64,000 nucleotides of DNA, from positions 682,001 through 746,000 of the forward strand of contig NZ_JAGSYI010000002.1 of the NCBI RefSeq assembly GCF_025685625.1. The letters run 5' to 3'. Shown here one piece after another: positions 1-64,000 of this stretch (positions are counted from its first letter, which is position 1; each line of letters opens with the position of its first letter). Source of the DNA: Acidicapsa acidisoli. Lineage in GTDB: Bacteria; Acidobacteriota; Terriglobia; Terriglobales; Acidobacteriaceae. Both the position numbers and the translations under genes were made by a program. The notes beneath the pieces were generated by a model that saw only the letters and a list, made by a program, of their open reading frames with translations, had not been told where the DNA came from and ran no database searches.

Positions 1-1176
1 ATACCAGCGATTGGCGATGCGGTCGCGCGAGCCTGCTAGGGTGTCATCGACGAATCCGGAATTTTGGCCTGAATTGGGTGAGTTGCCGGGACCTTGTCCT
101 GATCCTTGTGCCAATCCTTGCCCTGGCCCCTGGGCGTACATCGGAATGGGCGTCCCCGTCTGCTGCGCGACTGGATAGTTTCTCTGCGCGGCGTATTGGG
201 TCAAAGACGGTTGCTGCGCGGGAGCAGACGGCAATTCGGGGGCGAGCCACGCCGGCCGCGAAGCTGCGTCGCGGAACTCGCGCGGCTCTCGCAGTTCTGC
301 CGGGTGCCAGGGAGAGGATTGATAGGACTCCGCCTGCGGTGCGGCAAAGGACTCCACTGGATATTGCGGCAGAGCGTATTGAGGAGCTGGGTAGTCGGGA
401 AACGCGTTCGGGACCGAAGCTGGCGGCGGATAGGACGGAACCTGAAAGGAATTCGAATAGCCTGACTGACTGCTTCCTGACTGATTGGAGACCGCTGTCG
501 GGTACGGAGCGGGCGGATATTCCGGCGCGCGTTCGGCTGGGAGGGAATACGAAGGGAATACTGTCCGCTGCGGCTCTGAGGAAAAGGACGGGCTGTGAAT
601 GGGCACTCGTTCGGCGTGTTGAGACGGCGCGAACGGCTGACCGCCGGACGGCCCGGATGAGCAAATTGACGCGGGATTGGGCGACTGTGCGCTGGCCTGA
701 GGAAAAGACGGCTGCGGATTCCCCGCCGCGAACGGCGAACCCAGGCTGCCTGGGTGGGACTCGGGCAGAGCAGGCTGCCACGCCCGCTGCTGTGCGGCCT
801 GACGCTGCGCTTCCTGAGCCGCGAGAACTGCCTGGCGCTCGGCCTCGGCCTGGCGCGCGATCTCGGCAAGACGCTCAGCTTCGGCCTGGCGCGCCGTCTC
901 GGCGGCTTCGGCGGCAAGGCGAGCCGCGATTTGCGCCTCTTCCTGGCGCTGGCGTTCGGCTTCTTCTTCCTCGCGCCGCCTCTGTTCCGCTAATGCCTCT
1001 TCAACCCGCAGGCGGGCTTCTTCTCGAGCCTGCGCCCGAGATGCTGAGAAATCGCGGTATTTTGCGCCATGCAGATTGGCCCAGGAATAGAGTGTTGCGA
1101 CATCTTCCGGAGTCGATGTATCGCCTTGCTCGATCTGGGACTTGGAAGCGATCGGATTTGAATCTGGCACAGCCAT
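1..1176 (-). CDS. Q/P-rich coiled-coil protein, 3' end cut by window edge
   Basis: An open frame of 392 codons runs from an ATG at 1176 down to base 1 without a stop, so the C-terminus lies outside the window. A GGAG sits about 10 bases upstream of the ATG. Residues 1-60 contain a compact segment with LYSWANLHGAKYRDFSASR. Residues about 55-125 are an Ala/Glu/Arg/Gln-rich helix, almost certainly a coiled coil. The rest is Pro/Ser/Gln/Tyr-rich and disordered, ending in a Gly/Gln repeat stretch and then SRDRIANRWY, where a folded domain may begin. The YSWANL...YRDFSASR segment reminds me of N-termini of acidobacterial cellulose-synthase-operon proteins (BcsQ/YhjQ-like, with a BcsR-type motif). 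That is memory and inference, not shown here. Overlapping frames on both strands are compositional shadows. Confidence 0.75.
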   Translation of the reverse strand, partial: MAVPDSNPIASKSQIEQGDTSTPEDVATLYSWANLHGAKYRDFSASRAQAREEARLRVEEALAEQRRREEEEAERQRQEEAQIAARLAAEAAETARQAEAERLAEIARQAEAERQAVLAAQEAQRQAAQQRAWQPALPESHPGSLGSPFAAGNPQPSFPQASAQSPNPASICSSGPSGGQPFAPSQHAERVPIHSPSFSSEPQRTVFPSYSLPAERAPEYPPAPYPTAVSNQSGSSQSGYSNSFQVPSYPPPASVPNAFPDYPAPQYALPQYPVESFAAPQAESYQSSPWHPAELREPREFRDAASRPAWLAPELPSAPAQQPSLTQYAAQRNYPVAQQTGTPIPMYAQGPGQGLAQGSGQGPGNSPNSGQNSGFVDDTLAGSRDRIANRWY

Positions 1177-1730
1177 CTGCAACTCTCCACGGCAACTCTG
1201 GATTGCCGAACTTCTGGACTTCTCATAGCGTCCGATAAGTGAGACGGAATCGCGCGTGGAAGTCCAAAGAAACCGCGGCCAAAATCGTTACAATCATTGC
1301 GCCGAACGCCGGATACGCGAATGGAGACGGAGCTTGCAGAACAGGCTTCTGGTCAAGACTTTAGGGTGAGCCTGTTAGCAGAACGATAACACCCCTGCGG
1401 TTACCCTCGTGTACCACTTTCTTGTTACCGGCGGCTCAGTGCCTAATCGGGACGGCGAGTAAGCATTTTTCTTGCTGTACGGTAACATTTTGAGGGTCTT
1501 CCAAGAGATAGCAAGTCTGGTGCATGACAGGGCACTCCGTGAATCGGCCGACCGGTAGCCCTCATGAAACCTTCTGCTATAGGAAGAATCGGCAGATTGA
1601 GGTAATTTTGTGGTCGAAAATCGGGCCGTGACTCGATTGCCAGATTTGCGATTGGTGGGCCTGGAAGGAATCAGGACGGAATCTGACCCGGCCGGAGATT
1701 GTGCTACCTTTGTAAATGGAAGGCCTTCAG
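1177..1730. other. Intergenic region between the left-edge gene and tRNA-Lys
   Basis: About 550 bases without a convincing gene. It must hold the promoter of the leftward gene starting at 1176 and that of the rightward tRNA. Three short related motifs stand out: GGTTACC near 1400, TGTTACCG at 1423-1430 and its inverse CGGTAACA at 1480-1487. They could be binding sites for one regulator or chance. No terminator-like hairpin with a T-run and no further RNA gene was recognised. Confidence 0.5.
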
Positions 1731-1806
1731 GAGCACGTAGCTCAGTTGGTAGAGCAACGCACTTTTAATGCGTGGGTCCTGGGTTCGACTCCCAGCGTGC
1801 TCACCA
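1731..1806 (+). tRNA. tRNA-Lys (anticodon UUU)
   Basis: The cloverleaf can be folded by eye. The acceptor stem GAGCACG pairs with CGTGCTC at 1796-1802. The D arm is GCTC/GAGC with loop AGTTGGTA. The anticodon arm is ACGCA/TGCGT with loop CTTTTAA, giving anticodon TTT. The T arm is CTGGG/CCCAG with loop TTCGACT. The discriminator is A1803 and the CCA tail is encoded at 1804-1806. It reads AAA and AAG lysine codons. No duplicate of its 3' end is visible downstream, so there is no sign that it serves as an integration site here. Confidence 0.97.
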
Positions 1807-1915
1807 CTCCGCAGGCCGCCCACCCTTTCAAAACTGAATAGCAATGCAGTGACAGGGATCTTCGCGAGCGGTTTGTGTAAATGCAAACCGCTCGCGAGAG
1901 CCATGAGGCGAATTT

Positions 1916-2317
1916 TTACTCTGTGGCTTCGGTTTCGGTGACGGTGACAGTGACGGGAGCTTCCAGCTTGAAGTGCCAGATGAACTGGGTACCGCTCCAC
2001 GACTCGATGAAATGCGCCGTGCCTCTCCCCCCGGAGAGCGACCGGTCAGATTCTTTGAATATCGTATAAGACGTCTCGTCGACCATCTTTTTGTTCTCAG
2101 TCCGCTTTTTATGTTTATTGCCGCTGGTGCCGCACCACGCATTCCCGATGTAGTTATAGTCATAATCGAAAATTGAGTCGCAGTTGATCGGACTGTTGCC
2201 CTTGTACGAGCTCCAGCCGGTCCGCGCTTCGCAGGCTGTGTGGCGCGAATAATTCTTGCGCCACCACTTGACTTCTTTGGCGAGTTGCTGCTGGGCCTCT
2301 TGTCTGGAAAGGGGCAT
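1916..2317 (-). CDS. Small orphan protein of unknown function
   Basis: This is a 133-residue frame. I chose the ATG at 2317 over a possible upstream start at 2368 because AAGGAGG lies at ideal spacing before it. The protein is unfamiliar to me: basic and Trp/Tyr/Asp-rich in the middle (FDYDYNYIGNAWCG), three cysteines, no signal peptide or membrane segment. It ends in an acidic Thr/Val/Glu tail (TVTVTVTETEATE) encoded by a short tandem GTGACG-like repeat. Its base composition is lower in GC than its neighbours. It faces the tRNA-Lys gene convergently. The strong ribosome-binding site argues that it is translated. I assign no function. Confidence 0.6.
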   Translation of the reverse strand: MPLSRQEAQQQLAKEVKWWRKNYSRHTACEARTGWSSYKGNSPINCDSIFDYDYNYIGNAWCGTSGNKHKKRTENKKMVDETSYTIFKESDRSLSGGRGTAHFIESWSGTQFIWHFKLEAPVTVTVTETEATE

Positions 2318-2383
2318 GTGAGCGTTTCCTCCTTGTGCACCAAAGTTATATAACGTCAGACATCCCATTGCGTAGTGTCTTTC

Positions 2384-3442
2384 TTATTCGCCCAGAGCTC
2401 GCAGACGCGCCGCAGCATCTTCGGGAGTAATGTCGCGCTGAGGCATGCCGAGCATTTCAAAGCCGACCATGAATTTGCGGACAGTGGCCGAACGCAGCAG
2501 CGGCGGGTAGAAGTGCGCGTGGAAATGCCATTCCGGATGGGCCGCGCCGTCGACGGGCGATTGATGGAAGCCCATGGTGTAGGGGAAGCTGATGTCGAAG
2601 AGATTGTCGTAGCGGCTTGTGACACGCTTAAGGATGTCGGCGAGGCTGTCGCGTTCGTCGCTTTTGAGTTCCGGGAGCAGGCCGCAATGGCGGCGCGAGA
2701 GGATCATGGTTTCGAAGGGCCAGACGGCCCACCAGGGAACGACGGCTGTAAAGTGATCGTTCTCGACGATGATCCTTTCGCCGGAGGCGCGCTCGGCGGC
2801 TAAATAATCGCAGAGCAGGCAGGAGCCGTGCTCGGCGAGATAAGCCTGCTGGGCTTCGGTTTCGATGGCTGGTTCATCGGGAATGTGGCTGGTGGCCCAG
2901 ATTTGGCAGTGCGGATGCGGATTGCTCGCGCCCATCATCGCGCCCCGGTTCTCGAAGATCTGGATGTGCTTGATCCAGTCCTGAGCGGCAATCTCCTCGG
3001 TTTCTGCGGCCCATGCGTCAATGACGCGGCGAATGTCGGGCCGCTGCATTTTAGCGAGCGTGAGGCTGTGGTCGGGATGGAAACAGAGGACTTTGCAGAT
3101 GCCTTGAACGGGTTCCGCGGCCAGCAGCGGTGAGGAGGTTTCGTCCACGCTGGCGGGAGGATTCGGGAGGACGGCGGCGTAATCGTTTACAAATGAAAAC
3201 ACGCCATCGTAGTCAGGGTTTGCTTCTCCGCCGGCGCGTTTGTTTCCGGGGCAGAGATAGCATTCCGGATCGTAGGTGAGGCTGGCGGGGGCTGCGGACT
3301 TGCTGACTTCTCCCTGCCACGGGCGCTGGGTGCGATGCGGCGAAACCATGACCCAGGAGCGGCGAAGTGGGTTCCAACGGCGATGCGGGTACTGCCACTG
3401 CTTTTCCATGTTGCTGCTTTCTTGGTTTGGAGTCTGTCTCAT
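2384..3442 (-). CDS. galT: Galactose-1-phosphate uridylyltransferase
   Basis: GalT is the Leloir-pathway enzyme that moves UMP from UDP-glucose to galactose-1-phosphate. The 352-residue frame shows the family signature throughout. A zinc-type CxxC lies at residues 61-64. The active-site NPHPHCQ is at 174-180, with the nucleophilic histidine the second of the HPH pair (H178). Near the C-terminus EWHFHAHFYPP supplies further metal and active-site histidines. The length is usual for the family. The start is ambiguous. A second ATG at 3409 (MEKQWQYPHRR) fits family N-termini well and neither has a strong ribosome-binding site. It lies just downstream of the ATP-grasp gene on the same strand (33-base gap), so co-transcription is likely. 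galK and galE are not nearby. Confidence 0.93.
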   Translation of the reverse strand: MRQTPNQESSNMEKQWQYPHRRWNPLRRSWVMVSPHRTQRPWQGEVSKSAAPASLTYDPECYLCPGNKRAGGEANPDYDGVFSFVNDYAAVLPNPPASVDETSSPLLAAEPVQGICKVLCFHPDHSLTLAKMQRPDIRRVIDAWAAETEEIAAQDWIKHIQIFENRGAMMGASNPHPHCQIWATSHIPDEPAIETEAQQAYLAEHGSCLLCDYLAAERASGERIIVENDHFTAVVPWWAVWPFETMILSRRHCGLLPELKSDERDSLADILKRVTSRYDNLFDISFPYTMGFHQSPVDGAAHPEWHFHAHFYPPLLRSATVRKFMVGFEMLGMPQRDITPEDAAARLRALGE

Positions 3443-3475
3443 CAGGACTTTACATCATCGGGCAGTTGGAAATCA

Positions 3476-4681
3476 TCACGCGGTGGGACGGTCGGGTGCG
3501 GGCATGGTGGCCAGAAACTGGTTCAAGAAGGCGTGGCTATACTCTTCAAGCAATTCAGAGACGCGCTGCGGATCTCTGGAGCGCACGATGAGGCCCGCGT
3601 GGTGGTGCTTTCTCATGCGATGGACGATCTCCGGCGCATTGAAGCTGGAGGTGTCCGGCTCTTCTTCTTTAGCGAGGCACAGGACGCTGCCGGCGTATTC
3701 CTCAAAGGCAACGGGTGGCGTGTAGACCTCGCCGCGCAGGTGCGCGACTTCGATCTTTGCCCATTCGCGCCACAGATTGACGCCGGTGGAATATTCGACC
3801 AGGTCTGAGATGAAGGCTCCGCCCACACGGGCAGCAATTTCGAGGAAATAAAAGCGTCCGTCGGCGTGGGCACGGATGTACTCGCCGTGCGTGACGCCGC
3901 GCTGGAGGCCGAGGACTGGCGCGAGGCTGGCGTTGAGTTCGGTGAGTTGCTGCCAGTCGCTGCTCTCGCGGTCGACGGTGCGAGTGGTGAAGACTCCACC
4001 CTCGTGCATGACCTGCATGGGCGGACGGCCGTACTGATGGACCGACGAAAAAACAACTTTGCCTTCGCTCACGATGGAATCGACGTGGAAGATGTCGCCG
4101 GGAACGAACTGCTCCATCAAGAAATAGCTCTGCCGGTCGCCAAGTTCGTCGAGAGCGCGCCACAGGTCTTCCGGCACTTGGATTTTCTTGATTCCGAGCG
4201 CGGAAGCTTCGGAGCGCGGTTTCAGAAGCCACGGAGCCGGAACGCGATCCATGTAGGCGCGTAGTTCGTCGTAGTTGAGCACGCGGACGAATTCAGGAAC
4301 GAGGAAACCGGCGTCGCGGGCGCCCATGCGCATGGCGAGCTTATCCCGGTAATAGGCGATGGCGGATGTGCCGATGCCGGGAATGCGCATGTGTTCGCGC
4401 AACTGGGCAACGATCTCCATATCGAATTCGTCGAGAGCGACAAGGCGGTCGAAGTTCCGGCTGCGCGCCATCCAAGTGACGGTGTTGAGGATCTGCTCAT
4501 TGGTGAGTCCCGAGGGCATGGTCACCAGCTCTTCCAGGCACTCGGCCGGCCAGGGCGCATGGCGATGCTTGTCAACGGTGAGGAGCGTGGTGTGGATGCC
4601 CAGATCGGCGAGCTGGCGCAGGAAGTCGTGACCTTTTTCGTAGCTGGCTATGCACAGAAACCGCTGGCTTCTCTCCGGCAT
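3476..4681 (-). CDS. ATP-grasp domain protein, probable carboxylate ligase
   Basis: This 401-residue protein has the three-part layout of carbamoyl-phosphate-synthase-like ATP-grasp enzymes. Residues about 1-110 form a Rossmann-like preATP-grasp region. The ATP-binding part follows (PWLLKPRSEASALGIKKI, then FLMEQFVPGDIFHVDSIV), and the metal-binding end is HADGRFYFLEIAARVGGAFISDLV, with the acidic and Asn/Gly-type residues expected near the active site. Such enzymes join a carboxylate to an amine using ATP. The substrate cannot be read from sequence. AGGAG sits 8 bases before the ATG at 4681. It is divergent from the DUF4254 gene and probably forms an operon with galT, which hints at sugar or cell-surface metabolism, but that is weak inference. 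Confidence 0.85.
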   Translation of the reverse strand: MPERSQRFLCIASYEKGHDFLRQLADLGIHTTLLTVDKHRHAPWPAECLEELVTMPSGLTNEQILNTVTWMARSRNFDRLVALDEFDMEIVAQLREHMRIPGIGTSAIAYYRDKLAMRMGARDAGFLVPEFVRVLNYDELRAYMDRVPAPWLLKPRSEASALGIKKIQVPEDLWRALDELGDRQSYFLMEQFVPGDIFHVDSIVSEGKVVFSSVHQYGRPPMQVMHEGGVFTTRTVDRESSDWQQLTELNASLAPVLGLQRGVTHGEYIRAHADGRFYFLEIAARVGGAFISDLVEYSTGVNLWREWAKIEVAHLRGEVYTPPVAFEEYAGSVLCLAKEEEPDTSSFNAPEIVHRMRKHHHAGLIVRSRDPQRVSELLEEYSHAFLNQFLATMPAPDRPTA

Positions 4682-4778
4682 GGTTTTTCTCCTGACTCTG
4701 GAGTGAATGGCGTCGCGTTGCGTTGCGGAACAGATACGGACTCAGGGGCGGTTGTGTCGATTGAGGATAGTTCTACCA

Positions 4779-4797
4779 CAACCTGCAGGGCAGGTTG
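4779..4797. promoter_or_regulatory. Inverted repeat in divergent promoter region
   Basis: CAACCTGC-AGG-GCAGGTTG is a perfect 8-base inverted repeat with a 3-base spacer. It lies in the 234-base gap between the divergently transcribed ATP-grasp and DUF4254 genes. No T-run follows on either strand, so a dimeric regulator site is more likely than a terminator. The regulator is unknown and chance remains possible. Confidence 0.3.
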
Positions 4798-4915
4798 CGC
4801 GCATCGTTTGGTCTCTCCCGTGTGCCCCTATCATGTGCCCTATGACGTTGCGCTTCCGGGCTTGGGCCAGGACAGGCCTTGGAGAGTACACTCAATCAGA
4901 CGAAAGCGATTGGCG

Positions 4916-5515
4916 ATGTTGAATTTTACCGATATTCCCGCACTCCATGACCAACTTACGACACGCTGGCACCAGGACGCGTTCGAGATCTGGCGTCCTC
5001 CGGATGATCCGTGGGCTTCGCTGGTGGCAAGGCAGCACCTGGCCAACTTCGTGCTTTGGCATACGGAGGACGAAGCCCGGACACCGGGAGCGACCGATGC
5101 CGATCTGGCGCGCGTCAAGCGACGCATCGACGAGACGAATCAGCGTCGCAACGATCTTTCCGAACAGATCGACCTGGCGCTGCTCGAGCGCCTTTCGCTG
5201 GAGAAGCTGCCGAACCCAAGAGCGCCGTTACACTCCGAATCCCCCGGTCTGATGATCGACCGGCTTTCGATCCTGGCTCTGAAGCTGTTTCACACCCGCG
5301 AAGAGATGGAGCGCGCGGGTGCGCCGGAGGGCCATATGGAGCGCAACATGGAGCGGCTTGCAATTCTCGCCGAGCAGCGCGGCGACCTTGCCGCTTGCCT
5401 TGTCCGATTGTGGGAAGAGGCCGTGGCCGGCAGCCGGCGCTTCAAACTATACCGGCAATTGAAGATGTATAACGACCCCGCGTTGAACCCCGCGGTGTAT
5501 CGCAGTGTCCATTAG
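4916..5515 (+). CDS. DUF4254 family protein
   Basis: This is a 199-residue all-helical protein. The family is recognised from its conserved strings: ANFVLWHTEDEAR near residue 45, then VKRRIDETNQRRNDL, then LHSESPGLMIDRLSILALKLFH around residues 105-125. DUF4254 proteins are about 200 residues and of unknown biochemical role, and some lie near glycosyltransferase or surface-polysaccharide genes. I placed the start at the ATG at 4916. The same frame stays open upstream to 4391, but that part is antisense to the ATP-grasp gene. No strong ribosome-binding site is visible. The divergent partner carries an ATP-grasp fold and galT lies beyond it. Confidence 0.88.
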   Translation: MLNFTDIPALHDQLTTRWHQDAFEIWRPPDDPWASLVARQHLANFVLWHTEDEARTPGATDADLARVKRRIDETNQRRNDLSEQIDLALLERLSLEKLPNPRAPLHSESPGLMIDRLSILALKLFHTREEMERAGAPEGHMERNMERLAILAEQRGDLAACLVRLWEEAVAGSRRFKLYRQLKMYNDPALNPAVYRSVH

Positions 5516-5553
5516 CGACCACGCGGTCCAGACACTCGCTGCACCCTCGCGGT

Positions 5554-5573
5554 GGGGCGGGAAATACCGCCCC
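5554..5573. other. GC-rich hairpin between DUF4254 and TPR genes
   Basis: GGGGCGG-GAAATA-CCGCCCC forms a perfect 7-pair stem 38 bases after the stop of the DUF4254 gene. There is no T-run, so it is not a classical intrinsic terminator. It could still pause transcription or protect the mRNA 3' end. Confidence 0.35.
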
Positions 5574-5662
5574 GAGTTGGGGACAAACGTGGCTAAACTG
5601 GAGGCCAAACCCGAGGCCATTGACGCGAGGCGGGGTTCTGCGTATAAAGAGGGGCTGAAGCC

Positions 5663-6331
5663 ATGAATACTTTTGTGGAACGCGGACCAGTCCGTGAATC
5701 TGCCAAAGTGATTGCGATGGCGCGACGACTGAACATGACGCTCGAGGCCCGAATACCCTTGTCCACCCGTAGGAAGGCAATTCCGCCCAATGAACGTCCC
5801 GGCGGAACCGGTACCGTGAATCGAGGCCCGGCGAACCACGGGATCACACATCAGGACGCGGCGACGGTCCAGCACTATCAGGCCGCTCTGCAACTGCTGC
5901 AACAAGCCAAATTCGAGAAGGCGCTTGTGGCCTTTGAGAAGCTGCTGGGAACTGCCCCGCCTCCGCTGGCGGAGCGTTGCCGGATGTATGTAACAGCTTG
6001 TCACCGGGAACTGAGCAAAACCAAGCTGGAGTTTGCTTCCCCGGAAGAGCAGTACGACTACGCCGTGTCGCTCTTGAACATGGACTACTACGAAGAGGCG
6101 CGGGACCAATTCCGCGAAATTCTTCAAGGACATCCCTCGGCGGACTTCGCTCTTTACGGGCTGGCAGTCCTGGATGCGATTACCGGGCAGGTCGAGGAAT
6201 GCCTGGAACATCTGGCGATGGCGATTGAGGGTAATCCACGCAACCGTTTGCAGGCGCGCACGGATACCGACTTCCAGAGCATGCAGGACGATCCGCGATT
6301 CACGGAATTGCTCTACCCCGAGGCACCGTAG
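5663..6331 (+). CDS. TPR-repeat protein
   Basis: This is a 222-residue protein. Residues 1-70 are basic, low in structure and unfamiliar. From about residue 72 helical repeats of tetratricopeptide type begin: VQHYQAALQLLQQAKFEKALVAF, then EEQYDYAVSLLNMDYYEEARDQF and DFALYGLAVLDAITGQVEECLEHLAMAI. TPR units are docking scaffolds, so the likely role is protein-protein interaction in the cytoplasm. No signal peptide or membrane segment is present. A GAGGGG lies upstream of the ATG. The C-terminal half (RTDTDFQSMQDDPRFTELLYP) matches the ending often seen after TPR arrays. It precedes yvcK by 68 bases on the same strand. Confidence 0.8.
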   Translation: MNTFVERGPVRESAKVIAMARRLNMTLEARIPLSTRRKAIPPNERPGGTGTVNRGPANHGITHQDAATVQHYQAALQLLQQAKFEKALVAFEKLLGTAPPPLAERCRMYVTACHRELSKTKLEFASPEEQYDYAVSLLNMDYYEEARDQFREILQGHPSADFALYGLAVLDAITGQVEECLEHLAMAIEGNPRNRLQARTDTDFQSMQDDPRFTELLYPEAP

Positions 6332-6399
6332 AATGTAGTTAGAGCGGAGTCGTTCGTTTCGAAGAACTCAAGACGCCCCTCCCGCGAAGGAAGATTATT

Positions 6400-7437
6400 T
6401 TGAGTACCTCGTTGACGAGCGTGCAGCCGGTGCCCTTGCGGGTGGTGGCCATTGGGGGAGGTACGGGGCTCTCGACCCTGTTGCGCGGTCTGCGCAGGCA
6501 TGTGGCGGCGCCGGGTCAGATGCCGGGCCAGACCGTCGAGCCGAGCCTGATTACCGATCTTGCCGCTCTGGTGACGGTTACCGACGATGGCGGCTCTTCG
6601 GGGCGATTGCGCAAGGGATTCAACATGCTGCCGCCGGGCGACCTGCGCAACTGCATGGTGGCCCTCAGCGAGGAAGAAGACCTGATCGCGCAGCTCTTTC
6701 GGCATCGTTTTCGCTCTGGCGGAGACATAGAAGGCCACAACTTCGGCAATCTCTTTGTTGCAGCGCTGACGGAGATTACCGGGGATTTCGGGCAGGCGAT
6801 TCAGCTTGCATCAAAAATTCTCGCCACACGCGGGCGAATTTACCCGGTGACTACCGCCAACGCCACGCTGGTGGCCAGCATGGACGACGGCAGCCTGGTG
6901 CGCGGGGAGACGAACATTACCGCAAGCAAGTGCCGCATCGTGGAGTTGATGCTCGATCCGCCTGACGCTGCGCCGCTTCCCGAAGCCATCGAGGCGATAG
7001 AGCGCGCCGACCTGATCACCGTGGGCCCCGGGTCGCTATACACGTCGCTCATCACCAATCTGCTCGTGCGGGGCATTCCGGAGGCTCTGGCGAAGGCACG
7101 CGGGTTGCGGGTATTCATCTGCAACCTGATGACCCAAGCCAATGAAAGCCTCGGTCTGAGCGCCTCGCAGCATATTCAGAAGATTTACGAGCACACCGGA
7201 GCACCGATCTTCGATTACGCGATTATCAATACCGCACCGGTTTCGCCGGAGATGCTGCTGCGCTACGCTGCCGAAGGCTCGCTGCCGATTACGCCCGATG
7301 TGGACCGTGTGGAGAGCATGGGCGTGCGGTGCATCGTGGGCAACTTCCTGAGCGAAGGGGATGTGTTGCGACACGCGAGCGACCGAGTGACCGGCGCGCT
7401 GATGGAGCTGGGCCGGTTTGCGGTTGTCAGAAACTGA
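6400..7437 (+). CDS. yvcK: YvcK/CofD-family gluconeogenesis factor
   Basis: This 345-residue protein begins at a TTG (6400-6402) preceded by GAAGGAAG. No ATG lies before the conserved N-terminal motif, so TTG is favoured. Family hallmarks are AIGGGTGLSTLLRGLR near residue 17, VTVTDDGGSSGRLRKGFNMLPPGDLRNCMVAL around residues 60-90, and TVGPGSLYTSLITNLLV near residue 205. YvcK proteins bind UDP-sugars such as UDP-GlcNAc and are needed for growth on gluconeogenic carbon sources and for normal cell-wall synthesis in Bacillus. The related CofD makes coenzyme F420, but the N-terminus and length fit YvcK. The usual partners rapZ and whiA are not adjacent. Confidence 0.93.
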   Translation: MSTSLTSVQPVPLRVVAIGGGTGLSTLLRGLRRHVAAPGQMPGQTVEPSLITDLAALVTVTDDGGSSGRLRKGFNMLPPGDLRNCMVALSEEEDLIAQLFRHRFRSGGDIEGHNFGNLFVAALTEITGDFGQAIQLASKILATRGRIYPVTTANATLVASMDDGSLVRGETNITASKCRIVELMLDPPDAAPLPEAIEAIERADLITVGPGSLYTSLITNLLVRGIPEALAKARGLRVFICNLMTQANESLGLSASQHIQKIYEHTGAPIFDYAIINTAPVSPEMLLRYAAEGSLPITPDVDRVESMGVRCIVGNFLSEGDVLRHASDRVTGALMELGRFAVVRN

Positions 7438-7438
7438 C

Positions 7439-7458
7439 GGAGAATTCCCCGATTCTCC
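7439..7458 (+). other. Hairpin directly after yvcK stop
   Basis: GGAGAAT-TCCCCG-ATTCTCC is a 7-pair stem with a 6-base loop that begins one base after the yvcK stop codon. There is no T-run. It may be a weak terminator or an mRNA 3'-end stabiliser. Confidence 0.35.
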
Positions 7459-7548
7459 AAGATTCCGCTTCCCCACTTCCCTGCTGATCCCGTACATTAG
7501 GTCGCGCTGGTGGTACCGCTGAAATCCCCCTAGTTCCACGGAGAAAAC

Positions 7549-8031
7549 ATGCGCGCGAGCCGCGGTTGGATCGTTCTTTCTTGTTGCACGCTAGCCTTGG
7601 CAATGGTCGCCTGGGCGCAGGGCCGCAGGGCTGGTCTTTACGAAGTCACCACTGAGATGACCTGGCAACAATCGCCATTTCCTAATGGGATGGGTCCGGC
7701 GCATGGTCCGCGAACCAGTCAGGTATGCGTCAGCCAAGAGCAGATCGATAAGTACAATGGCGTTCCTCCGCAGACGCGCGGGGACTGCCAGGTGAGCAAC
7801 ATGGTCAAGAAAGCCGACGGCTACACTGCGGACATCAGTTGCACGGGGCAAATGATGGCGAAAGGGACCGTGGAGGCGTCGTATACCGAGGATGGCCATG
7901 GCAAGACCAAGATGCACATGGTCGGCACGATGTCGATGGGGCCGAACTCCGCGCCGGTGGAGTACACGATGCTGAGCGACTCGACCTACAAGGGCGCGGA
8001 TTGCGGAAGCGTGAAGCCAGTCGCCCACTAG
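7549..8031 (+). CDS. DUF3617 family secreted protein
   Basis: This is a 160-residue protein with an N-terminal signal peptide (basic start, hydrophobic CTLALAMVAWA, likely cleavage after AWA-Q). The mature part has the DUF3617 pattern: GLYEVTTEMT, then SQVCVSQEQIDKY, CQVSNMVKKADGYTADISC and closing DCGSVKP. The four or five cysteines suggest disulfides in the periplasm. The function of the family is unknown. GGAGAAAAC precedes the ATG at good spacing. It converges on rlmN with only 10 bases between stops. Confidence 0.88.
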   Translation: MRASRGWIVLSCCTLALAMVAWAQGRRAGLYEVTTEMTWQQSPFPNGMGPAHGPRTSQVCVSQEQIDKYNGVPPQTRGDCQVSNMVKKADGYTADISCTGQMMAKGTVEASYTEDGHGKTKMHMVGTMSMGPNSAPVEYTMLSDSTYKGADCGSVKPVAH

Positions 8032-8041
8032 GGAGGGCGAA

Positions 8042-9244
8042 TTAGCTTGCGAGGGCTGCGCCTTCTGTCGTGCGCTTGAGCTGGCCGCAGGCGGCGTAGA
8101 TGTCGCGTCCGCGCGGACGGCGGATGTAGGTCTGGATTCCGGCGGCGAGGAGCTGCTGCTGGAAAGCGGCGACGGACTCGGCGGTGGGGCTGTTGAAGGC
8201 GATGCCGGGGCCGGGATTCCAGGCGATCAGGTTGACCATCGCGGGCAGGTTAGCGCGCCGGACGAGGCGGATGACCTCGGCTGCGTGCTCGGGCTGATCG
8301 GTGATGCCGCCAAGCATGACGTATTCGAAGGTGACTCGTTCGCGCGGGCGGAACGGGATGGTGCGCACTGCGTCCAGAACCGCTGCGATGTTCCATTTGC
8401 GGTTGACGGGCATGATGGCTTCGCGGACCTCGTCGTTGGGCGCGTTGAGGCTGATGGCCAGCTTGGGCCGGATTTTTTCCTGGGCGAAGCGTAGGATGCC
8501 CGGGACGATACCGGAAGTGGAGACGGTCATGCGCGGCGCGGCGATGCCAACCTCGTCCATCAGTAGGCGGACGGCGGCCATGAAGTTGTCGTAGTTCAGG
8601 AACGGCTCGCCCATCCCCATGAAAACGAGATTGACACGGCTCTTGTTCAGCTCGACGCGATGGCGGTCGAGTACGGCGACGACCTGCCCGGCGATTTCGC
8701 CCGGCGTGAGATTGCGCTGCAAGCCGAGTTTGGCGGTGAGGCAGAACTGGCAGTTGACGGCGCAGCCGATCTGACTGGAAACGCAGATGGTTGCACGTCT
8801 CCAACTACTGGTGGCATCAGGCGAACTGGCTTCGGTGCTATTTTCTTCGCTGAACTCCGCGCCATCGTCGCCTTCGGGCATCCATACGGTTTCGACGGTC
8901 TGGATGCCGGTCTGAATCAGGTAGCGTTCGGTGCCATCAATGCTGCGGAAGCTCTCGGCGATATGGGGCCGGCCGACTTCCCACCCCGCTGCGGTGAGCT
9001 TGTCCCGCAGGGATTGCGGCAGCGTAGTGACCTGATCGAGATGGGTGACTCGCTGGCGGTAGAGCGCGTCTGCGAGCTGTTTGGCGCGATAGGGGCGTTC
9101 GCCAAGCTCTTGGAACAGCGCTGTCAGGGCGGCGGAGTCGAGGCCAAACAGCTGCTGCCGGATCGGGCTGGCTTCGGCTGCGTAGCCGTCCAGTGAAATC
9201 AGCGTTCCGGCGGTCGCATCGGATTTGTAAGTCGACTCAGTCAT
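8042..9244 (-). CDS. rlmN: 23S rRNA (adenine-2503-C2) methyltransferase RlmN
   Basis: RlmN is a radical-SAM enzyme that methylates A2503 of 23S rRNA and A37 of some tRNAs. The CxxxCxxC cluster motif is at residues 161-168 (GCAVNCQFC). Other family strings are NLVFMGMGEPFLNYDNF, ISLNAPNDEVREAIMPVNRKW and YIRRPRGRDIYAACGQL, the last holding the second catalytic cysteine. At 400 residues it is slightly long. Residues about 124-148 form an acidic, Ser-rich insert before the cluster domain that is not typical of the family. No clear ribosome-binding site precedes the ATG at 9244, so the exact start is uncertain. Confidence 0.95.
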   Translation of the reverse strand: MTESTYKSDATAGTLISLDGYAAEASPIRQQLFGLDSAALTALFQELGERPYRAKQLADALYRQRVTHLDQVTTLPQSLRDKLTAAGWEVGRPHIAESFRSIDGTERYLIQTGIQTVETVWMPEGDDGAEFSEENSTEASSPDATSSWRRATICVSSQIGCAVNCQFCLTAKLGLQRNLTPGEIAGQVVAVLDRHRVELNKSRVNLVFMGMGEPFLNYDNFMAAVRLLMDEVGIAAPRMTVSTSGIVPGILRFAQEKIRPKLAISLNAPNDEVREAIMPVNRKWNIAAVLDAVRTIPFRPRERVTFEYVMLGGITDQPEHAAEVIRLVRRANLPAMVNLIAWNPGPGIAFNSPTAESVAAFQQQLLAAGIQTYIRRPRGRDIYAACGQLKRTTEGAALAS

Positions 9245-9408
9245 GAAGGATGGGGCGAATCCCGGCGCGAAAGCGTGAATTGGCCACTTTCAGGATACCA
9301 GCGGTTGCGTTTTCGCGTTTCTAGCCGCGTGGCCAGCATCGCCGCGAAGCCTGGCGAAAGGTCATTCGGCGCGCAGTGCCGCGGAAGAATACAATCGAAT
9401 GGTGAGCT

Positions 9409-10713
9409 ATGCCGAATAACGACCCGACCGCAACCGACACCACGACAGAACGAAACCTCTGCCGCACGGTTCTTCCCAATGGGCTGATTGTGCTTACCGA
9501 ACGAATGGAGCATCTGCGCTCTGTTTCGATGGGGGTGTGGGTCAAGTCCGGCTCGCGCTACGAATCCGCCGAGATCAACGGCATCTCGCATTTTGTCGAG
9601 CACATGCTATTTAAGGGAACGCGCTCGCGCTCGGCGCAGCATATTGCGCGGGAGATGGATGCGATCGGCGGCAATCTGGACGCGTTTACCGGCAAGGAAA
9701 CGATCTGCTTCAGCGTCAAGGCGCTTTCGAATCATGTGCCTATCGCGCTCGATGTGCTTTCCGACCTCGTGCTCAACCCCACCTTTGCCGATACGGATAT
9801 CGAGCGCGAGCGGGGGGTGATTCTGGAAGAAATCAAGATCGACGAGGATAATCCCGACGTGCTGGTGCACGAGATCTTTACACAGAACTTCTGGAAGGAT
9901 CAGCCGCTGGGCAAACCGATTCTGGGTACGACGAAGACCGTTTCGGGACTTCAGCAGCCTACGCTGTTCGACTATCATTCGGAGCGTTTCCGGGCTGGGA
10001 ATATGGTCTTTTCGGCGGCGGGAAATCTCGATCATGACCAGTTTGTGGCAGCTGTCGCGGAGCAGTTTCAGACGCTGGCTTCCGGAACGGCGGAGATGTC
10101 GTTTCAATCCGCGCAGGTGAGCGCACCGATTATTTTGCGCAACAAGCGGTCGCTCGAACAGGTGCAGATCTGCCTGGGCGTGCCTTCGCCACCGATTACG
10201 GACGAGAACCGCTACGCGACGCTGATTCTGAACACGGTGCTGGGAGGCGGCATGAGTTCGCGGCTCTTTCAGACGATTCGCGAAGAGCGCGGAATGGCCT
10301 ACTCCATTTATTCCGATCTGAGTCCGTACAGCGACACGGGTGCGCTTTGCGTCTACGCTGGCACCTCGGCGGACAAGACGCTGGAGATGCTGGACCTGGT
10401 GATGGCCGAGTTCCGCGCACTGAAGGAGTCGCTGCTGACCGACGAGGAGCTGCACCGCGCCAAGGAGCAGGTCAAGGGCAACATTCTGCTGGGGTTGGAG
10501 AGTTCAGGATCGCGGATGTCGAACCTCGCCAGGCAGGAGATGTACTTCAACCACTTCTTCAGTGTGGAAGAGGTACTGGAGCGGCTGGACGCGGTCACGG
10601 CGGATCAGGTGCAGCAGATGGCGCAGAAACTGTTTGTCTCCGAGCGGATCGCGGTTACGCTGCTGGGCCGGTTGGACGGGCTGAAACTGCACCGTTCGCG
10701 GCTGGTTTGTTGA
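9409..10713 (+). CDS. M16 family zinc metallopeptidase
   Basis: This 434-residue protein is of the bacterial processing-peptidase type (PqqL/mitochondrial MPP-like). The inverted zinc motif HFVEH is at residues 61-65 and the third ligand lies in GVILEEIKIDEDN near residues 140-141, so it should be catalytically active. The second M16 lobe begins around residue 220 (KRSLEQVQICLGVPSPPI), with VLGGGMSSRLFQTIREERGMAYSIYS. No signal peptide is visible, so it is probably cytoplasmic and digests peptides. The GC content and codon use match its neighbours. The start has only a weak GGTGAG upstream. Confidence 0.93.
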   Translation: MPNNDPTATDTTTERNLCRTVLPNGLIVLTERMEHLRSVSMGVWVKSGSRYESAEINGISHFVEHMLFKGTRSRSAQHIAREMDAIGGNLDAFTGKETICFSVKALSNHVPIALDVLSDLVLNPTFADTDIERERGVILEEIKIDEDNPDVLVHEIFTQNFWKDQPLGKPILGTTKTVSGLQQPTLFDYHSERFRAGNMVFSAAGNLDHDQFVAAVAEQFQTLASGTAEMSFQSAQVSAPIILRNKRSLEQVQICLGVPSPPITDENRYATLILNTVLGGGMSSRLFQTIREERGMAYSIYSDLSPYSDTGALCVYAGTSADKTLEMLDLVMAEFRALKESLLTDEELHRAKEQVKGNILLGLESSGSRMSNLARQEMYFNHFFSVEEVLERLDAVTADQVQQMAQKLFVSERIAVTLLGRLDGLKLHRSRLVC

Positions 10714-10911
10714 GCGGATTCAAGCGAAATTCGAACTCGCTGCGTCTATTGCGTTAGCAGCAGTCTAAGGCGGGCGAAAGCCAGCAATTCGCCGCCCGCG
10801 AAGGACTTTCTTTTTAGCAGGCGAACGGTTAGGATTCTTTTCGTACAGGCTTGAACGCTTGTCGTCGGCAATGCCAGGATGATGGCTCAAACATTGAGGC
10901 TTTGGACACCC

Positions 10912-11427
10912 ATGAATACTCTCAGAATGAAGACCCCACGCCAACGCCCCAACGGCTTTACGCTGATGGAGTTGTTGATCGTAATCAGCATCATGCTCAT
11001 CCTGATGTTGATGGCGATCCCGAACTTCAACAAGATGAAGGCTTCGGCGAACGAGAATTCGGCGATCAATTCGCTGCAAGCTATTTACAAGGCTGAAATC
11101 CAGTATCAGACCACCTACCCGGCGAACGGCTTTGCATGTTCGCTGCAGGCTCTGGGCGGCGATCCGAAACAGGGCAATCCGACGCCAACCTCGGCGCAGT
11201 TGCTGCAAGGCGATCTGCCTGCCGGAGTGAAGGCCGGCTACACATTCAACATCGTCAACTGCACCAAGGTTACGGTCAACAATACCGACCAGATCACCAG
11301 CTTCCAGGTGACGGCGGTTCCGCAGGCGGTGGGCAAGACCGGTTATCGCGGTTTCTGCATAGACGAGTACAGCGAGATCAAGGCCGATCCTCAGGGCGGA
11401 ACAAACTGCACTGCGTCGATCCAGTGA
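10912..11427 (+). CDS. Type IV prepilin-like protein
   Basis: A short basic leader (MNTLRMKTPRQRPNG) is followed by FTLMELLIVISIMLILMLMAIPNF, the class III signal. The prepilin peptidase would cut between Gly and Phe, the new N-terminal Phe would be methylated, and Glu at +5 is present. The roughly 140-residue globular part has four cysteines and a pilin-like pattern (INSLQAIYKAEIQYQTTYP, GYRGFCIDEYSEIKADP). It may be a major or minor pilin or a type II secretion pseudopilin. No assembly genes lie in the window. Possible starts are 10879, 10912 and 10927. I favour 10912, which has GAGG about 11 bases upstream. Its TGA stop overlaps the GTG start of lolA. Confidence 0.85.
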   Translation: MNTLRMKTPRQRPNGFTLMELLIVISIMLILMLMAIPNFNKMKASANENSAINSLQAIYKAEIQYQTTYPANGFACSLQALGGDPKQGNPTPTSAQLLQGDLPAGVKAGYTFNIVNCTKVTVNNTDQITSFQVTAVPQAVGKTGYRGFCIDEYSEIKADPQGGTNCTASIQ

Positions 11428-12119
11428 GCAAATCCGAATCGAGAAAAGCGGGCAGCAGGGCCGGGAGTGGCGTATCTTTCCTCACGGCTCTGCTGCTTTT
11501 TGCTGCATCCCTATCGGTTGCCGGTCAGCAGGTTGCTCTTTCCGCGAACGACCTGGCAAAGCGCGTCGACGACCACTACAACCATCTGCAAACGCTCAAG
11601 GCCAGCTTCAAGGAGCAATATGACGGCCTCGGGATGCATCGCTCCGAAGCTGGCGTAATGATGCTGCGCAAGCCGGGGCGCATGCGCTGGGAGTATCAGA
11701 GCACAGCAGGTAAGGTCTTCGTCCTCGATGGCAAATATGCGTGGTTCTATGCTCCGGGCGACACGCAGGTGCAACGGATCGCCGCCAGCCAGCTTGACGA
11801 TCTCCGGTCGCCGCTGCGTTTTCTGCTCGGACATACAAAGATCGAGTCCGAATTGCAGGGCTTGACACTGGCGACGGGGCCTGGCGGAACATATACGCTC
11901 TCGGGACAGCCCAAAGGCCAGCAAAAGCGCATTGCAAAGCTGTCGCTCACCGTGACCGCAGCAGGCGCTATTACAGGAATATTGATTGTGGAAGCAGATG
12001 GCGCAGAGACACGATTCAATTTCACGGACGAAGCCGCGAATACCTCAATCCCGGACGCCGCATTTCATTTCGCTCCGCCGGCTGGAGTGCCGGTAGTCGA
12101 CGCGTTGCCGCCGGTGTAG
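11424..12119 (+). CDS. lolA: LolA-like outer-membrane lipoprotein carrier
   Basis: The frame starts at GTG 11424 within the sequence GTGA, so it shares bases with the TGA of the prepilin gene, a classical translational-coupling overlap. The 231-residue product has a signal peptide (FLTALLLFAASLSVAG, cut near AGQQ). A LolA domain follows: LAKRVDDHYNHLQTLKASFKEQY, then GVMMLRKPGRMRWEYQ, KVFVLDGKYAWFYAPGDTQV and SPLRFLLG. LolA escorts lipoproteins across the periplasm from LolCDE to the outer membrane. The same frame stays open upstream to 11136, but that portion overlaps the prepilin gene and lacks the signal sequence at its N-terminus. Confidence 0.88.
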   Translation: MSKSESRKAGSRAGSGVSFLTALLLFAASLSVAGQQVALSANDLAKRVDDHYNHLQTLKASFKEQYDGLGMHRSEAGVMMLRKPGRMRWEYQSTAGKVFVLDGKYAWFYAPGDTQVQRIAASQLDDLRSPLRFLLGHTKIESELQGLTLATGPGGTYTLSGQPKGQQKRIAKLSLTVTAAGAITGILIVEADGAETRFNFTDEAANTSIPDAAFHFAPPAGVPVVDALPPV

Positions 12120-12196
12120 AAACAGCTCGTTGGCGGGTTAGCGCCGCTCGCGCAGCGTTAGCGAGTTGGCGGTGCGACACCGCTGCATCGTTGACC

Positions 12197-13435
12197 TTAT
12201 TCGTATCGCAGAGCTTCGATTGGATCGAGGTTCGCGGCGCGGATGGCCGGAATCATGCCGCTGACGAGGCCAGTGACAACGAGAATTCCCGTAGCAACCA
12301 TCACCGATGTCGGCGAGATGCGCAGATAGATATCCGCGTCCTCCGCGTGGGTGGCCATGGCGCTGTAGAAGGTAATCCGCCCCACTGCCACCGACACCAC
12401 CTCAGCGAGGATGATACCGAGCGCGCCGCCCACCCCGGTAATCACAAACGCCTCCGCCAGGAACTGCGTCAGGATATGCCGCTTGTGCGCCCCCAGCGCC
12501 TTCTCGATCCCAATCTCGCGTGTGCGCTGCTGCACCGCCACGAACATGATGTTCATCAGTCCGATGCCGGCAATGCCCAGCGTCAGCGCGCCCACCAGGG
12601 CCAGCAAAACCTGCAAGGCAATCGAAAGAATGCGGAACTGGCTCAGCTCTTCCATGATGTTTGCCACATAAATCGCGCGGTGATCCGAGGGCCGGAAGTG
12701 ATGTGCCGCGGCGAGTGTGGCGCGCAGATTTTTTTCCACCAGCTCGTAATTTCCGACGTAGTTCAACCAGATGCCGTCGAGGTACTTGGTGTCTTTAATG
12801 TCGCCCATGGTGCTGAAGGGGATGTAGACCTGGCGGTTGTTATCGTTGTCTCCCTCCTGCATCTTGGATTCGAGCACGCCGACCACCGTGAACCGAATGC
12901 CATTGAGGCGGATCGACTGCCCGATCGGATACTGGCCGGAGAAAAGCTTCGTTTTCGATTCCGCTCCGATGACGGCCACATGCGCTCTTTGCGCCTCTTC
13001 GGCCCCGTTGAAGAAGCGTCCGGTCTCGACCGGCAGATGCATCACCTCTTCGGCCACCGGCAGCACGCCGTTCACCGTCCAGGTGTAGGTGTGCAGATCG
13101 TCCTGCACCGGCACATCCTTATTCACTGTCGGCGTAATGTGGACCATTCCCGGTACGCTGTTCGCCAGCAGGTCCACGTCGTCCTGCGTAAATCGCACCT
13201 GCACTCCCGCCTTGTCTCCACCCGCCTGCTCGCTGGTGCGGCCGGGGAAGGTCCCGATCAGCGTCGTGCCCCACTGCGCGAAGATAGCTTCAATCGCCCG
13301 GCTGAAGCCTGCTCCATACGCCAGCAACAGCACCACTGTGGCAATGCCCCACGCCATGCCAATGATCGTGATGGTGGTGCGGCGGCGGTTGTAAACCATC
13401 GCCTCCCAGGCCTGACCGAGAATATCTTTCAGCAT
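12197..13435 (-). CDS. ABC transporter permease, MacB/FtsX type (second of pair)
   Basis: This 412-residue membrane protein has the MacB/FtsX topology. One N-terminal membrane helix (RTTITIIGMAWGIATVVLLLAYGAG) is followed by a large periplasmic MacB-PCD-like region of about 230 residues. Three C-terminal helices follow, with the conserved cytoplasmic RTREIGIEKALGAHKRHIL segment between the first two. Such proteins drive mechanical extrusion of macrolides, lipoproteins or toxins together with an ATPase. AAGGGAA lies 7 bases before the ATG. It starts 16 bases after the stop of the paralogous permease, so the two form an operon and probably a heterodimer. No ATPase gene is adjacent in this window. 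Confidence 0.92.
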   Translation of the reverse strand: MLKDILGQAWEAMVYNRRRTTITIIGMAWGIATVVLLLAYGAGFSRAIEAIFAQWGTTLIGTFPGRTSEQAGGDKAGVQVRFTQDDVDLLANSVPGMVHITPTVNKDVPVQDDLHTYTWTVNGVLPVAEEVMHLPVETGRFFNGAEEAQRAHVAVIGAESKTKLFSGQYPIGQSIRLNGIRFTVVGVLESKMQEGDNDNNRQVYIPFSTMGDIKDTKYLDGIWLNYVGNYELVEKNLRATLAAAHHFRPSDHRAIYVANIMEELSQFRILSIALQVLLALVGALTLGIAGIGLMNIMFVAVQQRTREIGIEKALGAHKRHILTQFLAEAFVITGVGGALGIILAEVVSVAVGRITFYSAMATHAEDADIYLRISPTSVMVATGILVVTGLVSGMIPAIRAANLDPIEALRYE

Positions 13436-13451
13436 TGCAATTCCCTTCCCG

Positions 13452-14705
13452 CTATTCTCTGCGAAGTGCTTCTACCGGTTCCAGCGCAGCGGCCATGCTT
13501 GCTGGGTAGACGCCGGCGACGATGCCGCAGATGGCTAGCGAACCCAGCGCCAGCGCCGCCGACCACCAAACGAGTTGAGGCGGGTCGAAGCCCGGCATCT
13601 TACCTGTAAGCAGCCCTTGCAGGATCGCCATGAATCCTGCCGAAATGCCAATGCCTATGATCCCGCTCACGCCGGTCAGGATCAGCCCCTCCCAGAAAAA
13701 CTGCGCCAGAATGCTGCCTTTGGTCGCGCCCAGCGCCTTGCGCAGCCCGATCTCACGCGTTCGCTCCGTCACCGAAACCAGCATGATGTTGATAATCCCC
13801 ACCGCTCCGAGGCCGAGCGTAACGATGCCTACTCCGCCGAGGAAGAGGTCCATGGCGTCAAAGATCACATCCACCAGATGGCTGGTGTGAATACTGTCAA
13901 ACTCATCGAATGCGTCCTTGAGCGAAGGATCGAAGTCGTGATTGTGTCCCAGCACCCGGTGCACCGCAGGCACAGCCGCGTCGCTGTTACCCTTGGTCGC
14001 AGGCTGATATTGAATCGTGTTCACCGCATCCTTCGGGATGTTTTCGCCCTTCATGGCGAATAGTTCCTGCGCGGTGGTGAGCGGGATATAGACCTTTTGG
14101 TCGTCGAAATCCTGACCGCCTCGGGCGATGGTGGCCACGCTACCGACTACCGTGAACCTCGTTCCGTTGATGGTGATCGATTCGCCCAGAAAGGGATGCC
14201 CCGGATAGAGTGTATGCGCAGCTTTCGAACCCAGGACCGCCACGCGGCGATGTTCGGTCAAATCCGCATCGTCCAGAAAACGGCCCTGTGCAACCGGGAC
14301 GAACCGGATTTCCGAGAAATTTGGCTCTACGCCTAAAACCAGCATGGAAGTATTGGACCAGGCGCTCACCTCGTACAAGTCGTTCCGGTTCAGAGTAGCC
14401 GTCACCGAGCGAAGCTCCGGCAGCTTGCGCATATCAATCTCGTCCCGCAACGTGAGCTTGTACGGGCGCATCGCTGTGTGCTGGTTGGGCAGCGCCGGAA
14501 TCGTCGCGTTGAAGGTCATCACCACATCGTTGCCGATACTGGCCAGGTTGCGCCGTTGCCCGGAACGAAAGCCCTCGCCCAGACCTACCAGAACCAGAAG
14601 CGAACCCACTCCCCACGCGATGCCGAACATGGTGAGGAAGGTGCGCAGCTTGTTGGCCATCATGGCGCGGAAGACTTCCCCGAGAATGTCACCAAAGTTT
14701 TGCAT
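13452..14705 (-). CDS. ABC transporter permease, MacB/FtsX type (first of pair)
   Basis: This 417-residue protein is paralogous to the permease downstream. It has an N-terminal helix (KLRTFLTMFGIAWGVGSLLVLVGLGEGF), a periplasmic domain of about 230 residues, then three membrane helices. The hallmark RTREIGLRKALGATKGSILAQFF lies near residue 320. The substrate is unknown. Export of lipophilic compounds or lipoproteins is the usual role of this family. There is no periplasmic adaptor or ATP-binding subunit gene beside it, so the pair depends on partners encoded elsewhere. No Shine-Dalgarno sequence is obvious before the ATG at 14705. Confidence 0.92.
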   Translation of the reverse strand: MQNFGDILGEVFRAMMANKLRTFLTMFGIAWGVGSLLVLVGLGEGFRSGQRRNLASIGNDVVMTFNATIPALPNQHTAMRPYKLTLRDEIDMRKLPELRSVTATLNRNDLYEVSAWSNTSMLVLGVEPNFSEIRFVPVAQGRFLDDADLTEHRRVAVLGSKAAHTLYPGHPFLGESITINGTRFTVVGSVATIARGGQDFDDQKVYIPLTTAQELFAMKGENIPKDAVNTIQYQPATKGNSDAAVPAVHRVLGHNHDFDPSLKDAFDEFDSIHTSHLVDVIFDAMDLFLGGVGIVTLGLGAVGIINIMLVSVTERTREIGLRKALGATKGSILAQFFWEGLILTGVSGIIGIGISAGFMAILQGLLTGKMPGFDPPQLVWWSAALALGSLAICGIVAGVYPASMAAALEPVEALRRE

Positions 14706-14890
14706 AGGAGGATCGCAGGCTCAGCTTGCCCGACGGCATGCTGAGGAGTTGTACGCAGAAAGGGAGCGGCCGGTTCCGTAGACTGGATCGCAAACCGGAT
14801 CGCACGGCTGGTTCTGGATCTGGTTCTGCGTTTTGGACGGATTTGCAACAGGACGGTTAACGGCTTTGCTGCGAATCTTTAAGGCTTTCC

Positions 14891-15448
14891 CTATCGGAAA
14901 AGCGGCTCTGCGGCATCGAGTTCTACTTTGGGCGCATATCCGAGCTGCTGCCAGAATTCGCAGACCAGAGCTCGCGCTTCCGGGGTGGTCTGGCTGGTGA
15001 CGCGGATGGGAATCTCTGCTGCTTTCAGGGAAAGCTGTGCGGCTTTCAGATCGATTCCGATGCACTGGCCGGGACGATAGGTGCAACTGGCGAGATCGGC
15101 GATGGAGAGACTTGTCGTCGGCGTGGCGAAGACCGTGCGCGGCGGCGCCATGCGATCCAGCAAGCTGAAGATTTCCAGCTTGGATTCGAGTTCATCAGGG
15201 ACGCAGTCGATGGCCAGGTCGGCATGCCGCACTGCCTCCTCGACGGTGCGGGCAAAGCTCACCAGCGGCATCGCTTCCGGGCCTAGTTCTTCGCGCAGAG
15301 ACTCCTCGGCGTGACGGAGGCTGGACGGCATCACGTCTTCCAGGATGACTCTAAAGCCTGCGCTTGCGGCATGTCGAGCGAGTTGGCGGCCCAGCGGACC
15401 TGCGCCAATGATTGCGACTGTAATTAGGGCAGTGGTCAAGCAATTCAC
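14891..15448 (-). CDS. 3-hydroxyacyl-CoA dehydrogenase NAD-binding domain protein (short)
   Basis: This 185-residue protein is only the Rossmann half of a 3-hydroxyacyl-CoA dehydrogenase. It has VAIIGAGPLGRQLARHAASAGFRVILED near the N-terminus (GxGxxG plus the acidic residue that favours NAD over NADP), AIDCVPDELESKLEIFSLLD and ATPTTSLSIADLA. The family string GMHFFNP is replaced by GIDLKAAQ. The C-terminal catalytic/dimerisation domain is absent and the frame ends at a stop soon after VTSQTTPEARALVCEFWQQLGYAPKVE. It may be a genuine small NAD-binding regulator or a decayed gene. A full-length relative occurs at 43135-43986. Confidence 0.75.
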   Translation of the reverse strand: MNCLTTALITVAIIGAGPLGRQLARHAASAGFRVILEDVMPSSLRHAEESLREELGPEAMPLVSFARTVEEAVRHADLAIDCVPDELESKLEIFSLLDRMAPPRTVFATPTTSLSIADLASCTYRPGQCIGIDLKAAQLSLKAAEIPIRVTSQTTPEARALVCEFWQQLGYAPKVELDAAEPLFR

Positions 15449-15505
15449 CCGAGAATCTTCAAGCTCCGGACGGAAACAGCCAGCGCCGACGGCGGGAAAT
15501 ACCGG

Positions 15506-15688
15506 CTACTTGGCGGCAAGCGCGTCGAGAACATCCTTGGCGCTAGGTTTGGCCTGGGCGAGATGCGCGGAGACACGTGCCCGCTCCTCATCGGTCAATG
15601 TGGCTACTCCGGTGAGAATGCGGCGCAGCGTTACGGACACGTCATCGATGTAATTCATCAGGCGGATTGCTTCTCCGGTGAGTGGCAT
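15506..15688 (-). CDS. Small helical protein, unknown function
   Basis: This is a 60-residue protein, MPLTGEAIRLMNYIDDV... ending VLDALAAK. It appears fully helical with an acidic middle (TLTDEERARVSAHLAQAKPSAKDVLDAL). GAGG lies 9 bases before the ATG, a good ribosome-binding site for such a short gene, and composition matches the neighbours. No domain is recognised. It is followed on the same strand, 57 bases away, by the short dehydrogenase gene. Confidence 0.6.
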   Translation of the reverse strand: MPLTGEAIRLMNYIDDVSVTLRRILTGVATLTDEERARVSAHLAQAKPSAKDVLDALAAK

Positions 15689-15769
15689 GGTGGGGATCCT
15701 CGCAGGTGATTAATTCAAGCTCTATTGTCCGTGGTTGGGGTGTGGGGTGTAAAGGCTGGCTACGCGGTG

Positions 15770-17473
15770 TTACCACCGCACGCGAACCAAGGCGACTCCC
15801 TGACGCGGAAGAGTCAGGCTGATTTCGGTCGTGCCGTTCGCCACGGGGACGGAATGAGGCGCAACGATCTGTTCCAACGCACCGGAAGCTTCGAGCTTCT
15901 GTTGCTGCTCGGTCGTCGGCTGGGCCGGGCTGCCCATCTGTTGCCACACCGCATAGGAATTGCTGTGACTCGCATCCATGCGGAACTCCTCGGCGGTGGC
16001 TGATTCGCCGGATAATCCTTCGAGCCTGAGTTGGATGGCGGCTTCCGCACCGGAGATATCGTCATCGTGATAGTGCCAGATTAGAATTCTGGCTTCATGA
16101 TGCTTGTCTGGAGTTGTCTGCGTTGTGGCGACGGCGTTAATATCCGGCGAACCGACGGCTCCTACTTGTTCGATATCTTCTAAAGAAAGTGCGCCGGAGC
16201 TATCAGTCTGCGCCCAGTTACCGCCTAACATGCCCATCATGCGGAAGACGTTTAGAACTGGCTTGTCGATGCCATTGGTGGCTAACTCGCGAAAGCCTGC
16301 AAAATAGGGTTGGTCTTCGAACTCGAAGGCCCATGTTACCGAGCCTTCGACGGTCAGCCCGTATTTGCGGGCGAGTTCGTAGGTGCGCATGGTGGCTTCG
16401 GCGACGCTCACGCCGTAGAGCGGTCCATTGCGATAGCCGTTTTCCGGTCCTTTGCAGGCAGCGCAGCCTTCGGGGTCGCTTTCGCCGAGGACGATCGGCG
16501 TATTCCTCCACTCGGGATAGCTTGCAATAATTCGCATCCCGCGATCAACGGCGCGAAGCTGATGGCCAATGTCCATGCGGACGTGGCCATTCACGGAAAC
16601 TGGCCTGCCCTTGGGGTGATAGCTGATGAAGTCGAGCGGCGTGCCGGTCTTGCCGGTCGCGGTGTTTACTCCGTGGGCGCAGTGCTCCAGAAACTGGCGC
16701 AGGAAGGCTTCGGCGCGGCTGGATGCTACTCCGGTCGATTCGGGACCGCCGATGCGCGCGTTCGGCAGCACGGTGCGGATTGCGTTGGCGCTTACATCGT
16801 ATAAGTGGTCGTACTCTTCGGGCGTTCCGTGCCAGTAGCCGATATCCGGCTCATTCCAGATTTCCCACATCCATTGGTCGACGCTTGCGCCATATCGCTG
16901 CCTGAGGTGCGCGGCGTATGCGCCGACTAACTTCGCCCACTTATCGTAGTCCTTCGGAGGATAACTCCAGCCGGTGTAGATGTCGCCTTTGGGAAAGGTG
17001 TGACGATAGGGCTCCGGATGGATTGAAAGAGCTTCGGGCATGAAGCCAATCTCGACCAGAGGACGCACATGGGCAGCAGTGAGGGCGTCGAAAATGTGGT
17101 CGGTGATGGTCCAGTCATAAACGACAGTTCCGTCGGGCTTTTCGGTATAGGCGTTGGTCGAGCCCCACTTAAGCGAACCTTCACCGTTGCCGCTTGTCAG
17201 CAGGTTATGCGGACGGAAATAGACGGGAACGGGGCTCAGAGCGCTGAGTTCATGAAGCAGTTTCTGGCCGTTTGGGGCTGAGATGTAATTCGGCTCATCC
17301 GCGCCGAAGAAATTCCAGATGGGCTTGTAGGGACCCATGGTTTTGTCGGCGTGAACGGTGATGGTGACGGGCCGGGGTGGCTGCGCGTAGACAGTAGGGG
17401 GCAGGAGTCCGCAAGCGATGGCTCCGGCAAGGGTCCAGGCAATTCCGGCTGGCAGTATTGGGTTGAATCGCAA
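15770..17473 (-). CDS. Secreted glycoside hydrolase family 39 (beta-xylosidase-like)
   Basis: This 567-residue protein has an N-terminal signal peptide (WTLAGAIACGLLPPTVYAQ, cut after VYA). A TIM-barrel of GH39 type follows. The acid/base glutamate is E208 in WEIWNEPD, and the likely nucleophile is E331 in IVLGESDPEGC. FISYHPKG and the C-terminal beta-rich part also fit the family. GH39 enzymes release xylose, or iduronate in animals, with retention of configuration. A plant-hemicellulose substrate is plausible for a soil acidobacterium but is inference. GGAGCGAGAGC precedes the ATG. No other xylan gene or transporter is adjacent. Confidence 0.88.
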   Translation of the reverse strand: MRFNPILPAGIAWTLAGAIACGLLPPTVYAQPPRPVTITVHADKTMGPYKPIWNFFGADEPNYISAPNGQKLLHELSALSPVPVYFRPHNLLTSGNGEGSLKWGSTNAYTEKPDGTVVYDWTITDHIFDALTAAHVRPLVEIGFMPEALSIHPEPYRHTFPKGDIYTGWSYPPKDYDKWAKLVGAYAAHLRQRYGASVDQWMWEIWNEPDIGYWHGTPEEYDHLYDVSANAIRTVLPNARIGGPESTGVASSRAEAFLRQFLEHCAHGVNTATGKTGTPLDFISYHPKGRPVSVNGHVRMDIGHQLRAVDRGMRIIASYPEWRNTPIVLGESDPEGCAACKGPENGYRNGPLYGVSVAEATMRTYELARKYGLTVEGSVTWAFEFEDQPYFAGFRELATNGIDKPVLNVFRMMGMLGGNWAQTDSSGALSLEDIEQVGAVGSPDINAVATTQTTPDKHHEARILIWHYHDDDISGAEAAIQLRLEGLSGESATAEEFRMDASHSNSYAVWQQMGSPAQPTTEQQQKLEASGALEQIVAPHSVPVANGTTEISLTLPRQGVALVRVRW

Positions 17474-17540
17474 TGCTCTCGCTCCAGGGAAACGATTTCT
17501 GATATTGATTCGACAGGAGCGATATTAACGCATTTGGAGC

Positions 17541-18131
17541 CTAAGGAGTCTCAACGGGGCCGCGCCGAAAGAGAATCGTGCCTTCCTCGTAGCCAGTGCC
17601 TGCGGGCGCGAAGCCAGTCTTTTCGAGTACGCGGATCGACCCGCGCAGATGAGGAAAGGTTTGCGCGACGAAGGCTCGAATCTTTCGGCGCGATTGAAGC
17701 CACGGGAGCATCGCGACGACGGCCTCGGACGCAAAACCCTGGCGCTGCCAGACTGGAAGGATTCCATAGCCGATCTCTGCTTCTCCTGTGTCGGGCTTCG
17801 GCAGTCCGCAACCGAAGGTGCCGATGAGCGTGCGACCGGTTTCATGGCGGACGGCCAGATAGCGGCACCAGCCAATCGCTTCCGGGGTCTCGGCAAAGAG
17901 TTTCAACAGGTATTCGAAGACATGCAGCTCCCAATTCTCGTGCGGCCACTCGTCGGGAACTTCAGCGCCGAGGACGCTTCCTAGTTCGATTCTCATGGCC
18001 GGGCTGTTTCGCCGTTGAATGAGGAGCGATTCGGGCGTGACGGCGACGAGGTCAAGACGCGGCGTGGCGATGTCCTCGAAGATGGGCATCGGTGGGAATA
18101 TCGAGGGTCTGTGTGCCTGATTGTGGATCAT
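17541..18131 (-). CDS. GNAT family N-acetyltransferase (RimJ/RimL-like)
   Basis: This 196-residue protein has the GNAT fold of the ribosomal-protein-acetyltransferase subgroup: an N-terminal ATPRLDLVAVTPESL, then GRTLIGTFGCGLPKPDTGEAEIGYGI, then WQRQGFASEAVVAMLPWL for acetyl-CoA binding and RVLEKTGFAPAGTGYEEGTILFRR at the end. It uses acetyl-CoA to acetylate an amino group. The substrate is unknown. The start at 18131 has GAGAG upstream. MPIFEDIATPRL at 18089 would match family N-termini better but lacks a ribosome-binding site. Confidence 0.88.
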   Translation of the reverse strand: MIHNQAHRPSIFPPMPIFEDIATPRLDLVAVTPESLLIQRRNSPAMRIELGSVLGAEVPDEWPHENWELHVFEYLLKLFAETPEAIGWCRYLAVRHETGRTLIGTFGCGLPKPDTGEAEIGYGILPVWQRQGFASEAVVAMLPWLQSRRKIRAFVAQTFPHLRGSIRVLEKTGFAPAGTGYEEGTILFRRGPVETP

Positions 18132-18460
18132 TTGTTCGCTCTCGGATTACCGGCCTTCCGGCCTGGGTTCAAAAATCGGGCATAGCCTTCTTGCCGCAGT
18201 GAATGGCGGTGAAGTGCTTCGGGCGCGAATCTAGCGAGAGACGATCATAGGCAACGACGAAATGGTAGCATGTCCCGATGCGCCCAAAATCAAGTGCTTT
18301 CGCCCCAGCAAAATCGATAGCTATTCTGGCCGTGTCCAATCACTCAGTGATGAAAGATCTGATGAGGTTGAAATTGGCGGCTGGGAAGAATGTGTTGACC
18401 GTTCACATCTTGACCGAAGGCAATATGAATCTGGCCTATTTCCAGTTCAAAGAAGCTTAA
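18132..18460. other. Gap between GNAT gene and mntH with one doubtful small ORF
   Basis: About 330 bases. The only candidate is a 60-codon frame on the plus strand at 18278-18460 (MRPKSSAFAPAKS... to FKEA), whose stop abuts the mntH stop. It has no convincing ribosome-binding site and another frame overlaps it, so I do not call it a gene. No hairpin terminator stands out. Confidence 0.3.
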
Positions 18461-19810
18461 TTAGTGGCCTTGGAATGTCTGGATGAGCAGCCAGATGTTC
18501 AGGCCAGCGATGACTACGGCTACCGTCCATGACAGCCATTTGAGCCATGCGGCGTTTACGAACTGACCCATCTTGCGGCGGTCGCTGGTGAAGGCTACCA
18601 GCGGGAAAACGGCGAAGCTGAGTTGCATGCTCAGGACGACCTGGCTGAAAATCAGGAGCTTTGCGGTGCCGTGTTCTCCGTAGAGCGCGACGACGATTAT
18701 GGTGGGAATGATGGCGGCGAGGCGCGTGATCAGGCGGCGCTGCCACTGGGGCAGGCGGATGTTGAGAAAGCCTTCCATGACGACCTGGCCGGCGAGGGTT
18801 CCGGTCAGAGTCGAGTTCTGGCCGGAGGCGAGAAGCGCGATGGCGAAGAGGCCGCTGGCGGCTCCGACGCCGAGCAACGGGGAAAGCAGCCGGAAGGCAT
18901 CTTCGATTTCGGCGACCTCGGTGTGGCCGCTGCGATGGAAGACAGCGGCTGCGACGACCAGAATCGCAGCGTTGACGAATAGAGCCATGGTCAAGGCCGC
19001 GGCTGAGTCCCAGTTGGCGAAGCGGATGGCTTCGCGCTTGCCTTCGGTTGTGCGGGGGTAGTCGCGTGTCTGGACGATGGCCGAGTGCAGATACAGGTTG
19101 TGCGGCATGACGGTCGCGCCGAGGATGCCGATGCCGATGTAGAGCATTTCGGGGTCGGTGAGCAGGCGGCTTTGCGGAATTAGCAGGTTGGCGAGAATGG
19201 GCGCGTATTCGGGGCGGGAGAGGAAGATTTCTATGCCGAAGAGCGCGGCGATGGTGCCGATGAGCACGATGACCAGCGCTTCGAGATAGCGGAAGCCACG
19301 ATTTTGCAGGAGCAGGATGAAAAGCACGTCGACACCGGTGATAAGCACGCCGATCATCAGCGGGATGTGGAAGAGCAGTTGCAGCGCGATGGCCGAGCCG
19401 ATGACTTCTGCAAGGTCGCAAGCGGCGATGGCGATTTCTGCGATGAACCAGAGGGCGTAGGCTACCGGGCGGCTGGAGTTGGCGCGGCAGGCCTGGGCTA
19501 GGTCCTGTTCGGTGGCGACGCCTAATTTGATGGCCAGGCTTTGCAGCAGGATGGCCATCAGGTTCGAGAGCATGATGACGAAGAGCAGGGTGTAGCCGTA
19601 GCGCGAACCGGCGGCGAGGTCCGTGGCCCAATTGCCGGGGTCCATGTAGCCGACGGAGATCAGGAAGCCGGGGCCGATGAAACCGAGGAGGCGGCGCCAG
19701 AGATGCGGCGATTGAGAGACGCGCACCGAGGAAAAAATGTCCGGCATGGAGGGGCGAAGGACTTCGACAGGGATTTCGCCGGACGGATTTTCGGTCATCT
19801 GGGTCGCCAT
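18461..19810 (-). CDS. mntH: Nramp-family Mn2+/Fe2+ transporter MntH
   Basis: This is a 449-residue inner-membrane proton-coupled divalent-metal importer with about 11 helices. The metal-binding motif of helix 1 is [20 protein letters not shown] (DPGN). Helix 6 carries the second motif, [19 protein letters not shown] (MPHN). Both are intact, so transport of Mn2+ and perhaps Fe2+ is expected. The C-terminus ends at the last helix ([20 protein letters not shown]). It lies 83 bases downstream of the DtxR-type regulator gene on the same strand, with a perfect palindrome between them that is the probable operator. There is no Shine-Dalgarno sequence at 19810, and a second ATG four codons in is possible. 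Confidence 0.95.
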
Positions 19811-19858
19811 GGTTTAGAGGGACGGACTTGCCCCCTTAGCAAGAGTATGCCATAGGGC

Positions 19859-19874
19859 ATTAACCATGGTTAAT
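19859..19874. promoter_or_regulatory. 16-bp palindrome, candidate MntR operator
   Basis: ATTAACCATGGTTAAT is a perfect 16-base palindrome in an AT-rich patch of an otherwise GC-rich region. It lies 48 bases upstream of the mntH ATG and 19 bases after the mntR stop. DtxR/IdeR/MntR proteins bind short palindromes with TTA(A/G)-type half-sites as metal-loaded dimers. The position fits repression of mntH by Mn-loaded MntR. The assignment is inference from position and symmetry. Confidence 0.5.
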
Positions 19875-19893
19875 AAATATTATTTGCCGCGTT

Positions 19894-20589
19894 TTATCTC
19901 ATCGAATCTTTTGCGCCGTCCCGAAGTGGGACTCGTTTGACCCAGACGCGTTCGGCGGCGGGGCGGCCCAGGGTGGTTGATCCGAGGGGAGTTTCGATGG
20001 AGACGGTCTGGTCGTAGTTTTTGGCGACGAGGCGGATACGGGTGGTGGGGCTGATGCCGGACTGGTAGAGGAAAACGAGCAGTTTGGGGTCGCGTTCGTA
20101 GAGTGAGGTGACGACGTAATCGGCGTTTTCGGCGGCTTCGGAGAGTTGGATCAGGCCACGGCGGCGGCGCTGAGTCGGGCTTTCGGGAAGGACGGTGTTG
20201 CCGTGGGGGCAGGTTCCCTGTTCGCCGAGTTTTTCGATGAGGCGGGCTTCGAAGGCGGGTGAGACGGCGTGTTCGAGGCGCTCGGCTTCGGCATGGATTT
20301 CGTACCACTCCATGCCGAAGATTTCGGAGAGCATGCGTTCGATGAGGTGATGGCGGAGGGCGGTGCGGTAGGCGGTCTCTTTGCCGCTCGCGGTTAGTCG
20401 GACGATGCCGTCGGGCTTGACTTCGACGAAGCCGTCACGTTTGAGGCGCTTGAGGGCCATGGTGACGGCTGGGGCGGAGACGGAAAGCCAATGGGCGAGC
20501 GTGGCCGGGATGACGTGAAGGCCTTCGGATTCAGCTTCGAGGATGGCTTTGAGGTAGTCCTCTTTGGAGACGGTGATGGATTCGGTCAT
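19894..20589 (-). CDS. mntR: DtxR/MntR-family metal-dependent repressor
   Basis: This 231-residue protein has three parts. Residues 1-75 are a winged helix-turn-helix (EDYLKAILEAE, IPATLAHWLSVSAPAVTMALKRLKRDGFVEV). Residues about 75-145 are the metal-binding/dimerisation domain with the usual His/Glu cluster (HHLIERMLSEIFGMEWYEIHAEAERLEHAVS and CPHGN). From about residue 155 there is a FeoA/SH3-like domain (LIQLSEAAENADYVVTSLYERDPKLLVFLYQ). The SH3-like domain makes it resemble DtxR/IdeR more than the short E. coli MntR, but its place next to mntH argues for manganese. It represses target genes when loaded with metal. Confidence 0.93.
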   Translation of the reverse strand: MTESITVSKEDYLKAILEAESEGLHVIPATLAHWLSVSAPAVTMALKRLKRDGFVEVKPDGIVRLTASGKETAYRTALRHHLIERMLSEIFGMEWYEIHAEAERLEHAVSPAFEARLIEKLGEQGTCPHGNTVLPESPTQRRRRGLIQLSEAAENADYVVTSLYERDPKLLVFLYQSGISPTTRIRLVAKNYDQTVSIETPLGSTTLGRPAAERVWVKRVPLRDGAKDSMR

Positions 20590-20920
20590 GGTTTGCGGCG
20601 CTTACGGGGGCAGATTTGGGGCTGACTTCTGGTTTTCAGGTTGCATTCGAATGATAGAGAAGATCGCGGGCGGATGCGAATTGGAGTCTGGTCAGTTTGA
20701 GAAAGGCAAGCCCTCAGGGGCTAAAGCCCCTTGATATTGCATGGCTTAATGTACGGGCTAAAGCCCGTACCCTTCAATCTCAAGTCCATCCCCTCCACGC
20801 TGAAGCCCTGCCCTTCAAACTGACCCACTACTCGAATTGGTGTGCCGTAGGAGAAAAAAAAAACCGGTCAATCTTCAGGGTGGGGGTAGGGGGTACCTTG
20901 TTTTTGTTGTATCTGTTTCA
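20590..20920. other. Intergenic region upstream of mntR holding repeat copy A
   Basis: About 330 bases that contain the double-hairpin repeat at 20712-20777 and a partial echo of it (CTGAAGCCCTGCCCTTCAA) near 20800-20819. The rest has a short run of A residues and a G-rich patch near 20880-20892. No gene is supported. The frame that crosses the repeat is an artefact of the repeat. Confidence 0.5.
20712..20777. repeat. Double-hairpin dispersed repeat, copy A
   Basis: The element has a fixed architecture. CCTCA is followed by hairpin 1, GGGGCTAAAGCCCC (20717-20730). A variable spacer of about 20 bases leads to hairpin 2, GTACGGGCTAAAGCCCGTAC (20751-20770), and the tail is CCTTCAA. Copies with the same layout occur at 39078, 42574 and 44015. 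It is intergenic here. It is too short to encode a transposase and is either a palindromic non-autonomous element or an RNA-level structure. Confidence 0.85.
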
Positions 20921-21418
20921 TTATGCTGGAGTTAATGACGAAATTGGGTGTGAAATATGCTCATTTTCAGGGGGTTTTGGGGCTGTTTTTGTGCTGGATT
21001 TGTTCTTCTTTCTTAGCAGCGAACTGTGGGCGGCGGAGGCGATCTGGGCGGCGTAAAGAAGCCGGGCGGCATCTGAGCCGTTGATGGCGTCGATGAGCAT
21101 GGCGTGGGCGACGCAGGCGATGAAATCGCGGATGTTCTTTGGGCCGGAGAGCGGCGGCATGGCGTTCCGATAGGCGATTTTGGCTGCACGCTCACTGTCC
21201 CACTTGTTCTCCCCCTGCTTGGCGGCTGAGCTGTGAGCAGTTGTGTAGGCCTGGGAGCAGCGAGCGACGGCGGGGTTGGCGGCGGCGGGACAGGAAAGAT
21301 CGAAGGGTTCCGCGGGTTTTGCCGGTGTGACCAAGGCCTGCTGTACATATTTGGCCAGTTTGGTTCTCACTGATTCTTTGGAATATTCGACGGTTGCAGT
21401 TTGCGTGCCTTCTGACAT
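20921..21418 (-). CDS. Conserved-looking protein of unknown function
   Basis: This is a 165-residue protein starting at ATG 21418, preceded by AAGGAG at 8 bases. The frame is open further upstream, but that start lacks a ribosome-binding site. The C-terminal half is a helical bundle with KNIRDFIACVAHAMLIDAINGSDAARLLYAAQIASAAHSS. I recall similar strings in small acidobacterial proteins of unknown role. The N-terminal half has EPFDLSCPAAANPAVARCSQAY and a basic C-terminal tail. No signal peptide, membrane helix or enzyme motif is visible. Confidence 0.7.
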   Translation of the reverse strand: MSEGTQTATVEYSKESVRTKLAKYVQQALVTPAKPAEPFDLSCPAAANPAVARCSQAYTTAHSSAAKQGENKWDSERAAKIAYRNAMPPLSGPKNIRDFIACVAHAMLIDAINGSDAARLLYAAQIASAAHSSLLRKKNKSSTKTAPKPPENEHISHPISSLTPA

Positions 21419-21574
21419 TCGCTTGACTCCTTCGGCGGCTGGAACCGGTGTTGAAGATTTATGGCAGCCGACTCTCTTCATTGTGCTGGAATTGTGGGTA
21501 ATTCTACGCAAATGAAAGGTTGGTGAGATGGCAGGAGCTAAATGTGTCGGATCACCGTATAGACTTCATTCCCA

Positions 21575-21594
21575 CAAAGGGTGAGTTTCGGGAC
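21575..21594 (+). repeat. 20-bp repeated motif, copy 1
   Basis: CAAAGGGTGAGTTTCGGGAC. A near-identical copy is at 21883-21900 in the same orientation, and an inverted copy with one change is at 22069-22088. Together they bracket the 72-residue ORF and the hairpin repeat at 21954. Confidence 0.65.
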
Positions 21595-21653
21595 GCATAG
21601 AAAACGGCTGATATGTTTGGAGTGAAAAGCGGCTAACGCAATAGAGGGCACAA

Positions 21654-21872
21654 ATGGTTCGAGAAGAAGCATCAGACGCCAGAGAAAAGTTCGAGTTTAC
21701 TATCACCCCATTTGTGAGTGGCGGGTTTCTTCTTTCAATACATTTCTGCGGGGACGGACGCAGCAACATAACGGGTGCTGGAGTATGGCCGACGATTGAG
21801 AAGGCCAAACAAATTGCGCTGGAGACTTCGCATCGACTTCTGAATGGCGCGACTGTTGAATGGCAAGATTGA
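21654..21872 (+). CDS. 72-residue orphan protein
   Basis: GAGGGCACAA precedes the ATG at 21654, a usable ribosome-binding site. The product appears to be three beta-strands followed by a long helix: KFEFTITPFVSGGFLLSIHF, ITGAGVWPTIEKAKQIALETSHRLLNGATVEWQD. This alpha/beta layout resembles small HicB-like or double-stranded-RNA-binding-like folds, but no family is recognised. Its GC content is lower than its neighbours. It is bracketed by copies of a 20-bp motif at 21575 and 21883, as if carried on a small cassette of about 310 bases. Confidence 0.6.
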   Translation: MVREEASDAREKFEFTITPFVSGGFLLSIHFCGDGRSNITGAGVWPTIEKAKQIALETSHRLLNGATVEWQD

Positions 21873-21882
21873 GTTGTCTCGA

Positions 21883-21900
21883 AAAGGGTAAGTTTCGGGG
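21883..21900 (+). repeat. 20-bp repeated motif, copy 2
   Basis: AAAGGGTAAGTTTCGGGG lies 10 bases after the stop of the 72-residue ORF, in the same orientation as copy 1 at 21575. Distance between the two direct copies is about 307 bases. Confidence 0.6.
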
Positions 21901-21953
21901 CGATTCGCGGCCCCGCTGTCTGATGCAAACCGAGAGATGTGGCGCTGTGGAAA

Positions 21954-21986
21954 CCCAGGTCTCAGAAGCGAGACCTGGGGCACCCA
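21954..21986 (+). repeat. Hairpin repeat, second family, copy 1
   Basis: CCCAGGTCTC-AGAAGC-GAGACCTGGG is a perfect 10-pair stem, followed by GCACCCA. A similar hairpin followed by CCACCCA lies at 50903-50943. It sits in a 224-base non-coding stretch between the 72-residue ORF and the DUF1569 gene. Confidence 0.65.
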
Positions 21987-22068
21987 TGCTTCGATTATTC
22001 AGATCTTGGCCACCCGCCGATGGATATTCGGAACGCTTGAGCCTTCGTTTACAGTGGCTTCGCTGTTT

Positions 22069-22088
22069 GTCCCGAAACTTACCCTTTG
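22069..22088 (-). repeat. 20-bp repeated motif, inverted copy 3
   Basis: GTCCCGAAACTTACCCTTTG is the inverse of copy 1 at 21575 with one mismatch. The identity extends to CCC-x-CAAAGGGT-x-AGTTTCGGGAC (24 positions, two differences). Copies 1 and 3 therefore act as inverted ends of a segment of about 514 bases. It lies 8 bases from the stop of the DUF1569 gene. Confidence 0.65.
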
Positions 22089-22096
22089 CGGGACGG

Positions 22097-22552
22097 TCAA
22101 ACGCCGAACTGGCGCAAATGATGGTCAAGGTGTTTGTACATTAAAATCGCCCACTCCTCCGGCGTCATCTTTCCAAAGAAAGTATGCGGATTGCTCGTAC
22201 ACCCTGCCGCCCCTCCCGCCGCAAATTTGTCAATTAGTCCCGATAACCGGTCCCGTTCCTTGCCCAAATCTCGTTCGTCGGCCACGATGAGGCTTCTGGC
22301 TGTTGGCGAATTCTTCCGGATCGGGTCTTCGTTCCGAAACACAATCGGCTTGATCAGCCGCCCCATCAGACGTGCGGGTAGCGCTCCCTTTTCTGGCACC
22401 ACTTCTCCGACCGCCCACTGCATACTCACCGAGCAATGCGCCAGCATCTGCGCCGCGGTCATCGTGCCCCAGCGCCTCTCACTTTGCGGCTCCAATTGTC
22501 CCAGCCGGGTTTTTACCTGATTCGCGACCGTCGCATCGAACAGGTTTTTCAT
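22097..22552 (-). CDS. DUF1569 / DinB-like protein
   Basis: This 151-residue four-helix protein resembles DUF1569 of the DinB/YfiT superfamily: RRWGTMTAAQMLAHCSVSMQWAVGE, then NPHTFFGKMTPEEWAILMYKHLDHHLRQFGV at the C-terminus. DinB-like proteins bind a metal through three histidines, one in the MLAHC segment and the others in KHLDHH, and some are thiol-dependent transferases. The exact reaction is unknown. AAGGAG lies about 10 bases upstream of the ATG. The C-terminal motif is intact. Confidence 0.85.
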   Translation of the reverse strand: MKNLFDATVANQVKTRLGQLEPQSERRWGTMTAAQMLAHCSVSMQWAVGEVVPEKGALPARLMGRLIKPIVFRNEDPIRKNSPTARSLIVADERDLGKERDRLSGLIDKFAAGGAAGCTSNPHTFFGKMTPEEWAILMYKHLDHHLRQFGV

Positions 22553-22685
22553 GATCCCATGACTCCTTTGAATGAGAGTAACGGAGAGCCCGTCTCAGAG
22601 ATAGGTCATTGAAAGATCATTTTTCTGCGGTTCGCTAATTGAATATCCGAACAGGCGCAGTTTCACAACTTACCCTTGGTGAGAC

Positions 22686-23108
22686 TCAGGCAGCGTCGTC
22701 ATCTTCAGGAATCTTGCCGGATGCAGTTTCGCTGGGATAGTTGAAGAGGAGTTGATTGCCGTCGAGATCATCGACCACGAGAAGTCGATAGCCCCACGAA
22801 CCCTCCTTGACTGGAACGCCCCTGCCTTCGAGTTCTGCGCGTAGCGCATCGAGCGCGGCGACCGCGACCTCGTATGTTGCTGGCTCGACGTTCAGGGAGA
22901 TGAAGATCACTCCCTTGCCAATCTTCTCCGGAGCCATGTTGTTGGCCAGGATGAAAGCGCTGCCCTGCCGGTCGACCTCTGCGACGCGCGCGCTGCCTTC
23001 CTCGTCGTAGCGCCATGGGCTCGTGAAGCCGAGCAGGTCAATGTAAAAGCGAAGCGAAGCATCAACGTCCTTGACGTGCAAGATGGGGCGTGCGAACCAG
23101 TCCGTCAT
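22686..23108 (-). CDS. VOC (glyoxalase/bleomycin-resistance) family protein
   Basis: This 140-residue single VOC unit has ARPILHVKDVDASLRFYIDLLGF, then ARVAEVDRQGSAFILANN, and finally GYRLLVVDDLDGNQLLFNYP. The paired beta-alpha-beta-beta-beta modules normally hold a metal through His and Glu. LHVKD supplies the first His and DGNQLLF a Gln at the site where a Glu is common. The role could be resistance, isomerisation or dioxygenation and cannot be fixed. I chose ATG 23108 (GGAG at 9 bases) over a TTG two codons upstream. It lies 60 bases downstream of the DoxX gene on the same strand. Confidence 0.85.
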   Translation of the reverse strand: MTDWFARPILHVKDVDASLRFYIDLLGFTSPWRYDEEGSARVAEVDRQGSAFILANNMAPEKIGKGVIFISLNVEPATYEVAVAALDALRAELEGRGVPVKEGSWGYRLLVVDDLDGNQLLFNYPSETASGKIPEDDDAA

Positions 23109-23168
23109 GGACAACGTCTCCTCGAATTAAAGGTTTCACAAAAGACTCTTTGTGAGACGAGCAGTCGG

Positions 23169-23540
23169 TCAGAAAATTGGCTGCAGTACTATCCGGCCGT
23201 ACGCGATGAACGCCATGATAAGGCCCAGCACGCCGCTCATGATCATGGGCGCGACCTCGCGGTACTTGACATGCACGCCGACGAATACGAGGCTCTCGAC
23301 CGCGAGGACCGTGGCGGCCAGGATGGTCAGCGGCGGCTGCCAATGGAACGCGGCGGGGACGATGAGCCCGACCGTGCATATGAGTTCCAGGATGCCGAGA
23401 GTCATCCAGACGTTTCGCGGCAAGGCGCCAAAGGATGGGACGTCCTGGCTTACCTTGTCGAACAGGAAGACCTTCATGACGCCCGACGATCCGTACAGGA
23501 ACGCGGCGAGGACTTGCAGGACCCATAACAGTATGTTCAT
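23169..23540 (-). CDS. DoxX-like integral membrane protein
   Basis: This 123-residue protein has four membrane helices: LLWVLQVLAAFLYGSSGVMKV, MTLGILELICTVGLIVPAAF, LTILAATVLAVESLVFVGV, and MIMSGVLGLIMAFIAYGRIV. Length and the helix-1 GSSGVMK with the following P-rich loop fit the DoxX/SURF4-like group. DoxX proteins are associated with redox or thiol homeostasis, but the mechanism is not general. GAGG lies 5 bases before the ATG. It is followed on the same strand by the VOC gene. Confidence 0.85.
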   Translation of the reverse strand: MNILLWVLQVLAAFLYGSSGVMKVFLFDKVSQDVPSFGALPRNVWMTLGILELICTVGLIVPAAFHWQPPLTILAATVLAVESLVFVGVHVKYREVAPMIMSGVLGLIMAFIAYGRIVLQPIF

Positions 23541-23660
23541 CGTGGCCTCTTTCCGGTTTCCGCGTCAACGCGCAGGGCGGTTTCTTCCCGCGCTACCCAC
23601 TTTCTTAGCCATGGTGAGCCTGAACAACCCGATGATAATTCCCTTTGGTGTTACCGGTTA

Positions 23661-25091
23661 CTAAGAATGTGGAACAGCGAGCTGATTGGCAGCCGTCGCG
23701 ATAACACGCTCGACGGCGCTGACGATTGCGTCGATGTCTTCGTCGTTGGTTTGCCAGTTGCAGACGCTGATGCGCATGGCCCGTTGGCCCTGGAATGTGG
23801 TGCCGGTGAAGAAGACTGTGCCTTCGGCACAGATGGCAGCGATGATCTGGTCCGTGAATAAGTCATGATCTGCCGCGGTGGCGGTGGGCGATGGGTTCAG
23901 GAAGCGGACGAGGCCCTGGTTGATGACAGGCGTATTGAGCGCCCTCGCGTGTGGCAACGCACCGATACGCGATGTGAGTTGGGTAGCGAAGCGGCAGCAG
24001 CGATCGACGAGAGAGGCGATGCCGTTGCGGCCCAGTTCGCGGAGTGCGGCGTAGGTGGCGAAGCCTCGGGCGCGGCGCGACATTTCGGGATTGAAGTTGA
24101 TCTGGTCGCGCGCGTTGGTGCTTGCTGCGATGTAGGCGGCGCCTTTCGACATGGCCGCCTGATGCGATTCGGGATGCGCGACGAAGGCGTAGGCGGAATC
24201 GTAGGGGACATTGAGCCATTTGTGTCCATCGATGACCCAGGAGTCAGCGAGGTAAGAGCCGTTGAGCAGATGCGCGTGGCTGGGGGATGCGGCGGCCCAG
24301 AGGCCGAAGGCGCCGTCGATGTGGACCCAGGCGTTGTGGCGGTGAGCGATAGGGATGAGTGCGGCGAAGTCGTCGTAGATGCCTTCGTTCACATCTCCGG
24401 CCTGAAGGATGACGATGGACGGAAGGTAGCCTGCCTGTTGCAAAGCTGTTTCGAGAGCTTCGGGCAGTAGCTGGCCTGCGTCGTTGCCGGCCAGGTAGTG
24501 GATGTTGGAGGAACCGATGCCGAGCATGCGGATGGCGGCGACGGATGAGGCATGGACCTTGCGGCTGGTGAAGACGCGGATGGCGGGAGCGGCGGCGAGG
24601 CCGGCTTCTTCGATGTCAATACCGAAGCCGGCGAGGACGTGATGGCGCGCTGCGGCAAGCGCTGTGAAGTGGGCCATCTGGCAGCCGTTGGTAAAGGCGA
24701 AGCTGGCGGTGGAGGGAATGTTGAGGATGTCTTTGAGCCAGGCTCCGGCTACCTCTTCGACGACGGCAGCGGCGGGGGAGTGGGCGTAGATGGCGGCGTT
24801 CTGATCCCAAGCCGAGGTGAGGAGATCGGCGGCAAGTGCGGAGGGAAGGCTGCCGCCAATGACCCAGCCGAAGAAGCGGCTGCCGGAGGAGCGATTGAGG
24901 CCGTCTTTGCAGGCTTCGATGAGGTCTTCGATGACTGTGGCAGGATCGAGGCCGGTGTCGGTCAGCTCGACGCCGAGGGCGGAGCGGAGGTCATCAAGGG
25001 TCGCGGTTCCGGCCACGCGGGCTTGAGGCTGGGCGATGTATTCGAGGGCGTGATCGAAGGCTAGCTGGAGGGGGTGAGCTGAATTAGCCAT
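23661..25091 (-). CDS. Pyridoxal-phosphate-dependent group II decarboxylase
   Basis: This 476-residue protein is of the aromatic-L-amino-acid/glutamate decarboxylase family. PLP features are VHIDGAFGLW (Asp to the pyridine N), and VIDGHKWLNVPYDSAYAF, whose Lys forms the Schiff base. SSGSRFFGWVIGGSLPSALAADLLTSAWDQN at the N-terminus is the usual substrate-binding string. It would remove CO2 from an amino acid. Tryptophan, tyrosine, glutamate or another substrate cannot be told apart here. I chose ATG 25091 (MANSAHPLQ). The frame continues 21 codons upstream with a less typical sequence. No Shine-Dalgarno sequence is clear. Confidence 0.9.
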   Translation of the reverse strand: MANSAHPLQLAFDHALEYIAQPQARVAGTATLDDLRSALGVELTDTGLDPATVIEDLIEACKDGLNRSSGSRFFGWVIGGSLPSALAADLLTSAWDQNAAIYAHSPAAAVVEEVAGAWLKDILNIPSTASFAFTNGCQMAHFTALAAARHHVLAGFGIDIEEAGLAAAPAIRVFTSRKVHASSVAAIRMLGIGSSNIHYLAGNDAGQLLPEALETALQQAGYLPSIVILQAGDVNEGIYDDFAALIPIAHRHNAWVHIDGAFGLWAAASPSHAHLLNGSYLADSWVIDGHKWLNVPYDSAYAFVAHPESHQAAMSKGAAYIAASTNARDQINFNPEMSRRARGFATYAALRELGRNGIASLVDRCCRFATQLTSRIGALPHARALNTPVINQGLVRFLNPSPTATAADHDLFTDQIIAAICAEGTVFFTGTTFQGQRAMRISVCNWQTNDEDIDAIVSAVERVIATAANQLAVPHS

Positions 25092-25454
25092 TTGTATTGA
25101 TGATACTGCGGGGGAGCATGTGAGACGCAATGGTATCCGGCGAGGCGCTTGCACCGGCGGGAGCCGATCCCTGAACGATTGAGTATGCCATCGACTCTGT
25201 CCCTTCCGAATTCCGGTTAGGCGACCAAGCGGAACTCAAAATCGCTGGCCGCAGTCGGGTTGGAAACGCGCATTGGACTGTGGGCGCGAGTTGAACGCAC
25301 AACCAATGGGATGGTATGCCGCCTTTGGCCGGACTATGAGAGGGAACGACGAGGATGTTTGCGGTCAGTTGTGCGAGCGAGGCCTTAGGCTCGCTTTTCG
25401 ATAGCGTACCGGGAGCGCCCTGGAAGGGCGCGGTCGGCTCATGGGGATGCGGGG
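25092..25454. other. Intergenic region with two hairpins
   Basis: This 363-base stretch has no gene. Two stems lie in its right part. GCGAGC-N10-GCTCGC at 25373-25394 is followed by TTTT on the plus strand, and GCGCCC-TGGAA-GGGCGC is at 25415-25431. The second lies 23 bases downstream of the GlsB-type gene and may end its transcript on the minus strand, although no strong T-run follows in that direction. The left part should hold the decarboxylase promoter. Confidence 0.4.
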
Positions 25455-25715
25455 TCAGATCGTGGGGAAATGGATGTTCAGCTTATAGCAAAGAAAGAGA
25501 ATCAGGAGAGCGCCCAGTGTCGAAAAAATGAGGCCGGCTGGATGATATCGTTCGTTCCTCGGGCGAGAAAACATATGGGTAACGGCGCCGCCGAGGACCG
25601 ATCCTATGATGCCGAGAACGATTGTCCAGAAGAGAGTCATATGGATGTGCATTATTGATTTCGAGATAAGCCCCGCGAGTAGCCCGATTATTAAATACCA
25701 GAGTATGTGAAACAT
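25455..25715 (-). CDS. GlsB/YeaQ/YmgE-family small membrane protein
   Basis: This 86-residue protein with three membrane helices has the family pattern ILWYLIIGLLAGLISKSI, TIVLGIIGSVLGGAVTHMF and GLIFSTLGALLILFL, with glycine-zipper spacing (GxxGSxLGG). These 'transglycosylase-associated' proteins are stress-inducible membrane proteins of uncertain role. GGAGG lies 8 bases before the ATG at 25715, which decides the start. The frame extends far upstream as non-coding-looking Arg/Pro/His-rich sequence, which I reject. Confidence 0.9.
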   Translation of the reverse strand: MFHILWYLIIGLLAGLISKSIMHIHMTLFWTIVLGIIGSVLGGAVTHMFSRPRNERYHPAGLIFSTLGALLILFLCYKLNIHFPTI

Positions 25716-25870
25716 ACCGTTGCCTCCATGTTCTGCCTTCGGCCGGAATCTCGATTTTCGGCAGATCAGTCCGGAGTTTAGCGATGCTGAAGGAGATTGA
25801 ATGGTCATTCCGATACGTGCGAGCGAACAACTGGGCAATTCCTCCAAGCCGGCTTTTTCCGGCAGCCTGT

Positions 25871-26827
25871 TCAGGCTTGGCTTGTTGCTGAGCCTGTCTG
25901 ACGGCGGGCTTTGACGTCGCGCATTGGAGGCTGGCCGAAGAAGCGGCTGTACTCGCGATTGAATTGGCTGGCGCTTTCGTAGCCGACTTCGAAGGCGGCG
26001 CTGGCAGCGTCGAGGCCGTGATTCAACATGCGTTCTCTGGCTACGTGCAGGCGAACGTGCTTCTGGTATTGCAGCGGGCTCATGGCGGTGAGGGATCGGA
26101 ACTGATGATGGAGGGTCGATACGCCCATGCGGGCCATGGCTGCGAGTTCGTCGATGCGCAGGGGCTTGGCGTAGTTGATGCGCAGCCATTCGACGGCCTT
26201 GGAAGTGCGATGGCTTTGTTCGCCCAGGGTTGCGATGGCGCGGAGATGCTTTCCCTGCGGGCTGCGCAGGAGACGGAAGACGATTTCGCGCTGGATGAGG
26301 CTGCCGAGGAAGGGGATGTCCTGCGGCGTGTCGATGAGGTCGACTAGGCGGGCGCAGGCATCGAGGAGTTCGATGGAGGTGACCCCGATGGCCATGCCGC
26401 GTGCGTCGGCGGAGTCCTCGCGAACGTGAAACTCCTGCTGGGAGAGAATTTCGCGGACGGCGGGCATTTCGAGTTTGAGGATCAGGCCGAGCAATGGGAC
26501 TTCTTCGGTGGCTTCGACGACCTGGCTGACGACGGGCAGATCGACGGAGGTGAGCAGGAAGGTCGACTCGTCGCAGACGTAGGTGGTTTTGCCGACGTTG
26601 ACCTGTTTTTTTCCCTGCACGAAGACGACCAGACTTGGTTCGTAGGCGGCTGAGGCGCAGGGGGTGGGCTGGCTGCGGCGGTAGAGGCGCAGGCCCGGTA
26701 TTGCGGTGAGCATGTCTCCTTCGGCAATGGCGTGCGCAGCGATCTTGCGGGCCAAAATCTGGCGGGCCTGTTCATCCCTTTTCGTTGCAACTGCGTAGTC
26801 TCCGTTCCTGTCTTTGTGGTTCGTCAT
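25871..26827 (-). CDS. AraC-family transcriptional regulator
   Basis: This 318-residue protein has an AraC_N-type cupin sensor domain at residues about 35-200 (TAIPGLRLYRRSQPTPCASAAYEPSLVVFVQGKKQ, then LLTSVDLPVVSQV). The AraC double helix-turn-helix follows at residues 210-310 (AVEWLRINYAKPLRIDELAAMARMGVSTLHHQFRSLTAMSPLQYQK, then AAFEVGYESASQFNREYSRFFGQPP). The layout matches E. coli YqhC, which controls an aldehyde-reducing dehydrogenase and reductase. It is divergent from such a pair here, with a 185-base shared control region that holds a 21-base-periodic direct repeat. Confidence 0.93.
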   Translation of the reverse strand: MTNHKDRNGDYAVATKRDEQARQILARKIAAHAIAEGDMLTAIPGLRLYRRSQPTPCASAAYEPSLVVFVQGKKQVNVGKTTYVCDESTFLLTSVDLPVVSQVVEATEEVPLLGLILKLEMPAVREILSQQEFHVREDSADARGMAIGVTSIELLDACARLVDLIDTPQDIPFLGSLIQREIVFRLLRSPQGKHLRAIATLGEQSHRTSKAVEWLRINYAKPLRIDELAAMARMGVSTLHHQFRSLTAMSPLQYQKHVRLHVARERMLNHGLDAASAAFEVGYESASQFNREYSRFFGQPPMRDVKARRQTGSATSQA

Positions 26828-26900
26828 CTGAGCCCTGCCACTCCCTCCAAACCAGCGTACCTCCGATGCGGGAGGGTATGCACAAAAATCTGAGCATCGA

Positions 26901-26931
26901 CAGGATTGGGCAATAGATTGGCAGGATTGGG
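26901..26931. promoter_or_regulatory. Direct repeat, candidate AraC-type operator
   Basis: CAGGATTGGG occurs twice, at 26901-26910 and 26922-26931, so the repeat period is exactly 21 bases, or two helical turns. AraC-family activators bind direct-repeat half-sites with this phasing. The site lies 82 bases before the alcohol dehydrogenase ATG and 74 bases before the regulator's own start, so it could control both. Confidence 0.55.
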
Positions 26932-27012
26932 ATACCGCTGAAATTGCTGCCTCCCGTAGTCTGATTCACGAGCGAATTGCTCGCCATTTGTAGGGAAGGT
27001 TGAGGAAGATTC

Positions 27013-28071
27013 ATGTACAACGCAAAAGCTTATTCTGTCGCGAGCGCGACATCGCCGTTTGCCTCCACCACGATTGCCCGCCGGGAACCGACCGAGCATG
27101 ACGTGCAGATCGAGATTTTATTCTGCGGGATCTGCCACTCTGATCTTCACCAGGCCCGCAATGAGTGGAGCGGCGTGATGCCGACGGTTTATCCCTGCGT
27201 GCCGGGACACGAGATTGTTGGCCGGGTGACGAAGGTTGGCTCTGCTGTGACGAAGTTCAAGCCGGGAGACCTTGCGGCTGTGGGTTGCCTGGTGGACTCG
27301 GATGGCACCTGCCCTGAATGCAAGGCCGGGTTTGAGCAGTTTTGTCAGAATTTCACGTTGACTTATAACTTTCCGGACAAGCATACGGGCGGAGTTACCT
27401 ATGGAGGTTATTCGGAAAGCATTGTGGTTAAGGACCACTTTGTTGTGAAGGTTCCATCGAACCTGGATCTTGCGGGCGCTGCGCCGTTGCTTTGCGCCGG
27501 GATCACGACTTACTCGCCGATGCGGCATTGGGGTGTGGCCAAGGGTAAGAAGGTCGGCATTGTTGGCCTTGGCGGACTGGGGCACATGGGCGTGAAGTTT
27601 GCGCACGCATTTGGAGCGCACACGGTTGTGTTTACCACTTCGCCGGGCAAGAAGGACGATGCGCTGCGGCTGGGAGCCGATGAGGTTGTGATTTCACGCA
27701 ATGCGGATGAGATGGCAAAGCATGCGGGGAGCTTCGACTTCATTCTCGACGCCGTTGCCGCGGATCACGATATCAACGCCTACATCAACCTCTTGCGTCG
27801 CGACGGGAATCTCACGATGGTGGGCGCGCCGGAGAATCCGCTGGCGGTCGGGGTATTCGGGCTGATCATGGGACGGCGCAGCATTTCAGGTTCGCCGATT
27901 GGGGGATTGGCGGAGACGCAGGAGATGCTGGATTTCTGCGGGAAACACAACATTACTTCCGATGTTGAGGTAATTCCGATTCAGAAGGTCAACGAAGCGT
28001 ACGAGCGGCTGCTCAAGTCGGATGTGAAGTATCGGTTCTCGATCGATATGGCTTCGCTCAAATCGGAATAG
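27013..28071 (+). CDS. Zinc-dependent NAD(P)-alcohol dehydrogenase (YahK/CAD type)
   Basis: This 352-residue enzyme belongs to the medium-chain dehydrogenases. Catalytic-zinc residues are in CGICHSDLHQ and PGHEIVG. The Rossmann fold is KVGIVGLGGLGHMGVKFAHAFGAH. The structural-zinc loop reads SDGTCPECKAGFEQFC, so the first of the four usual cysteines is an aspartate. Aspartate can also ligate zinc, so the site may survive. Such enzymes reduce aldehydes to alcohols with NADPH. GAGGAAGATTC precedes the ATG. It is 24 bases from the aldo-keto reductase gene and probably forms an operon with it under the divergent AraC regulator. Confidence 0.93.
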   Translation: MYNAKAYSVASATSPFASTTIARREPTEHDVQIEILFCGICHSDLHQARNEWSGVMPTVYPCVPGHEIVGRVTKVGSAVTKFKPGDLAAVGCLVDSDGTCPECKAGFEQFCQNFTLTYNFPDKHTGGVTYGGYSESIVVKDHFVVKVPSNLDLAGAAPLLCAGITTYSPMRHWGVAKGKKVGIVGLGGLGHMGVKFAHAFGAHTVVFTTSPGKKDDALRLGADEVVISRNADEMAKHAGSFDFILDAVAADHDINAYINLLRRDGNLTMVGAPENPLAVGVFGLIMGRRSISGSPIGGLAETQEMLDFCGKHNITSDVEVIPIQKVNEAYERLLKSDVKYRFSIDMASLKSE

Positions 28072-29091
<1,020 letters not shown>

Positions 29092-29134
29092 ACTGTTGGG
29101 CGGCTTGGCCGATGGCGGCGCGGAGAGATCGAGT

Positions 29135-29269
29135 ATGAAGGCTCTGTATTTAGGGTTGTTGGTCGGCAAGGACCTGTCTCGCGTTTACGAGTTCACCCAG
29201 GACGAACGGTTGACCATCCGATCTGCCCGGCCCGAGGAACACTGATCTGTCACCTGGGAGCATTATTGA
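29135..29269 (+). pseudogene. Fragment of a decayed gene, internal stop
   Basis: From ATG 29135 a frame reads MKALYLGLLVGKDLSRVYEF, then TQDERLTIRSARPEEH, stop TGA (29243-29245). It continues in frame as SVTWEHY and a second stop at 29269. The strings KDLSRVYEF, LTIRSARP and TWEHY look like the C-terminal strands of a small beta-barrel protein of lipocalin-like type. I could not find the N-terminal part upstream. It is best explained as the 3' remnant of a lost gene between the reductase and DUF2255 genes. Confidence 0.4.
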
Positions 29270-29326
29270 GCTAGTTGCGCTGCGTTGGCCATGTATCGCG
29301 AACTAGTTCTTATCAGGGGAATGAGA

Positions 29327-29722
29327 ATGACTCCATGGAAGAAGGACGAATTGCGCAGGATTGCGGAGGCCGATGACTTGCATATAGCGCCTTTCCGTGA
29401 GGATGGGAAGACATATGGCACTCCGACATGGATATGGTCGGTTGCGGTCGATGATGCGCTCTACGTGCGGGGCTACAACGGGACAAGCTCTCGATGGTAT
29501 CAGGCTGCAGTGCGGCAGAAGGCGGGACGGATCACGGCCGCGGGCATGACGAAGGAGGTCGAATTCGGTCCGGCAGAGGGTCCGATGAATGATGGCATCA
29601 ATGATCGCATTGATGACGCTTACCGGACGAAATACGGTGGCAGCCCGTATCTCGATCCGATGATAGGCAAACGCGCCCGCGCTGCGACAGTCCGGATCAT
29701 GCCGCGTGAAGGCAATGCGTGA
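29327..29722 (+). CDS. DUF2255 family protein
   Basis: This 131-residue protein starts at ATG 29327 with AGGGG 8 bases upstream. It carries the family strings MTPWKKDELRRIAEADDLHIAPFREDGKTYGTP near the start and TWIWSVAVDDALYVRGYNGTSSRWYQAAVRQKAGRI in the middle, a flavin-reductase-like or PNPOx-like split-barrel pattern. Function is unknown. It lies 73 bases upstream of the cupin gene on the same strand, so the two may be co-transcribed. Members are common near small oxidoreductases. Confidence 0.88.
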   Translation: MTPWKKDELRRIAEADDLHIAPFREDGKTYGTPTWIWSVAVDDALYVRGYNGTSSRWYQAAVRQKAGRITAAGMTKEVEFGPAEGPMNDGINDRIDDAYRTKYGGSPYLDPMIGKRARAATVRIMPREGNA

Positions 29723-29795
29723 TTCGCGGCTGAAGATTCGCCGGTAAACCATGAGAGATTGGAAGATAGAAACGACAACGGAGAGGATGGCGCGC

Positions 29796-30191
29796 GTGGA
29801 AATTAAGAGGATCGGCATACAAGCTTCAGCAAAGGGACCTTCGGATTGGTTTACTGGCATGGTGCGGATTGATCCGCTATTCACTGCGCCCGATCCGGCG
29901 CGGGTCGTCGGCGCTCAGGTCACTTTCGAGCCCGGCGCACGCACCGCGTGGCATACACATCCGCTTGGCCAGACGCTGATTGTCACCTCGGGCTGCGGCA
30001 GGGCGCAGCGCTGGGGTGGTCCGATTGAAGAGATTAGGCCCGGCGATGTGATCTGGTTTGCGCCGGGAGAGAAGCATTGGCACGGGGCTTCGCAAACTAC
30101 GGCGATGACCCACTTCGCCATCCAGGAAAAGCTGGACGGGAAGACTGTCGATTGGATGGAGCAGGTGAGCGAGGAGCAGTTTGGCGCGTAA
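29796..30191 (+). CDS. Cupin-fold manganese hydroxynitrile lyase homologue
   Basis: This 131-residue single-domain cupin starts at GTG 29796, with GGAGAGG upstream. An ATG at 29787 or 29751 is the alternative. Counting from this GTG, the metal-binding residues fall at H53, H55, Q59 and H94 ([12 protein letters not shown]), and the further active-site histidine is H106. These match, number for number, those I remember for the Granulicella tundricola hydroxynitrile lyase, which cleaves or forms (R)-mandelonitrile. Overall similarity along [12 protein letters not shown] and [17 protein letters not shown] is strong. The natural substrate is unknown. It follows the DUF2255 gene. Confidence 0.88.
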
Positions 30192-30503
30192 TCCTGCGAA
30201 TTCGTGTTGCGCTATGCTACGTTGACCTTTTTGGGGCATGGTTATGCGCATTTGGACCGCAATTCTGCACAAATTGCGCATTCCGTAACGAAATTAGGAA
30301 CGAATCTCGAGCGGAAATCACAATTCTCATCTCAGAGTTGTAACTTGCCGAGTATGGAGAGGCGCAGGAACGGCGCGCCCATTCCTTGCCTTCCATAACA
30401 AGGTTCGGCGCCGTGACGCATTCAGGGGATTGTGTCACTCATAAGAGCCATGTAACACTCGGGCACATCTGAAGTAATCAGTCCAGTGACCACGAGGATA
30501 ACA
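30192..30503. promoter_or_regulatory. Upstream region of EAL gene with inverted repeat
   Basis: A 312-base gap without a gene. GTGACGCA at 30413-30420 and TGTGTCAC at 30431-30438 form an inverted repeat (7 of 8 pairs) around a 10-base spacer, centred 78 bases before the ATG of the PAS-GGDEF-EAL gene. The symmetry and spacing suit a dimeric regulator of Crp/Fnr type. The regulator is not known and the call is speculative. Confidence 0.3.
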
Positions 30504-32459
30504 ATGGTAACTAGGAAGTTGTCAGCCAGCCGGTGCGATGATCGCACGCAAGAATCACTCAAGCCCGAGGCTGGCTGCCCAATCCATGTTGTTAACCCGG
30601 ACGCTACGGTAAGTCATTGGAGCGGGACGGCAGAGTTTGCGAACGGCTATGCAGACAGTGAAACAGAGGATTTGCGCGCGGGGAAGGACAGTCATGGCTT
30701 TCCGGCGATAGTCCGCAATGAACCCATGTACGGTCGCGAGGGAGTGATCGAGTTTGCGGTAACCCGGGGGAAAGATGCGGGCGTTTTCGGCGCAAAGGAG
30801 TCTGTTGCTGGGATAACACAGCAGCTTGAGGTTGCGCTCGGGCATGCGCCGGCAGGCATGGCGATCTTCGATAACGCTGAGGCGCTGGTGTTTGCGAATG
30901 ATAAGTTCTTCGACTTATTGGGTTTGTCGAAGGGAAACGTCCGGTCTGGAATGGGACTTCGGGCTATTGTCGAGGCAGGAGCGGGGGCTCAGCCGGTCGA
31001 AGCTCTGTATAAGGACTTCTGTCTCAGGCGCGAGGCTGGCGTGCAACGTGAACTCCGCCGTGTTTCCGACACAATGGAACGCTATATCTCCATACGCGAA
31101 GAATCGCTTCCCGGCGGCGGATGGGTGGTAGTCGTTGAGGATATCTCTGAACGCAGGAACTCGGCGCTTGTGATCGAGCAAATGGCGCATTATGACGGAT
31201 TGACAGGGATCCCAAACAGGGCATTGTTTCTTGAGAATCTCATGCGCGCGGTAGCGCAGGCAGATCGCGGAACTCCCTTTGCTTTGCTGAGCCTTGAGTT
31301 AGACAATCTCAATTGCATCAATGACACATTTGGCCACCCCGTTGGGGACGAGTTACTGAAGGCTTTGGCACGAAGGCTGGACCAGTGCATTCGGGAGGGA
31401 GATACGATTGCGCGCGCTGGAGGAGACGATTTTGCCATTATTCAGACAGGTATCTCGGGACCGAATGACGTGGAGGCGCTGGCCATCCGGGTTGCGGAAT
31501 TGCTGCGGGAGCCTTTCGAGATTTGTTCCCAGCAAGTGATTGCGGCAGTCAGTATCGGAATAGCCCTCGGACCGCAGGACGGGCACGATATGGATCGGAT
31601 TCTCACGAACGCGGACCTGGCGTTGAATCGAGCCAAGGCAATGCGTCCCGCACCGTATTGCTTTTTTGACTGCTCTTTGGATGTTGAAATGGCCTCCCGG
31701 CGATCGATTGAGCAGGATCTGCGTTATGCGCTGCTGCGTGGCGAACTGGAGGTCTATTACCAGCCGTTGATCGATCTGGCAGCGGGCCGAATTATGGGAT
31801 ACGAGGCTCTACTGCGTTGGAATCACCCGACTCGCGGAGTGGTTTCGCCTTTGGAATTTATCTCGGCGGCGGAGGATTGCGGGCTCATTGTACCGATTGG
31901 CGAATGGGTGCTTGAAAAGGCTATACGGACGGCTGCGCTTTGGCCGTCGAATCTCAAGGTGGCGGTCAATGTATCCGCTGTTCAGCTAAGAACCGGAGTG
32001 TTTGCGAACACAGTGAGAGATTGCCTGGCTATGTCCGGCATGGCGCCAAAATGTCTGGAGCTTGAAATCACTGAATCCGTGCTGCTCCAAAATTGCAATA
32101 TGACGCTCACGGCGCTGCGGGAGCTGCACGATCTTGGCGTCCGAATCGCGCTGGACGATTTTGGGACGGGGTTTTCGTCGCTGAGTTGTTTGCGCGACTT
32201 TCCTTTCGACCGCGTGAAGGTTGATCGAAGCTTCATTCAGGGATTGCCGGAGGAAAAGCATGCAAGTTTGCTGGTTAAGGCGATCGTGGCGATGGCTAGC
32301 GGCTTTGGAGTCGCTGTAACCGCTGAGGGGGTGGAAACGCTCGACCAGTTGCGATACTTGCATTCGATCGGCTGCACCGAGGCTCAGGGGTTTCTGTTTG
32401 GGCGGCCTGCGCAAGCAATCCGATTGAACCACCGGTATATGATCTGCCAGGAAAGTTAG
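30504..32459 (+). CDS. PAS-GGDEF-EAL cyclic-di-GMP signalling protein
   Basis: This 651-residue cytoplasmic protein starts at ATG 30504 (GAGG 6 bases before) rather than GTG 30486. There is no membrane helix or signal peptide. Residues about 100-210 form a PAS-type sensor domain (LGHAPAGMAIFDNAEALVFANDKFFDLLGL). A GGDEF domain follows, with the signature altered to GGDDF (RAGGDDFAII), so cyclase activity is doubtful. The last ~250 residues are an intact EAL phosphodiesterase domain with YEALLRW, ELEITESVL, ALDDFGTGFSSLSCL, KVDRSFI and AEGVET. The protein therefore probably breaks down c-di-GMP, perhaps activated through its GGDEF domain by GTP. Confidence 0.93.
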   Translation: MVTRKLSASRCDDRTQESLKPEAGCPIHVVNPDATVSHWSGTAEFANGYADSETEDLRAGKDSHGFPAIVRNEPMYGREGVIEFAVTRGKDAGVFGAKESVAGITQQLEVALGHAPAGMAIFDNAEALVFANDKFFDLLGLSKGNVRSGMGLRAIVEAGAGAQPVEALYKDFCLRREAGVQRELRRVSDTMERYISIREESLPGGGWVVVVEDISERRNSALVIEQMAHYDGLTGIPNRALFLENLMRAVAQADRGTPFALLSLELDNLNCINDTFGHPVGDELLKALARRLDQCIREGDTIARAGGDDFAIIQTGISGPNDVEALAIRVAELLREPFEICSQQVIAAVSIGIALGPQDGHDMDRILTNADLALNRAKAMRPAPYCFFDCSLDVEMASRRSIEQDLRYALLRGELEVYYQPLIDLAAGRIMGYEALLRWNHPTRGVVSPLEFISAAEDCGLIVPIGEWVLEKAIRTAALWPSNLKVAVNVSAVQLRTGVFANTVRDCLAMSGMAPKCLELEITESVLLQNCNMTLTALRELHDLGVRIALDDFGTGFSSLSCLRDFPFDRVKVDRSFIQGLPEEKHASLLVKAIVAMASGFGVAVTAEGVETLDQLRYLHSIGCTEAQGFLFGRPAQAIRLNHRYMICQES

Positions 32460-32531
32460 GGCCGAAGGGCAAAAGCGGATTCTCTTCGAGAATGACAGAA
32501 AGAAAAACAAAAGCAAGGACTCGCAGTGGCC

Positions 32532-34100
32532 TCAGGCTGGCGTTGCGGAAGTGGTTGGCGCGGAGGGTGTAAGACCAGCGGACTGGGTCAGTGGATCGTT
32601 GTCGCGGTCGGTGACGTCTACGAGATCGGCGAGGCGGGCGGCCAGCTCGGGGGTCCAACTGCCTTGGGGGGCACGCCAGCTCCAGTTTCCGCCGGCTATG
32701 GCTGGGGTGTTCATGCGGGCTTCGGAGCCGAGGTTGAGCAGATCCTGGGCAGGGACGAGGGCCATTTCGGCGACGCTTGAGGAGCTGGCGCGCATGAGCT
32801 GCCAGACCGGTGTCTCGTGGACGGGGCCAACGTAGGATTCCAGGTTGGCGCGGGTGGTTTTGGAGGTCTTTTGCCACCAGCCGAGGGTGGTGTCGTTATC
32901 GTGCGTGCCGGTGTAGGAGACGAGGCCGGGGACGAAGCGGTGCGGCAGATGGTCGTGGGCCTCGACGGAATCGAAGCCGAACTGGAGGACGCGCATGCCG
33001 GGCATTTTCTGGCCCAGGCGCAGGGCGTCGACTTCGGGGGTGATGACGCCGAGGTCTTCGGCCACGAGCGGCAGCGGGCCGAGGGTGTGTTCTAGACGGT
33101 CGAAGAGTTCCGCGCCGGGGGCTTTGATCCATTCTCCCTTGACTGCGGTTTCTTCTTCGGCGGGGATGGACCAGTAGGCTTCGAAGCCGCGGAAGTGGTC
33201 TAGGCGGACGATGTCGTATTGCATGCAACTGCGGCGGATGCGCTGCACCCACCAGGCGTAGCCGGTTTCGGCGAGAACGTCCCAGCGGTAGAGGGGATTA
33301 CCCCAGCGCTGGCCCGTGGGCGAGAAGTAGTCGGGCGGGACGCCGGCGACACGGATGGGGTGGAGGTTTTCGTCGAGCTGGAAAAGGCCGGGATTTGCCC
33401 AGACGTCGGAGGAATCCATGCTGACGAAGATGGCGATGTCGCCGAGAATACGGATTTTCCGCTTGGCCGCTGCGGCGCGGAGGTTGCGCCATTGCTCCTC
33501 AAAAGCGAATTGGAGGACTTGTTCGGTGGCGAGGTCGCGACCGAACTGCGCGGTGGCATCGGCCATGGCCGCGGGTTCGCGGCGGCGCAGCGGCTCGGGC
33601 CAGGCGGTCCATGCACCGGTATTGAAATGGCGACGGAGGACGGCGTAAAAGGCGTAATCGTTGAGCCATGAGGCTTCCTGGTTACAGAAGGCGGTGAAAC
33701 GCTGCCATTGGCCTTCGAATTGGGGCTCATTGGGAGCGCGGTCGAGGAAGTTGCGGGCTGCTTCGTGAAGCAGGGGTTGCTTGCGGTTCTCGATGTCTTC
33801 GAAATCAACATTGCCGTTGCGGCCGGCGAGGTTGGCGATGCGGTCGCCGGAGATCCAGCCCCAATCGCAGAGGAGTTCGAGGCTGATCAGGTAGGGATTG
33901 CCGGCGAAGGCTGAACTGCCGGCGTAGGGAGAGTTGCCGTAGCCGGTGGGGCAGAGCGGCAGAACCTGCCAGATGTGCTGTTTGCCGGCAGCGAGAAAGT
34001 CAAGGAAGTTGTATGCCTCAGGGCCGAGGTCGCCGATTCCGCCGTAGGAAGCCAGGGAGCTGATGTGCATCAGAAGGCCAGTCGAACGTTGAAAGCGCAT
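32532..34100 (-). CDS. malQ: 4-alpha-glucanotransferase (amylomaltase, GH77)
   Basis: This 522-residue GH77 enzyme has the N-terminal SSLASYGGIGDLGPEAYNFLDFLAAGKQ, YGNSPYAGSSAFAGNPYLISLE, the nucleophile region VRLDHFRGFEAYW, the acid/base LVAEDLGVITPEVDALR and TGTHDNDTTLGWW, which are the three catalytic acidic sites of the alpha-amylase clan. It transfers alpha-1,4-glucan segments in maltose or glycogen metabolism, in the cytoplasm. Family length is usual. It is convergent with the EAL gene. No other glycogen gene is adjacent. Confidence 0.97.
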   Translation of the reverse strand: MRFQRSTGLLMHISSLASYGGIGDLGPEAYNFLDFLAAGKQHIWQVLPLCPTGYGNSPYAGSSAFAGNPYLISLELLCDWGWISGDRIANLAGRNGNVDFEDIENRKQPLLHEAARNFLDRAPNEPQFEGQWQRFTAFCNQEASWLNDYAFYAVLRRHFNTGAWTAWPEPLRRREPAAMADATAQFGRDLATEQVLQFAFEEQWRNLRAAAAKRKIRILGDIAIFVSMDSSDVWANPGLFQLDENLHPIRVAGVPPDYFSPTGQRWGNPLYRWDVLAETGYAWWVQRIRRSCMQYDIVRLDHFRGFEAYWSIPAEEETAVKGEWIKAPGAELFDRLEHTLGPLPLVAEDLGVITPEVDALRLGQKMPGMRVLQFGFDSVEAHDHLPHRFVPGLVSYTGTHDNDTTLGWWQKTSKTTRANLESYVGPVHETPVWQLMRASSSSVAEMALVPAQDLLNLGSEARMNTPAIAGGNWSWRAPQGSWTPELAARLADLVDVTDRDNDPLTQSAGLTPSAPTTSATPA

Positions 34101-34190
34101 GGCTTCATTATCCGATGGATACCCGAGGTTGGGTGCGCAAAAAGAGATCGACCGGACCTTCAGCCCCCTTTCTGGTCCTCAATACCCAAA

Positions 34191-34213
34191 AGCCCAGGCC
34201 GATGGCCTGGGCT
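34191..34213 (-). terminator. Intrinsic terminator of the ppiD-like gene
   Basis: On the minus strand AGCCCAGGCC-ATC-GGCCTGGGCT forms a perfect 10-pair stem and is followed by TTTGGGT. It begins 33 bases after the stop of the isomerase gene at 34246. The T-run is short but the stem is very stable. Confidence 0.75.
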
Positions 34214-34245
34214 GGGATAATTCGCGCCTTCGACGCTAGGGTATG

Positions 34246-36210
34246 TTACTGTCCGAGGTCGACGCCGCCTTTGGCGGCTTTGGCGTTGACCTGGATGAGA
34301 CGAGCCTTCTTGAACTCATCCTGGGCGTTGGATACGAAGATCCCGAAGACTTCTTCGCGGCGCTGATCGAGGATTTGTTCGCGGGTTTGATCCAGGTTCT
34401 TGGTGATCTCGTCGGCGGTTGGTTCCTGCTTATCGAGGAGCTTGGCCACGACGCCGGTGCGCTGTGCGTCGATGGGGCCGCTGATGGAACCGACGCTCAG
34501 AGTGAAGAGGTCCGGGGCGACCGTGCCGACCTGTCCAAGATCGGGAACCTGACCGGATTCGCCGACGAGATCGCTGGTTTTGACGGTGGCTCCGACCTCT
34601 TTCGCGGCTTTTGCCAGATCATTGAGAGCGTGGGCCTTGTCGGCGAGTTCCTTGGTCTTCTGGGTGAGCAACTGGGGCAGGCGCTCGTCGGCGTAGTCCT
34701 TGGCGACTTTGTCCTTCCAGTCGGCGAAGGTGGGCGCGTGGGGCGGAGTGACGCCGGTTACCTGGAAGATTGCGAAGCCTTCGCCGCTGGGAGCAAAGGC
34801 CGGATCGGCGCCCTGTTTGGCCGCGAATGCTTTGGCAATCACCTGCGAACCATCGGGCAGGCCGGAGATGACACCCTGCGCGCTGAGGGACGGGGTGGTT
34901 ACGACTTCCAGATGGTGGGCTGCGGCGGTCTTGGCCAGGCCGTTCTTCGCGGCTTCGGTAGCGAGGGACTGCGCGTAGGCGGATTCGGTCTGGGTTTCTT
35001 TCTGGCGAAGCAGGGTGGACTGGATGACAGGCTGGACTTCGCTGAGAGGTTGGGTGTGCGCGGTCTGGCGCTCCTCGACCTGAACGATGTGGTAGCCGAA
35101 CTGGCTGTGGACGATTTTCACGTCGCCGATCTTCTGGCCGAAGATGGCGGCGTCAAACTCAGGAACCATCGCGCCGTGACGGGCAAAGCCGAGTTCCCCG
35201 CCCTGCGCGCCGCTGCCGGGGTCTTCGGAGTTCTTTTTGGCGAGTTCGGCGAAGTCGGCTCCGCCCTGGATCTGCTTGAGGAGTGCGTCGGCCTTGGCTT
35301 TCGCTTCGGCATCGGTTTTGGATGCGCCGCCGGGGAACTTAATCAGGATGTGGCGGGAGCGGGCCTGTTCGGGCACCTGGTACTCGGACTGATGGGCGCT
35401 GTAGTAAGCCTGAATCTCCTGATCGGAGACTTTGGGCGTGCCGCCGGGAACCTGATCGGCGGTAAAAGCGAAGTAGGTGATCTTGCGCTCTTCCGGAACG
35501 GCGTTGGCGTAACGGGCCGCGTTCTTGGTGAAGAAGCCCTGGAGATCGGCGTCGCTGGGGTTGATCTGCTTGCGCAGGTCATCGGAAGAGATGACGGCGT
35601 AGTCAAACTTGATCTTGATGTTCTGCTTGCGGTACTGATCGCGAATTTCGCTGTCGCTGACGGTGACGCCGGCGGTGATCAAGGAGCGCAGGCGATTGAC
35701 AGTGATGTCTTCGCCAAGCGCCTTTTCGAAGGCCGCAGTGGACATGTCGAACTGGCTGGTGATGAACTGGCGGTATTTTTCTTCGCCGATGAACTGGCCT
35801 TTGGGGAAGAGAAATTCGCCGTACTGGCCGGTGTGGAGGAAGTTACGCACATCGTCGTCATTGGCCTGGACGCCGAGGCTGGCGGCCTTGGCGAGCAGCA
35901 CCTTCTGGAGGATGAGCTGCTGGCCGACGCGCTGCACCATATACGGCAGGGCGAAGTCAGGCAGGCGCTGGCGCTGCAATTGCTGCTGCGCTACTTCCTG
36001 GACGCGGGTCATGGTCACCGTGTCGCCGGAGAAGGTGAAGCGGCTGTACCAGTGCGGGTAGACGGTCGCGTAGGTGTCACCCGTCACGGAGTCGGTCTGG
36101 AAGATGCCGGGGATCAGGGTGACGACCATCGTGATGACGGCAGCGCCGATGATCACGATAAAGATGGCCTTAACGAGGCGATTGTCTTTGCTTTGCAGGA
36201 AACGAATCAT
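34246..36210 (-). CDS. PpiD/SurA-like periplasmic peptidyl-prolyl isomerase
   Basis: This 654-residue protein has a cytoplasmic tail and one membrane anchor (AIFIVIIGAAVITMVVTLIPGIF). SurA_N-type chaperone helices follow (residues about 70-300). A parvulin rotamase domain spans about 310-430 (ARSRHILIKFPGGASKTDAEAKAK...SEDPGSGAQGGELGFARHGAMVPEFDAAIF...VHSQFGYHIVQVEER). A C-terminal helical region completes it. The order matches PpiD, which helps newly exported proteins fold at the Sec translocon. A long plus-strand frame covers the same bases but is a shadow. An intrinsic terminator follows. Confidence 0.9.
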   Translation of the reverse strand: MIRFLQSKDNRLVKAIFIVIIGAAVITMVVTLIPGIFQTDSVTGDTYATVYPHWYSRFTFSGDTVTMTRVQEVAQQQLQRQRLPDFALPYMVQRVGQQLILQKVLLAKAASLGVQANDDDVRNFLHTGQYGEFLFPKGQFIGEEKYRQFITSQFDMSTAAFEKALGEDITVNRLRSLITAGVTVSDSEIRDQYRKQNIKIKFDYAVISSDDLRKQINPSDADLQGFFTKNAARYANAVPEERKITYFAFTADQVPGGTPKVSDQEIQAYYSAHQSEYQVPEQARSRHILIKFPGGASKTDAEAKAKADALLKQIQGGADFAELAKKNSEDPGSGAQGGELGFARHGAMVPEFDAAIFGQKIGDVKIVHSQFGYHIVQVEERQTAHTQPLSEVQPVIQSTLLRQKETQTESAYAQSLATEAAKNGLAKTAAAHHLEVVTTPSLSAQGVISGLPDGSQVIAKAFAAKQGADPAFAPSGEGFAIFQVTGVTPPHAPTFADWKDKVAKDYADERLPQLLTQKTKELADKAHALNDLAKAAKEVGATVKTSDLVGESGQVPDLGQVGTVAPDLFTLSVGSISGPIDAQRTGVVAKLLDKQEPTADEITKNLDQTREQILDQRREEVFGIFVSNAQDEFKKARLIQVNAKAAKGGVDLGQ

Positions 36211-36358
36211 GAGCGGGTGACGACCTTTTACGGATGTGCGCGACCGGAATCGGGGGCGATGCTGTGCCCTGCGGGAGGCGAACTTCTCCTACAGAAATTC
36301 TTGGTTCTCTGCGATTATAGACGAGGTCGGCAGTATCTTTCCTGAGGAAGAGGCATCG

Positions 36359-36466
36359 ATGGCAACTCCCCCGCCGGAATTGGAATGGAACGACGATTTT
36401 CGGCTGCTGGTTTCTAGCCGGAGCAGCAGCATGGAGTGGCCGGATGCGGAGCATGCGGGCGCGTGA
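36359..36466 (+). CDS. Small ORF coupled to the alginate-lyase-family gene
   Basis: This 35-codon frame (MATPPPELEWNDDFRLLVSS, and on to EWPDAEHAGA) starts at ATG 36359 after GGAAGAGGCATCG. Its stop lies within GCGTGA, so TGA overlaps the GTG at 36463 that I propose as the start of the next gene. This is a leader-peptide or coupling arrangement. The peptide has no known family. It may be untranslated. Confidence 0.35.
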   Translation: MATPPPELEWNDDFRLLVSSRSSSMEWPDAEHAGA

Positions 36467-37665
36467 AGCCAACTGCTATCGACCGAAGGTTGTTCTGCCG
36501 GGGGCTCGCGACTCTCGCGGGTTCTGCGGGAATTACCTCCTGGGCTCGGCCTGTGCTAATGGGCGAGAAGGCCGGGTATGGGCTGGTCGCGCAAACCGAC
36601 CGCTTGCGAATCCTCAAAGCTGCCAACGCGGCTATGGATTTCGAGCCGGCGACGATCACATCGTTCCCGTCGAGCAAGAGTCCGGGCGGCGTGCATGATT
36701 ATTTTTCTCAGGCGGACTATTTCTGGCCCGATCCGAAGAATCCGGATGGGCCTTACGTCAATCGGGATGGGCAGAGCAATCCGGACAATTTCAATGACCA
36801 TCGCAAGGCGATGATCGCGTTGTCGATCCGAGTGCCTGCGCTTACGGCCGCGTGGATGCTGACGCGGGATAAGCGATACGGAGAGCGCGCCTGTGCACAT
36901 CTTCTGGCGTGGTTTGTTACACCGGCCACGCGGATGAATCCGAATCTGGAGTTTTCGCAGGGAGTGCATGGGGTTTCGACTGGCCGCTCTTACGGGATCA
37001 TCGACACGCTGCATCTGGTGGAAGTAGCACGCGCGGCGAGTATTGTGGCTCCTGCGATGCTTTCGGCGGAGGAGAGTGCGGCACTGAAGAGCTGGTTTCG
37101 CAGCTATCTGGAATGGATGAAGACTAGCGATAAGGGAAGGACGGAGCGGGATGCGCTCAACAATCACGCGACCTGCTGGGCCTTGCAGGCTTCGGAGTTT
37201 GCGCGGCTGATTGGAGATAGCGAAACGCGGGAACAGGTCCATCGGCAATACACTGACGTTCTTTTGCCCGGGCAATTGGGGGTGGATGGGTCGTTTCCAA
37301 AAGAGTTGGTCAGGACCAAGCCTTACAGTTATTCGATCTTCAATTTCGATGTGATGGCGGCGCTTTGTCAATCCCTGAAAGGCACGGGAACTGACCTGTT
37401 TTCGTTCCGGTTGGCGGATGGACGCGGGATTTGCAAGGCTGCGGAGTTTTTGTATCCGTATCTGAAGGATAAGAGCGGGTGGCCTTATGCCAAAGATGTC
37501 GAACACTTTGACGCGCTGCCGGTGCGGTCTCCGGGATTGCTGTTCGCGGGGCTGGCGTGTGATCGGCAGCAGTATATCGCTTTGTGGAAGACGCTGAATC
37601 CAGATCCCGAGGATGCGGAGATTATTCGCAACTATCCGGTGCGGCAGCCGCTGCTTTGGGTTTGA
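36463..37665 (+). CDS. Alginate-lyase-family exported protein
   Basis: This 400-residue protein, from GTG 36463 (alternative GTG 36436), begins with a twin-arginine-like leader (DRRLFCRGLATLAGSAGITSWA), so export through Tat is likely. The alpha/alpha-barrel body belongs to the alginate_lyase Pfam group: YFWPDPKNPDGPYVNRDGQSNPDNFNDHRKAM, then LNPNLEFSQGVHGVSTGRSYGIIDTL and NNHATCWALQASEFARL with the His residues of the catalytic centre. Members cleave uronate polymers by beta-elimination, but some act on other polysaccharides, so alginate is not certain. No transporter or sugar-dehydratase genes lie beside it. Confidence 0.85.
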   Translation: MKPTAIDRRLFCRGLATLAGSAGITSWARPVLMGEKAGYGLVAQTDRLRILKAANAAMDFEPATITSFPSSKSPGGVHDYFSQADYFWPDPKNPDGPYVNRDGQSNPDNFNDHRKAMIALSIRVPALTAAWMLTRDKRYGERACAHLLAWFVTPATRMNPNLEFSQGVHGVSTGRSYGIIDTLHLVEVARAASIVAPAMLSAEESAALKSWFRSYLEWMKTSDKGRTERDALNNHATCWALQASEFARLIGDSETREQVHRQYTDVLLPGQLGVDGSFPKELVRTKPYSYSIFNFDVMAALCQSLKGTGTDLFSFRLADGRGICKAAEFLYPYLKDKSGWPYAKDVEHFDALPVRSPGLLFAGLACDRQQYIALWKTLNPDPEDAEIIRNYPVRQPLLWV

Positions 37666-37784
37666 GGAATGTGGAATTTGGCCGTGTTTCAAGCTGGAAC
37701 TGGGCAGGATTGGCGGCTTCTATAATCAATCGTTAGAGTTGCCGTAGAGAATCTGATGACGCGTCTCCGAGGAAATGTCTGCCT

Positions 37785-38714
37785 TTGAAGCCTGATATGA
37801 CAGTGCGGTTTGCCGGTGTGGAGCTGGCGAACCCGATTATTGCCGCTAGCGGCACGTTTGGCTATGGGATCGAGTTCGAGGAGATTGTCGGGCTCGAAGC
37901 GATTGGGGCGTTTGTCACCAAGGGGCTGTCGCTGGAGCCGATGGCGGGTAATCAGGCGCCGCGTATTGTGCAGACTGCGGCGGGGATGCTGAACGCCATC
38001 GGGTTGCAGAATATCGGCGTGGTGGAGTTTATCGAGAAAAAGCTGCCGCAGCTTACGCGATATCCAAAGGCGAAGTGCATTGTGAATGTCTTTGGGAACA
38101 AGGTCACGGATTATGTGCAGGTGATCGAGCGGCTCAATGATGCGCCGGGGATTGTGGCTTATGAGCTGAATGTCTCCTGCCCCAATGTGCATGAAGGTGG
38201 GATGACATTTGGGGCGGATGCCGGGGCGTTGGAATATCTGGTGGCGCGGGCCAAGGCTGCTTCGAAGAGGCCGCTGATTGTGAAGCTTTCGCCGAATGTG
38301 ACTTCCGTGGCGCAGATGGCACGGATTGCGGCGCTGGCGGGGGCGGATGCGATCTCGCTGGTGAACACCTTTCTGGGGATGGCGATCGATGCTGAGACAC
38401 GGCAGCCGACTATTCGCAATGTGACGGGCGGACTCTCAGGGCCGGCGATCAAGCCGATTGCGCTGCGGATGGTGTATGAGACCGCGAAGGCGGTTTCGGT
38501 GCCGATTCTGGGGATGGGCGGGATTGTTACGGCGGAGGATGCCGTCGAGTTTCTGCTGGCCGGGGCTACGGCGGTGCAGGCGGGAACGGCGAGTTATGCC
38601 GATCCGCGGGCGGTGGAGCGGCTGGTGACGGGGTTGACTTCCTGGTGCCGCGGGCATTCGGTGGAGCGGGTTTCGTCGCTTACGGGTGGGTTGACGATTC
38701 CGTGGCAAGGTTAG
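37785..38714 (+). CDS. pyrD: Dihydroorotate dehydrogenase, class 1B catalytic subunit
   Basis: This 309-residue FMN barrel enzyme of pyrimidine synthesis oxidises dihydroorotate to orotate. The class-1 active-site Cys is in YELNVSCPNVHEGG. FMN-binding strings are NPIIAASGTFGYG, IVKLSPNV and GMGGIVTAEDAVEFLLAGATAVQAGTA. The sequence LKPDMTVRFAG from TTG 37785 fits the MKPDxxV start of class 1B enzymes, and GAGG lies upstream. ATG 37797 is the alternative. Class 1B enzymes need the iron-sulfur flavoprotein PyrK, which is not adjacent here. Confidence 0.95.
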   Translation: MKPDMTVRFAGVELANPIIAASGTFGYGIEFEEIVGLEAIGAFVTKGLSLEPMAGNQAPRIVQTAAGMLNAIGLQNIGVVEFIEKKLPQLTRYPKAKCIVNVFGNKVTDYVQVIERLNDAPGIVAYELNVSCPNVHEGGMTFGADAGALEYLVARAKAASKRPLIVKLSPNVTSVAQMARIAALAGADAISLVNTFLGMAIDAETRQPTIRNVTGGLSGPAIKPIALRMVYETAKAVSVPILGMGGIVTAEDAVEFLLAGATAVQAGTASYADPRAVERLVTGLTSWCRGHSVERVSSLTGGLTIPWQG

Positions 38715-38742
38715 CCGAAGTTTTGGGGGAAGGCTTGGTTGC

Positions 38743-38997
38743 ATGCGATTGCTCTGGTGCTGGCGGTGTAAGCGTGAGATGCCAATGTTGGACGAAGCGG
38801 AGTTCGCCTTGGCTTCGAGTTTGTTCCATGACGCGATGAACTCGGCCAAGGAAGTTCGCAAGAACACCGGTGTTCCAATCCCACATGAGTCAGTTCAGGT
38901 ATGCTTTCGGCCTGTTCTTGATTACTACGAGCGGGTTACGGGATATAAGGAAACGAATCATGACGCGGTAATGCATCATCGGATTTCTCGTTATTGA
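38743..38997 (+). CDS. Small CxxC protein of unknown function
   Basis: This 84-residue frame starts at ATG 38743 after GGGGAAGG and 28 bases from the pyrD stop. The N-terminus RLLWCWRCKREMPMLDEAEF holds CWRC, a putative zinc or redox pair, followed by helical FHDAMNSAKEVRK and a tail with HESVQVCFRPVLDYYERVTGYKETNHDAVMHHRISRY. I recall similar short proteins with the CWRCK...PMLDE start in soil Acidobacteria but know no function. Confidence 0.75.
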   Translation: MRLLWCWRCKREMPMLDEAEFALASSLFHDAMNSAKEVRKNTGVPIPHESVQVCFRPVLDYYERVTGYKETNHDAVMHHRISRY

Positions 38998-39077
38998 CCA
39001 CCTTGTGAACGATGTGGCAAACCGCTCAGAACGCCGAAGGCAAAGCTATGCGGCAGTTGCATGTGGCCAGTGAGTAG

Positions 39078-39141
39078 CCTCAGGGGCTAAAGCCCTCTTG
39101 ATTTCTGTGGTCTGATGTGCGGGCTGAAGCCCGTACCCTTC
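39078..39141. repeat. Double-hairpin dispersed repeat, copy B
   Basis: Same layout as copy A: CCTCA, GGGGCTAAAGCCC (with one degenerated base), a 20-base spacer and GTGCGGGCTGAAGCCCGTAC, tail CCTTC. The spacer sequence differs from the other copies. On the minus strand the frame is open and gives [21 protein letters not shown], almost the same peptide as the copy inside the gene at 42574. Confidence 0.8.
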
Positions 39142-39204
39142 GTACTGGCCCACAGCCAAGGCATTCCCTCGGGGCCTAAACGCGGATTCATTCTGTGGCT
39201 TTAT

Positions 39205-39224
39205 GGCGCGGCTAAAGCCGCGCC
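39205..39224. repeat. Related single hairpin (variant of the double-hairpin repeat)
   Basis: GGCGCGGCTAAAGCCGCGCC is a perfect inverted repeat with the same GCTAAAGC core as the main family and the same CCCTTTCAA-like tail. It lies 64 bases after copy B. A degenerate first hairpin (CTCGGGGCCTAAACGCGG) precedes it. It is probably a diverged second copy in tandem. Confidence 0.6.
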
Positions 39225-39264
39225 CTTTCAAGACAAAAAGAGGCTTGCGTCAAGCTGGAGCGGG

Positions 39265-41127
39265 TCACTGGGCCTGATTCTTTAGCAGCGCTACTGTGGC
39301 TTTGGGATTGATCAGGTGGCGGCGGCCGTCTGGGCTGGGGTCTGCGGCTTTCTCCATCAGGGCTATGACTTTTTCTGGGGTTAAGGATGGGTCGATTGCT
39401 ATCAGCTTGGCGGCCAGATTAGCTACGTTGGGCGAGGCCATGGAAGTGCCTGAGAACTTCATGCGGGTTCCGCCGGGGACGAAGCTTTCGACCTGAAAGC
39501 CGTCGGCGTCGAGAACTACGGTTGGGCCGTAGCTGGTGAAGGATGTCTCTTCGCCTGCCTGATCGACGGCGCCCACGGTGAGGAGATTGGGCTCTTTGAG
39601 GGAGGCGGGGACGTCGCCGAGGAAGCCGGGATTGCTGTCGGAGTTGCCTGCGGCGCAGACGAAGAGCGTGTTGGGCGCGCTCCGGATTGCGCCTTCGACG
39701 GCTTCTTTCCAGATGCGGTAGATCTTCGCGGCGAACTGTTTCCGCAACTCAGGGTCTTTTTCGGTGCTGGTCTTATTCAGCCACTGCTCGATCTCGCTCT
39801 GGCTATCGGCCCAGCTCATGTTGACGACGCGGACGTTGTGTTCGCGGACGTAGTTGCCTAACTGGAGGAAATCGGCTTTGAAGCGATTGGCCCACTCTTC
39901 GGTGGGCGCGAAAGGCAGATCAGGGAGCCCGTCGTTGAACTCAAGGACGACGAGGCGGGCTGCGGGATTGCCGCGCACGGCGATTCCGGCGACGTGGGTA
40001 CCGTGCATATACTGGCCGAGGAAATTCAACTGCTTCAGGAATGGCGCGAGCTGGTCGGGCGGCGTGGTGGATAGGTATTTGCGGGCTGCGTCTGCGGCAG
40101 GGGAATCGATGCTGTTCTGGGCGTCGTCCATTCCCTGCTCCAGTTCCAGGGCCTTGGGGTAAAGACTGGTTTGCTCCGCGGTGAGGGGCTGCAGATCGGC
40201 AACGTAGGGCTTTCCGTCCAGATCGAACGCCAGGCCGTGGGGGCCGAAAACTCCCGGGGATGGGTCGGTGAAGAGCTGCTTCGGATAGAGGGCGGTGTCG
40301 ACGCCGGAGTCCCAGATGCCGATGCGCACTGGAGTCAACTTTTCTGTCTCGGTAAGGGTTACTTCCCGCGTGGCCCAGATATCCGGTTTTTTCTCTGTAT
40401 GCGCCTGAATGTAAGGGACGAGGACGGCTTCGATCTGCTCTTTTAATGGCAATTGAAACTTGACGACGACTCGCGAACTCAACAGATTGACGGCGGCAGA
40501 GTAGTCAATGCTACCGGTTTTGGCCACTTGCGGGTCCACGTTAGCCTTGTAGCTACCGGCAAAGAGGGATGGCGACATGATTTGAAAGGATGCTTTGAGC
40601 TCCTTCACGGTATCCTGCACTGCGGCCCATGGAAGCGCGTTGACTTCCTTTTGAAAGTTGGCAAGGAAGGTGCTCGCAAATGCGGGACCGCTGCTGGAGC
40701 CAGTTTCGATCCACGCATTGAGCAACGGACGAGAGAGGATGCCGTCCGTGATTCTGGCTTCAGGCTTCTCCTCAAGATCGCGGACTTTGTTGATGGTGGC
40801 AAGTGCACCTTTTGGGTCGCCGGCAAGGATTTGCGCGTTGAATTTTGCCAGGAGATAGCCGCGCAGTGTGGGCTTGTCGTCGATCTGATAACTGGCCAGG
40901 ATGGAATCGATGTCGGCGGTTACTTTGCGGGTGAAGGCGTCGAAGGTGGCGTCGTCGGCTGCGAGAAGATCGCTGGCGCTGCCGGTCAGCGGATAGCTGA
41001 TTCGGGGGAGATCGGCGTCGCTGGTTACCTTTTTCTTCGCGGCTGCTTCCTGTGCTGAGGCCCGATAGAAAAGCATGGACGCAAACAGAAACAGGGCACA
41101 AGCTAGTGGCTTCATCCAATGGGGCAT
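39265..41127 (-). CDS. Secreted subtilisin-family serine protease (S8)
   Basis: This 620-residue protein starts at ATG 41127 with GAGG 7 bases upstream. It has a signal peptide (PLACALFLFASMLFYRASA-QE) and an N-terminal region of about 230 residues that is unusual in length for a propeptide. The catalytic domain has Asp in GIWDSGVD, His in YMHGTHVAGIAVRG and Ser in FSGTSMASPNVANLAAKL, with AAGNSD forming the oxyanion-hole region. All three catalytic residues are intact. It is expected to act in the periplasm or outside the cell. The frame extends upstream to 41235 without a ribosome-binding site. Confidence 0.92.
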   Translation of the reverse strand: MPHWMKPLACALFLFASMLFYRASAQEAAAKKKVTSDADLPRISYPLTGSASDLLAADDATFDAFTRKVTADIDSILASYQIDDKPTLRGYLLAKFNAQILAGDPKGALATINKVRDLEEKPEARITDGILSRPLLNAWIETGSSSGPAFASTFLANFQKEVNALPWAAVQDTVKELKASFQIMSPSLFAGSYKANVDPQVAKTGSIDYSAAVNLLSSRVVVKFQLPLKEQIEAVLVPYIQAHTEKKPDIWATREVTLTETEKLTPVRIGIWDSGVDTALYPKQLFTDPSPGVFGPHGLAFDLDGKPYVADLQPLTAEQTSLYPKALELEQGMDDAQNSIDSPAADAARKYLSTTPPDQLAPFLKQLNFLGQYMHGTHVAGIAVRGNPAARLVVLEFNDGLPDLPFAPTEEWANRFKADFLQLGNYVREHNVRVVNMSWADSQSEIEQWLNKTSTEKDPELRKQFAAKIYRIWKEAVEGAIRSAPNTLFVCAAGNSDSNPGFLGDVPASLKEPNLLTVGAVDQAGEETSFTSYGPTVVLDADGFQVESFVPGGTRMKFSGTSMASPNVANLAAKLIAIDPSLTPEKVIALMEKAADPSPDGRRHLINPKATVALLKNQAQ

Positions 41128-41259
41128 ACGATACCTCACAGTGGGGGACGCAGCTATGGGAGCACACTTTGGCTTGCTGGACCAGAGAATTCTTATTCGA
41201 TGGATTAATAGGGAGTGCGCCGTTGGCGGCGTCAACTAAATTCGCATGCCGGGAGATGC

Positions 41260-41295
41260 AAAAGCCCGCTGCGGAGTGATCCGCAGCGGGCTTTT
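41260..41295 (-). terminator. Intrinsic terminator of the zinc-finger membrane protein gene
   Basis: AAAAGCCCGCTGCGGA-GTGA-TCCGCAGCGGGCTTTT is a perfect 16-pair stem with A-run and T-run on both sides. It lies 23 bases after the minus-strand stop at 41319 and can act in either direction. Confidence 0.88.
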
Positions 41296-41318
41296 GGGGT
41301 TGACTGATTGCGCTTGGC

Positions 41319-41780
41319 TCAGCGCGGCCTGAGGGAGCGGATTGCTTCGGGCAGGCGCGCTTCGATCAGGCGGGCTCGCTCGGCCGCCATGCCGCCGAGA
41401 TAGGCAGAGGCTGGCGTGGTTACGAGCACCAGGATAAAGGCGATAAGAGAGAAGCCGAGGCCGGCGAAGGCTGCCGAGACCAGCATCTGGTACATCGAAA
41501 CCTTGTCCAAGCCGAGGATGTTGAAGGCGACATGCTCCATGAACTTGACGCGCTGCAGGACAGCCAGAGCGAAGAGAAAGGAAATCATGGAGAGCGCCGT
41601 GAGGACAGCCAAGGTTCCATCAAGAGATCGATGGAATTTTTGCCGTGCTTTGCAGTGTGCGCATTCTATGAGGTGCTGTTCGTAATCTCGGCGCATCTCG
41701 GGAGTAATGCCGGAGATGTCATAGCGCCAGCTACCCAGAATGGCTCCAACTACCCTGTCGGTGCATTGGGTTCTTGCCAT
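41319..41780 (-). CDS. Zinc-finger-like membrane protein
   Basis: This 153-residue protein has an N-terminal cytoplasmic part (CTDRVVGAILGSWRYDISGI, then YEQHLIECAHCKARQKFHR). Its HxxxCxxC motif resembles the zf-HC2 anti-sigma-factor zinc site, although the first Cys is separated differently. Two membrane helices follow (LAVLTALSMISFLFALAVL and LVSAAFAGLGFSLIAFILVLVTT), and then a positively charged tail. A role as a membrane regulator is possible. No sigma-factor gene lies alongside. An intrinsic terminator follows directly. Confidence 0.75.
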   Translation of the reverse strand: MARTQCTDRVVGAILGSWRYDISGITPEMRRDYEQHLIECAHCKARQKFHRSLDGTLAVLTALSMISFLFALAVLQRVKFMEHVAFNILGLDKVSMYQMLVSAAFAGLGFSLIAFILVLVTTPASAYLGGMAAERARLIEARLPEAIRSLRPR

Positions 41781-41971
41781 AGAGATTAGACTCGCTTTGC
41801 CGCGGTTTTGGTTCGCATTTTTAACACTTCGTGACCTAGGTGGACCTCAACAGGTTTGAGTGTCCACAGCTTGTACGGTTGAAGAACCGGACAAGTTCCT
41901 GGAACAAGGAATATCCCACTATTGTAACCTATGGCGGTTACGAATCCGTTACGTAAATCGCCGTATGACAC

Positions 41972-43057
41972 TCAAAAGCAAACAGGATCGAGTGGCTCGT
42001 CCTGGCTGGCGAGGTAGAGACGGTTGGCGAGCAGGTTCGGTTTGGAGACGAGTGCGCGTTCGGCGGCGAGGCGGGCCAGCTCGGGCAGATTGTTGCTTTC
42101 GGACAGATGGGCGAGGATCAGGTAGGTCGCCGTGCCGTCGTATGTCTCTTCGAGGAACGCGGAGGCGGCGGCGTTGGAGAGATGGCCGACGCGGGACAGC
42201 ACACGCTGCTTGACTGACCATGGGTACGGCCCGTCGCGGAGCATTTCGAGGTCGTGGTTGGACTCGAGCATGATGAGGTCGCAGCGGCGGAGCTGGGCCT
42301 GGACGTTGGGCGGCATGTAGCCGAGGTCGGTGGCGATGGCGAGGCGGATACCTTCGGCGGTGAAGACGAACCCGACGGGGTCGGCGGCGTCATGAGGGAT
42401 GGTGAAGGGGCTGATGCTGAGGTCGCCGATGGAGAAGGTTTCGCCGGGGCGGAAGTAGGAGACGCTGGGAAGATGGGCGGGATTAGGTTTTGGCGCCTCG
42501 GTGACTGTTTCCGACGGCGGATTCAGGTCGGCGCAGGCTTGAAGAGCGATTTCCTGGGCAGGGGACAAGCTTACCTCGGGGGCTAAAGCCCCGGTCGTTG
42601 CATGGGTGTTATGTACGGGCTGAAGCCCGTACCCTTCAGCGGATAGGTTTATTTCGCCGTTCGTAGCGCTATGGCTTGGTTCAGATAGGATATTTGCGGC
42701 TTCGGCGGCCTGCTTTTGTTCGCGGTATTGCTGGGCCCATTCGGCGTAGGTAATGCGTTTTTGTGGGGTTACCTGGCGAACCCAGGCGCGATGGGTGGCT
42801 TCGGTGAAGTAGACGGGGATGCCGAGCTTGCGGGCGGTGACGGCGAGGCCGTTGATGTGGTCCTGGTGCTCGTGGGTGACGAGGATGGCGTCGAGGGTGC
42901 TGGGGTCTTCGCCGACCTGCTTCATGCGGCGGAATAGCTCGCGGCAACTGAGTCCCGCGTCTACGAGAACACGTGTGGAACCGCCCGTGCCGGGGGTGCA
43001 GGAGACGATCGAGCTGTTCCCTTTTGAGCCCGAGGCGAGGACGGTGAAACGCACCAT
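41972..43057 (-). CDS. Metallo-beta-lactamase-fold hydrolase (YycJ/WalJ-like) with repeat-encoded insert
   Basis: This 361-residue hydrolase has the motif THEHQDH at residues 61-67, preceded by VLASGSKGNSSIV and followed by metal-site residues in IPHDAADPVGF, AIATDLGY and LESNHD. The family is the YycJ/WalJ type exonuclease-like hydrolases, about 260-270 residues long. The extra ~100 residues lie between the core strands at about residues 105-205. Within this insert, residues 140-162 (AEGYGLQPVHNTHATTGALAP) are encoded by a copy of the double-hairpin repeat. All catalytic residues are intact, so the inserted protein may still work. Reading continues in frame through the repeat. Confidence 0.9.
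   Translation of the reverse strand: MVRFTVLASGSKGNSSIVSCTPGTGGSTRVLVDAGLSCRELFRRMKQVGEDPSTLDAILVTHEHQDHINGLAVTARKLGIPVYFTEATHRAWVRQVTPQKRITYAEWAQQYREQKQAAEAANILSEPSHSATNGEINLSAEGYGLQPVHNTHATTGALAPEVSLSPAQEIALQACADLNPPSETVTEAPKPNPAHLPSVSYFRPGETFSIGDLSISPFTIPHDAADPVGFVFTAEGIRLAIATDLGYMPPNVQAQLRRCDLIMLESNHDLEMLRDGPYPWSVKQRVLSRVGHLSNAAASAFLEETYDGTATYLILAHLSESNNLPELARLAAERALVSKPNLLANRLYLASQDEPLDPVCF
42574..42638. repeat. Double-hairpin dispersed repeat, copy C, inside a gene
   Basis: The copy (CCTCG, GGGGCTAAAGCCCC-like hairpin, spacer, GTACGGGCTGAAGCCCGTAC, tail CCTTCA) lies wholly inside the YycJ/WalJ-like CDS. In its frame on the minus strand the repeat has no stop. Hairpin 2 carries GCTGAAGCC (CTT CAG on the other strand) where copy A has GCTAAAGCC, which would make a TAG stop in this frame. 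Confidence 0.88.
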
Positions 43058-43134
43058 CTTATGAGCATAGTCCTGTTCGGTGTGGAATTGAGGGACGGAA
43101 TCGGGATGGGATTTGCGAATTCGTAACTGACCCG

Positions 43135-43986
43135 TTAATAGGTGTAAAAGCCGCGGCCGGATTTGCGGCCCAGCCAGCCTGCGTCGACCATGCGAACGAG
43201 GAGCGGGCAGGGGCGGTATTTGGGGTCGCCGAGGCCTTGATGCAAGACGCGAAGAATGTCGACGCAGACGTCGAGGCCGATGAAATCCGCAAGGGTGAGT
43301 GGCCCCATGGGGTGAGCCATGCCTAGTTGGAAGACCTGATCGACGGCTTCGGCGGTTGCGATGCCTTCCATGACGGTGAAGGCGGCTTCGTTGATAAGCG
43401 GCATGAGAACGCGATTGGAAACGAAGCCGGGGGAATCGTTGACTTCGATGGGTGTTTTGCCGAGACGAACGGCTAGATCGCGAACGGTTTCGAAGGTGGT
43501 TTGGCTGGTTTGCAGGCCGTGAATGATTTCGACGAGGGCCATGACTGGGACGGGGTTGAAGAAGTGCATCCCGATGACCTGCGTGGGCCGGTTTGTCTGG
43601 GCGGCTAGTTTGGTGATGGAGATGGAACTGGTGTTGGTGGCGAGGATTGCGGACGGCGGGAGGATTGTGTCGAGGGAACGGAATAGCTCGGACTTGATTT
43701 CGAGGCGCTCGCTCGCGGCTTCGATTGCGAATTCGGCTTGGGAGAGCTGGTCGCGGTCGGTGATGAGGTGAATGCGGGCAGCGGCGGCTTCGACTTCGTC
43801 AGAGGTGAGCTTGCCTTTGGCGGCTTCCCTGCCGAGGTTGGTGCGTATGCGGGCTAGAGATTTGTCGAGGAGGGTTTGGTCGATGTCACAGAGGAGGACA
43901 GCAAAACCGGAGCGGGCGAAGATGTGGGCGATGCCGCCGCCCATGGTGCCTGCGCCGATTATGGCTACTGTTTGGATGGGGGACAT
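43135..43986 (-). CDS. 3-hydroxybutyryl-CoA dehydrogenase
   Basis: This 283-residue enzyme has the Rossmann start VAIIGAGTMGGGIAHIFARSGFAVLLCDID, then ATNTSSISIT, GMHFFNPVPVMALVEIIHG holding the catalytic His, and DSPGFVSNRVLMPLINEA with MAHPMGPLTLADFIGLDVCVDIL in the C-terminal domain. It interconverts acetoacetyl-CoA and 3-hydroxybutyryl-CoA with NAD(P)H, in fatty-acid or butyrate/polyhydroxyalkanoate metabolism. The length is typical. A paralogue lacking the C-terminal domain is at 14891-15448. Beta-oxidation partner genes are not adjacent. Confidence 0.94.
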   Translation of the reverse strand: MSPIQTVAIIGAGTMGGGIAHIFARSGFAVLLCDIDQTLLDKSLARIRTNLGREAAKGKLTSDEVEAAAARIHLITDRDQLSQAEFAIEAASERLEIKSELFRSLDTILPPSAILATNTSSISITKLAAQTNRPTQVIGMHFFNPVPVMALVEIIHGLQTSQTTFETVRDLAVRLGKTPIEVNDSPGFVSNRVLMPLINEAAFTVMEGIATAEAVDQVFQLGMAHPMGPLTLADFIGLDVCVDILRVLHQGLGDPKYRPCPLLVRMVDAGWLGRKSGRGFYTY

Positions 43987-44014
43987 TCAGGCTACTCCTA
44001 GAGTGGGGTGCGAA

Positions 44015-44080
44015 CCTCAGGGGCTAAAGCCCCGATTCGCAGCAGTTGCTAATGTACGGGCTGAAGCCCGTACCCTTCAA
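44015..44080. repeat. Double-hairpin dispersed repeat, copy D
   Basis: CCTCA, GGGGCTAAAGCCCC (44020-44033), a 20-base spacer, then GTACGGGCTGAAGCCCGTAC, tail CCTTCAA. It lies in the 197-base gap between the 3-hydroxybutyryl-CoA dehydrogenase and PP2C genes, 29 bases upstream of the dehydrogenase start. The frame corresponding to copy C meets a stop here. Confidence 0.85.
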
Positions 44081-44183
44081 CTTGAGGCCACAACTTTCCA
44101 TCGCATTGGAGATTGTTAAGAAGCAGGTCCTTCACTTCGTTCAGGATGACAATGCTTTGATTTTGAAGGAATTTCGGAGGCAA

Positions 44184-45014
44184 TCAGTCCACACGGACGA
44201 TGAGGCAGGTGATGTTGTCGTGGCCACCGGCTTTGTTGGCTGCCTGAATGAGGCGGGAACATAGTTCTTCGAGCTGGGCTGGACTGGATTCGGAGCTGAG
44301 GGTGGGTGTGTTCAGCAGGGACTCGATCTTTTCGTCGCTCAGTTCGCGGGAGAGGCCGTCGGAGCAGAGCAGGAAGAGGTCGCCGGGCTCTACTTCGGCT
44401 TCGATTACGTCAGGAGTCACATATTTCTGAGTGCCGAGGGCGCGGGTGATGACGTTGCGCAGCGGCGAGCGAGCGGCTTCGGCGCGGGTCATGCGGCCGA
44501 GGCGGACTTGCTCTTCCACGAGGGAATGATCGTGGGTGCAGAGCTGAATGTGGCCATTGCGGAGACGGTAGCAGCGGCTGTCGCCGACATTGAGGATCCA
44601 GACGCGGGGTTCTTCGTCGGGCAGGCCGGCAAGCAGGCCGACCAGGGTGGTGCCCATGCCGCTCAGGCGCAGATTGCGCTGGCTGCGGGAGTGGATGGCT
44701 TCGTTGGCGGCTACAACGGCTTCTTCGGCGATTTTGGGAATTGGGCCTGCAGAAGTTCCATTCTGGGTGTGGCCGGACCGGGTTTGGGAGTTTTGGGGAT
44801 CGCGGCGGGCTTCTCTTTTTTCTGTGACAAGCCGGAGGACTTCTTCGACGGCCAGGGAGCTGGCGATTTCGCCAGCAGCGGCTCCGCCCATGCCGTCACA
44901 GACGAGGTAGACGCCGTGTTCGACCGAATAGCCGAAGGCATCCTCGTTGGAGGCACGCTTGCGGCCACGATCGGTGATTGCTGCGGCGGTGTATCGCACT
45001 ACTGCGGTGGCCAC
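44184..45014 (-). CDS. PP2C-family serine/threonine protein phosphatase
   Basis: This 276-residue cytoplasmic phosphatase starts at GTG 45014 (GGAG 6 bases before). Metal-binding motifs of the PPM family are present in order: DRGRKRASNEDAFGY, VYLVCDGMGGAAAGEIAS, GTTLVGLLAGL, NVGDSRCYRLRNGHI, LLCSDGLSRELSD and GGHDNITCLIV. It removes phosphate from Ser/Thr of proteins using Mn or Mg. It is close to Stp1/PrpC, which reverses PASTA/Hanks-type kinases. No kinase gene is in the window. Residues about 65-100 contain a hydrophilic linker unlike most relatives. Confidence 0.93.
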   Translation of the reverse strand: MATAVVRYTAAAITDRGRKRASNEDAFGYSVEHGVYLVCDGMGGAAAGEIASSLAVEEVLRLVTEKREARRDPQNSQTRSGHTQNGTSAGPIPKIAEEAVVAANEAIHSRSQRNLRLSGMGTTLVGLLAGLPDEEPRVWILNVGDSRCYRLRNGHIQLCTHDHSLVEEQVRLGRMTRAEAARSPLRNVITRALGTQKYVTPDVIEAEVEPGDLFLLCSDGLSRELSDEKIESLLNTPTLSSESSPAQLEELCSRLIQAANKAGGHDNITCLIVRVD

Positions 45015-45103
45015 GGAGTTCTCCCAAACGATAAGTTTACAACGAGATTTCAGAAATCGGCGAAAGGGGCGGTCATGGAGTTTTCGTTGGGTACAAAGGC
45101 AGC

Positions 45104-46573
45104 TCAGGGTTTGGCGAGAATCGGCTGGGATGCATGGGGTGGAGGGATCGGTGGCGCGGGCGGCAGATTGTAGACCTGGATGGCTCCGTCATTGAGGACT
45201 GCGAACCGCTGACCGGAGGGGGAAAGCGCGAAGTTGCCGCCGCCGTCGAGGACGGGCGAGGCCGGGACGGTCAGCTCGACTTTTCCGTTGGCGACATCGA
45301 AGACCTGAACGATCTGATCGCGGATATCGGAGTCGTCGAGGGGGTTGTAGGGGCCGATGGGATGGGTGACTTCGAGAGTTGCGCGGGCGAGCCGCGTACC
45401 GTCGGAGGAGGTTTCGAGGAGCGGCCAGATTCTGGTTGCGGTGCATGAGGCGTCCCACAGGCGGGCGTGGTCTTTGTCGCTGTTTCGCAGAAGAGCGGTC
45501 AGGTGACGCGCGCCGGTGGCGTTGCAGGCAGAGGCCAGGACGACGCCGGGAGAGAGTGCGTCCAGGGTTGGATTGCAGGTGGATTCGACCCATCCCAGCG
45601 ATACTGTGGAGCCTTGGAAGTATTGGTAGCTCACCATCCAATTGCTGCCGCTTCCGCGCAGGGCCTCGTAGTATCCCTCGCCGTCGACGGGGAGATGGAT
45701 GGCGCCGTTGACCCGGCTGAAGAGCATGACTTTGCGGTTATCCATGCGCAGGATGCGGACCAGGCTCTGGGACGTGGACTGCGCCTTTTGAAATTCGGCG
45801 TCGAACCGGTCGTTTGCCGCCATGCTGGCAGAGGTGGTGGATGGCGGGGATTGCTGAGTTGCATCGGCCTCGTCTTTTGTCTCGGCTTTGGGTGTCTCGG
45901 CTTTGGGAGTCTCCGATTTTGGGTCGGCAGCGGCGGGCTCATTGGTATCGGCAACGATGAGGGCCTGGTCGGGTGCGAACTCGATGAAGCTGACGGGGCC
46001 GGGAAAACGAAGGAATGGCTGGAGATGCAGCGCGGCATCGCCGATCTGAAGGGCGTTTCTGTCGCGGAGGATGAATTTTCCGCTCTTGAGCGGCCAGAGA
46101 TAGCGGCTGTAGTCGTGCAGCTCCCAGAGAGCTTCGGCGGTGACTTTGCCGTCGGGGAGCGAAAGTGTTACCGCGCGAATATGCCGTTTGTCCTGCAGAG
46201 GCTGGCCGGGACCGGCGGGTTCGCGGGCGATGAGTCCGGGGACACGAAAGGTGAAGAGCAGGGTGTCTTCGTCGAGAAAGTTAAGCGAAACCTGGGCAAA
46301 GCGGTCGCCGAGATAGAACGCCGCGGGCGGGGCGAAGCCTAGCGGAGCTACGGGGATGGCGAAACTGGGGGGAACGACGTTTTGATCTGCGGCATGAGCC
46401 TGCTTCTTTTTGGCATCGGCCGAAGCAGAAGCGGAGGCGAGCATGGAGGCGAATGGATCCTGGGCTTGGGCCTGGGCGCGAGAAACGCCGACGGCGGCGA
46501 GGGCGAGGGCCAGGGCGATTCCTCTGGGGATCAGGAGCCTGAAGCGTAGGCCGGGGCTGAATGAGCTTGTCAT
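45104..46573 (-). CDS. Secreted protein of unknown function with Pro/Lys/Glu repeat
   Basis: This 489-residue protein has a cleavable signal peptide (RGIALALALAAVGVSRAQAQAQD) and no further membrane helix. The folded part shows beta-propeller-like periodicity (VTLSLPDGKVTAEALWELHD, KVMLFSRVNGAIHLPVDGEG, VEVFDVANGKVELTVPASP-type strands, then FALSPSGQRFAVLNDGAIQVYNL). Residues about 215-240 hold PKSETPKAETPKAETKDE, encoded by three 15-base units. A WD40 or NHL-like scaffold in the periplasm is possible. I do not recognise the family. The GTG at 46576 is an alternative start. Confidence 0.75.
   Translation of the reverse strand: MTSSFSPGLRFRLLIPRGIALALALAAVGVSRAQAQAQDPFASMLASASASADAKKKQAHAADQNVVPPSFAIPVAPLGFAPPAAFYLGDRFAQVSLNFLDEDTLLFTFRVPGLIAREPAGPGQPLQDKRHIRAVTLSLPDGKVTAEALWELHDYSRYLWPLKSGKFILRDRNALQIGDAALHLQPFLRFPGPVSFIEFAPDQALIVADTNEPAAADPKSETPKAETPKAETKDEADATQQSPPSTTSASMAANDRFDAEFQKAQSTSQSLVRILRMDNRKVMLFSRVNGAIHLPVDGEGYYEALRGSGSNWMVSYQYFQGSTVSLGWVESTCNPTLDALSPGVVLASACNATGARHLTALLRNSDKDHARLWDASCTATRIWPLLETSSDGTRLARATLEVTHPIGPYNPLDDSDIRDQIVQVFDVANGKVELTVPASPVLDGGGNFALSPSGQRFAVLNDGAIQVYNLPPAPPIPPPHASQPILAKP
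45881..45923 (-). repeat. 15-bp tandem repeat coding for ETPKA units
   Basis: Three nearly identical 15-base units (CTCGGCTTTGGGTGT on the plus strand) encode PK(S/A)ETPKAETPKAE in the secreted protein. The unit length is a multiple of three, so copy-number changes would keep the frame. Confidence 0.75.
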
Positions 46574-46647
46574 CACCGCTCACCATTGTCGCTTATCCGG
46601 GGCGAGGATGGGAGCCGGTTTGAGACAGGTGTGCGACAGTTGAAAGG

Positions 46648-47634
46648 ATGGATCAGGAACGGACACAACAGGGACGGACACCACGCAATTTGAACTGGCT
46701 GGGGTATGGCGCGTGCGCCATGGCAGGCTGCCTTTGGGGGACAGGATTTTTCTTTGGAAAGCTGGCGCTACGCGAGATGGGCGTGGGGCATATGGTGCTG
46801 TACCGGTTTCTGTTTGCCAGCCTGGGCATGCTGCCTATCGCCTGGACGGCGAGGCCGAGGCGCGAGTTCCAAAACGGGTTGGTGGGAACGATAAGACCGG
46901 CCTGGACGGCGCGAGAGATTGGTGTGCTGCTGTTGTCGGCGGTGCTGGGGATTCCGATCCAGTTTCTGTTGCAGTTTGAGGGACTGGCGCGGACGACGGT
47001 GAGCCACGCTTCGCTAATGGTGGGAACGATGCCGGTGCTGCTGGCGCTGGGGGCAACGATCTTTGCTGGAGAGCGGCTGGACTGGGTGGGATGGCTCGCG
47101 CTGGGCGGTTCGACGGTAGGGGCGGCGTTGATTGTATTGGGCGGGCATGAGGCCGGAGCTGCCGGTGTTGCTCCGTCGCTGACCGGGGATTTACTGGTGG
47201 TGCTCTCGCTGACGATCGCGCTGGGATGGATCTTGATGAACAAGAGCCTGATGCTGGTGCATGGGCCGCTGGCGGTGACGGCATACGGAATCCTGGCAGG
47301 AACTCTGATGCTGGCAGCCTGGGTGATTGCGGTGGATGGTCCGCCGCCGGTGGCTAGGGTAAGCATGACGGCGTGGCTGGCGCTGGCAGCGAGCGGGGTA
47401 CTGTGTACGGCGACAACAACCCTGCTTTGGAACTGGGGAATACATCATGTTCCGGCGAGCCGGGCCGGGGTGTTCCTGAACATTGAACCGGCACTTGGTT
47501 CGGTGCTGGGCGTGGAGCTGCTGGGTGACAAACTGGGGCCGTTTGCGTGGGTCGGGGGTGGGCTGATTCTGGCCGCGGCAGTTACTCTAACGGCTCGGGG
47601 GCATGACTTTGACCCGGAAGTACTATTGGATTAA
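46648..47634 (+). CDS. EamA-family (DMT superfamily) transporter
   Basis: This 328-residue membrane protein has ten predicted helices in two five-helix EamA repeats (residues about 15-155 and 185-320). Typical strings are LWGTGFFFGKLALREMG, RFLFASLGMLPIAW, and near the end GIHHVPASRAGVFLNIEPALGSVLGVELLGDKLG. Such proteins export metabolites or amino acids, but the substrate is unknown. GAAAGG precedes the ATG at 46648. It is divergent from the secreted repeat protein and is followed by the hemerythrin gene. Confidence 0.92.
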   Translation: MDQERTQQGRTPRNLNWLGYGACAMAGCLWGTGFFFGKLALREMGVGHMVLYRFLFASLGMLPIAWTARPRREFQNGLVGTIRPAWTAREIGVLLLSAVLGIPIQFLLQFEGLARTTVSHASLMVGTMPVLLALGATIFAGERLDWVGWLALGGSTVGAALIVLGGHEAGAAGVAPSLTGDLLVVLSLTIALGWILMNKSLMLVHGPLAVTAYGILAGTLMLAAWVIAVDGPPPVARVSMTAWLALAASGVLCTATTTLLWNWGIHHVPASRAGVFLNIEPALGSVLGVELLGDKLGPFAWVGGGLILAAAVTLTARGHDFDPEVLLD

Positions 47635-47721
47635 ACCAATACATAGGTGTCTTCTACTACCAATCGCGCAACTTTTGCCGATAAATGTGCTCATACAGGT
47701 AGGTAGTTTGTGGAGGCTCCT

Positions 47722-48129
47722 ATGGCTTCTCTCATGTGGAATCACTCCTGCAGCGTTGGCGTGCAGGCAATGGACAATCAGCACGGTATTTTGTTGGATG
47801 CTTTGAATGAGCTTCGAACGGCTTTGCTGAAGGGCACCGAGTCAAAGGTAGTGCGAGCGATGCTGGCGCGAGTCTCCGAGCTGATGCGGCTCCATGCGGA
47901 GAGCGAAGAGCGTCTGCTGGCGCTTTATGACTATCCTGGGCTGGCTGCGCACAAGGCAGAACATCAGAGACTGCTGGGACGGCTGGCACAGTTTGATGTT
48001 CGCTTTGAACAGCGGCAGTCGGGCGCGGTGTATGAGCTGGTGGAGTATCTGCGGAAGTGGTTTACGAATCACACGGGTGTTTCCGGGCAGAAATATGGGC
48101 CGTGGCTGCAGAAGTGCGGCGTGCAGTAG
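47722..48129 (+). CDS. Bacteriohemerythrin lacking one metal ligand
   Basis: This 135-residue protein starts at ATG 47722 after GGAGG at 5 bases. It has the four-helix hemerythrin fold. Iron ligands H21, H58, E62, H77, H81 and H117 are in place (DNQHG, LHAESE, HKAEH, FTNHT). The bridging aspartate expected five residues after H117 is Gly122 (NHTGVSGQKYGPW instead of NHI...D...). It may bind one iron, or a different ligand may serve. Known members bind O2 reversibly or act in redox and chemotaxis. No chemotaxis gene is adjacent. Confidence 0.88.
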   Translation: MASLMWNHSCSVGVQAMDNQHGILLDALNELRTALLKGTESKVVRAMLARVSELMRLHAESEERLLALYDYPGLAAHKAEHQRLLGRLAQFDVRFEQRQSGAVYELVEYLRKWFTNHTGVSGQKYGPWLQKCGVQ

Positions 48130-48242
48130 GGATTTGCGAGAAGCCTCCAAGAGCAGTTGTAAACACCAACAAGCATTTGCCCTGCTTATGAGTTAGGTCA
48201 GACCTGTTAGCATCTAGCTAACTTTTCTGAGGAATATCGAAC

Positions 48243-49016
48243 TTGACTCACCGGCATGACTTATCCTTCGAGTCCCATCCTTCTGGCTTGACTGAAGACC
48301 AAATAGAGAATTTAGAAGCGCAGTTCGCCGAACAGCAAACAATCGTAAACCTCTGCTGTATACCGTCTGGGCTTGCATTCCTCTTCGCTGCCCACGCCTC
48401 GTTTGCGGCGATCACTCAATCGCTCACGAACTCCGACGGAATTCTTGGATTTCGAGTCCCATGTCAGCCTGTCATCTGCTGGTTTTTTGCTGGCTTTGGG
48501 GCAGTCAGTCTATGTTTTGAGATCACTCTTCAGGTATGGGCTCTCTTCGTTGGCCATACAATGGTTAACCTTTATGCCGACTGGGACAGCAGGCAACCCA
48601 AGAAATCCCGTGGTGGGATCATATATTACGATGCGCGCAGTGCTCTCCGGTGGCTGTCGCTCCTGATCACACTTCCAATTGGCGTATTGACCGTTCTTGC
48701 CTTAAATATGCACACTACCTTTGGCGATGACGGCATTCACGAATTCGGGTACGCTTTCGCGAGACCAACCGTTCACTCTTACATGAATATCCGCCAAGTT
48801 GGTCTCATCCGAGGAGTCTTGGGCAAGCACAACAAGTTCATCGAGAGACCTTTCGTTGTACTCGATTTCGTGGACGGCCATCGTTGGAATCAGAACAACT
48901 GGGACGACTCGTCGGCGGCCACGGAGCGAACAATTCAGGCAGTTATCGAGAAACACACCAGTGTGCCTATCGCCGATGTTCTAGTCATCGAAGACCTACC
49001 GAGCCCAAATCACTGA
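48243..49016 (+). CDS. Membrane protein of unknown function
   Basis: This 257-residue frame starts at TTG 48243 with GAGG 10 bases upstream. There are three or four hydrophobic helices (IVNLCCIPSGLAFLFAAHA, VICWFFAGFGAVSLCFEITLQVWALFVGHTM, LSLLITLPIGVLTVLALNM). The C-terminal ~100 residues are soluble (IHEFGYAFARPTVHSYMNI...FVVLDFVDGHRWNQNNW). GC content is clearly lower than its neighbours, which hints at transfer. No family is recognised. Confidence 0.65.
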   Translation: MTHRHDLSFESHPSGLTEDQIENLEAQFAEQQTIVNLCCIPSGLAFLFAAHASFAAITQSLTNSDGILGFRVPCQPVICWFFAGFGAVSLCFEITLQVWALFVGHTMVNLYADWDSRQPKKSRGGIIYYDARSALRWLSLLITLPIGVLTVLALNMHTTFGDDGIHEFGYAFARPTVHSYMNIRQVGLIRGVLGKHNKFIERPFVVLDFVDGHRWNQNNWDDSSAATERTIQAVIEKHTSVPIADVLVIEDLPSPNH

Positions 49017-49036
49017 CACAGCCAAAACTGGTCGAA

Positions 49037-50203
49037 TTAGCCTTCAAACGTAAGTTGCGGCGAGATATAGGCGGGCGTGAAGGGCTTGGGTTCGCTGGCC
49101 AGATCGTAAATCAGGCGCTCCAGAACGAGGCGCTTGTCGGGTGGCGAGGAGCGGAGTTCGAGGTCGGCGCGGGCGATTAGGCGCAAGGCGCGGCTCAGAT
49201 CGCGGCGGCTCTTGTAACGGCGGGCCTGACGGATCAAATCATCGGCGGCGAAGGGCGGCATTCGGAAGCCTTGCCAGAGCGCCTGCCAGATGGCTCGGGA
49301 ATCACGGACGTTCTTCTCTAAAATTACAAGCATCTGGCGGAAGGTGCGAGCCAGCATATAGAGATGGCCAATAGCGGCTTCTTCGCCAGCCTCGGAACTA
49401 TTCAACAAGCCATGCAGCAGAGCCAGAGCGCGGGGGCGGTCCTTGGCGCTGATGGCGTCTGTGAGTTCGTATAAAGAGCGCTGCTTGGCGCTCAAGACCA
49501 TGGTTTCCACGTCACCGAGGGTGATGCGGCCGCGACCGTAGCTGAAGAGCAGAAGCTTTTCTAGTTCGGAGGCGATGAGCATCATGTCGGAGCCGAGGGC
49601 GTCGACGAGTTCGCGGACAGCGTCGGGGTCCATCTTTGTGCCCTGCTCCTGAGCGGTGGCGGCGACCCAGCGCATGGCATCGGAGTCTTCGACGCGGGCC
49701 AGCTCGACAATGCCGCAGTGGTCACCGAGGGTTTCGCGCAGGCGCTCGAAGCGATTTTTGTCTTCCATGTCCATGCGCCGCGGGTCGGCGGGGATGCGCA
49801 GGTGGTCGGCGATGAACAGAATGAGCGCCTGCGGGTTGGGCGACGCGAAGTAGCGGTTGATTTCGGCGAACTCGTCTTTTTTTGCGCCGCGGGTGTAGAG
49901 CTGCTTGAGGTTGCGGACGAAGACGACCTGGAATGGCGCCATGAGAGACGGGGTGCGGGCGCGATCCAGGATTTCGAAGATGGAATGCTCGGTCAGGTCG
50001 AGTTCAGAGAGGCAGAAGTCGCGCAGGTCTTCGGGGACGAAGGCTTTGAGGACGGCTTTGCGGCAGCGCTCGTAGAGGAAGGTTTCGTCGCCGACGAGGA
50101 CGTAGCCGGGTTTAAGCGCGCTGTTATTGGTGGCTGCGGCGGCGATATCGGCGGTGAAGCGGTCTGCGGCGGCGAAGCCGACTCCGGGACGCGATGTGCT
50201 CAT
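49037..50203 (-). CDS. holA: DNA polymerase III delta subunit HolA
   Basis: This 388-residue protein is the clamp-loader delta subunit. Its N-terminal AAA-like domain has YVLVGDETFLYERCRKAVLKAF, then PSLMAPFQVVFVRNLKQLY. GSDMMLIASELEKLLLFSYGRGRITLGDVETMVL lies in the middle, and the C-terminal collar is GHLYMLARTFRQMLVILEK...YKSRRDLSRALRLIARADLELRSSPPDKRLVLERLIYDLA. It opens the beta clamp when the loader binds ATP. GAGG lies about 10 bases before the ATG. It follows lptE by 131 bases on the same strand, a common pairing. Confidence 0.93.
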   Translation of the reverse strand: MSTSRPGVGFAAADRFTADIAAAATNNSALKPGYVLVGDETFLYERCRKAVLKAFVPEDLRDFCLSELDLTEHSIFEILDRARTPSLMAPFQVVFVRNLKQLYTRGAKKDEFAEINRYFASPNPQALILFIADHLRIPADPRRMDMEDKNRFERLRETLGDHCGIVELARVEDSDAMRWVAATAQEQGTKMDPDAVRELVDALGSDMMLIASELEKLLLFSYGRGRITLGDVETMVLSAKQRSLYELTDAISAKDRPRALALLHGLLNSSEAGEEAAIGHLYMLARTFRQMLVILEKNVRDSRAIWQALWQGFRMPPFAADDLIRQARRYKSRRDLSRALRLIARADLELRSSPPDKRLVLERLIYDLASEPKPFTPAYISPQLTFEG

Positions 50204-50334
50204 TGAAAATGGCCCTCGGCGATGTGTCCCGGATTCATTGGTTTAAGGATACCTGTTGCCGGGGTCGGCGGGCGGTGGAAATCTGGGGCGGAATTGGGGT
50301 GATTACCATTCGCGCTGCGATTTTTCGGCTTTGG

Positions 50335-50859
50335 TCAAAAGCTTTCCAGAACATCCGCAACGAGGGCGCGGGCGAAGTCGCGGGAGAGACGCTGGACGGC
50401 GGCTGGGCTTTCGTCGAGGAAGCTGGGTAGATCGGTGGTGGCCTGATATTCCTGGCGGAAGACGTAGTTGTTGTTCTGGTAAAGGACGCGGCCGTCGCGC
50501 GCCTTGAGAGTAACGGCGGCTACGAGGGTGATCAGGTAGCTCGAAGACTGCTGCGTCTGGGAGTTGTAGTTCAGTGGAGCGACGGTCTGGCTCAGGATGG
50601 TGCCGTGGAGAGTGGCGTCGGCATCGGAGTTGTCGTTGGGAGTGACGACGAGGCGGGTGCGCGTGGCGAATTCGCGAATGACTGCCGTGGTCATTTCGAT
50701 TTCGGTGCGGTTGGAATTGGTTCGGGTCGCGAAGACGGGAACGGCGAGGGTCTTTGTACCGGGCGGCAGGTGGGTGGCGGAACCGACGGCGTGGTAGCCA
50801 CAGGCGGTCAGGCCGAGGAGAAATGCAGCGATGGAGATAAGGACGGCGGACCTGCGCAT
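50335..50859 (-). CDS. lptE: LptE-like lipopolysaccharide-assembly lipoprotein
   Basis: This 174-residue protein has a lipoprotein signal ending in LTAC (lipobox, Cys about residue 20), followed by GYHAVGSATHLPPGTKTLAVPVFATRTNSN. The middle (TRLVVTPNDNSDADATLHGTILSQTVAPLNYNS) and the end (AVQRLSRDFARALVADVLESF) also fit LptE/RlpB. LptE plugs the LptD barrel that delivers LPS to the outer leaflet. Gene order with HolA is seen in many bacteria and supports the call. Confidence 0.9.
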   Translation of the reverse strand: MRRSAVLISIAAFLLGLTACGYHAVGSATHLPPGTKTLAVPVFATRTNSNRTEIEMTTAVIREFATRTRLVVTPNDNSDADATLHGTILSQTVAPLNYNSQTQQSSSYLITLVAAVTLKARDGRVLYQNNNYVFRQEYQATTDLPSFLDESPAAVQRLSRDFARALVADVLESF

Positions 50860-50902
50860 GACTCTTTTTAGTGTACCTGCGGATTTATGGATTCAGCGCA
50901 AT

Positions 50903-50943
50903 CCCACCCTTGGCGCAAAGAGCGCGCCAAGAATGGGCCACCC
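50903..50943. repeat. Hairpin repeat, second family, copy 2
   Basis: CCCA-xx-CTTGGCGC-AAAGAGC-GCGCCAAG-xx-TGGG is a stem of 12 pairs broken by two mismatches, followed by CCACCCA. It resembles the hairpin at 21954 in layout and in the trailing (G)CACCCA-type sequence. It lies in the gap between lptE and the methyltransferase gene. Confidence 0.6.
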
Positions 50944-50966
50944 AGATTCAGTCTATTGAAGCAGGA

Positions 50967-51809
50967 TCATTCAACCCAGGCTGTGGCGAGTTTGCCGAGG
51001 CCTTCTTCAGGAAGCGCGAGGCCGTCGGAGCGATTAGAGAAGTAGCGCTGATTGATTTCGATGGAATCGAGTTGCTCGGTTCGCTGAAAGCCGGCGGATC
51101 TGAGTTCGTTTTCCATCTGTTCTGAACGGAAAAAGAGACGGAATGGTTCTCCGGCGGCGGCTACGCGGGCGGCCAGGGATTTGCGGGCACGCTGAAGGGT
51201 GGGGCTGAGTTCTTCGTCCGAGAGGGCGTAGTCGAAGGTGATGCCGCTGCCTACGGGCATGGCCGCGATCAGATCGAGGGTCGAACGGAAAGCGGGAAGA
51301 GTGAGGTAGGGCACGACTCCCAGCCAACTGAAGAAGGTTGGAAGATTGGCGTGGAAGCCGCCTTCGGCGAGGCCATCCTTTAAGGTGCGGTGTTCGAAAT
51401 CGAGAGGGACAAAAGTGAGATTGGCCGGTTCCGGGATAGCCGCAGAACGCAACATGCCTCGCTTCCACTCCTGAGTGGCGGGAAAGTCGACTTCGAAGAC
51501 TGCGAGATTTGGGAAGGGATTGCGGCAGGCGAAGGTGTCGAGACCGGCGCCGAGGACGACGTACTGGGTTGCACCGGCGGCGACGGCAAAGGCCAGGTTG
51601 TCTTCGGCGTAGCGGCTGCGGGCAACGATGAAGGCGCGAAAAGCTCGCGCCCTGGGGTCGGCGTGGCGCACCGGATCGGCGTGGAAGGCAGTTCCGAGGA
51701 GCGGCACGGCGAAGGGATCGTCGAGGATTGCGGGGCTATCAAGAATCAGGTGGGCGGCGCGGCGGCTGGCGACGGCCAGGGCGGTCATGCTGGATCGGCC
51801 GGGGCGCAT
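50967..51809 (-). CDS. Class I SAM methyltransferase, LCM/TIGR00027 type
   Basis: This 280-residue protein belongs to the leucine-carboxyl-methyltransferase-related group. Residues 1-70 hold SSMTALAVASRRAAHLILDSPAILDDPFAVPLLG. SAM-binding motif I is VVLGAGLDTFACRNPF near residue 85, and FEVDFPATQEWKR holds the acidic residue for the ribose. NLTFVPLDFE follows. FSWLGVVPYLTLPA and FRLFFRSEQMENELRSAGF are further signatures. The family methylates carboxylates or O-groups of small molecules and lipids, but no substrate is evident. Confidence 0.88.
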   Translation of the reverse strand: MRPGRSSMTALAVASRRAAHLILDSPAILDDPFAVPLLGTAFHADPVRHADPRARAFRAFIVARSRYAEDNLAFAVAAGATQYVVLGAGLDTFACRNPFPNLAVFEVDFPATQEWKRGMLRSAAIPEPANLTFVPLDFEHRTLKDGLAEGGFHANLPTFFSWLGVVPYLTLPAFRSTLDLIAAMPVGSGITFDYALSDEELSPTLQRARKSLAARVAAAGEPFRLFFRSEQMENELRSAGFQRTEQLDSIEINQRYFSNRSDGLALPEEGLGKLATAWVE

Positions 51810-51854
51810 GATGTCAGTTTAAGACAGCCGGTGCGTGCGGCGTAGGATGTTTCC

Positions 51855-52274
51855 ATGAACTGGATTTTCTGGTCGTTGCTTTCCGCATTGTTTGCCGCTG
51901 CTACCGCCATTCTGGCCAAGATTGGCGTGGCGCATATCGATTCCAACCTGGCGATGGCGATCCGGACGACGGTGGTCGTCGTATTTGCGTGGTCGATTGC
52001 GCTGGCGCTGGGCAAGCATGGGGAGATCCGGCAGGTGGATGGGCGGGCCTGGCTGTTTCTGGCGCTTTCGGGCCTGGGAACGGGGCTTTCGTGGCTTTGC
52101 TATTTTCGCGCGCTGCAACTGGGGCCAGCTTCGCGGGTGGCTCCGCTGGATAAGTTGAGCGTGGTGCTGGTGATGGTGTTTGCGGTTGTTTTTCTGGGAG
52201 AGAAGATGTCGCCGTGGGCGGTGGTGGGCGGGTTGATGATTGCGGGGGGCGCGGTGGCGATGGTACTGGCCTAG
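51855..52274 (+). CDS. Half-size EamA-family membrane protein
   Basis: This 139-residue protein has five hydrophobic helices, one EamA unit: WSLLSALFAAATAILAKIGV, AIRTTVVVVFAWSIAL, AWLFLALSGLGTGLSWLCYFRAL, KLSVVLVMVFAVVFLGEKM and AVVGGLMIAGGAVAMVLA. Full-length DMT transporters have two such units, so it must dimerise. This is the common small-multidrug-resistance-like or YdcZ-like arrangement. It is followed by a bidirectional terminator shared with ftsH. Confidence 0.85.
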   Translation: MNWIFWSLLSALFAAATAILAKIGVAHIDSNLAMAIRTTVVVVFAWSIALALGKHGEIRQVDGRAWLFLALSGLGTGLSWLCYFRALQLGPASRVAPLDKLSVVLVMVFAVVFLGEKMSPWAVVGGLMIAGGAVAMVLA

Positions 52275-52301
52275 ATTGTTGGGAATGATCGCTGAGAATG
52301 C

Positions 52302-52330
52302 AAAAAGGCCACCCTCGCGGATGGCCTTTT
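52302..52330. terminator. Bidirectional terminator between EamA and ftsH genes
   Basis: AAAAAGGCCACCC-TCGC-GGATGGCCTTTT forms a stem with A-run and T-run flanks, so it can terminate transcripts from both the half-size EamA gene (plus) and ftsH (minus), whose stop codons lie 27 and 38 bases away. Confidence 0.85.
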
Positions 52331-52368
52331 GATTGTTGCCTTTACGGGTTGATTGATACTTCCGTGGG

Positions 52369-54300
<1,932 letters not shown>

Positions 54301-54700
54301 CAGGACTCCTTTTTGTGGCATGGGAGAGAATTGCGTGGGGACTCCCAAACCGCTTGCTGCCCATTAGACGTCTTGACACGCCTGAAAGAAACAGGAAGAT
54401 GAAAACAATCCCCATTCAATCAGACAGCATGCTCGACGCATACCAGCCAGTCCACTGATTGTACTCCTAACTGGGCAAATCTGGCACTCCGCATGTGGTC
54501 CGTTTGGGGCAGGCTGCAGAACGAAAGAACCATCGGAATGGAAGACTTGGCTTGCTGGCGACTGGAACCTGCGAGCTATCTCGGTAACGGAATATTCCGC
54601 AATTTCGTTCCCGGCTTCCGGGTATATCGGCGTTATATCGACGGAAAAATATGACTTTACGAAAGTTATTGTTCGCGAGGGAAGATTTTTCCGATCTTCG
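54301..54700. promoter_or_regulatory. ftsH leader region with candidate promoter
   Basis: A 400-base gap between tilS and ftsH without a gene. On the minus strand GTGCCA (54482-54487) and TACAAT (54458-54463) are separated by 18 bases, a fair sigma-70-type promoter about 160 bases before the ftsH start, which leaves a long leader. No riboswitch or sigma-32-like element (CTTGAA...CCCAT) could be recognised with confidence. Confidence 0.35.
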
Positions 54701-56080
54701 CTACTCCTCTTCGGCTGTAATGGTCATTTCGGAGTGGGGCGCAAGCTCCGCGCCTTGCATCCAGATGATCTGGCCCTGCCATTCGACGACTGGCCATGTG
54801 GCGCGGGCGGTGCCGGTGACTTTGAGGCGCTCCAGGACTTCCTTGATCTTGCGGGGGCCGCTGGAGTAGCGAAGAGTGACCCGGTCGCCGGGACGCCAAT
54901 TGCGGATGGTGGCGGGCGCGACGGCACCGGCTGCCTGGGCGCGGAATCGGCGGCCGAATGCGGTGGTTTCGCCGGGGATGGGGAGCTGGAATTCGGTAGG
55001 TTGGCTGGATTCGGCTCGATTGGCGGAGCGGGCTGCTTTCGCGGAGTGGGGCGCGAGGCGGAGTTCGCGGGGAGTGCGCTCGGCGGTGATTGGGCCGGGA
55101 AGCGCGAGTTGTTGGCCTGACCGGCCTTGGAGTCCCAGTTGGCGGAGGGACTCGGCGGCGTCGAAGCTGAGGGAAACTCCTAGCTGGGCGGCGGCGTGGC
55201 GGAGCAGACGGCGTTGCATGGCTACGGGTTGCGCGGCGAGGCGTACCGTGTCGATGGCGATGGCGCTATCGGCAGTGCTGGCGCGGCCGCCTCCGCGGAC
55301 CGGACGGCCAGAGAGGAGAAGTTGCGGGGCGAGACGGGCGATTTCCGATGCCCACCAGGCTTCTTCGTCACGGGCGAGGGTGGCCATGTTGTTGAGATGT
55401 TCCCGGATGCGGGGGTTCCATTGTTCGAGTTCAGGCAAAAGCTGGTGGCGGAGGCGGTTGCGGGTATAGGTGGGATCTTGGTTCGAGGCATCTTCGCGCC
55501 ACGGTTGGCCGAGGATGGCGAGGTAGGACTCGACCTGGGAGCGCGTGGCGCTGAGGATGAGGCGGAGAATGCGGCCTTCGGGAAACTGGACGACGGGGTG
55601 AATGCCGGATAGGCCCTCGGTCCAGGCGCCGCGGAGGAATTTACCGAGAACGGTTTCGGCCTGGTCGTCCAGGGTGTGGGCGGTCGCGACGGCGTCGATT
55701 TGATGCGAGGCCATGAGTTGGCGAAACCAGGCGTAGCGCAAGCGGCGGGCGGCTTCTTCGATTGATTCGCTGCTTTTGCCTGTCTCGGGAGCTCGGGTGG
55801 CTTCGGCTGCCGTGTCGACCTGATGGGTATGGAACTGGATTCCGAGGGATTGGGCGAGTTCGGCGGCAAATTGCTGGTCGCGGTCGGCCTCGACGCCGCG
55901 CAGGCCGTGGTGGAGGTGAGCGGCATGGAGGACGATGCCCAGTTCTGCCGCGTGGGCGGCGAGCGCCCGAGTCAGAGCTACGGAATCAGCTCCGCCGGAT
56001 AGGCCGACGGCGAGGCGCAGGCCGGGTGGGAGCATGGTTGTGTCGAGCGGGATTGAGGGAATTGGAGCAGGATTTGCCAC
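54701..56080 (-). CDS. tilS: tRNA(Ile)-lysidine synthase TilS
   Basis: This 459-residue enzyme modifies C34 of tRNA-Ile(CAU) to lysidine so that it reads AUA. The PP-loop SGGADS (GLSGGADSVALTRAL) near residue 25 binds ATP, and HLHHGLRGVEADRDQQF and VATAHTLDDQAETVLGKFLRGAW follow in the catalytic domain. EDASNQDPTYTRNRLRHQLLPEL belongs to the TilS-specific part, and RNWRPGDRVTLRYSSGPRKIKEVLERLKV is the C-terminal substrate-binding domain. I used GTG 56080 because the first ATG (56035) leaves only ten residues before the PP-loop. The frame beyond 56080 runs antisense to ispD. TilS next to FtsH is a familiar order. Confidence 0.92.
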   Translation of the reverse strand: MANPAPIPSIPLDTTMLPPGLRLAVGLSGGADSVALTRALAAHAAELGIVLHAAHLHHGLRGVEADRDQQFAAELAQSLGIQFHTHQVDTAAEATRAPETGKSSESIEEAARRLRYAWFRQLMASHQIDAVATAHTLDDQAETVLGKFLRGAWTEGLSGIHPVVQFPEGRILRLILSATRSQVESYLAILGQPWREDASNQDPTYTRNRLRHQLLPELEQWNPRIREHLNNMATLARDEEAWWASEIARLAPQLLLSGRPVRGGGRASTADSAIAIDTVRLAAQPVAMQRRLLRHAAAQLGVSLSFDAAESLRQLGLQGRSGQQLALPGPITAERTPRELRLAPHSAKAARSANRAESSQPTEFQLPIPGETTAFGRRFRAQAAGAVAPATIRNWRPGDRVTLRYSSGPRKIKEVLERLKVTGTARATWPVVEWQGQIIWMQGAELAPHSEMTITAEEE

Positions 56081-56149
56081 TGGATGATGGTAAATCCAGT
56101 TGCTACAGCGGCTGGAGTCTGTCTCCCAGGCCTCGCGTTGTATACTCCG

Positions 56150-56878
56150 ATGGTTATGCAGGTATTTGCCATACTCCCGGCGGCAGGCGTTGGGACGCGG
56201 ATGGCCGCGTCTCAACCCAAGCAGTTTTTGGAATTGAACGGTTTGCCGATCCTGATCCACTCGCTGCGGGCTTTTGCGGCGGCGCGGCGGGTGACGGCGA
56301 TCTACGTGGCTGTACGGCGAAACGAGATTGAGCGCGTCGAGTCGCAGGTTGGCGAGTATGGCGAGAAATTTGGATTTGCGGGGCGCGTCTTTGTGGTGGA
56401 GGGCGGCGATACCAGGCAGGAATCGGTGGTGAACGCGCTGAATGCCATTAACGAAGGACGGGGCGGCGACGAGGAAGACATCGTTCTGGTTCACGATGCC
56501 GTGCGGCCGCTGATTGACGCCGCGACGATTGAAAGGACGATCGATGCTGTCGCGGAACATGGCGCTGCGATTGTGGGCTTACCAGCGATTGACACGGTGA
56601 AACAGGTAGAGCGCACGGCTCATGGAGCGCTGGTGACCTCGACGATTCCGCGGGAGTTTGTGGTGCTGGCGCAGACGCCGCAGGGGTTTCGTTGCGGACT
56701 GTTGCGCAGGGCCTTTGCGGAGGCGACCGCCGATGGCTTTGTCGGCACGGATGAGGCCAGTGTGGTGGAGCGTGCCGGGCACGCTGTCGCCGTTGTACCC
56801 GGCTCTCAGGTTAATCTGAAGATCACACAACCCGGCGACCTGGCATTGGCGGAGTTCTACCTGCGCCAGCGAGGTTAG
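56150..56878 (+). CDS. ispD: 2-C-methyl-D-erythritol 4-phosphate cytidylyltransferase
   Basis: This 242-residue MEP-pathway enzyme adds CMP to 2-C-methylerythritol-4-phosphate. VFAILPAAGVGTRMAASQPKQFLEL is the nucleotidyltransferase loop. VLVHDAVRPLIDAATI and TVKQVER follow, with LAQTPQGFRCGLLRRAF and SQVNLKITQPGDLALAE at the end. The start is ATG 56150 or 56156. Neither has a Shine-Dalgarno sequence, and TATACT lies only 4 bases before the first, so a leaderless transcript is possible. It is divergent from tilS and 24 bases from ispF, with which it forms an operon. Confidence 0.94.
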   Translation: MVMQVFAILPAAGVGTRMAASQPKQFLELNGLPILIHSLRAFAAARRVTAIYVAVRRNEIERVESQVGEYGEKFGFAGRVFVVEGGDTRQESVVNALNAINEGRGGDEEDIVLVHDAVRPLIDAATIERTIDAVAEHGAAIVGLPAIDTVKQVERTAHGALVTSTIPREFVVLAQTPQGFRCGLLRRAFAEATADGFVGTDEASVVERAGHAVAVVPGSQVNLKITQPGDLALAEFYLRQRG

Positions 56879-56902
56879 CCGAAAGAGAAAGTCACAAAAA
56901 CC

Positions 56903-57520
56903 ATGGACACACGTATTGGCTTTGGCTGGGATTCGCATGCATTCAAGCCGGGCGTTCCGCTGCGCATTGGCGGGCTGACGCTGGATCATCCTGAGGGGCT
57001 CGCTGGACATTCCGATGGCGACGTACTGCTGCACGCGATTACCGATGCGCTGCTTGGAGCGGTGGCGGCGGGCGATATAGGCAGCTTTTTTCCTCCGGGC
57101 GATCCGCGATGGAAGGATGCGGATTCGGCGATTTTTTTGAACCTGGCGATTGAAGAGATTCAACATGCGGGATACGGCATTGTGAATGTGGACACCACCC
57201 TGGTGCTCGCCGCGCCGAAGATTTCTCCGATTGCGGGGGAGATGCGTGTGCGGGTGGCGGAGCTGCTGTGTATCGATCTCGATCAGGTGAGCATCAAGGC
57301 CAAGACTCCCGAGGGATTGGGCCTGGATCATGTGGCGCAATGCCATGCCGTAGTGCTGCTGGAGCGGGTGCGTGACCCTGAAGATCTTAAGAGCATGTCG
57401 GCTGTGATACAGAGCCAGCGCGAGTTGGAGGATGTGGTCGAGGATCTGCTAACACAGGTACATGGGGTGCCGAAGCGGACCGAGATCGTGCCCGCCTTTG
57501 ATACGGACGACATTACTTAA
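56903..57520 (+). CDS. ispF: 2-C-methyl-D-erythritol 2,4-cyclodiphosphate synthase
   Basis: This 205-residue enzyme closes the cyclodiphosphate ring in the MEP pathway. Zinc ligands are D10, H12 (GWDSHAF) and H44 (DVLLHAITDAL), and GDIGSFFPPGDPRWKDADS and IKAKTPEGLGLDHVAQCHAVVLL follow as usual. The family ends around residue 158. Here residues 157-205 are a hydrophilic C-terminal extension (RDPEDLKSMSAVIQSQRELEDVVEDL...) of unknown purpose. It follows ispD by 24 bases. Confidence 0.95.
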   Translation: MDTRIGFGWDSHAFKPGVPLRIGGLTLDHPEGLAGHSDGDVLLHAITDALLGAVAAGDIGSFFPPGDPRWKDADSAIFLNLAIEEIQHAGYGIVNVDTTLVLAAPKISPIAGEMRVRVAELLCIDLDQVSIKAKTPEGLGLDHVAQCHAVVLLERVRDPEDLKSMSAVIQSQRELEDVVEDLLTQVHGVPKRTEIVPAFDTDDIT

Positions 57521-57567
57521 AGGCAGGGAACAGAGATCGGGGAACAGCGAACAGATACCGGGGGATC

Positions 57568-59400
57568 ATGCGGATTCGTGTACTTACGATTGCTTTGGTG
57601 CTGGGCTCGGTCTTCCCTGCCCTGTACGGTCAGGCGAATGAAGACTGGCGGACACCGGCTGAGTTATCCGAGTATCGCACTACGCCGGATTATGCCGAGA
57701 CGTTAAAGTATCTCGACCGGATTACGGCTGCTGCGCCGGGTCAGGTGAAGATTGAAGACTTTGGCAGAACTGGCGAAGGGCGCGATCTGAAGATTGTGAT
57801 TGCTTCGAAGGATGGGGTCTTCGATCCGGGGGCGATTCATGCTTCGGAGCGGGTGATTCTGTTGGTGCAGAATGCGATCCATGCGGGAGAGATGGATGGC
57901 AAGGATGCCTGTCTGGCGCTCTTGCGGGATATGGTCGTCAATAAGTCCCGCGCTTCCCTGCTCGATCATGCGGTATTCGTCTTTATTCCTGTTTATAACA
58001 TCGATGGGCATGAGAGGCGGTCACCTTATAACCGGATCAATCAGAATGGTCCGGAGGAGATGGGTTGGCGCGGGAATGGGATGAATCTCAATCTGAACCG
58101 CGATTACATGAAGGCCGATACGCCGGAGGCTCGGGCTTTCCTGAAGTTATTTCACCGCTGGCTTCCGGATTTCTTTGTCGATGACCATGTTACGGATGGT
58201 GCGGACTTTCAGTATGACGTGACTTATACGATCGATGACGGGCCGGATGTTGCGCCGGCGACGGCGAAGTGGATTCGGGAGACAGTTACACCAGAACTGG
58301 AACGGCAGGTGGACGCGGCTGGGCATGTGGCTTCGCCTACTTACATTACGCTGATGGATGATACCGATCCGGCGCAGGGATTAGGGTTCAACGACAATCC
58401 TCCGCGGTTTTCGACGGGGCAGATCATACTGGAAAATCGGCCGGGGATGCTTGTCGAGCTGCATATGCTGAAAGATTACAAGACGCGGGTTACGGGAAAC
58501 TACGAGATACTGCGGGCTCTGCTGGAAGTAATGAACCAGGATGCGGCAAAGTTGATCGCTTTGAATGCGCAGGCCGATAAGGATGCGGCGAAGCTGGGTG
58601 CGCATCCACTGGATAACTCGAAGTTTCCTTTGAAGCTGGAGTGGAACGGCGAGACGACACCATTTCTCTTTCGTGGATATAAGTACACGCGGGAATTGAG
58701 CGCGGTTTCCGGGACAATGTGGGTGAGTTATTCGCATGAGCCCTGGAATGCCACGCTGCCGTTTGCAACCGGAGTCAAGGTATCTGTCGCAACTACTCCA
58801 CCCGCGGCTTATATCATTCCACGGCAATGGACGCATGTGATCGATGTGCTTGCCGCGCATGATGTGGTAATGCGGCACACAACTGCCGATTGGACAGGCA
58901 AGGTTGAGCGTTACCACTGCGATGGAATGGTGTGGCAGGGACCGCCGTTTGAGGGGCGGCATCCGATCTTTGCGGGAGAAGGCGCTGGTAATGAGCCGGG
59001 GAAGTTCGGCAATTGCTCGCTGACGACGGAAACGGCCAGTTTTCCTGCGGGTTCGGTGGTGGTAGCGCTGAATCAGCGGCTTTCGAAGGTGGCGATTCAC
59101 TGGCTGGAGCCGGAGGCTCCGGACTCGGCGATGCGGTGGGGATTGTTTGACCCGATCTTTGAGCAGCGGGAGTACGGCGAGGGATATGTGCTGGAGAAAC
59201 TGGCGCGGGAGATGATGGCGAAAGATCCCGCGCTGAAGGCGGAGTTTGAGAAGCGAGTAATGAACGACGCGCAATTTGCAGCGAGTCCGGAGGCGAGGCT
59301 GGAGTTCTTTTATGAGCGGTCGCCGTGGTTTCTGGAGAATCGCGTCGGGTTGTATCCGGTGGGGCGGTTGCTTTCGCTGGATGGAGTGCCGGTGGAGTAG
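57568..59400 (+). CDS. M14-family zinc carboxypeptidase-like protein
   Basis: This 610-residue exported protein has a signal peptide (TIALVLGSVFPALYG-QAN). The M14 domain lies at residues about 40-350. NAIHAGEMDGKDACL gives the HxxE zinc pair, and DYMKADTPEARAF and PDFFVDDHVTDGADFQYD with its His follow. The rest, from about residue 350, is a second region with FLFRGYKYTRELSAVSGTMWVSYS. The mature enzyme would trim C-terminal residues from peptides outside the cytoplasm, or act on peptidoglycan peptides. The frame is complete, with the ATG at 57568 and no strong ribosome-binding site. Confidence 0.9.
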   Translation: MRIRVLTIALVLGSVFPALYGQANEDWRTPAELSEYRTTPDYAETLKYLDRITAAAPGQVKIEDFGRTGEGRDLKIVIASKDGVFDPGAIHASERVILLVQNAIHAGEMDGKDACLALLRDMVVNKSRASLLDHAVFVFIPVYNIDGHERRSPYNRINQNGPEEMGWRGNGMNLNLNRDYMKADTPEARAFLKLFHRWLPDFFVDDHVTDGADFQYDVTYTIDDGPDVAPATAKWIRETVTPELERQVDAAGHVASPTYITLMDDTDPAQGLGFNDNPPRFSTGQIILENRPGMLVELHMLKDYKTRVTGNYEILRALLEVMNQDAAKLIALNAQADKDAAKLGAHPLDNSKFPLKLEWNGETTPFLFRGYKYTRELSAVSGTMWVSYSHEPWNATLPFATGVKVSVATTPPAAYIIPRQWTHVIDVLAAHDVVMRHTTADWTGKVERYHCDGMVWQGPPFEGRHPIFAGEGAGNEPGKFGNCSLTTETASFPAGSVVVALNQRLSKVAIHWLEPEAPDSAMRWGLFDPIFEQREYGEGYVLEKLAREMMAKDPALKAEFEKRVMNDAQFAASPEARLEFFYERSPWFLENRVGLYPVGRLLSLDGVPVE

Positions 59401-59401
59401 C

Positions 59402-59773
59402 TCATAAATGCGGTACCTGGTAGCGCAGAATCTGTTCGTCCACGGTGACGAGCGTTATGCTTTCCAGATATGTCTGAGCAACGAGCAGACGGTCAAATGG
59501 GTCGGTGTGAATCGCAGGCAGACTGCCTGCGGTCTCCGCATGTTCTACAGAAATCGCTAACGCTTCAAAACGATACTTGGCAATCGCATCTGCAATAGAA
59601 CCGGCGAAAGCCAGCTTGCCGATTTTGCGCTTGATGCCAATCTCCCATGCGCTGGCTGCACTCACATAGATCTGGTTCTCCGGCAGACGGATGGCGTCTC
59701 GATGCACGCTTTGCAAACGAGAATCGTTTTGAGTCCACCAAAGGAAGATATGTGTATCGAGCAGGATCTTCAT
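59402..59773 (-). CDS. PIN-domain toxin of VapC type
   Basis: This 123-residue protein is a PIN-fold ribonuclease. The acidic catalytic residues are in LLDTHIFLWW (first Asp), SAASAWEIGIKRKIGKL (Glu) and HTDPFDRLLVAQTYLESITLVTVDE (Asp residues near the C-terminus). The start at ATG 59773 is 4 bases after the antitoxin stop. The frame extends upstream to 59830 inside the antitoxin gene, which I reject. VapC toxins cleave tRNA or rRNA and are held silent by the partner. The module stands between the M14 and gltX genes. Confidence 0.92.
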   Translation of the reverse strand: MKILLDTHIFLWWTQNDSRLQSVHRDAIRLPENQIYVSAASAWEIGIKRKIGKLAFAGSIADAIAKYRFEALAISVEHAETAGSLPAIHTDPFDRLLVAQTYLESITLVTVDEQILRYQVPHL

Positions 59774-59777
59774 CGGT

Positions 59778-60023
59778 TCAAAGACCGAAGTCGCGCAGGA
59801 CTTCATCCGGCAACGGCGCGTCGAAATCATCTGCCAGATACGTTATGCCGAGGTAATTTCCGCCAGGTTCTCGCGGAGAAATAGATTCGGGGCCTATCGG
59901 GACAAGCTTGGCCAGGGGTTTGCCGCCTTTGGCGATGATGATTTCTTCGCCGTGGGCGGCGCGCTCGACGAGGCTGGAGAGCTGGGTCTTGGCTTCGTAG
60001 AGATTGAACTGCGTGCTGGCCAT
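59778..60023 (-). CDS. Phd/YefM-type antitoxin
   Basis: This 81-residue protein has the Phd/YefM fold: an N-terminal DNA-binding part (STQFNLYEAKTQLSSLVERAAHGEEIIIAKGGKPLAKLVPI) and an acidic C-terminal tail (DDFDAPLPDEVLRDFGL) that wraps the toxin. GAGGAGG precedes the ATG at 60023, a very strong site, as expected for an antitoxin made in excess. It stops 4 bases before the VapC start, so the pair forms one toxin-antitoxin operon that likely represses itself. Confidence 0.92.
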   Translation of the reverse strand: MASTQFNLYEAKTQLSSLVERAAHGEEIIIAKGGKPLAKLVPIGPESISPREPGGNYLGITYLADDFDAPLPDEVLRDFGL

Positions 60024-60152
60024 TGCAGCCTCCTCTAGCAGGTCGCGTTGACTTCATTGTGAACTGATTCTCGTAGTTGGTCAAGTTGGTCAAGCCGATC
60101 TGTCAGGCGGGCGCCCCAGGCGTCTCCCTGCTAACATCAAGAGTTGGTAATC

Positions 60153-61622
60153 ATGACAGAACTGAACTCATCCCCTGCTCCTATTCGCGTTCGAATCGCT
60201 CCTTCACCCACGGGTGATCCTCACGTTGGAACGGCTTACATCGGCCTTGTGAACTATCTTTACGCGCGGCAGCGCGGCGGGCAGTTTGTGCTGCGCATTG
60301 AGGACACGGATCGCGCCCGCTTTGTGGGGACCAGCGAACAGATGATCTTTGACGCGTTGCGCTGGCTGGGCCTTGCGTGGGATGAGGGTCCGGATGTTGG
60401 CGGTCCTTATGGGCCGTACCGCCAGTCGGAGCGGACGGAGATTTATCGCAAGCACGCGGAGATGCTGCTGGCGAACGGTACTGCTTACCGCTGCTTCTGC
60501 ACGGCTGAAGAACTGGAAGCGAGCCGCAAGCAGCAGATGGCGGCGAAGCTGCCTCCGCGCTATGCGGGGACATGCCGGGCGCTGAGTGCAGCGCAGATTG
60601 AGGAGAATCTTGCGGCGCAGAAGCCGTTTGTGATTCGCATGAAGGTGCCGACGGAAGGATCGACTACGTTTACGGACGAGTTGCGCGGCGAGATCACCTT
60701 CGATCACTTCAATGTGGACGATCAGGTGCTGATGAAGTCGGATGGTTTTCCGACGTATCATCTGGCGAACGTGGTGGACGACTACCTGATGCAGATCACC
60801 GATGTGATTCGCGCGGAGGAATGGATTTCTTCCACGCCGAAGCATGTGCTGCTATACCAGGCCTTTGGATGGCCGATTCCGCGGTTCTGGCATATGCCGC
60901 TGCTGCGTAATCTGGACAAATCGAAGATCTCGAAGCGGAAGAATCCTGTTTCGCTGGTGTATTACCGCCAGGCGGGGTTTCTGCCTGAGGCTGTGCTGAA
61001 CTTTCTGGGATTGATGGGCGGCGGGATGCCTGCCGACATCAACAACGCGACTGAGAAATTCACGCTGGCTGAGATGGTGGAGCATTTCGATGTGAAGAAT
61101 ATCCGCACGGCAGGGCCGGTCTTTGATCTAACCAAGCTGAAGTGGCTGAATGGCGAGTATATTCGAGCGCTTGCGCCTGCGGATTTTTATGCGGCGCTGC
61201 GTTCGACGGTGCTTTCGGATACCTATCTCAGCGAGATTGCAGGGCTTGTTCAGACGCGGGTTGAGACGCTGGGACAGTTTGGCGATCTGACGCACTTTTT
61301 CTTTGCAGACAACATACTTCCGGTGCAGGAGGTGTTTCTGCCGAAGAAGCGGACGCTGGAGGAGACGCTGGCGTTTGCCGCAGAGCAGCTTGCTGTGCTT
61401 GAAGCTGTCGATTGGTCGACCGAGGCGCTAGAGCCGACACTCAAGAAGCTGGGCGAAGAAAAGCAGTGGTCGGTCAAGGAGAACTTCATGCTGCTGCGTG
61501 CGATTGTTACGGGCGGCACGATGAGTCCGCCGCTGCTGGAGAGCGTGATTGTCTTTGGGAAGGCTCGCACGCTGGATCGAATGCGGCGTTTTCTGGAGGC
61601 GCAGAAGGGCCAGAAGAAGTAG
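60153..61622 (+). CDS. gltX: Glutamate-tRNA ligase
   Basis: This 489-residue class I aminoacyl-tRNA synthetase has the HIGH equivalent HVGTA in IAPSPTGDPHVGTAYIGLVNYL and the KMSKS equivalent KISKR in LDKSKISKRKNPVSLVYY. RIEDTDRAR, AEEWISSTPKHVLLYQAFGW and the anticodon-binding C-terminal part with KENFMLLRAIVTGGTMSPPLLESVIVFGKARTLDRM also fit. I cannot tell from sequence whether it is discriminating or also charges tRNA-Gln. ATG 60153 is chosen over TTG 60144. Confidence 0.97.
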   Translation: MTELNSSPAPIRVRIAPSPTGDPHVGTAYIGLVNYLYARQRGGQFVLRIEDTDRARFVGTSEQMIFDALRWLGLAWDEGPDVGGPYGPYRQSERTEIYRKHAEMLLANGTAYRCFCTAEELEASRKQQMAAKLPPRYAGTCRALSAAQIEENLAAQKPFVIRMKVPTEGSTTFTDELRGEITFDHFNVDDQVLMKSDGFPTYHLANVVDDYLMQITDVIRAEEWISSTPKHVLLYQAFGWPIPRFWHMPLLRNLDKSKISKRKNPVSLVYYRQAGFLPEAVLNFLGLMGGGMPADINNATEKFTLAEMVEHFDVKNIRTAGPVFDLTKLKWLNGEYIRALAPADFYAALRSTVLSDTYLSEIAGLVQTRVETLGQFGDLTHFFFADNILPVQEVFLPKKRTLEETLAFAAEQLAVLEAVDWSTEALEPTLKKLGEEKQWSVKENFMLLRAIVTGGTMSPPLLESVIVFGKARTLDRMRRFLEAQKGQKK

Positions 61623-61644
61623 GCAGTCAAGTTACCCAGTCAGG

Positions 61645-63213
61645 CTATTTCTTTAAGAGCGGTTCGCGGTCGATCTGGTTGCCGTCCAGCAGGATTGTGT
61701 TGATGCGGCGGGCGTTCCAGATGTTGACGGTTGGATCGGCGTCGAGGATGAGGATGTCGGCACGGCGGCCTGCGGTGATCTGGCCGAGTTCGGTCCAGTG
61801 AAATTGATCGGCGTAGTTATTGGTGGCGGCGGCGAGTGCTTCGCGCGGGGACAGGCCGAGGCGCACCAGCATCTCCAACTCGGTGTGCATGGAGATGCCG
61901 GGCATGGTGCCCATTGCGGATGCTCCGCTGGCGGCCAGGTAGTGCGGATACGCCTCGAAGATGGCCTGGTTGATGGCCCAGAGTTTCGAGGCTTCCAGAT
62001 CGGCCTTCTTGCGCACATTCTCTTGCAGCCATCGTTGGGACGCCATCGGCAGGTGGCGGCCCCAAGACGGGATTGGGTAGACGGCCTCGCCGGTCTTTGG
62101 ATCGGGCGGAAAATTCAGGTCCCGTGGGTCAAGCAGTTGCGCTGCAGGTTCTTTCCAGAGATTGCGATGACCGGGCAGGCGCAGGTAATAGAGGCTGAAG
62201 GTGGGCATCAGCGCGGTTGGGTGCGCGGCGAGAAACTGGGCGTAGAGGCGCAGGCGGTAGTCGGTGGGCGGCAGACGCTCGGCGTAACCGTAGGCGGTGC
62301 GGCTGGCTGAGCCTTCGGGGTCATCCATGAGCGGTTGCTGGAGTTCGTCGGGGATGACGCCGAGTTCATACCGGCTCATGTGCAGGAGAGCATCGACGCC
62401 GGCTTGAATCGCGACTCGGTAGGGAGTTGAAACGAACTCGCCGTAGGTGATGAGGCCCATCTGATGGGCGTGCTCGATGATCCATTGGGTGTTGGCTGCG
62501 GTTAGATCATGACCCAGCCATAGGACTCGCGTGCCGAGTTTGGCGGTGTCGGCGAGTTGGCGGGCGGTGTCGTCCGGGCTTAACTCGACAGAGTGGCCTG
62601 GAGAGCCTTTCGGGTCGGCGAGCTTCCTAGCCCACCCAGGTTGGCTGATGAGCAGGCTGAAATCGTCGGTAGAGCCGATGCTGTCGACGAGATAGAGGTG
62701 AGGGGTGGGGTTCGCTTGCTGATCGACGTGGCCGCGGCGCTCGTCGCTGCTGGCTACGACCGTCGTGACGCCCATGTAGAGGTTAGCATTGGCCTGGCCC
62801 TGGCTGTTCATACCGGCGAAGCCATCGATGAGGCCGGGAATGAGGAATTTTCCGGTGCAATCGATGACGCGCGAGCCCTTGGGGATGGGCAAGGCAGAAC
62901 GGGGACCGACGGCGAGGATGTGCCCGTCGCGGATGTAGACGATGGCGTCCGGGATATCGTTGGCGGAGTGGCCCCAATTGGTGACGTCAATGATTGTTCC
63001 GCCAGCCAGGACGAGCGGTGGCGCGGGAATTGATTTAGGTGGGGCGAGTTGCGAGGCGTGCGTGGAGGCTTTTGGACTCAGGGCCTGAGCCGGGAAACAA
63101 ATCGCAGGCGCCACGAAGATCGCGCACAGAGATCCCAGAATTGATTTTGGGATCAATCTTGGATTGAACAGGCCCGGCAACAATCGCGGCATTCTTCGCG
63201 TAAGAGGTGGCAT
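61645..63213 (-). CDS. Exported amidohydrolase-family protein with missing metal motif
   Basis: This 522-residue protein (ATG 63213, GAGGAA upstream, alternative ATG 63231) has a signal peptide (SILGSLCAIFVAPAICFPAQA). The amidohydrolase scaffold is clear: LVLAGGTIIDVTN, then FLIPGLIDGFAG, with the C-terminal HTELEMLVRLGLSPREALAAATNNYADQF...GQITAGRRADILILDADP. The HxH of the usual PGLID-x-HxH motif is replaced by PGLIDGFAG, and the GTD motif that supplies the catalytic Asp is not evident (SGASAMGTMP). It may be a non-catalytic or differently metalled paralogue. It converges on gltX. Confidence 0.85.
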   Translation of the reverse strand: MPPLTRRMPRLLPGLFNPRLIPKSILGSLCAIFVAPAICFPAQALSPKASTHASQLAPPKSIPAPPLVLAGGTIIDVTNWGHSANDIPDAIVYIRDGHILAVGPRSALPIPKGSRVIDCTGKFLIPGLIDGFAGMNSQGQANANLYMGVTTVVASSDERRGHVDQQANPTPHLYLVDSIGSTDDFSLLISQPGWARKLADPKGSPGHSVELSPDDTARQLADTAKLGTRVLWLGHDLTAANTQWIIEHAHQMGLITYGEFVSTPYRVAIQAGVDALLHMSRYELGVIPDELQQPLMDDPEGSASRTAYGYAERLPPTDYRLRLYAQFLAAHPTALMPTFSLYYLRLPGHRNLWKEPAAQLLDPRDLNFPPDPKTGEAVYPIPSWGRHLPMASQRWLQENVRKKADLEASKLWAINQAIFEAYPHYLAASGASAMGTMPGISMHTELEMLVRLGLSPREALAAATNNYADQFHWTELGQITAGRRADILILDADPTVNIWNARRINTILLDGNQIDREPLLKK

Positions 63214-63430
63214 CTTGAGGGTGTTCCTCATATTGTTGCATGGCGACACCAATAGGTGGCGGCGCCTAAATCATCCGCTCGGTTGATTCAACTTGATCGG
63301 GTTGTCTTCCGTTGTCCTCTTTGGGACTTCCGAAGCAGTTGTTGCGGCCCACTACAGGTTTATCATCGCAGAGCGCTACGCTCCTGCTGATTGCGGCAGG
63401 AGTGCAACGAAAGATTTGACGAACTCGCCG

Positions 63431-64000
63431 TCAGATTGCGACACGCGTGCGATGCCTGATCCCAGCCAGCCAAGGCTGGAGCTGCGCATACGCGGCGTCG
63501 GCGGTGATGCCGTAGCGGGCGCGAAGCTGGTCGACTTTGCCGTGTTCGATGAACTGGTCTGGCCAGCCGATGCGAACTACGGGAACGCTAAGCCCGAGCT
63601 GGTTCAGCGCTTCGATGATCGCAGAGCCGAAGCCGCCGCTGAGAACGTGATCTTCAAAGGTCACGAAGGCGCTGGCGCGGCGAGCGAATCGTTCGATGGC
63701 TTCGAGGTCGAGAGGCTTAATGAAGCGCGGGTTGATGACTGCGGCGGAGTAGCCCTCGCTGTCGAGGCGCGAGGCAAGTTCCTGCGCCATGACGATCATG
63801 GGACCGAGGCCAAAGATAGCCACGTCGGAGCCATTCGCCAGCACCTCGGCTTTGCCGACGGGCAGTAGCGCGGGGCGGGGTTTGCGAGCGACGCCGGCGA
63901 CGACTCCGCGAGGGTAGCGAATGGCGCTGGGGCCGGGGATTTGCAGGGCGGTTAGCATCATGTCGGCCAGTTCGTCTTCGTCTTTGGGAGCCATGACGAC
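63431..64000 (-). CDS. dxs: 1-deoxy-D-xylulose-5-phosphate synthase, 3' part
   Basis: The frame enters the window at base 64000 and ends with a TGA at 63431, giving the last 189 residues of Dxs, the thiamine-diphosphate enzyme at the start of the MEP pathway. The visible part covers the pyrimidine-domain end and the transketolase C-terminal domain: VVMAPKDEDELADMMLTAL, IRYPRG, VAIFGLGPMIVMAQELA, INPRFIKPLD and TFEDHVLSGGFGSAI. These match the family well. The N-terminal part lies beyond the right edge. ispD and ispF are 6-7 kb away. Confidence 0.95.
   Translation of the reverse strand, partial: VVMAPKDEDELADMMLTALQIPGPSAIRYPRGVVAGVARKPRPALLPVGKAEVLANGSDVAIFGLGPMIVMAQELASRLDSEGYSAAVINPRFIKPLDLEAIERFARRASAFVTFEDHVLSGGFGSAIIEALNQLGLSVPVVRIGWPDQFIEHGKVDQLRARYGITADAAYAQLQPWLAGIRHRTRVAI

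Follow-up and report, generated by a model that had tools for sequence, protein, structure and literature searches.

The window, the whole 64-kb stretch of DNA analysed here, contains on its reverse strand a gene for a 361-residue metallo-beta-lactamase (MBL)-fold hydrolase, and within this gene lies copy C of a palindromic repeat, antisense to the coding strand (Table 1). The first half of the protein matches Pfam Lactamase_B (2.1e-12) and the second half Lactamase_B_2 (1.9e-24); none of the NCBIfam models reached its cut-off. An HxHxDH motif and the MBL fold are both present, as concluded from Pfam, alignment and structure model, and the solved folds nearest to the model include RNase Z. We take the protein to be YycJ/WalJ-like. 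WalJ is a DNA exonuclease acting in mismatch repair (PMC4801191, in the part of the article consulted).

The structure model has a mean pLDDT of 80, with 175 of 361 residues at 90 or above. Invariant columns in an alignment of 31 sequences include H62, H64, D66, H67, H222, D244 and H317, which presumably are the catalytic residues of the fold, and they flank the insert on both sides. No invariant column is found between W107, the last before the linker, and L196, the first after it, and Pro-193 is the single nearly invariant position of the linker. Residues 140-164 are modelled as coil with pLDDT below 50, between a helix (104-124) and a strand (199-201); another weak region is located at about residues 271-300. 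The first-pass annotation had proposed that key residues are intact on either side of a variable linker, and both the invariant columns and the low model confidence agree with this. The codon score, which was trained on 34 window ORFs and is used for ranking only (ORFs below 5, 8 or 10, depending on the scan, were not listed), falls to 0.11-0.19 in the linker versus 0.33 and 0.42 to either side, and it is low also in the linker parts outside copy C.

On the gene strand, copy C reads EGYGLQPVHNTHATTGALAPE; its first base is in phase 0, at codon 141, and its last within codon 162. A palindromic repeat in frame within the CDS had been claimed before, and this is what we find; the translated span, given then as residues 140-162, is in frame but corresponds to codons 141-162, and the 21 letters printed for it are residues 140-160. 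Folded as single-stranded DNA, copy C is only modestly stable relative to shuffles (z -1.48; 22 of 200 equal or better). Three further 64-nt copies in the window can be matched to it in register. With copy B as the reference, identities are 78% for A, 80% for C and 73% for D, and the feet of the window copies are CCTC and GAAG. Against 0.10 expected, the window has 8 occurrences of the string GGGCTNNAGCCC, and none of 100 shuffles has more than one. Read in the register of copy C, copies A and D contain a stop and B and C are open, just as the first-pass annotation had it. A tRNA gene at window positions 1731-1803 is the sole Rfam match above gathering in the 64-kb window.

Table 1. Features of the MBL locus, window copies of the repeat, and R1 element pairs around RAYT genes of relatives
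Feature	Position	Strand	Basis
CDS, MBL-fold hydrolase, 361 aa, ATG start	41972..43057	-	ORF, Pfam, structure model
Conserved HEHQDH motif, residues 62-67, ahead of insert	42857..42874	-	alignment
Hypervariable linker carrying copy C, residues 108-195	42473..42736	-	alignment, model
Copy C, REPIN-like element, 64 nt, antisense to gene, codons 141-162	42574..42637	+	copy comparison; R1 75.9 bits (copy C itself among the 55 model-building copies)
Hairpin 1 of copy C, GGGGGCTAAAGCCCC	42578..42592	+	palindrome search; DNA fold
Hairpin 2 of copy C, TACGGGCTGAAGCCCGTA, then CCCTTC foot (opposite strand GAAGGG)	42614..42631	+	palindrome search; DNA fold
H317, invariant, past insert, frame unchanged	42107..42109	-	alignment
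Copy A; covered by a 119-aa TTG ORF alone, below the codon-score cut-off	20712..20775	+	
Copy B; covered by a 61-aa TTG ORF alone	39078..39141	+	
Copy D; covered by a 115-aa plus-strand ORF overlapping the opposite gene 43135-43986	44015..44078	+	
R1 pair around G011 RAYT	L076 1494-1557 and 2000-2063	- and +	
R1 pair around G002 RAYT	L142 1282-1345 and 1788-1851	- and +	
R1 pair around G026 RAYT	L315 1296-1359 and 1810-1871	- and +	

The repeat family and its RAYT association

Exact two-hairpin matches number 31 in the host genome (G000), with none for a reversed-pattern control, and they were found in 6 of 61 genomes, the host and 60 relatives (G000 31, G002 7, G006 4, G011 8, G012 2, G026 14). 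A covariance model built from 55 copies, R1, was searched against 20 genomes at an E threshold of 0.01, up to 150 candidates being scored in each. It has matches in 14 of them, the other six being without any among the matches listed: there are at least 75 in the 7.1-Mb host genome, 86 in G026, 66 in G001, 51 in G006 and 49 in G010, at least 41 and 37 in two congeners of the host (G002 and G011), at least 16 in G004, and from at least 1 to at least 12 in six other genomes. The elements are 63-66 nt long, with nearly invariant ends and a variable spacer in the 55-sequence alignment, the conserved arms in 54 of its 55 rows being favoured by the exact-arm search pattern. The two arms have GGGCT..AGCCC in common, but their stems and feet differ. 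In sister subtypes arm 1 is kept and arm 2 is altered, as in GGCACGGCT.AAGCCGTGCC and stems ending CCTACC (GGTAGG on the opposite strand) in G001, and in GGCACGACT.AAGTCGTGCC in G010 and the genomes of loci L208 and L213.

In G011, G002 and G026, the conserved domain of a REP-associated tyrosine transposase (RAYT) is flanked on both sides by inverted R1 elements, and the corresponding proteins (L076, L142, L315) score 104 to 105 against the 80-bit cut-off of NCBIfam NF047646 (REP_Tyr_transpos). Their reading frames (L142:1353-1868, L076:1297-1992, L315:1255-1803) extend into the downstream REPIN, which is the source of C-terminal residues; in G002 and G011 the REPIN-derived C-terminus is FPQGLKP...VRAEARTL. 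The host has four Pfam Y1_Tnp loci and a fifth RAYT, located by protein search, that is 49% identical to the one in G002. Two host RAYT loci, L062 and L324, are above the NCBIfam cut-off and have variant repeats adjoining or within them; an exact-subtype pair beside a RAYT was not seen in G000.

We compared the family to other repeat systems. REPINs are paired short palindromes with conserved ends, a variable spacer and a dedicated RAYT nearby (Bertels and Rainey 2011, PMC3116915, sections consulted). Our elements likewise are palindrome doublets with conserved ends, a variable spacer and near-uniform spacing, they are mostly extragenic, and RAYTs flanked by the same repeats occur in three relatives. 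In REPINs the two palindromes are inverted copies of a single REP; our elements may depart from this, a common REP origin of the nearly constant arm 1 and the subtype-dependent arm 2 not being plain to see. Intragenic REPs of the GTAG and CGTC superfamilies, encoding 20-30 aa, have been described in other phyla (Di Nocera et al. 2013, PMC3733652; all statements on this article refer to the parts covered). More than half of them are in dimers or groups, many lie in DNA synthesis and repair genes, the recB genes of two Xanthomonas carry a REP at about the same site, and neutrality in flexible linkers or loops was suggested. Our in-gene copies share with them the short palindromes, the position in loops or linkers and, as far as the small numbers go, a lean to DNA-maintenance targets. 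The window copies have GAAG rather than the GTAG of GTAG REPs at the foot, although the G001 subtype does carry GGTAGG, and they differ from CGTC REPs by their CCTC and GAAG feet and by the RAYT association in relatives.

The first-pass annotation had likened copy C to Rickettsia palindromic elements, which are about 150 bp long and lie in frame within genes as translational fusions (PMC10969869, as far as the article was covered). The likeness stands as an analogy of behaviour, namely the in-frame position in protein genes; compared by description rather than by sequence, the Rickettsia elements are longer than our 64 nt. Intragenic RPE-4 and RPE-6 have been placed among the CGTC repeats, which are without a transposase (PMC3733652). 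With its RAYT pairing in relatives, the present element is REPIN-like and belongs with the REP/REPIN-RAYT elements; its presence in some species and absence from others would fit transposition.

Copies within genes

We scanned 20 orthologue loci of the MBL gene, part of 30 fetched, with R1 and without filters, and found an in-gene match in the host only, with none at the 19 other loci. Among 80 further loci, partly from the same genomes, two (L208 and L213) have a sister element in the gene, in sense orientation. Its arm 2, dispersed in their own genomes with 38 and 17 exact copies, is absent from G000. The sister element sits in the same linker, so that two sister families have entered one linker, in different lineages. 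The best-scoring relative, G004 (76% identity), has a linker of 91 aa (L032) versus 95 in the window gene, without the element. An empty site for copy C could not be drawn, because linker residues 108-195 are too variable to align and none of the orthologues can be aligned directly at both edges of the element; the check proposed in the first-pass annotation, orthologues lacking the peptide but matching on either side of it, therefore fails for the MBL gene. A degenerate REPIN is located about 40 bp past the 3' end of the MBL gene in G011 (L161:7018-7081) and G002 (L203:7003-7066). In the G022 linker (L035/L184), a 10-bp-stem palindrome is present as a tandem pair, one copy being perfect, and the L196 linker has a similar single hairpin. 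We considered the G022 palindrome as a second mobile element; the exact pattern occurs at one place in G022 and is absent from four other genomes, and we thus take it as a local duplication.

Other genes holding the repeat in frame, for which the first-pass annotation had proposed to search, include rarA, an lhr-like helicase and one more long gene. The rarA segment with the element comprises 70 aa in G002 and 92 aa in G011 versus 44-50 aa in 14 other sequences (16 of 27 loci parsed; rarA match in 36 of 37 genomes), a gain of 21 and 43 aa over the 49-aa segment of the host. The proteins match Pfam MgsA_C and AAA, and AAA_assoc_2 is stretched or split in the two carriers. Between the two species the element differs by 4 non-synonymous and 2 synonymous codons, which fits a neutral drift of the peptide as read from its codons. 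In G011 rarA (L084/L090), about 20 extra residues (QQAGYAQQTGYDQQ) with a short internal repeat directly precede the element.

The lhr-like helicase has a linker with an R1 match between its WH3 and WH4 domains (loci L240-L243), of 93 aa in G000, 82 in G001 and 108 in G010 versus 42-52 aa in ten others (14 of 15 sequences parsed). The R1 scores are 75, 56 and 34 bits, respectively; the 82-aa linker of G004 gives a marginal match of 14 bits (E 0.08) and is a possible relic. Stems differ among the three clear copies (TAC/GTA, CCG/CGG and AGG/CCT), and the right boundary is shared. Either a single old insertion was converted later on, or the site was hit more than once. In the long gene of G006 (L077), which has no Pfam or NCBIfam match and which we assume to encode a glucosidase-like enzyme, the segment with the element is 58 aa long; in the six other sequences (7 of 10 were parsed) it measures 32-52 aa. 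The 52-aa sequence is that of G002, in whose gene R1 finds no match, and part of the length difference thus has another source. Copies in open frame but outside the domain models were found in the C-terminal tail of a PBP2 (L025) and at the N-terminus of a xerC-like gene (L137), both probable targets by their sequence; translation of the xerC-like gene could also begin only past the element. Five of the six target genes carry the main subtype in antisense orientation, a number too small to call.

By ORF, codon score and Pfam, 7 of 88 distinct copies lie within genes and represent six events, copies in RAYT 3' ends (L076, L142, L315) being left out of the seven. The 88 copies with flanks comprise 53 from G000, 11 from G002, 16 from G011, 6 from G006 and 2 from G012, and omit three repeats as well as L139, L158 and L159, which the mismatch finder missed and R1 detects. 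In G000, 4 of the 53 distinct copies were placed within genes; 22 of the 75 listed R1 matches of this genome are outside the 53. None of six G026 copies read is within a counted gene, and for 49 copies in 40 more stretches (37 from G026, 3 from G001) the covering ORFs that score above 10 number three, all lacking a Pfam match. Covering ORFs without such a match were not counted as genes, a rule by which a real gene outside the Pfam families would be missed; this applies to L019, L066, L085, L023 and the minus strand of L068, and to L128, L135, L144, L154, L155, L347, L357 and L383. Two others were set aside: on the plus strand of L068 the copy precedes a HypA domain, and in L130 (DUF374) the ORF starts within the element. 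Ahead of the HypA domain, the G006 frame L068:1215-1949 (+) has several tandem REP-like peptides, which may precede the true start.

Of the 324 frames in 54 copies, 94 are open; taking the chance of a suitable length as one in three, we expect about 10% of random in-gene hits to be readable. On the assumption of 87% coding sequence, and with every readable hit surviving, about 39% of surviving copies would lie in genes. The 4 of 53 observed is far less, and thus most readable hits probably are also removed, or genes are avoided. We think that insertion is blind to frame and that mostly readable copies in loops survive, the latter part being judged from readable copies only.

Origin of the in-gene copy

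Very probably, copy C is a RAYT-type REPIN-like element that represents a tolerated, readable insertion in a flexible linker. A non-autonomous mobile element of two hairpins and 64 nt, from a family that would be moved by RAYT-type HUH transposases, probably inserted antisense into the segment encoding the linker of the MBL-fold enzyme. With the frame kept and no stop added, the conserved residues would be retained and about 21-22 element-encoded residues gained, which may be tolerated rather than beneficial. The case for insertion is built on the membership in a dispersed family, on the orthologues without the element and on the cleaner cases in other genes. Points against the reading are the empty site that could not be drawn, the linker of similar length without the element in G004, host RAYTs seen with variant repeats and without an exact-subtype pair, the only modestly stable DNA fold of copy C and the second weak region of the structure model.

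The similar length of some orthologue linkers (L032, 91 versus 95 aa) would also be expected if the peptide were ancestral in the MBL protein and resembled the intergenic repeats by convergence. We regard this as highly improbable, as the match takes in both palindromes over the full 64 nt (75.9 bits, copy C being in the training set), copy C matches the other window copies directly, and the 19 other loci lack an in-gene match even with filters off; the two in-gene loci found elsewhere belong to a different subtype in opposite orientation. A decaying or misassembled ORF broken by the element would account for the drop in codon score, but the drop extends over the linker beyond the element, and a single open frame connects conserved residues on both sides, making this reading barely conceivable. 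It is also rather improbable that the element has been domesticated, with its peptide or an mRNA hairpin altering the enzyme or its expression and being kept for it. The lhr-like element persisting in three species, perhaps with a relic in a fourth, and the lean of the target genes to DNA maintenance, as in PMC3733652, argue for such a role; against it, the codon differences in rarA make no peptide constraint evident, the linker around copy C is modelled with low confidence and the G004 lhr-like copy is at best a relic.

Tolerated insertion thus remains our preferred reading of copy C. The persistent lhr-like slot and the DNA-maintenance targets together leave room for more than neutral tolerance. 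A different stem in each of three species at the lhr-like slot, and two sister families in the MBL linker, raise the speculative and on balance unlikely idea that in-frame REPIN slots in genome-maintenance genes stay live and are refilled or converted by the resident RAYT; DNA-maintenance genes might be preferred, and turnover could tune repair.

In-frame REPs have been known in other phyla since 2013 (PMC3733652), and in the parts covered that article mentions Acidobacteria just for transposases of the TIRYT group. For Acidobacteria, our search of the open-licence literature yielded no account of in-frame elements, most subscription papers and preprints being outside its scope. New here are orthologue-controlled cases in Acidobacteria, the orthologues without the insert adding to the 2013 study, in which a short mobile element has been turned into protein sequence. 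Counting across genomes could now separate chance, target choice and selection. Among the six target genes, rarA, the lhr-like helicase, the probable xerC-like gene and perhaps the MBL gene serve DNA maintenance, which, for a different set of genes, is in line with what was remarked in 2013 on replication and repair genes (PMC3733652). With DNA maintenance assumed to make up 4% of genes, binomial probabilities are 0.0012 for three of six and 3.6e-5 for four of six, and with 6% they are 0.0038 and 1.8e-4, for a category chosen post hoc and with two of the six genes probable only; these figures give a hint, and only a hint, of a DNA-maintenance bias of the targets.
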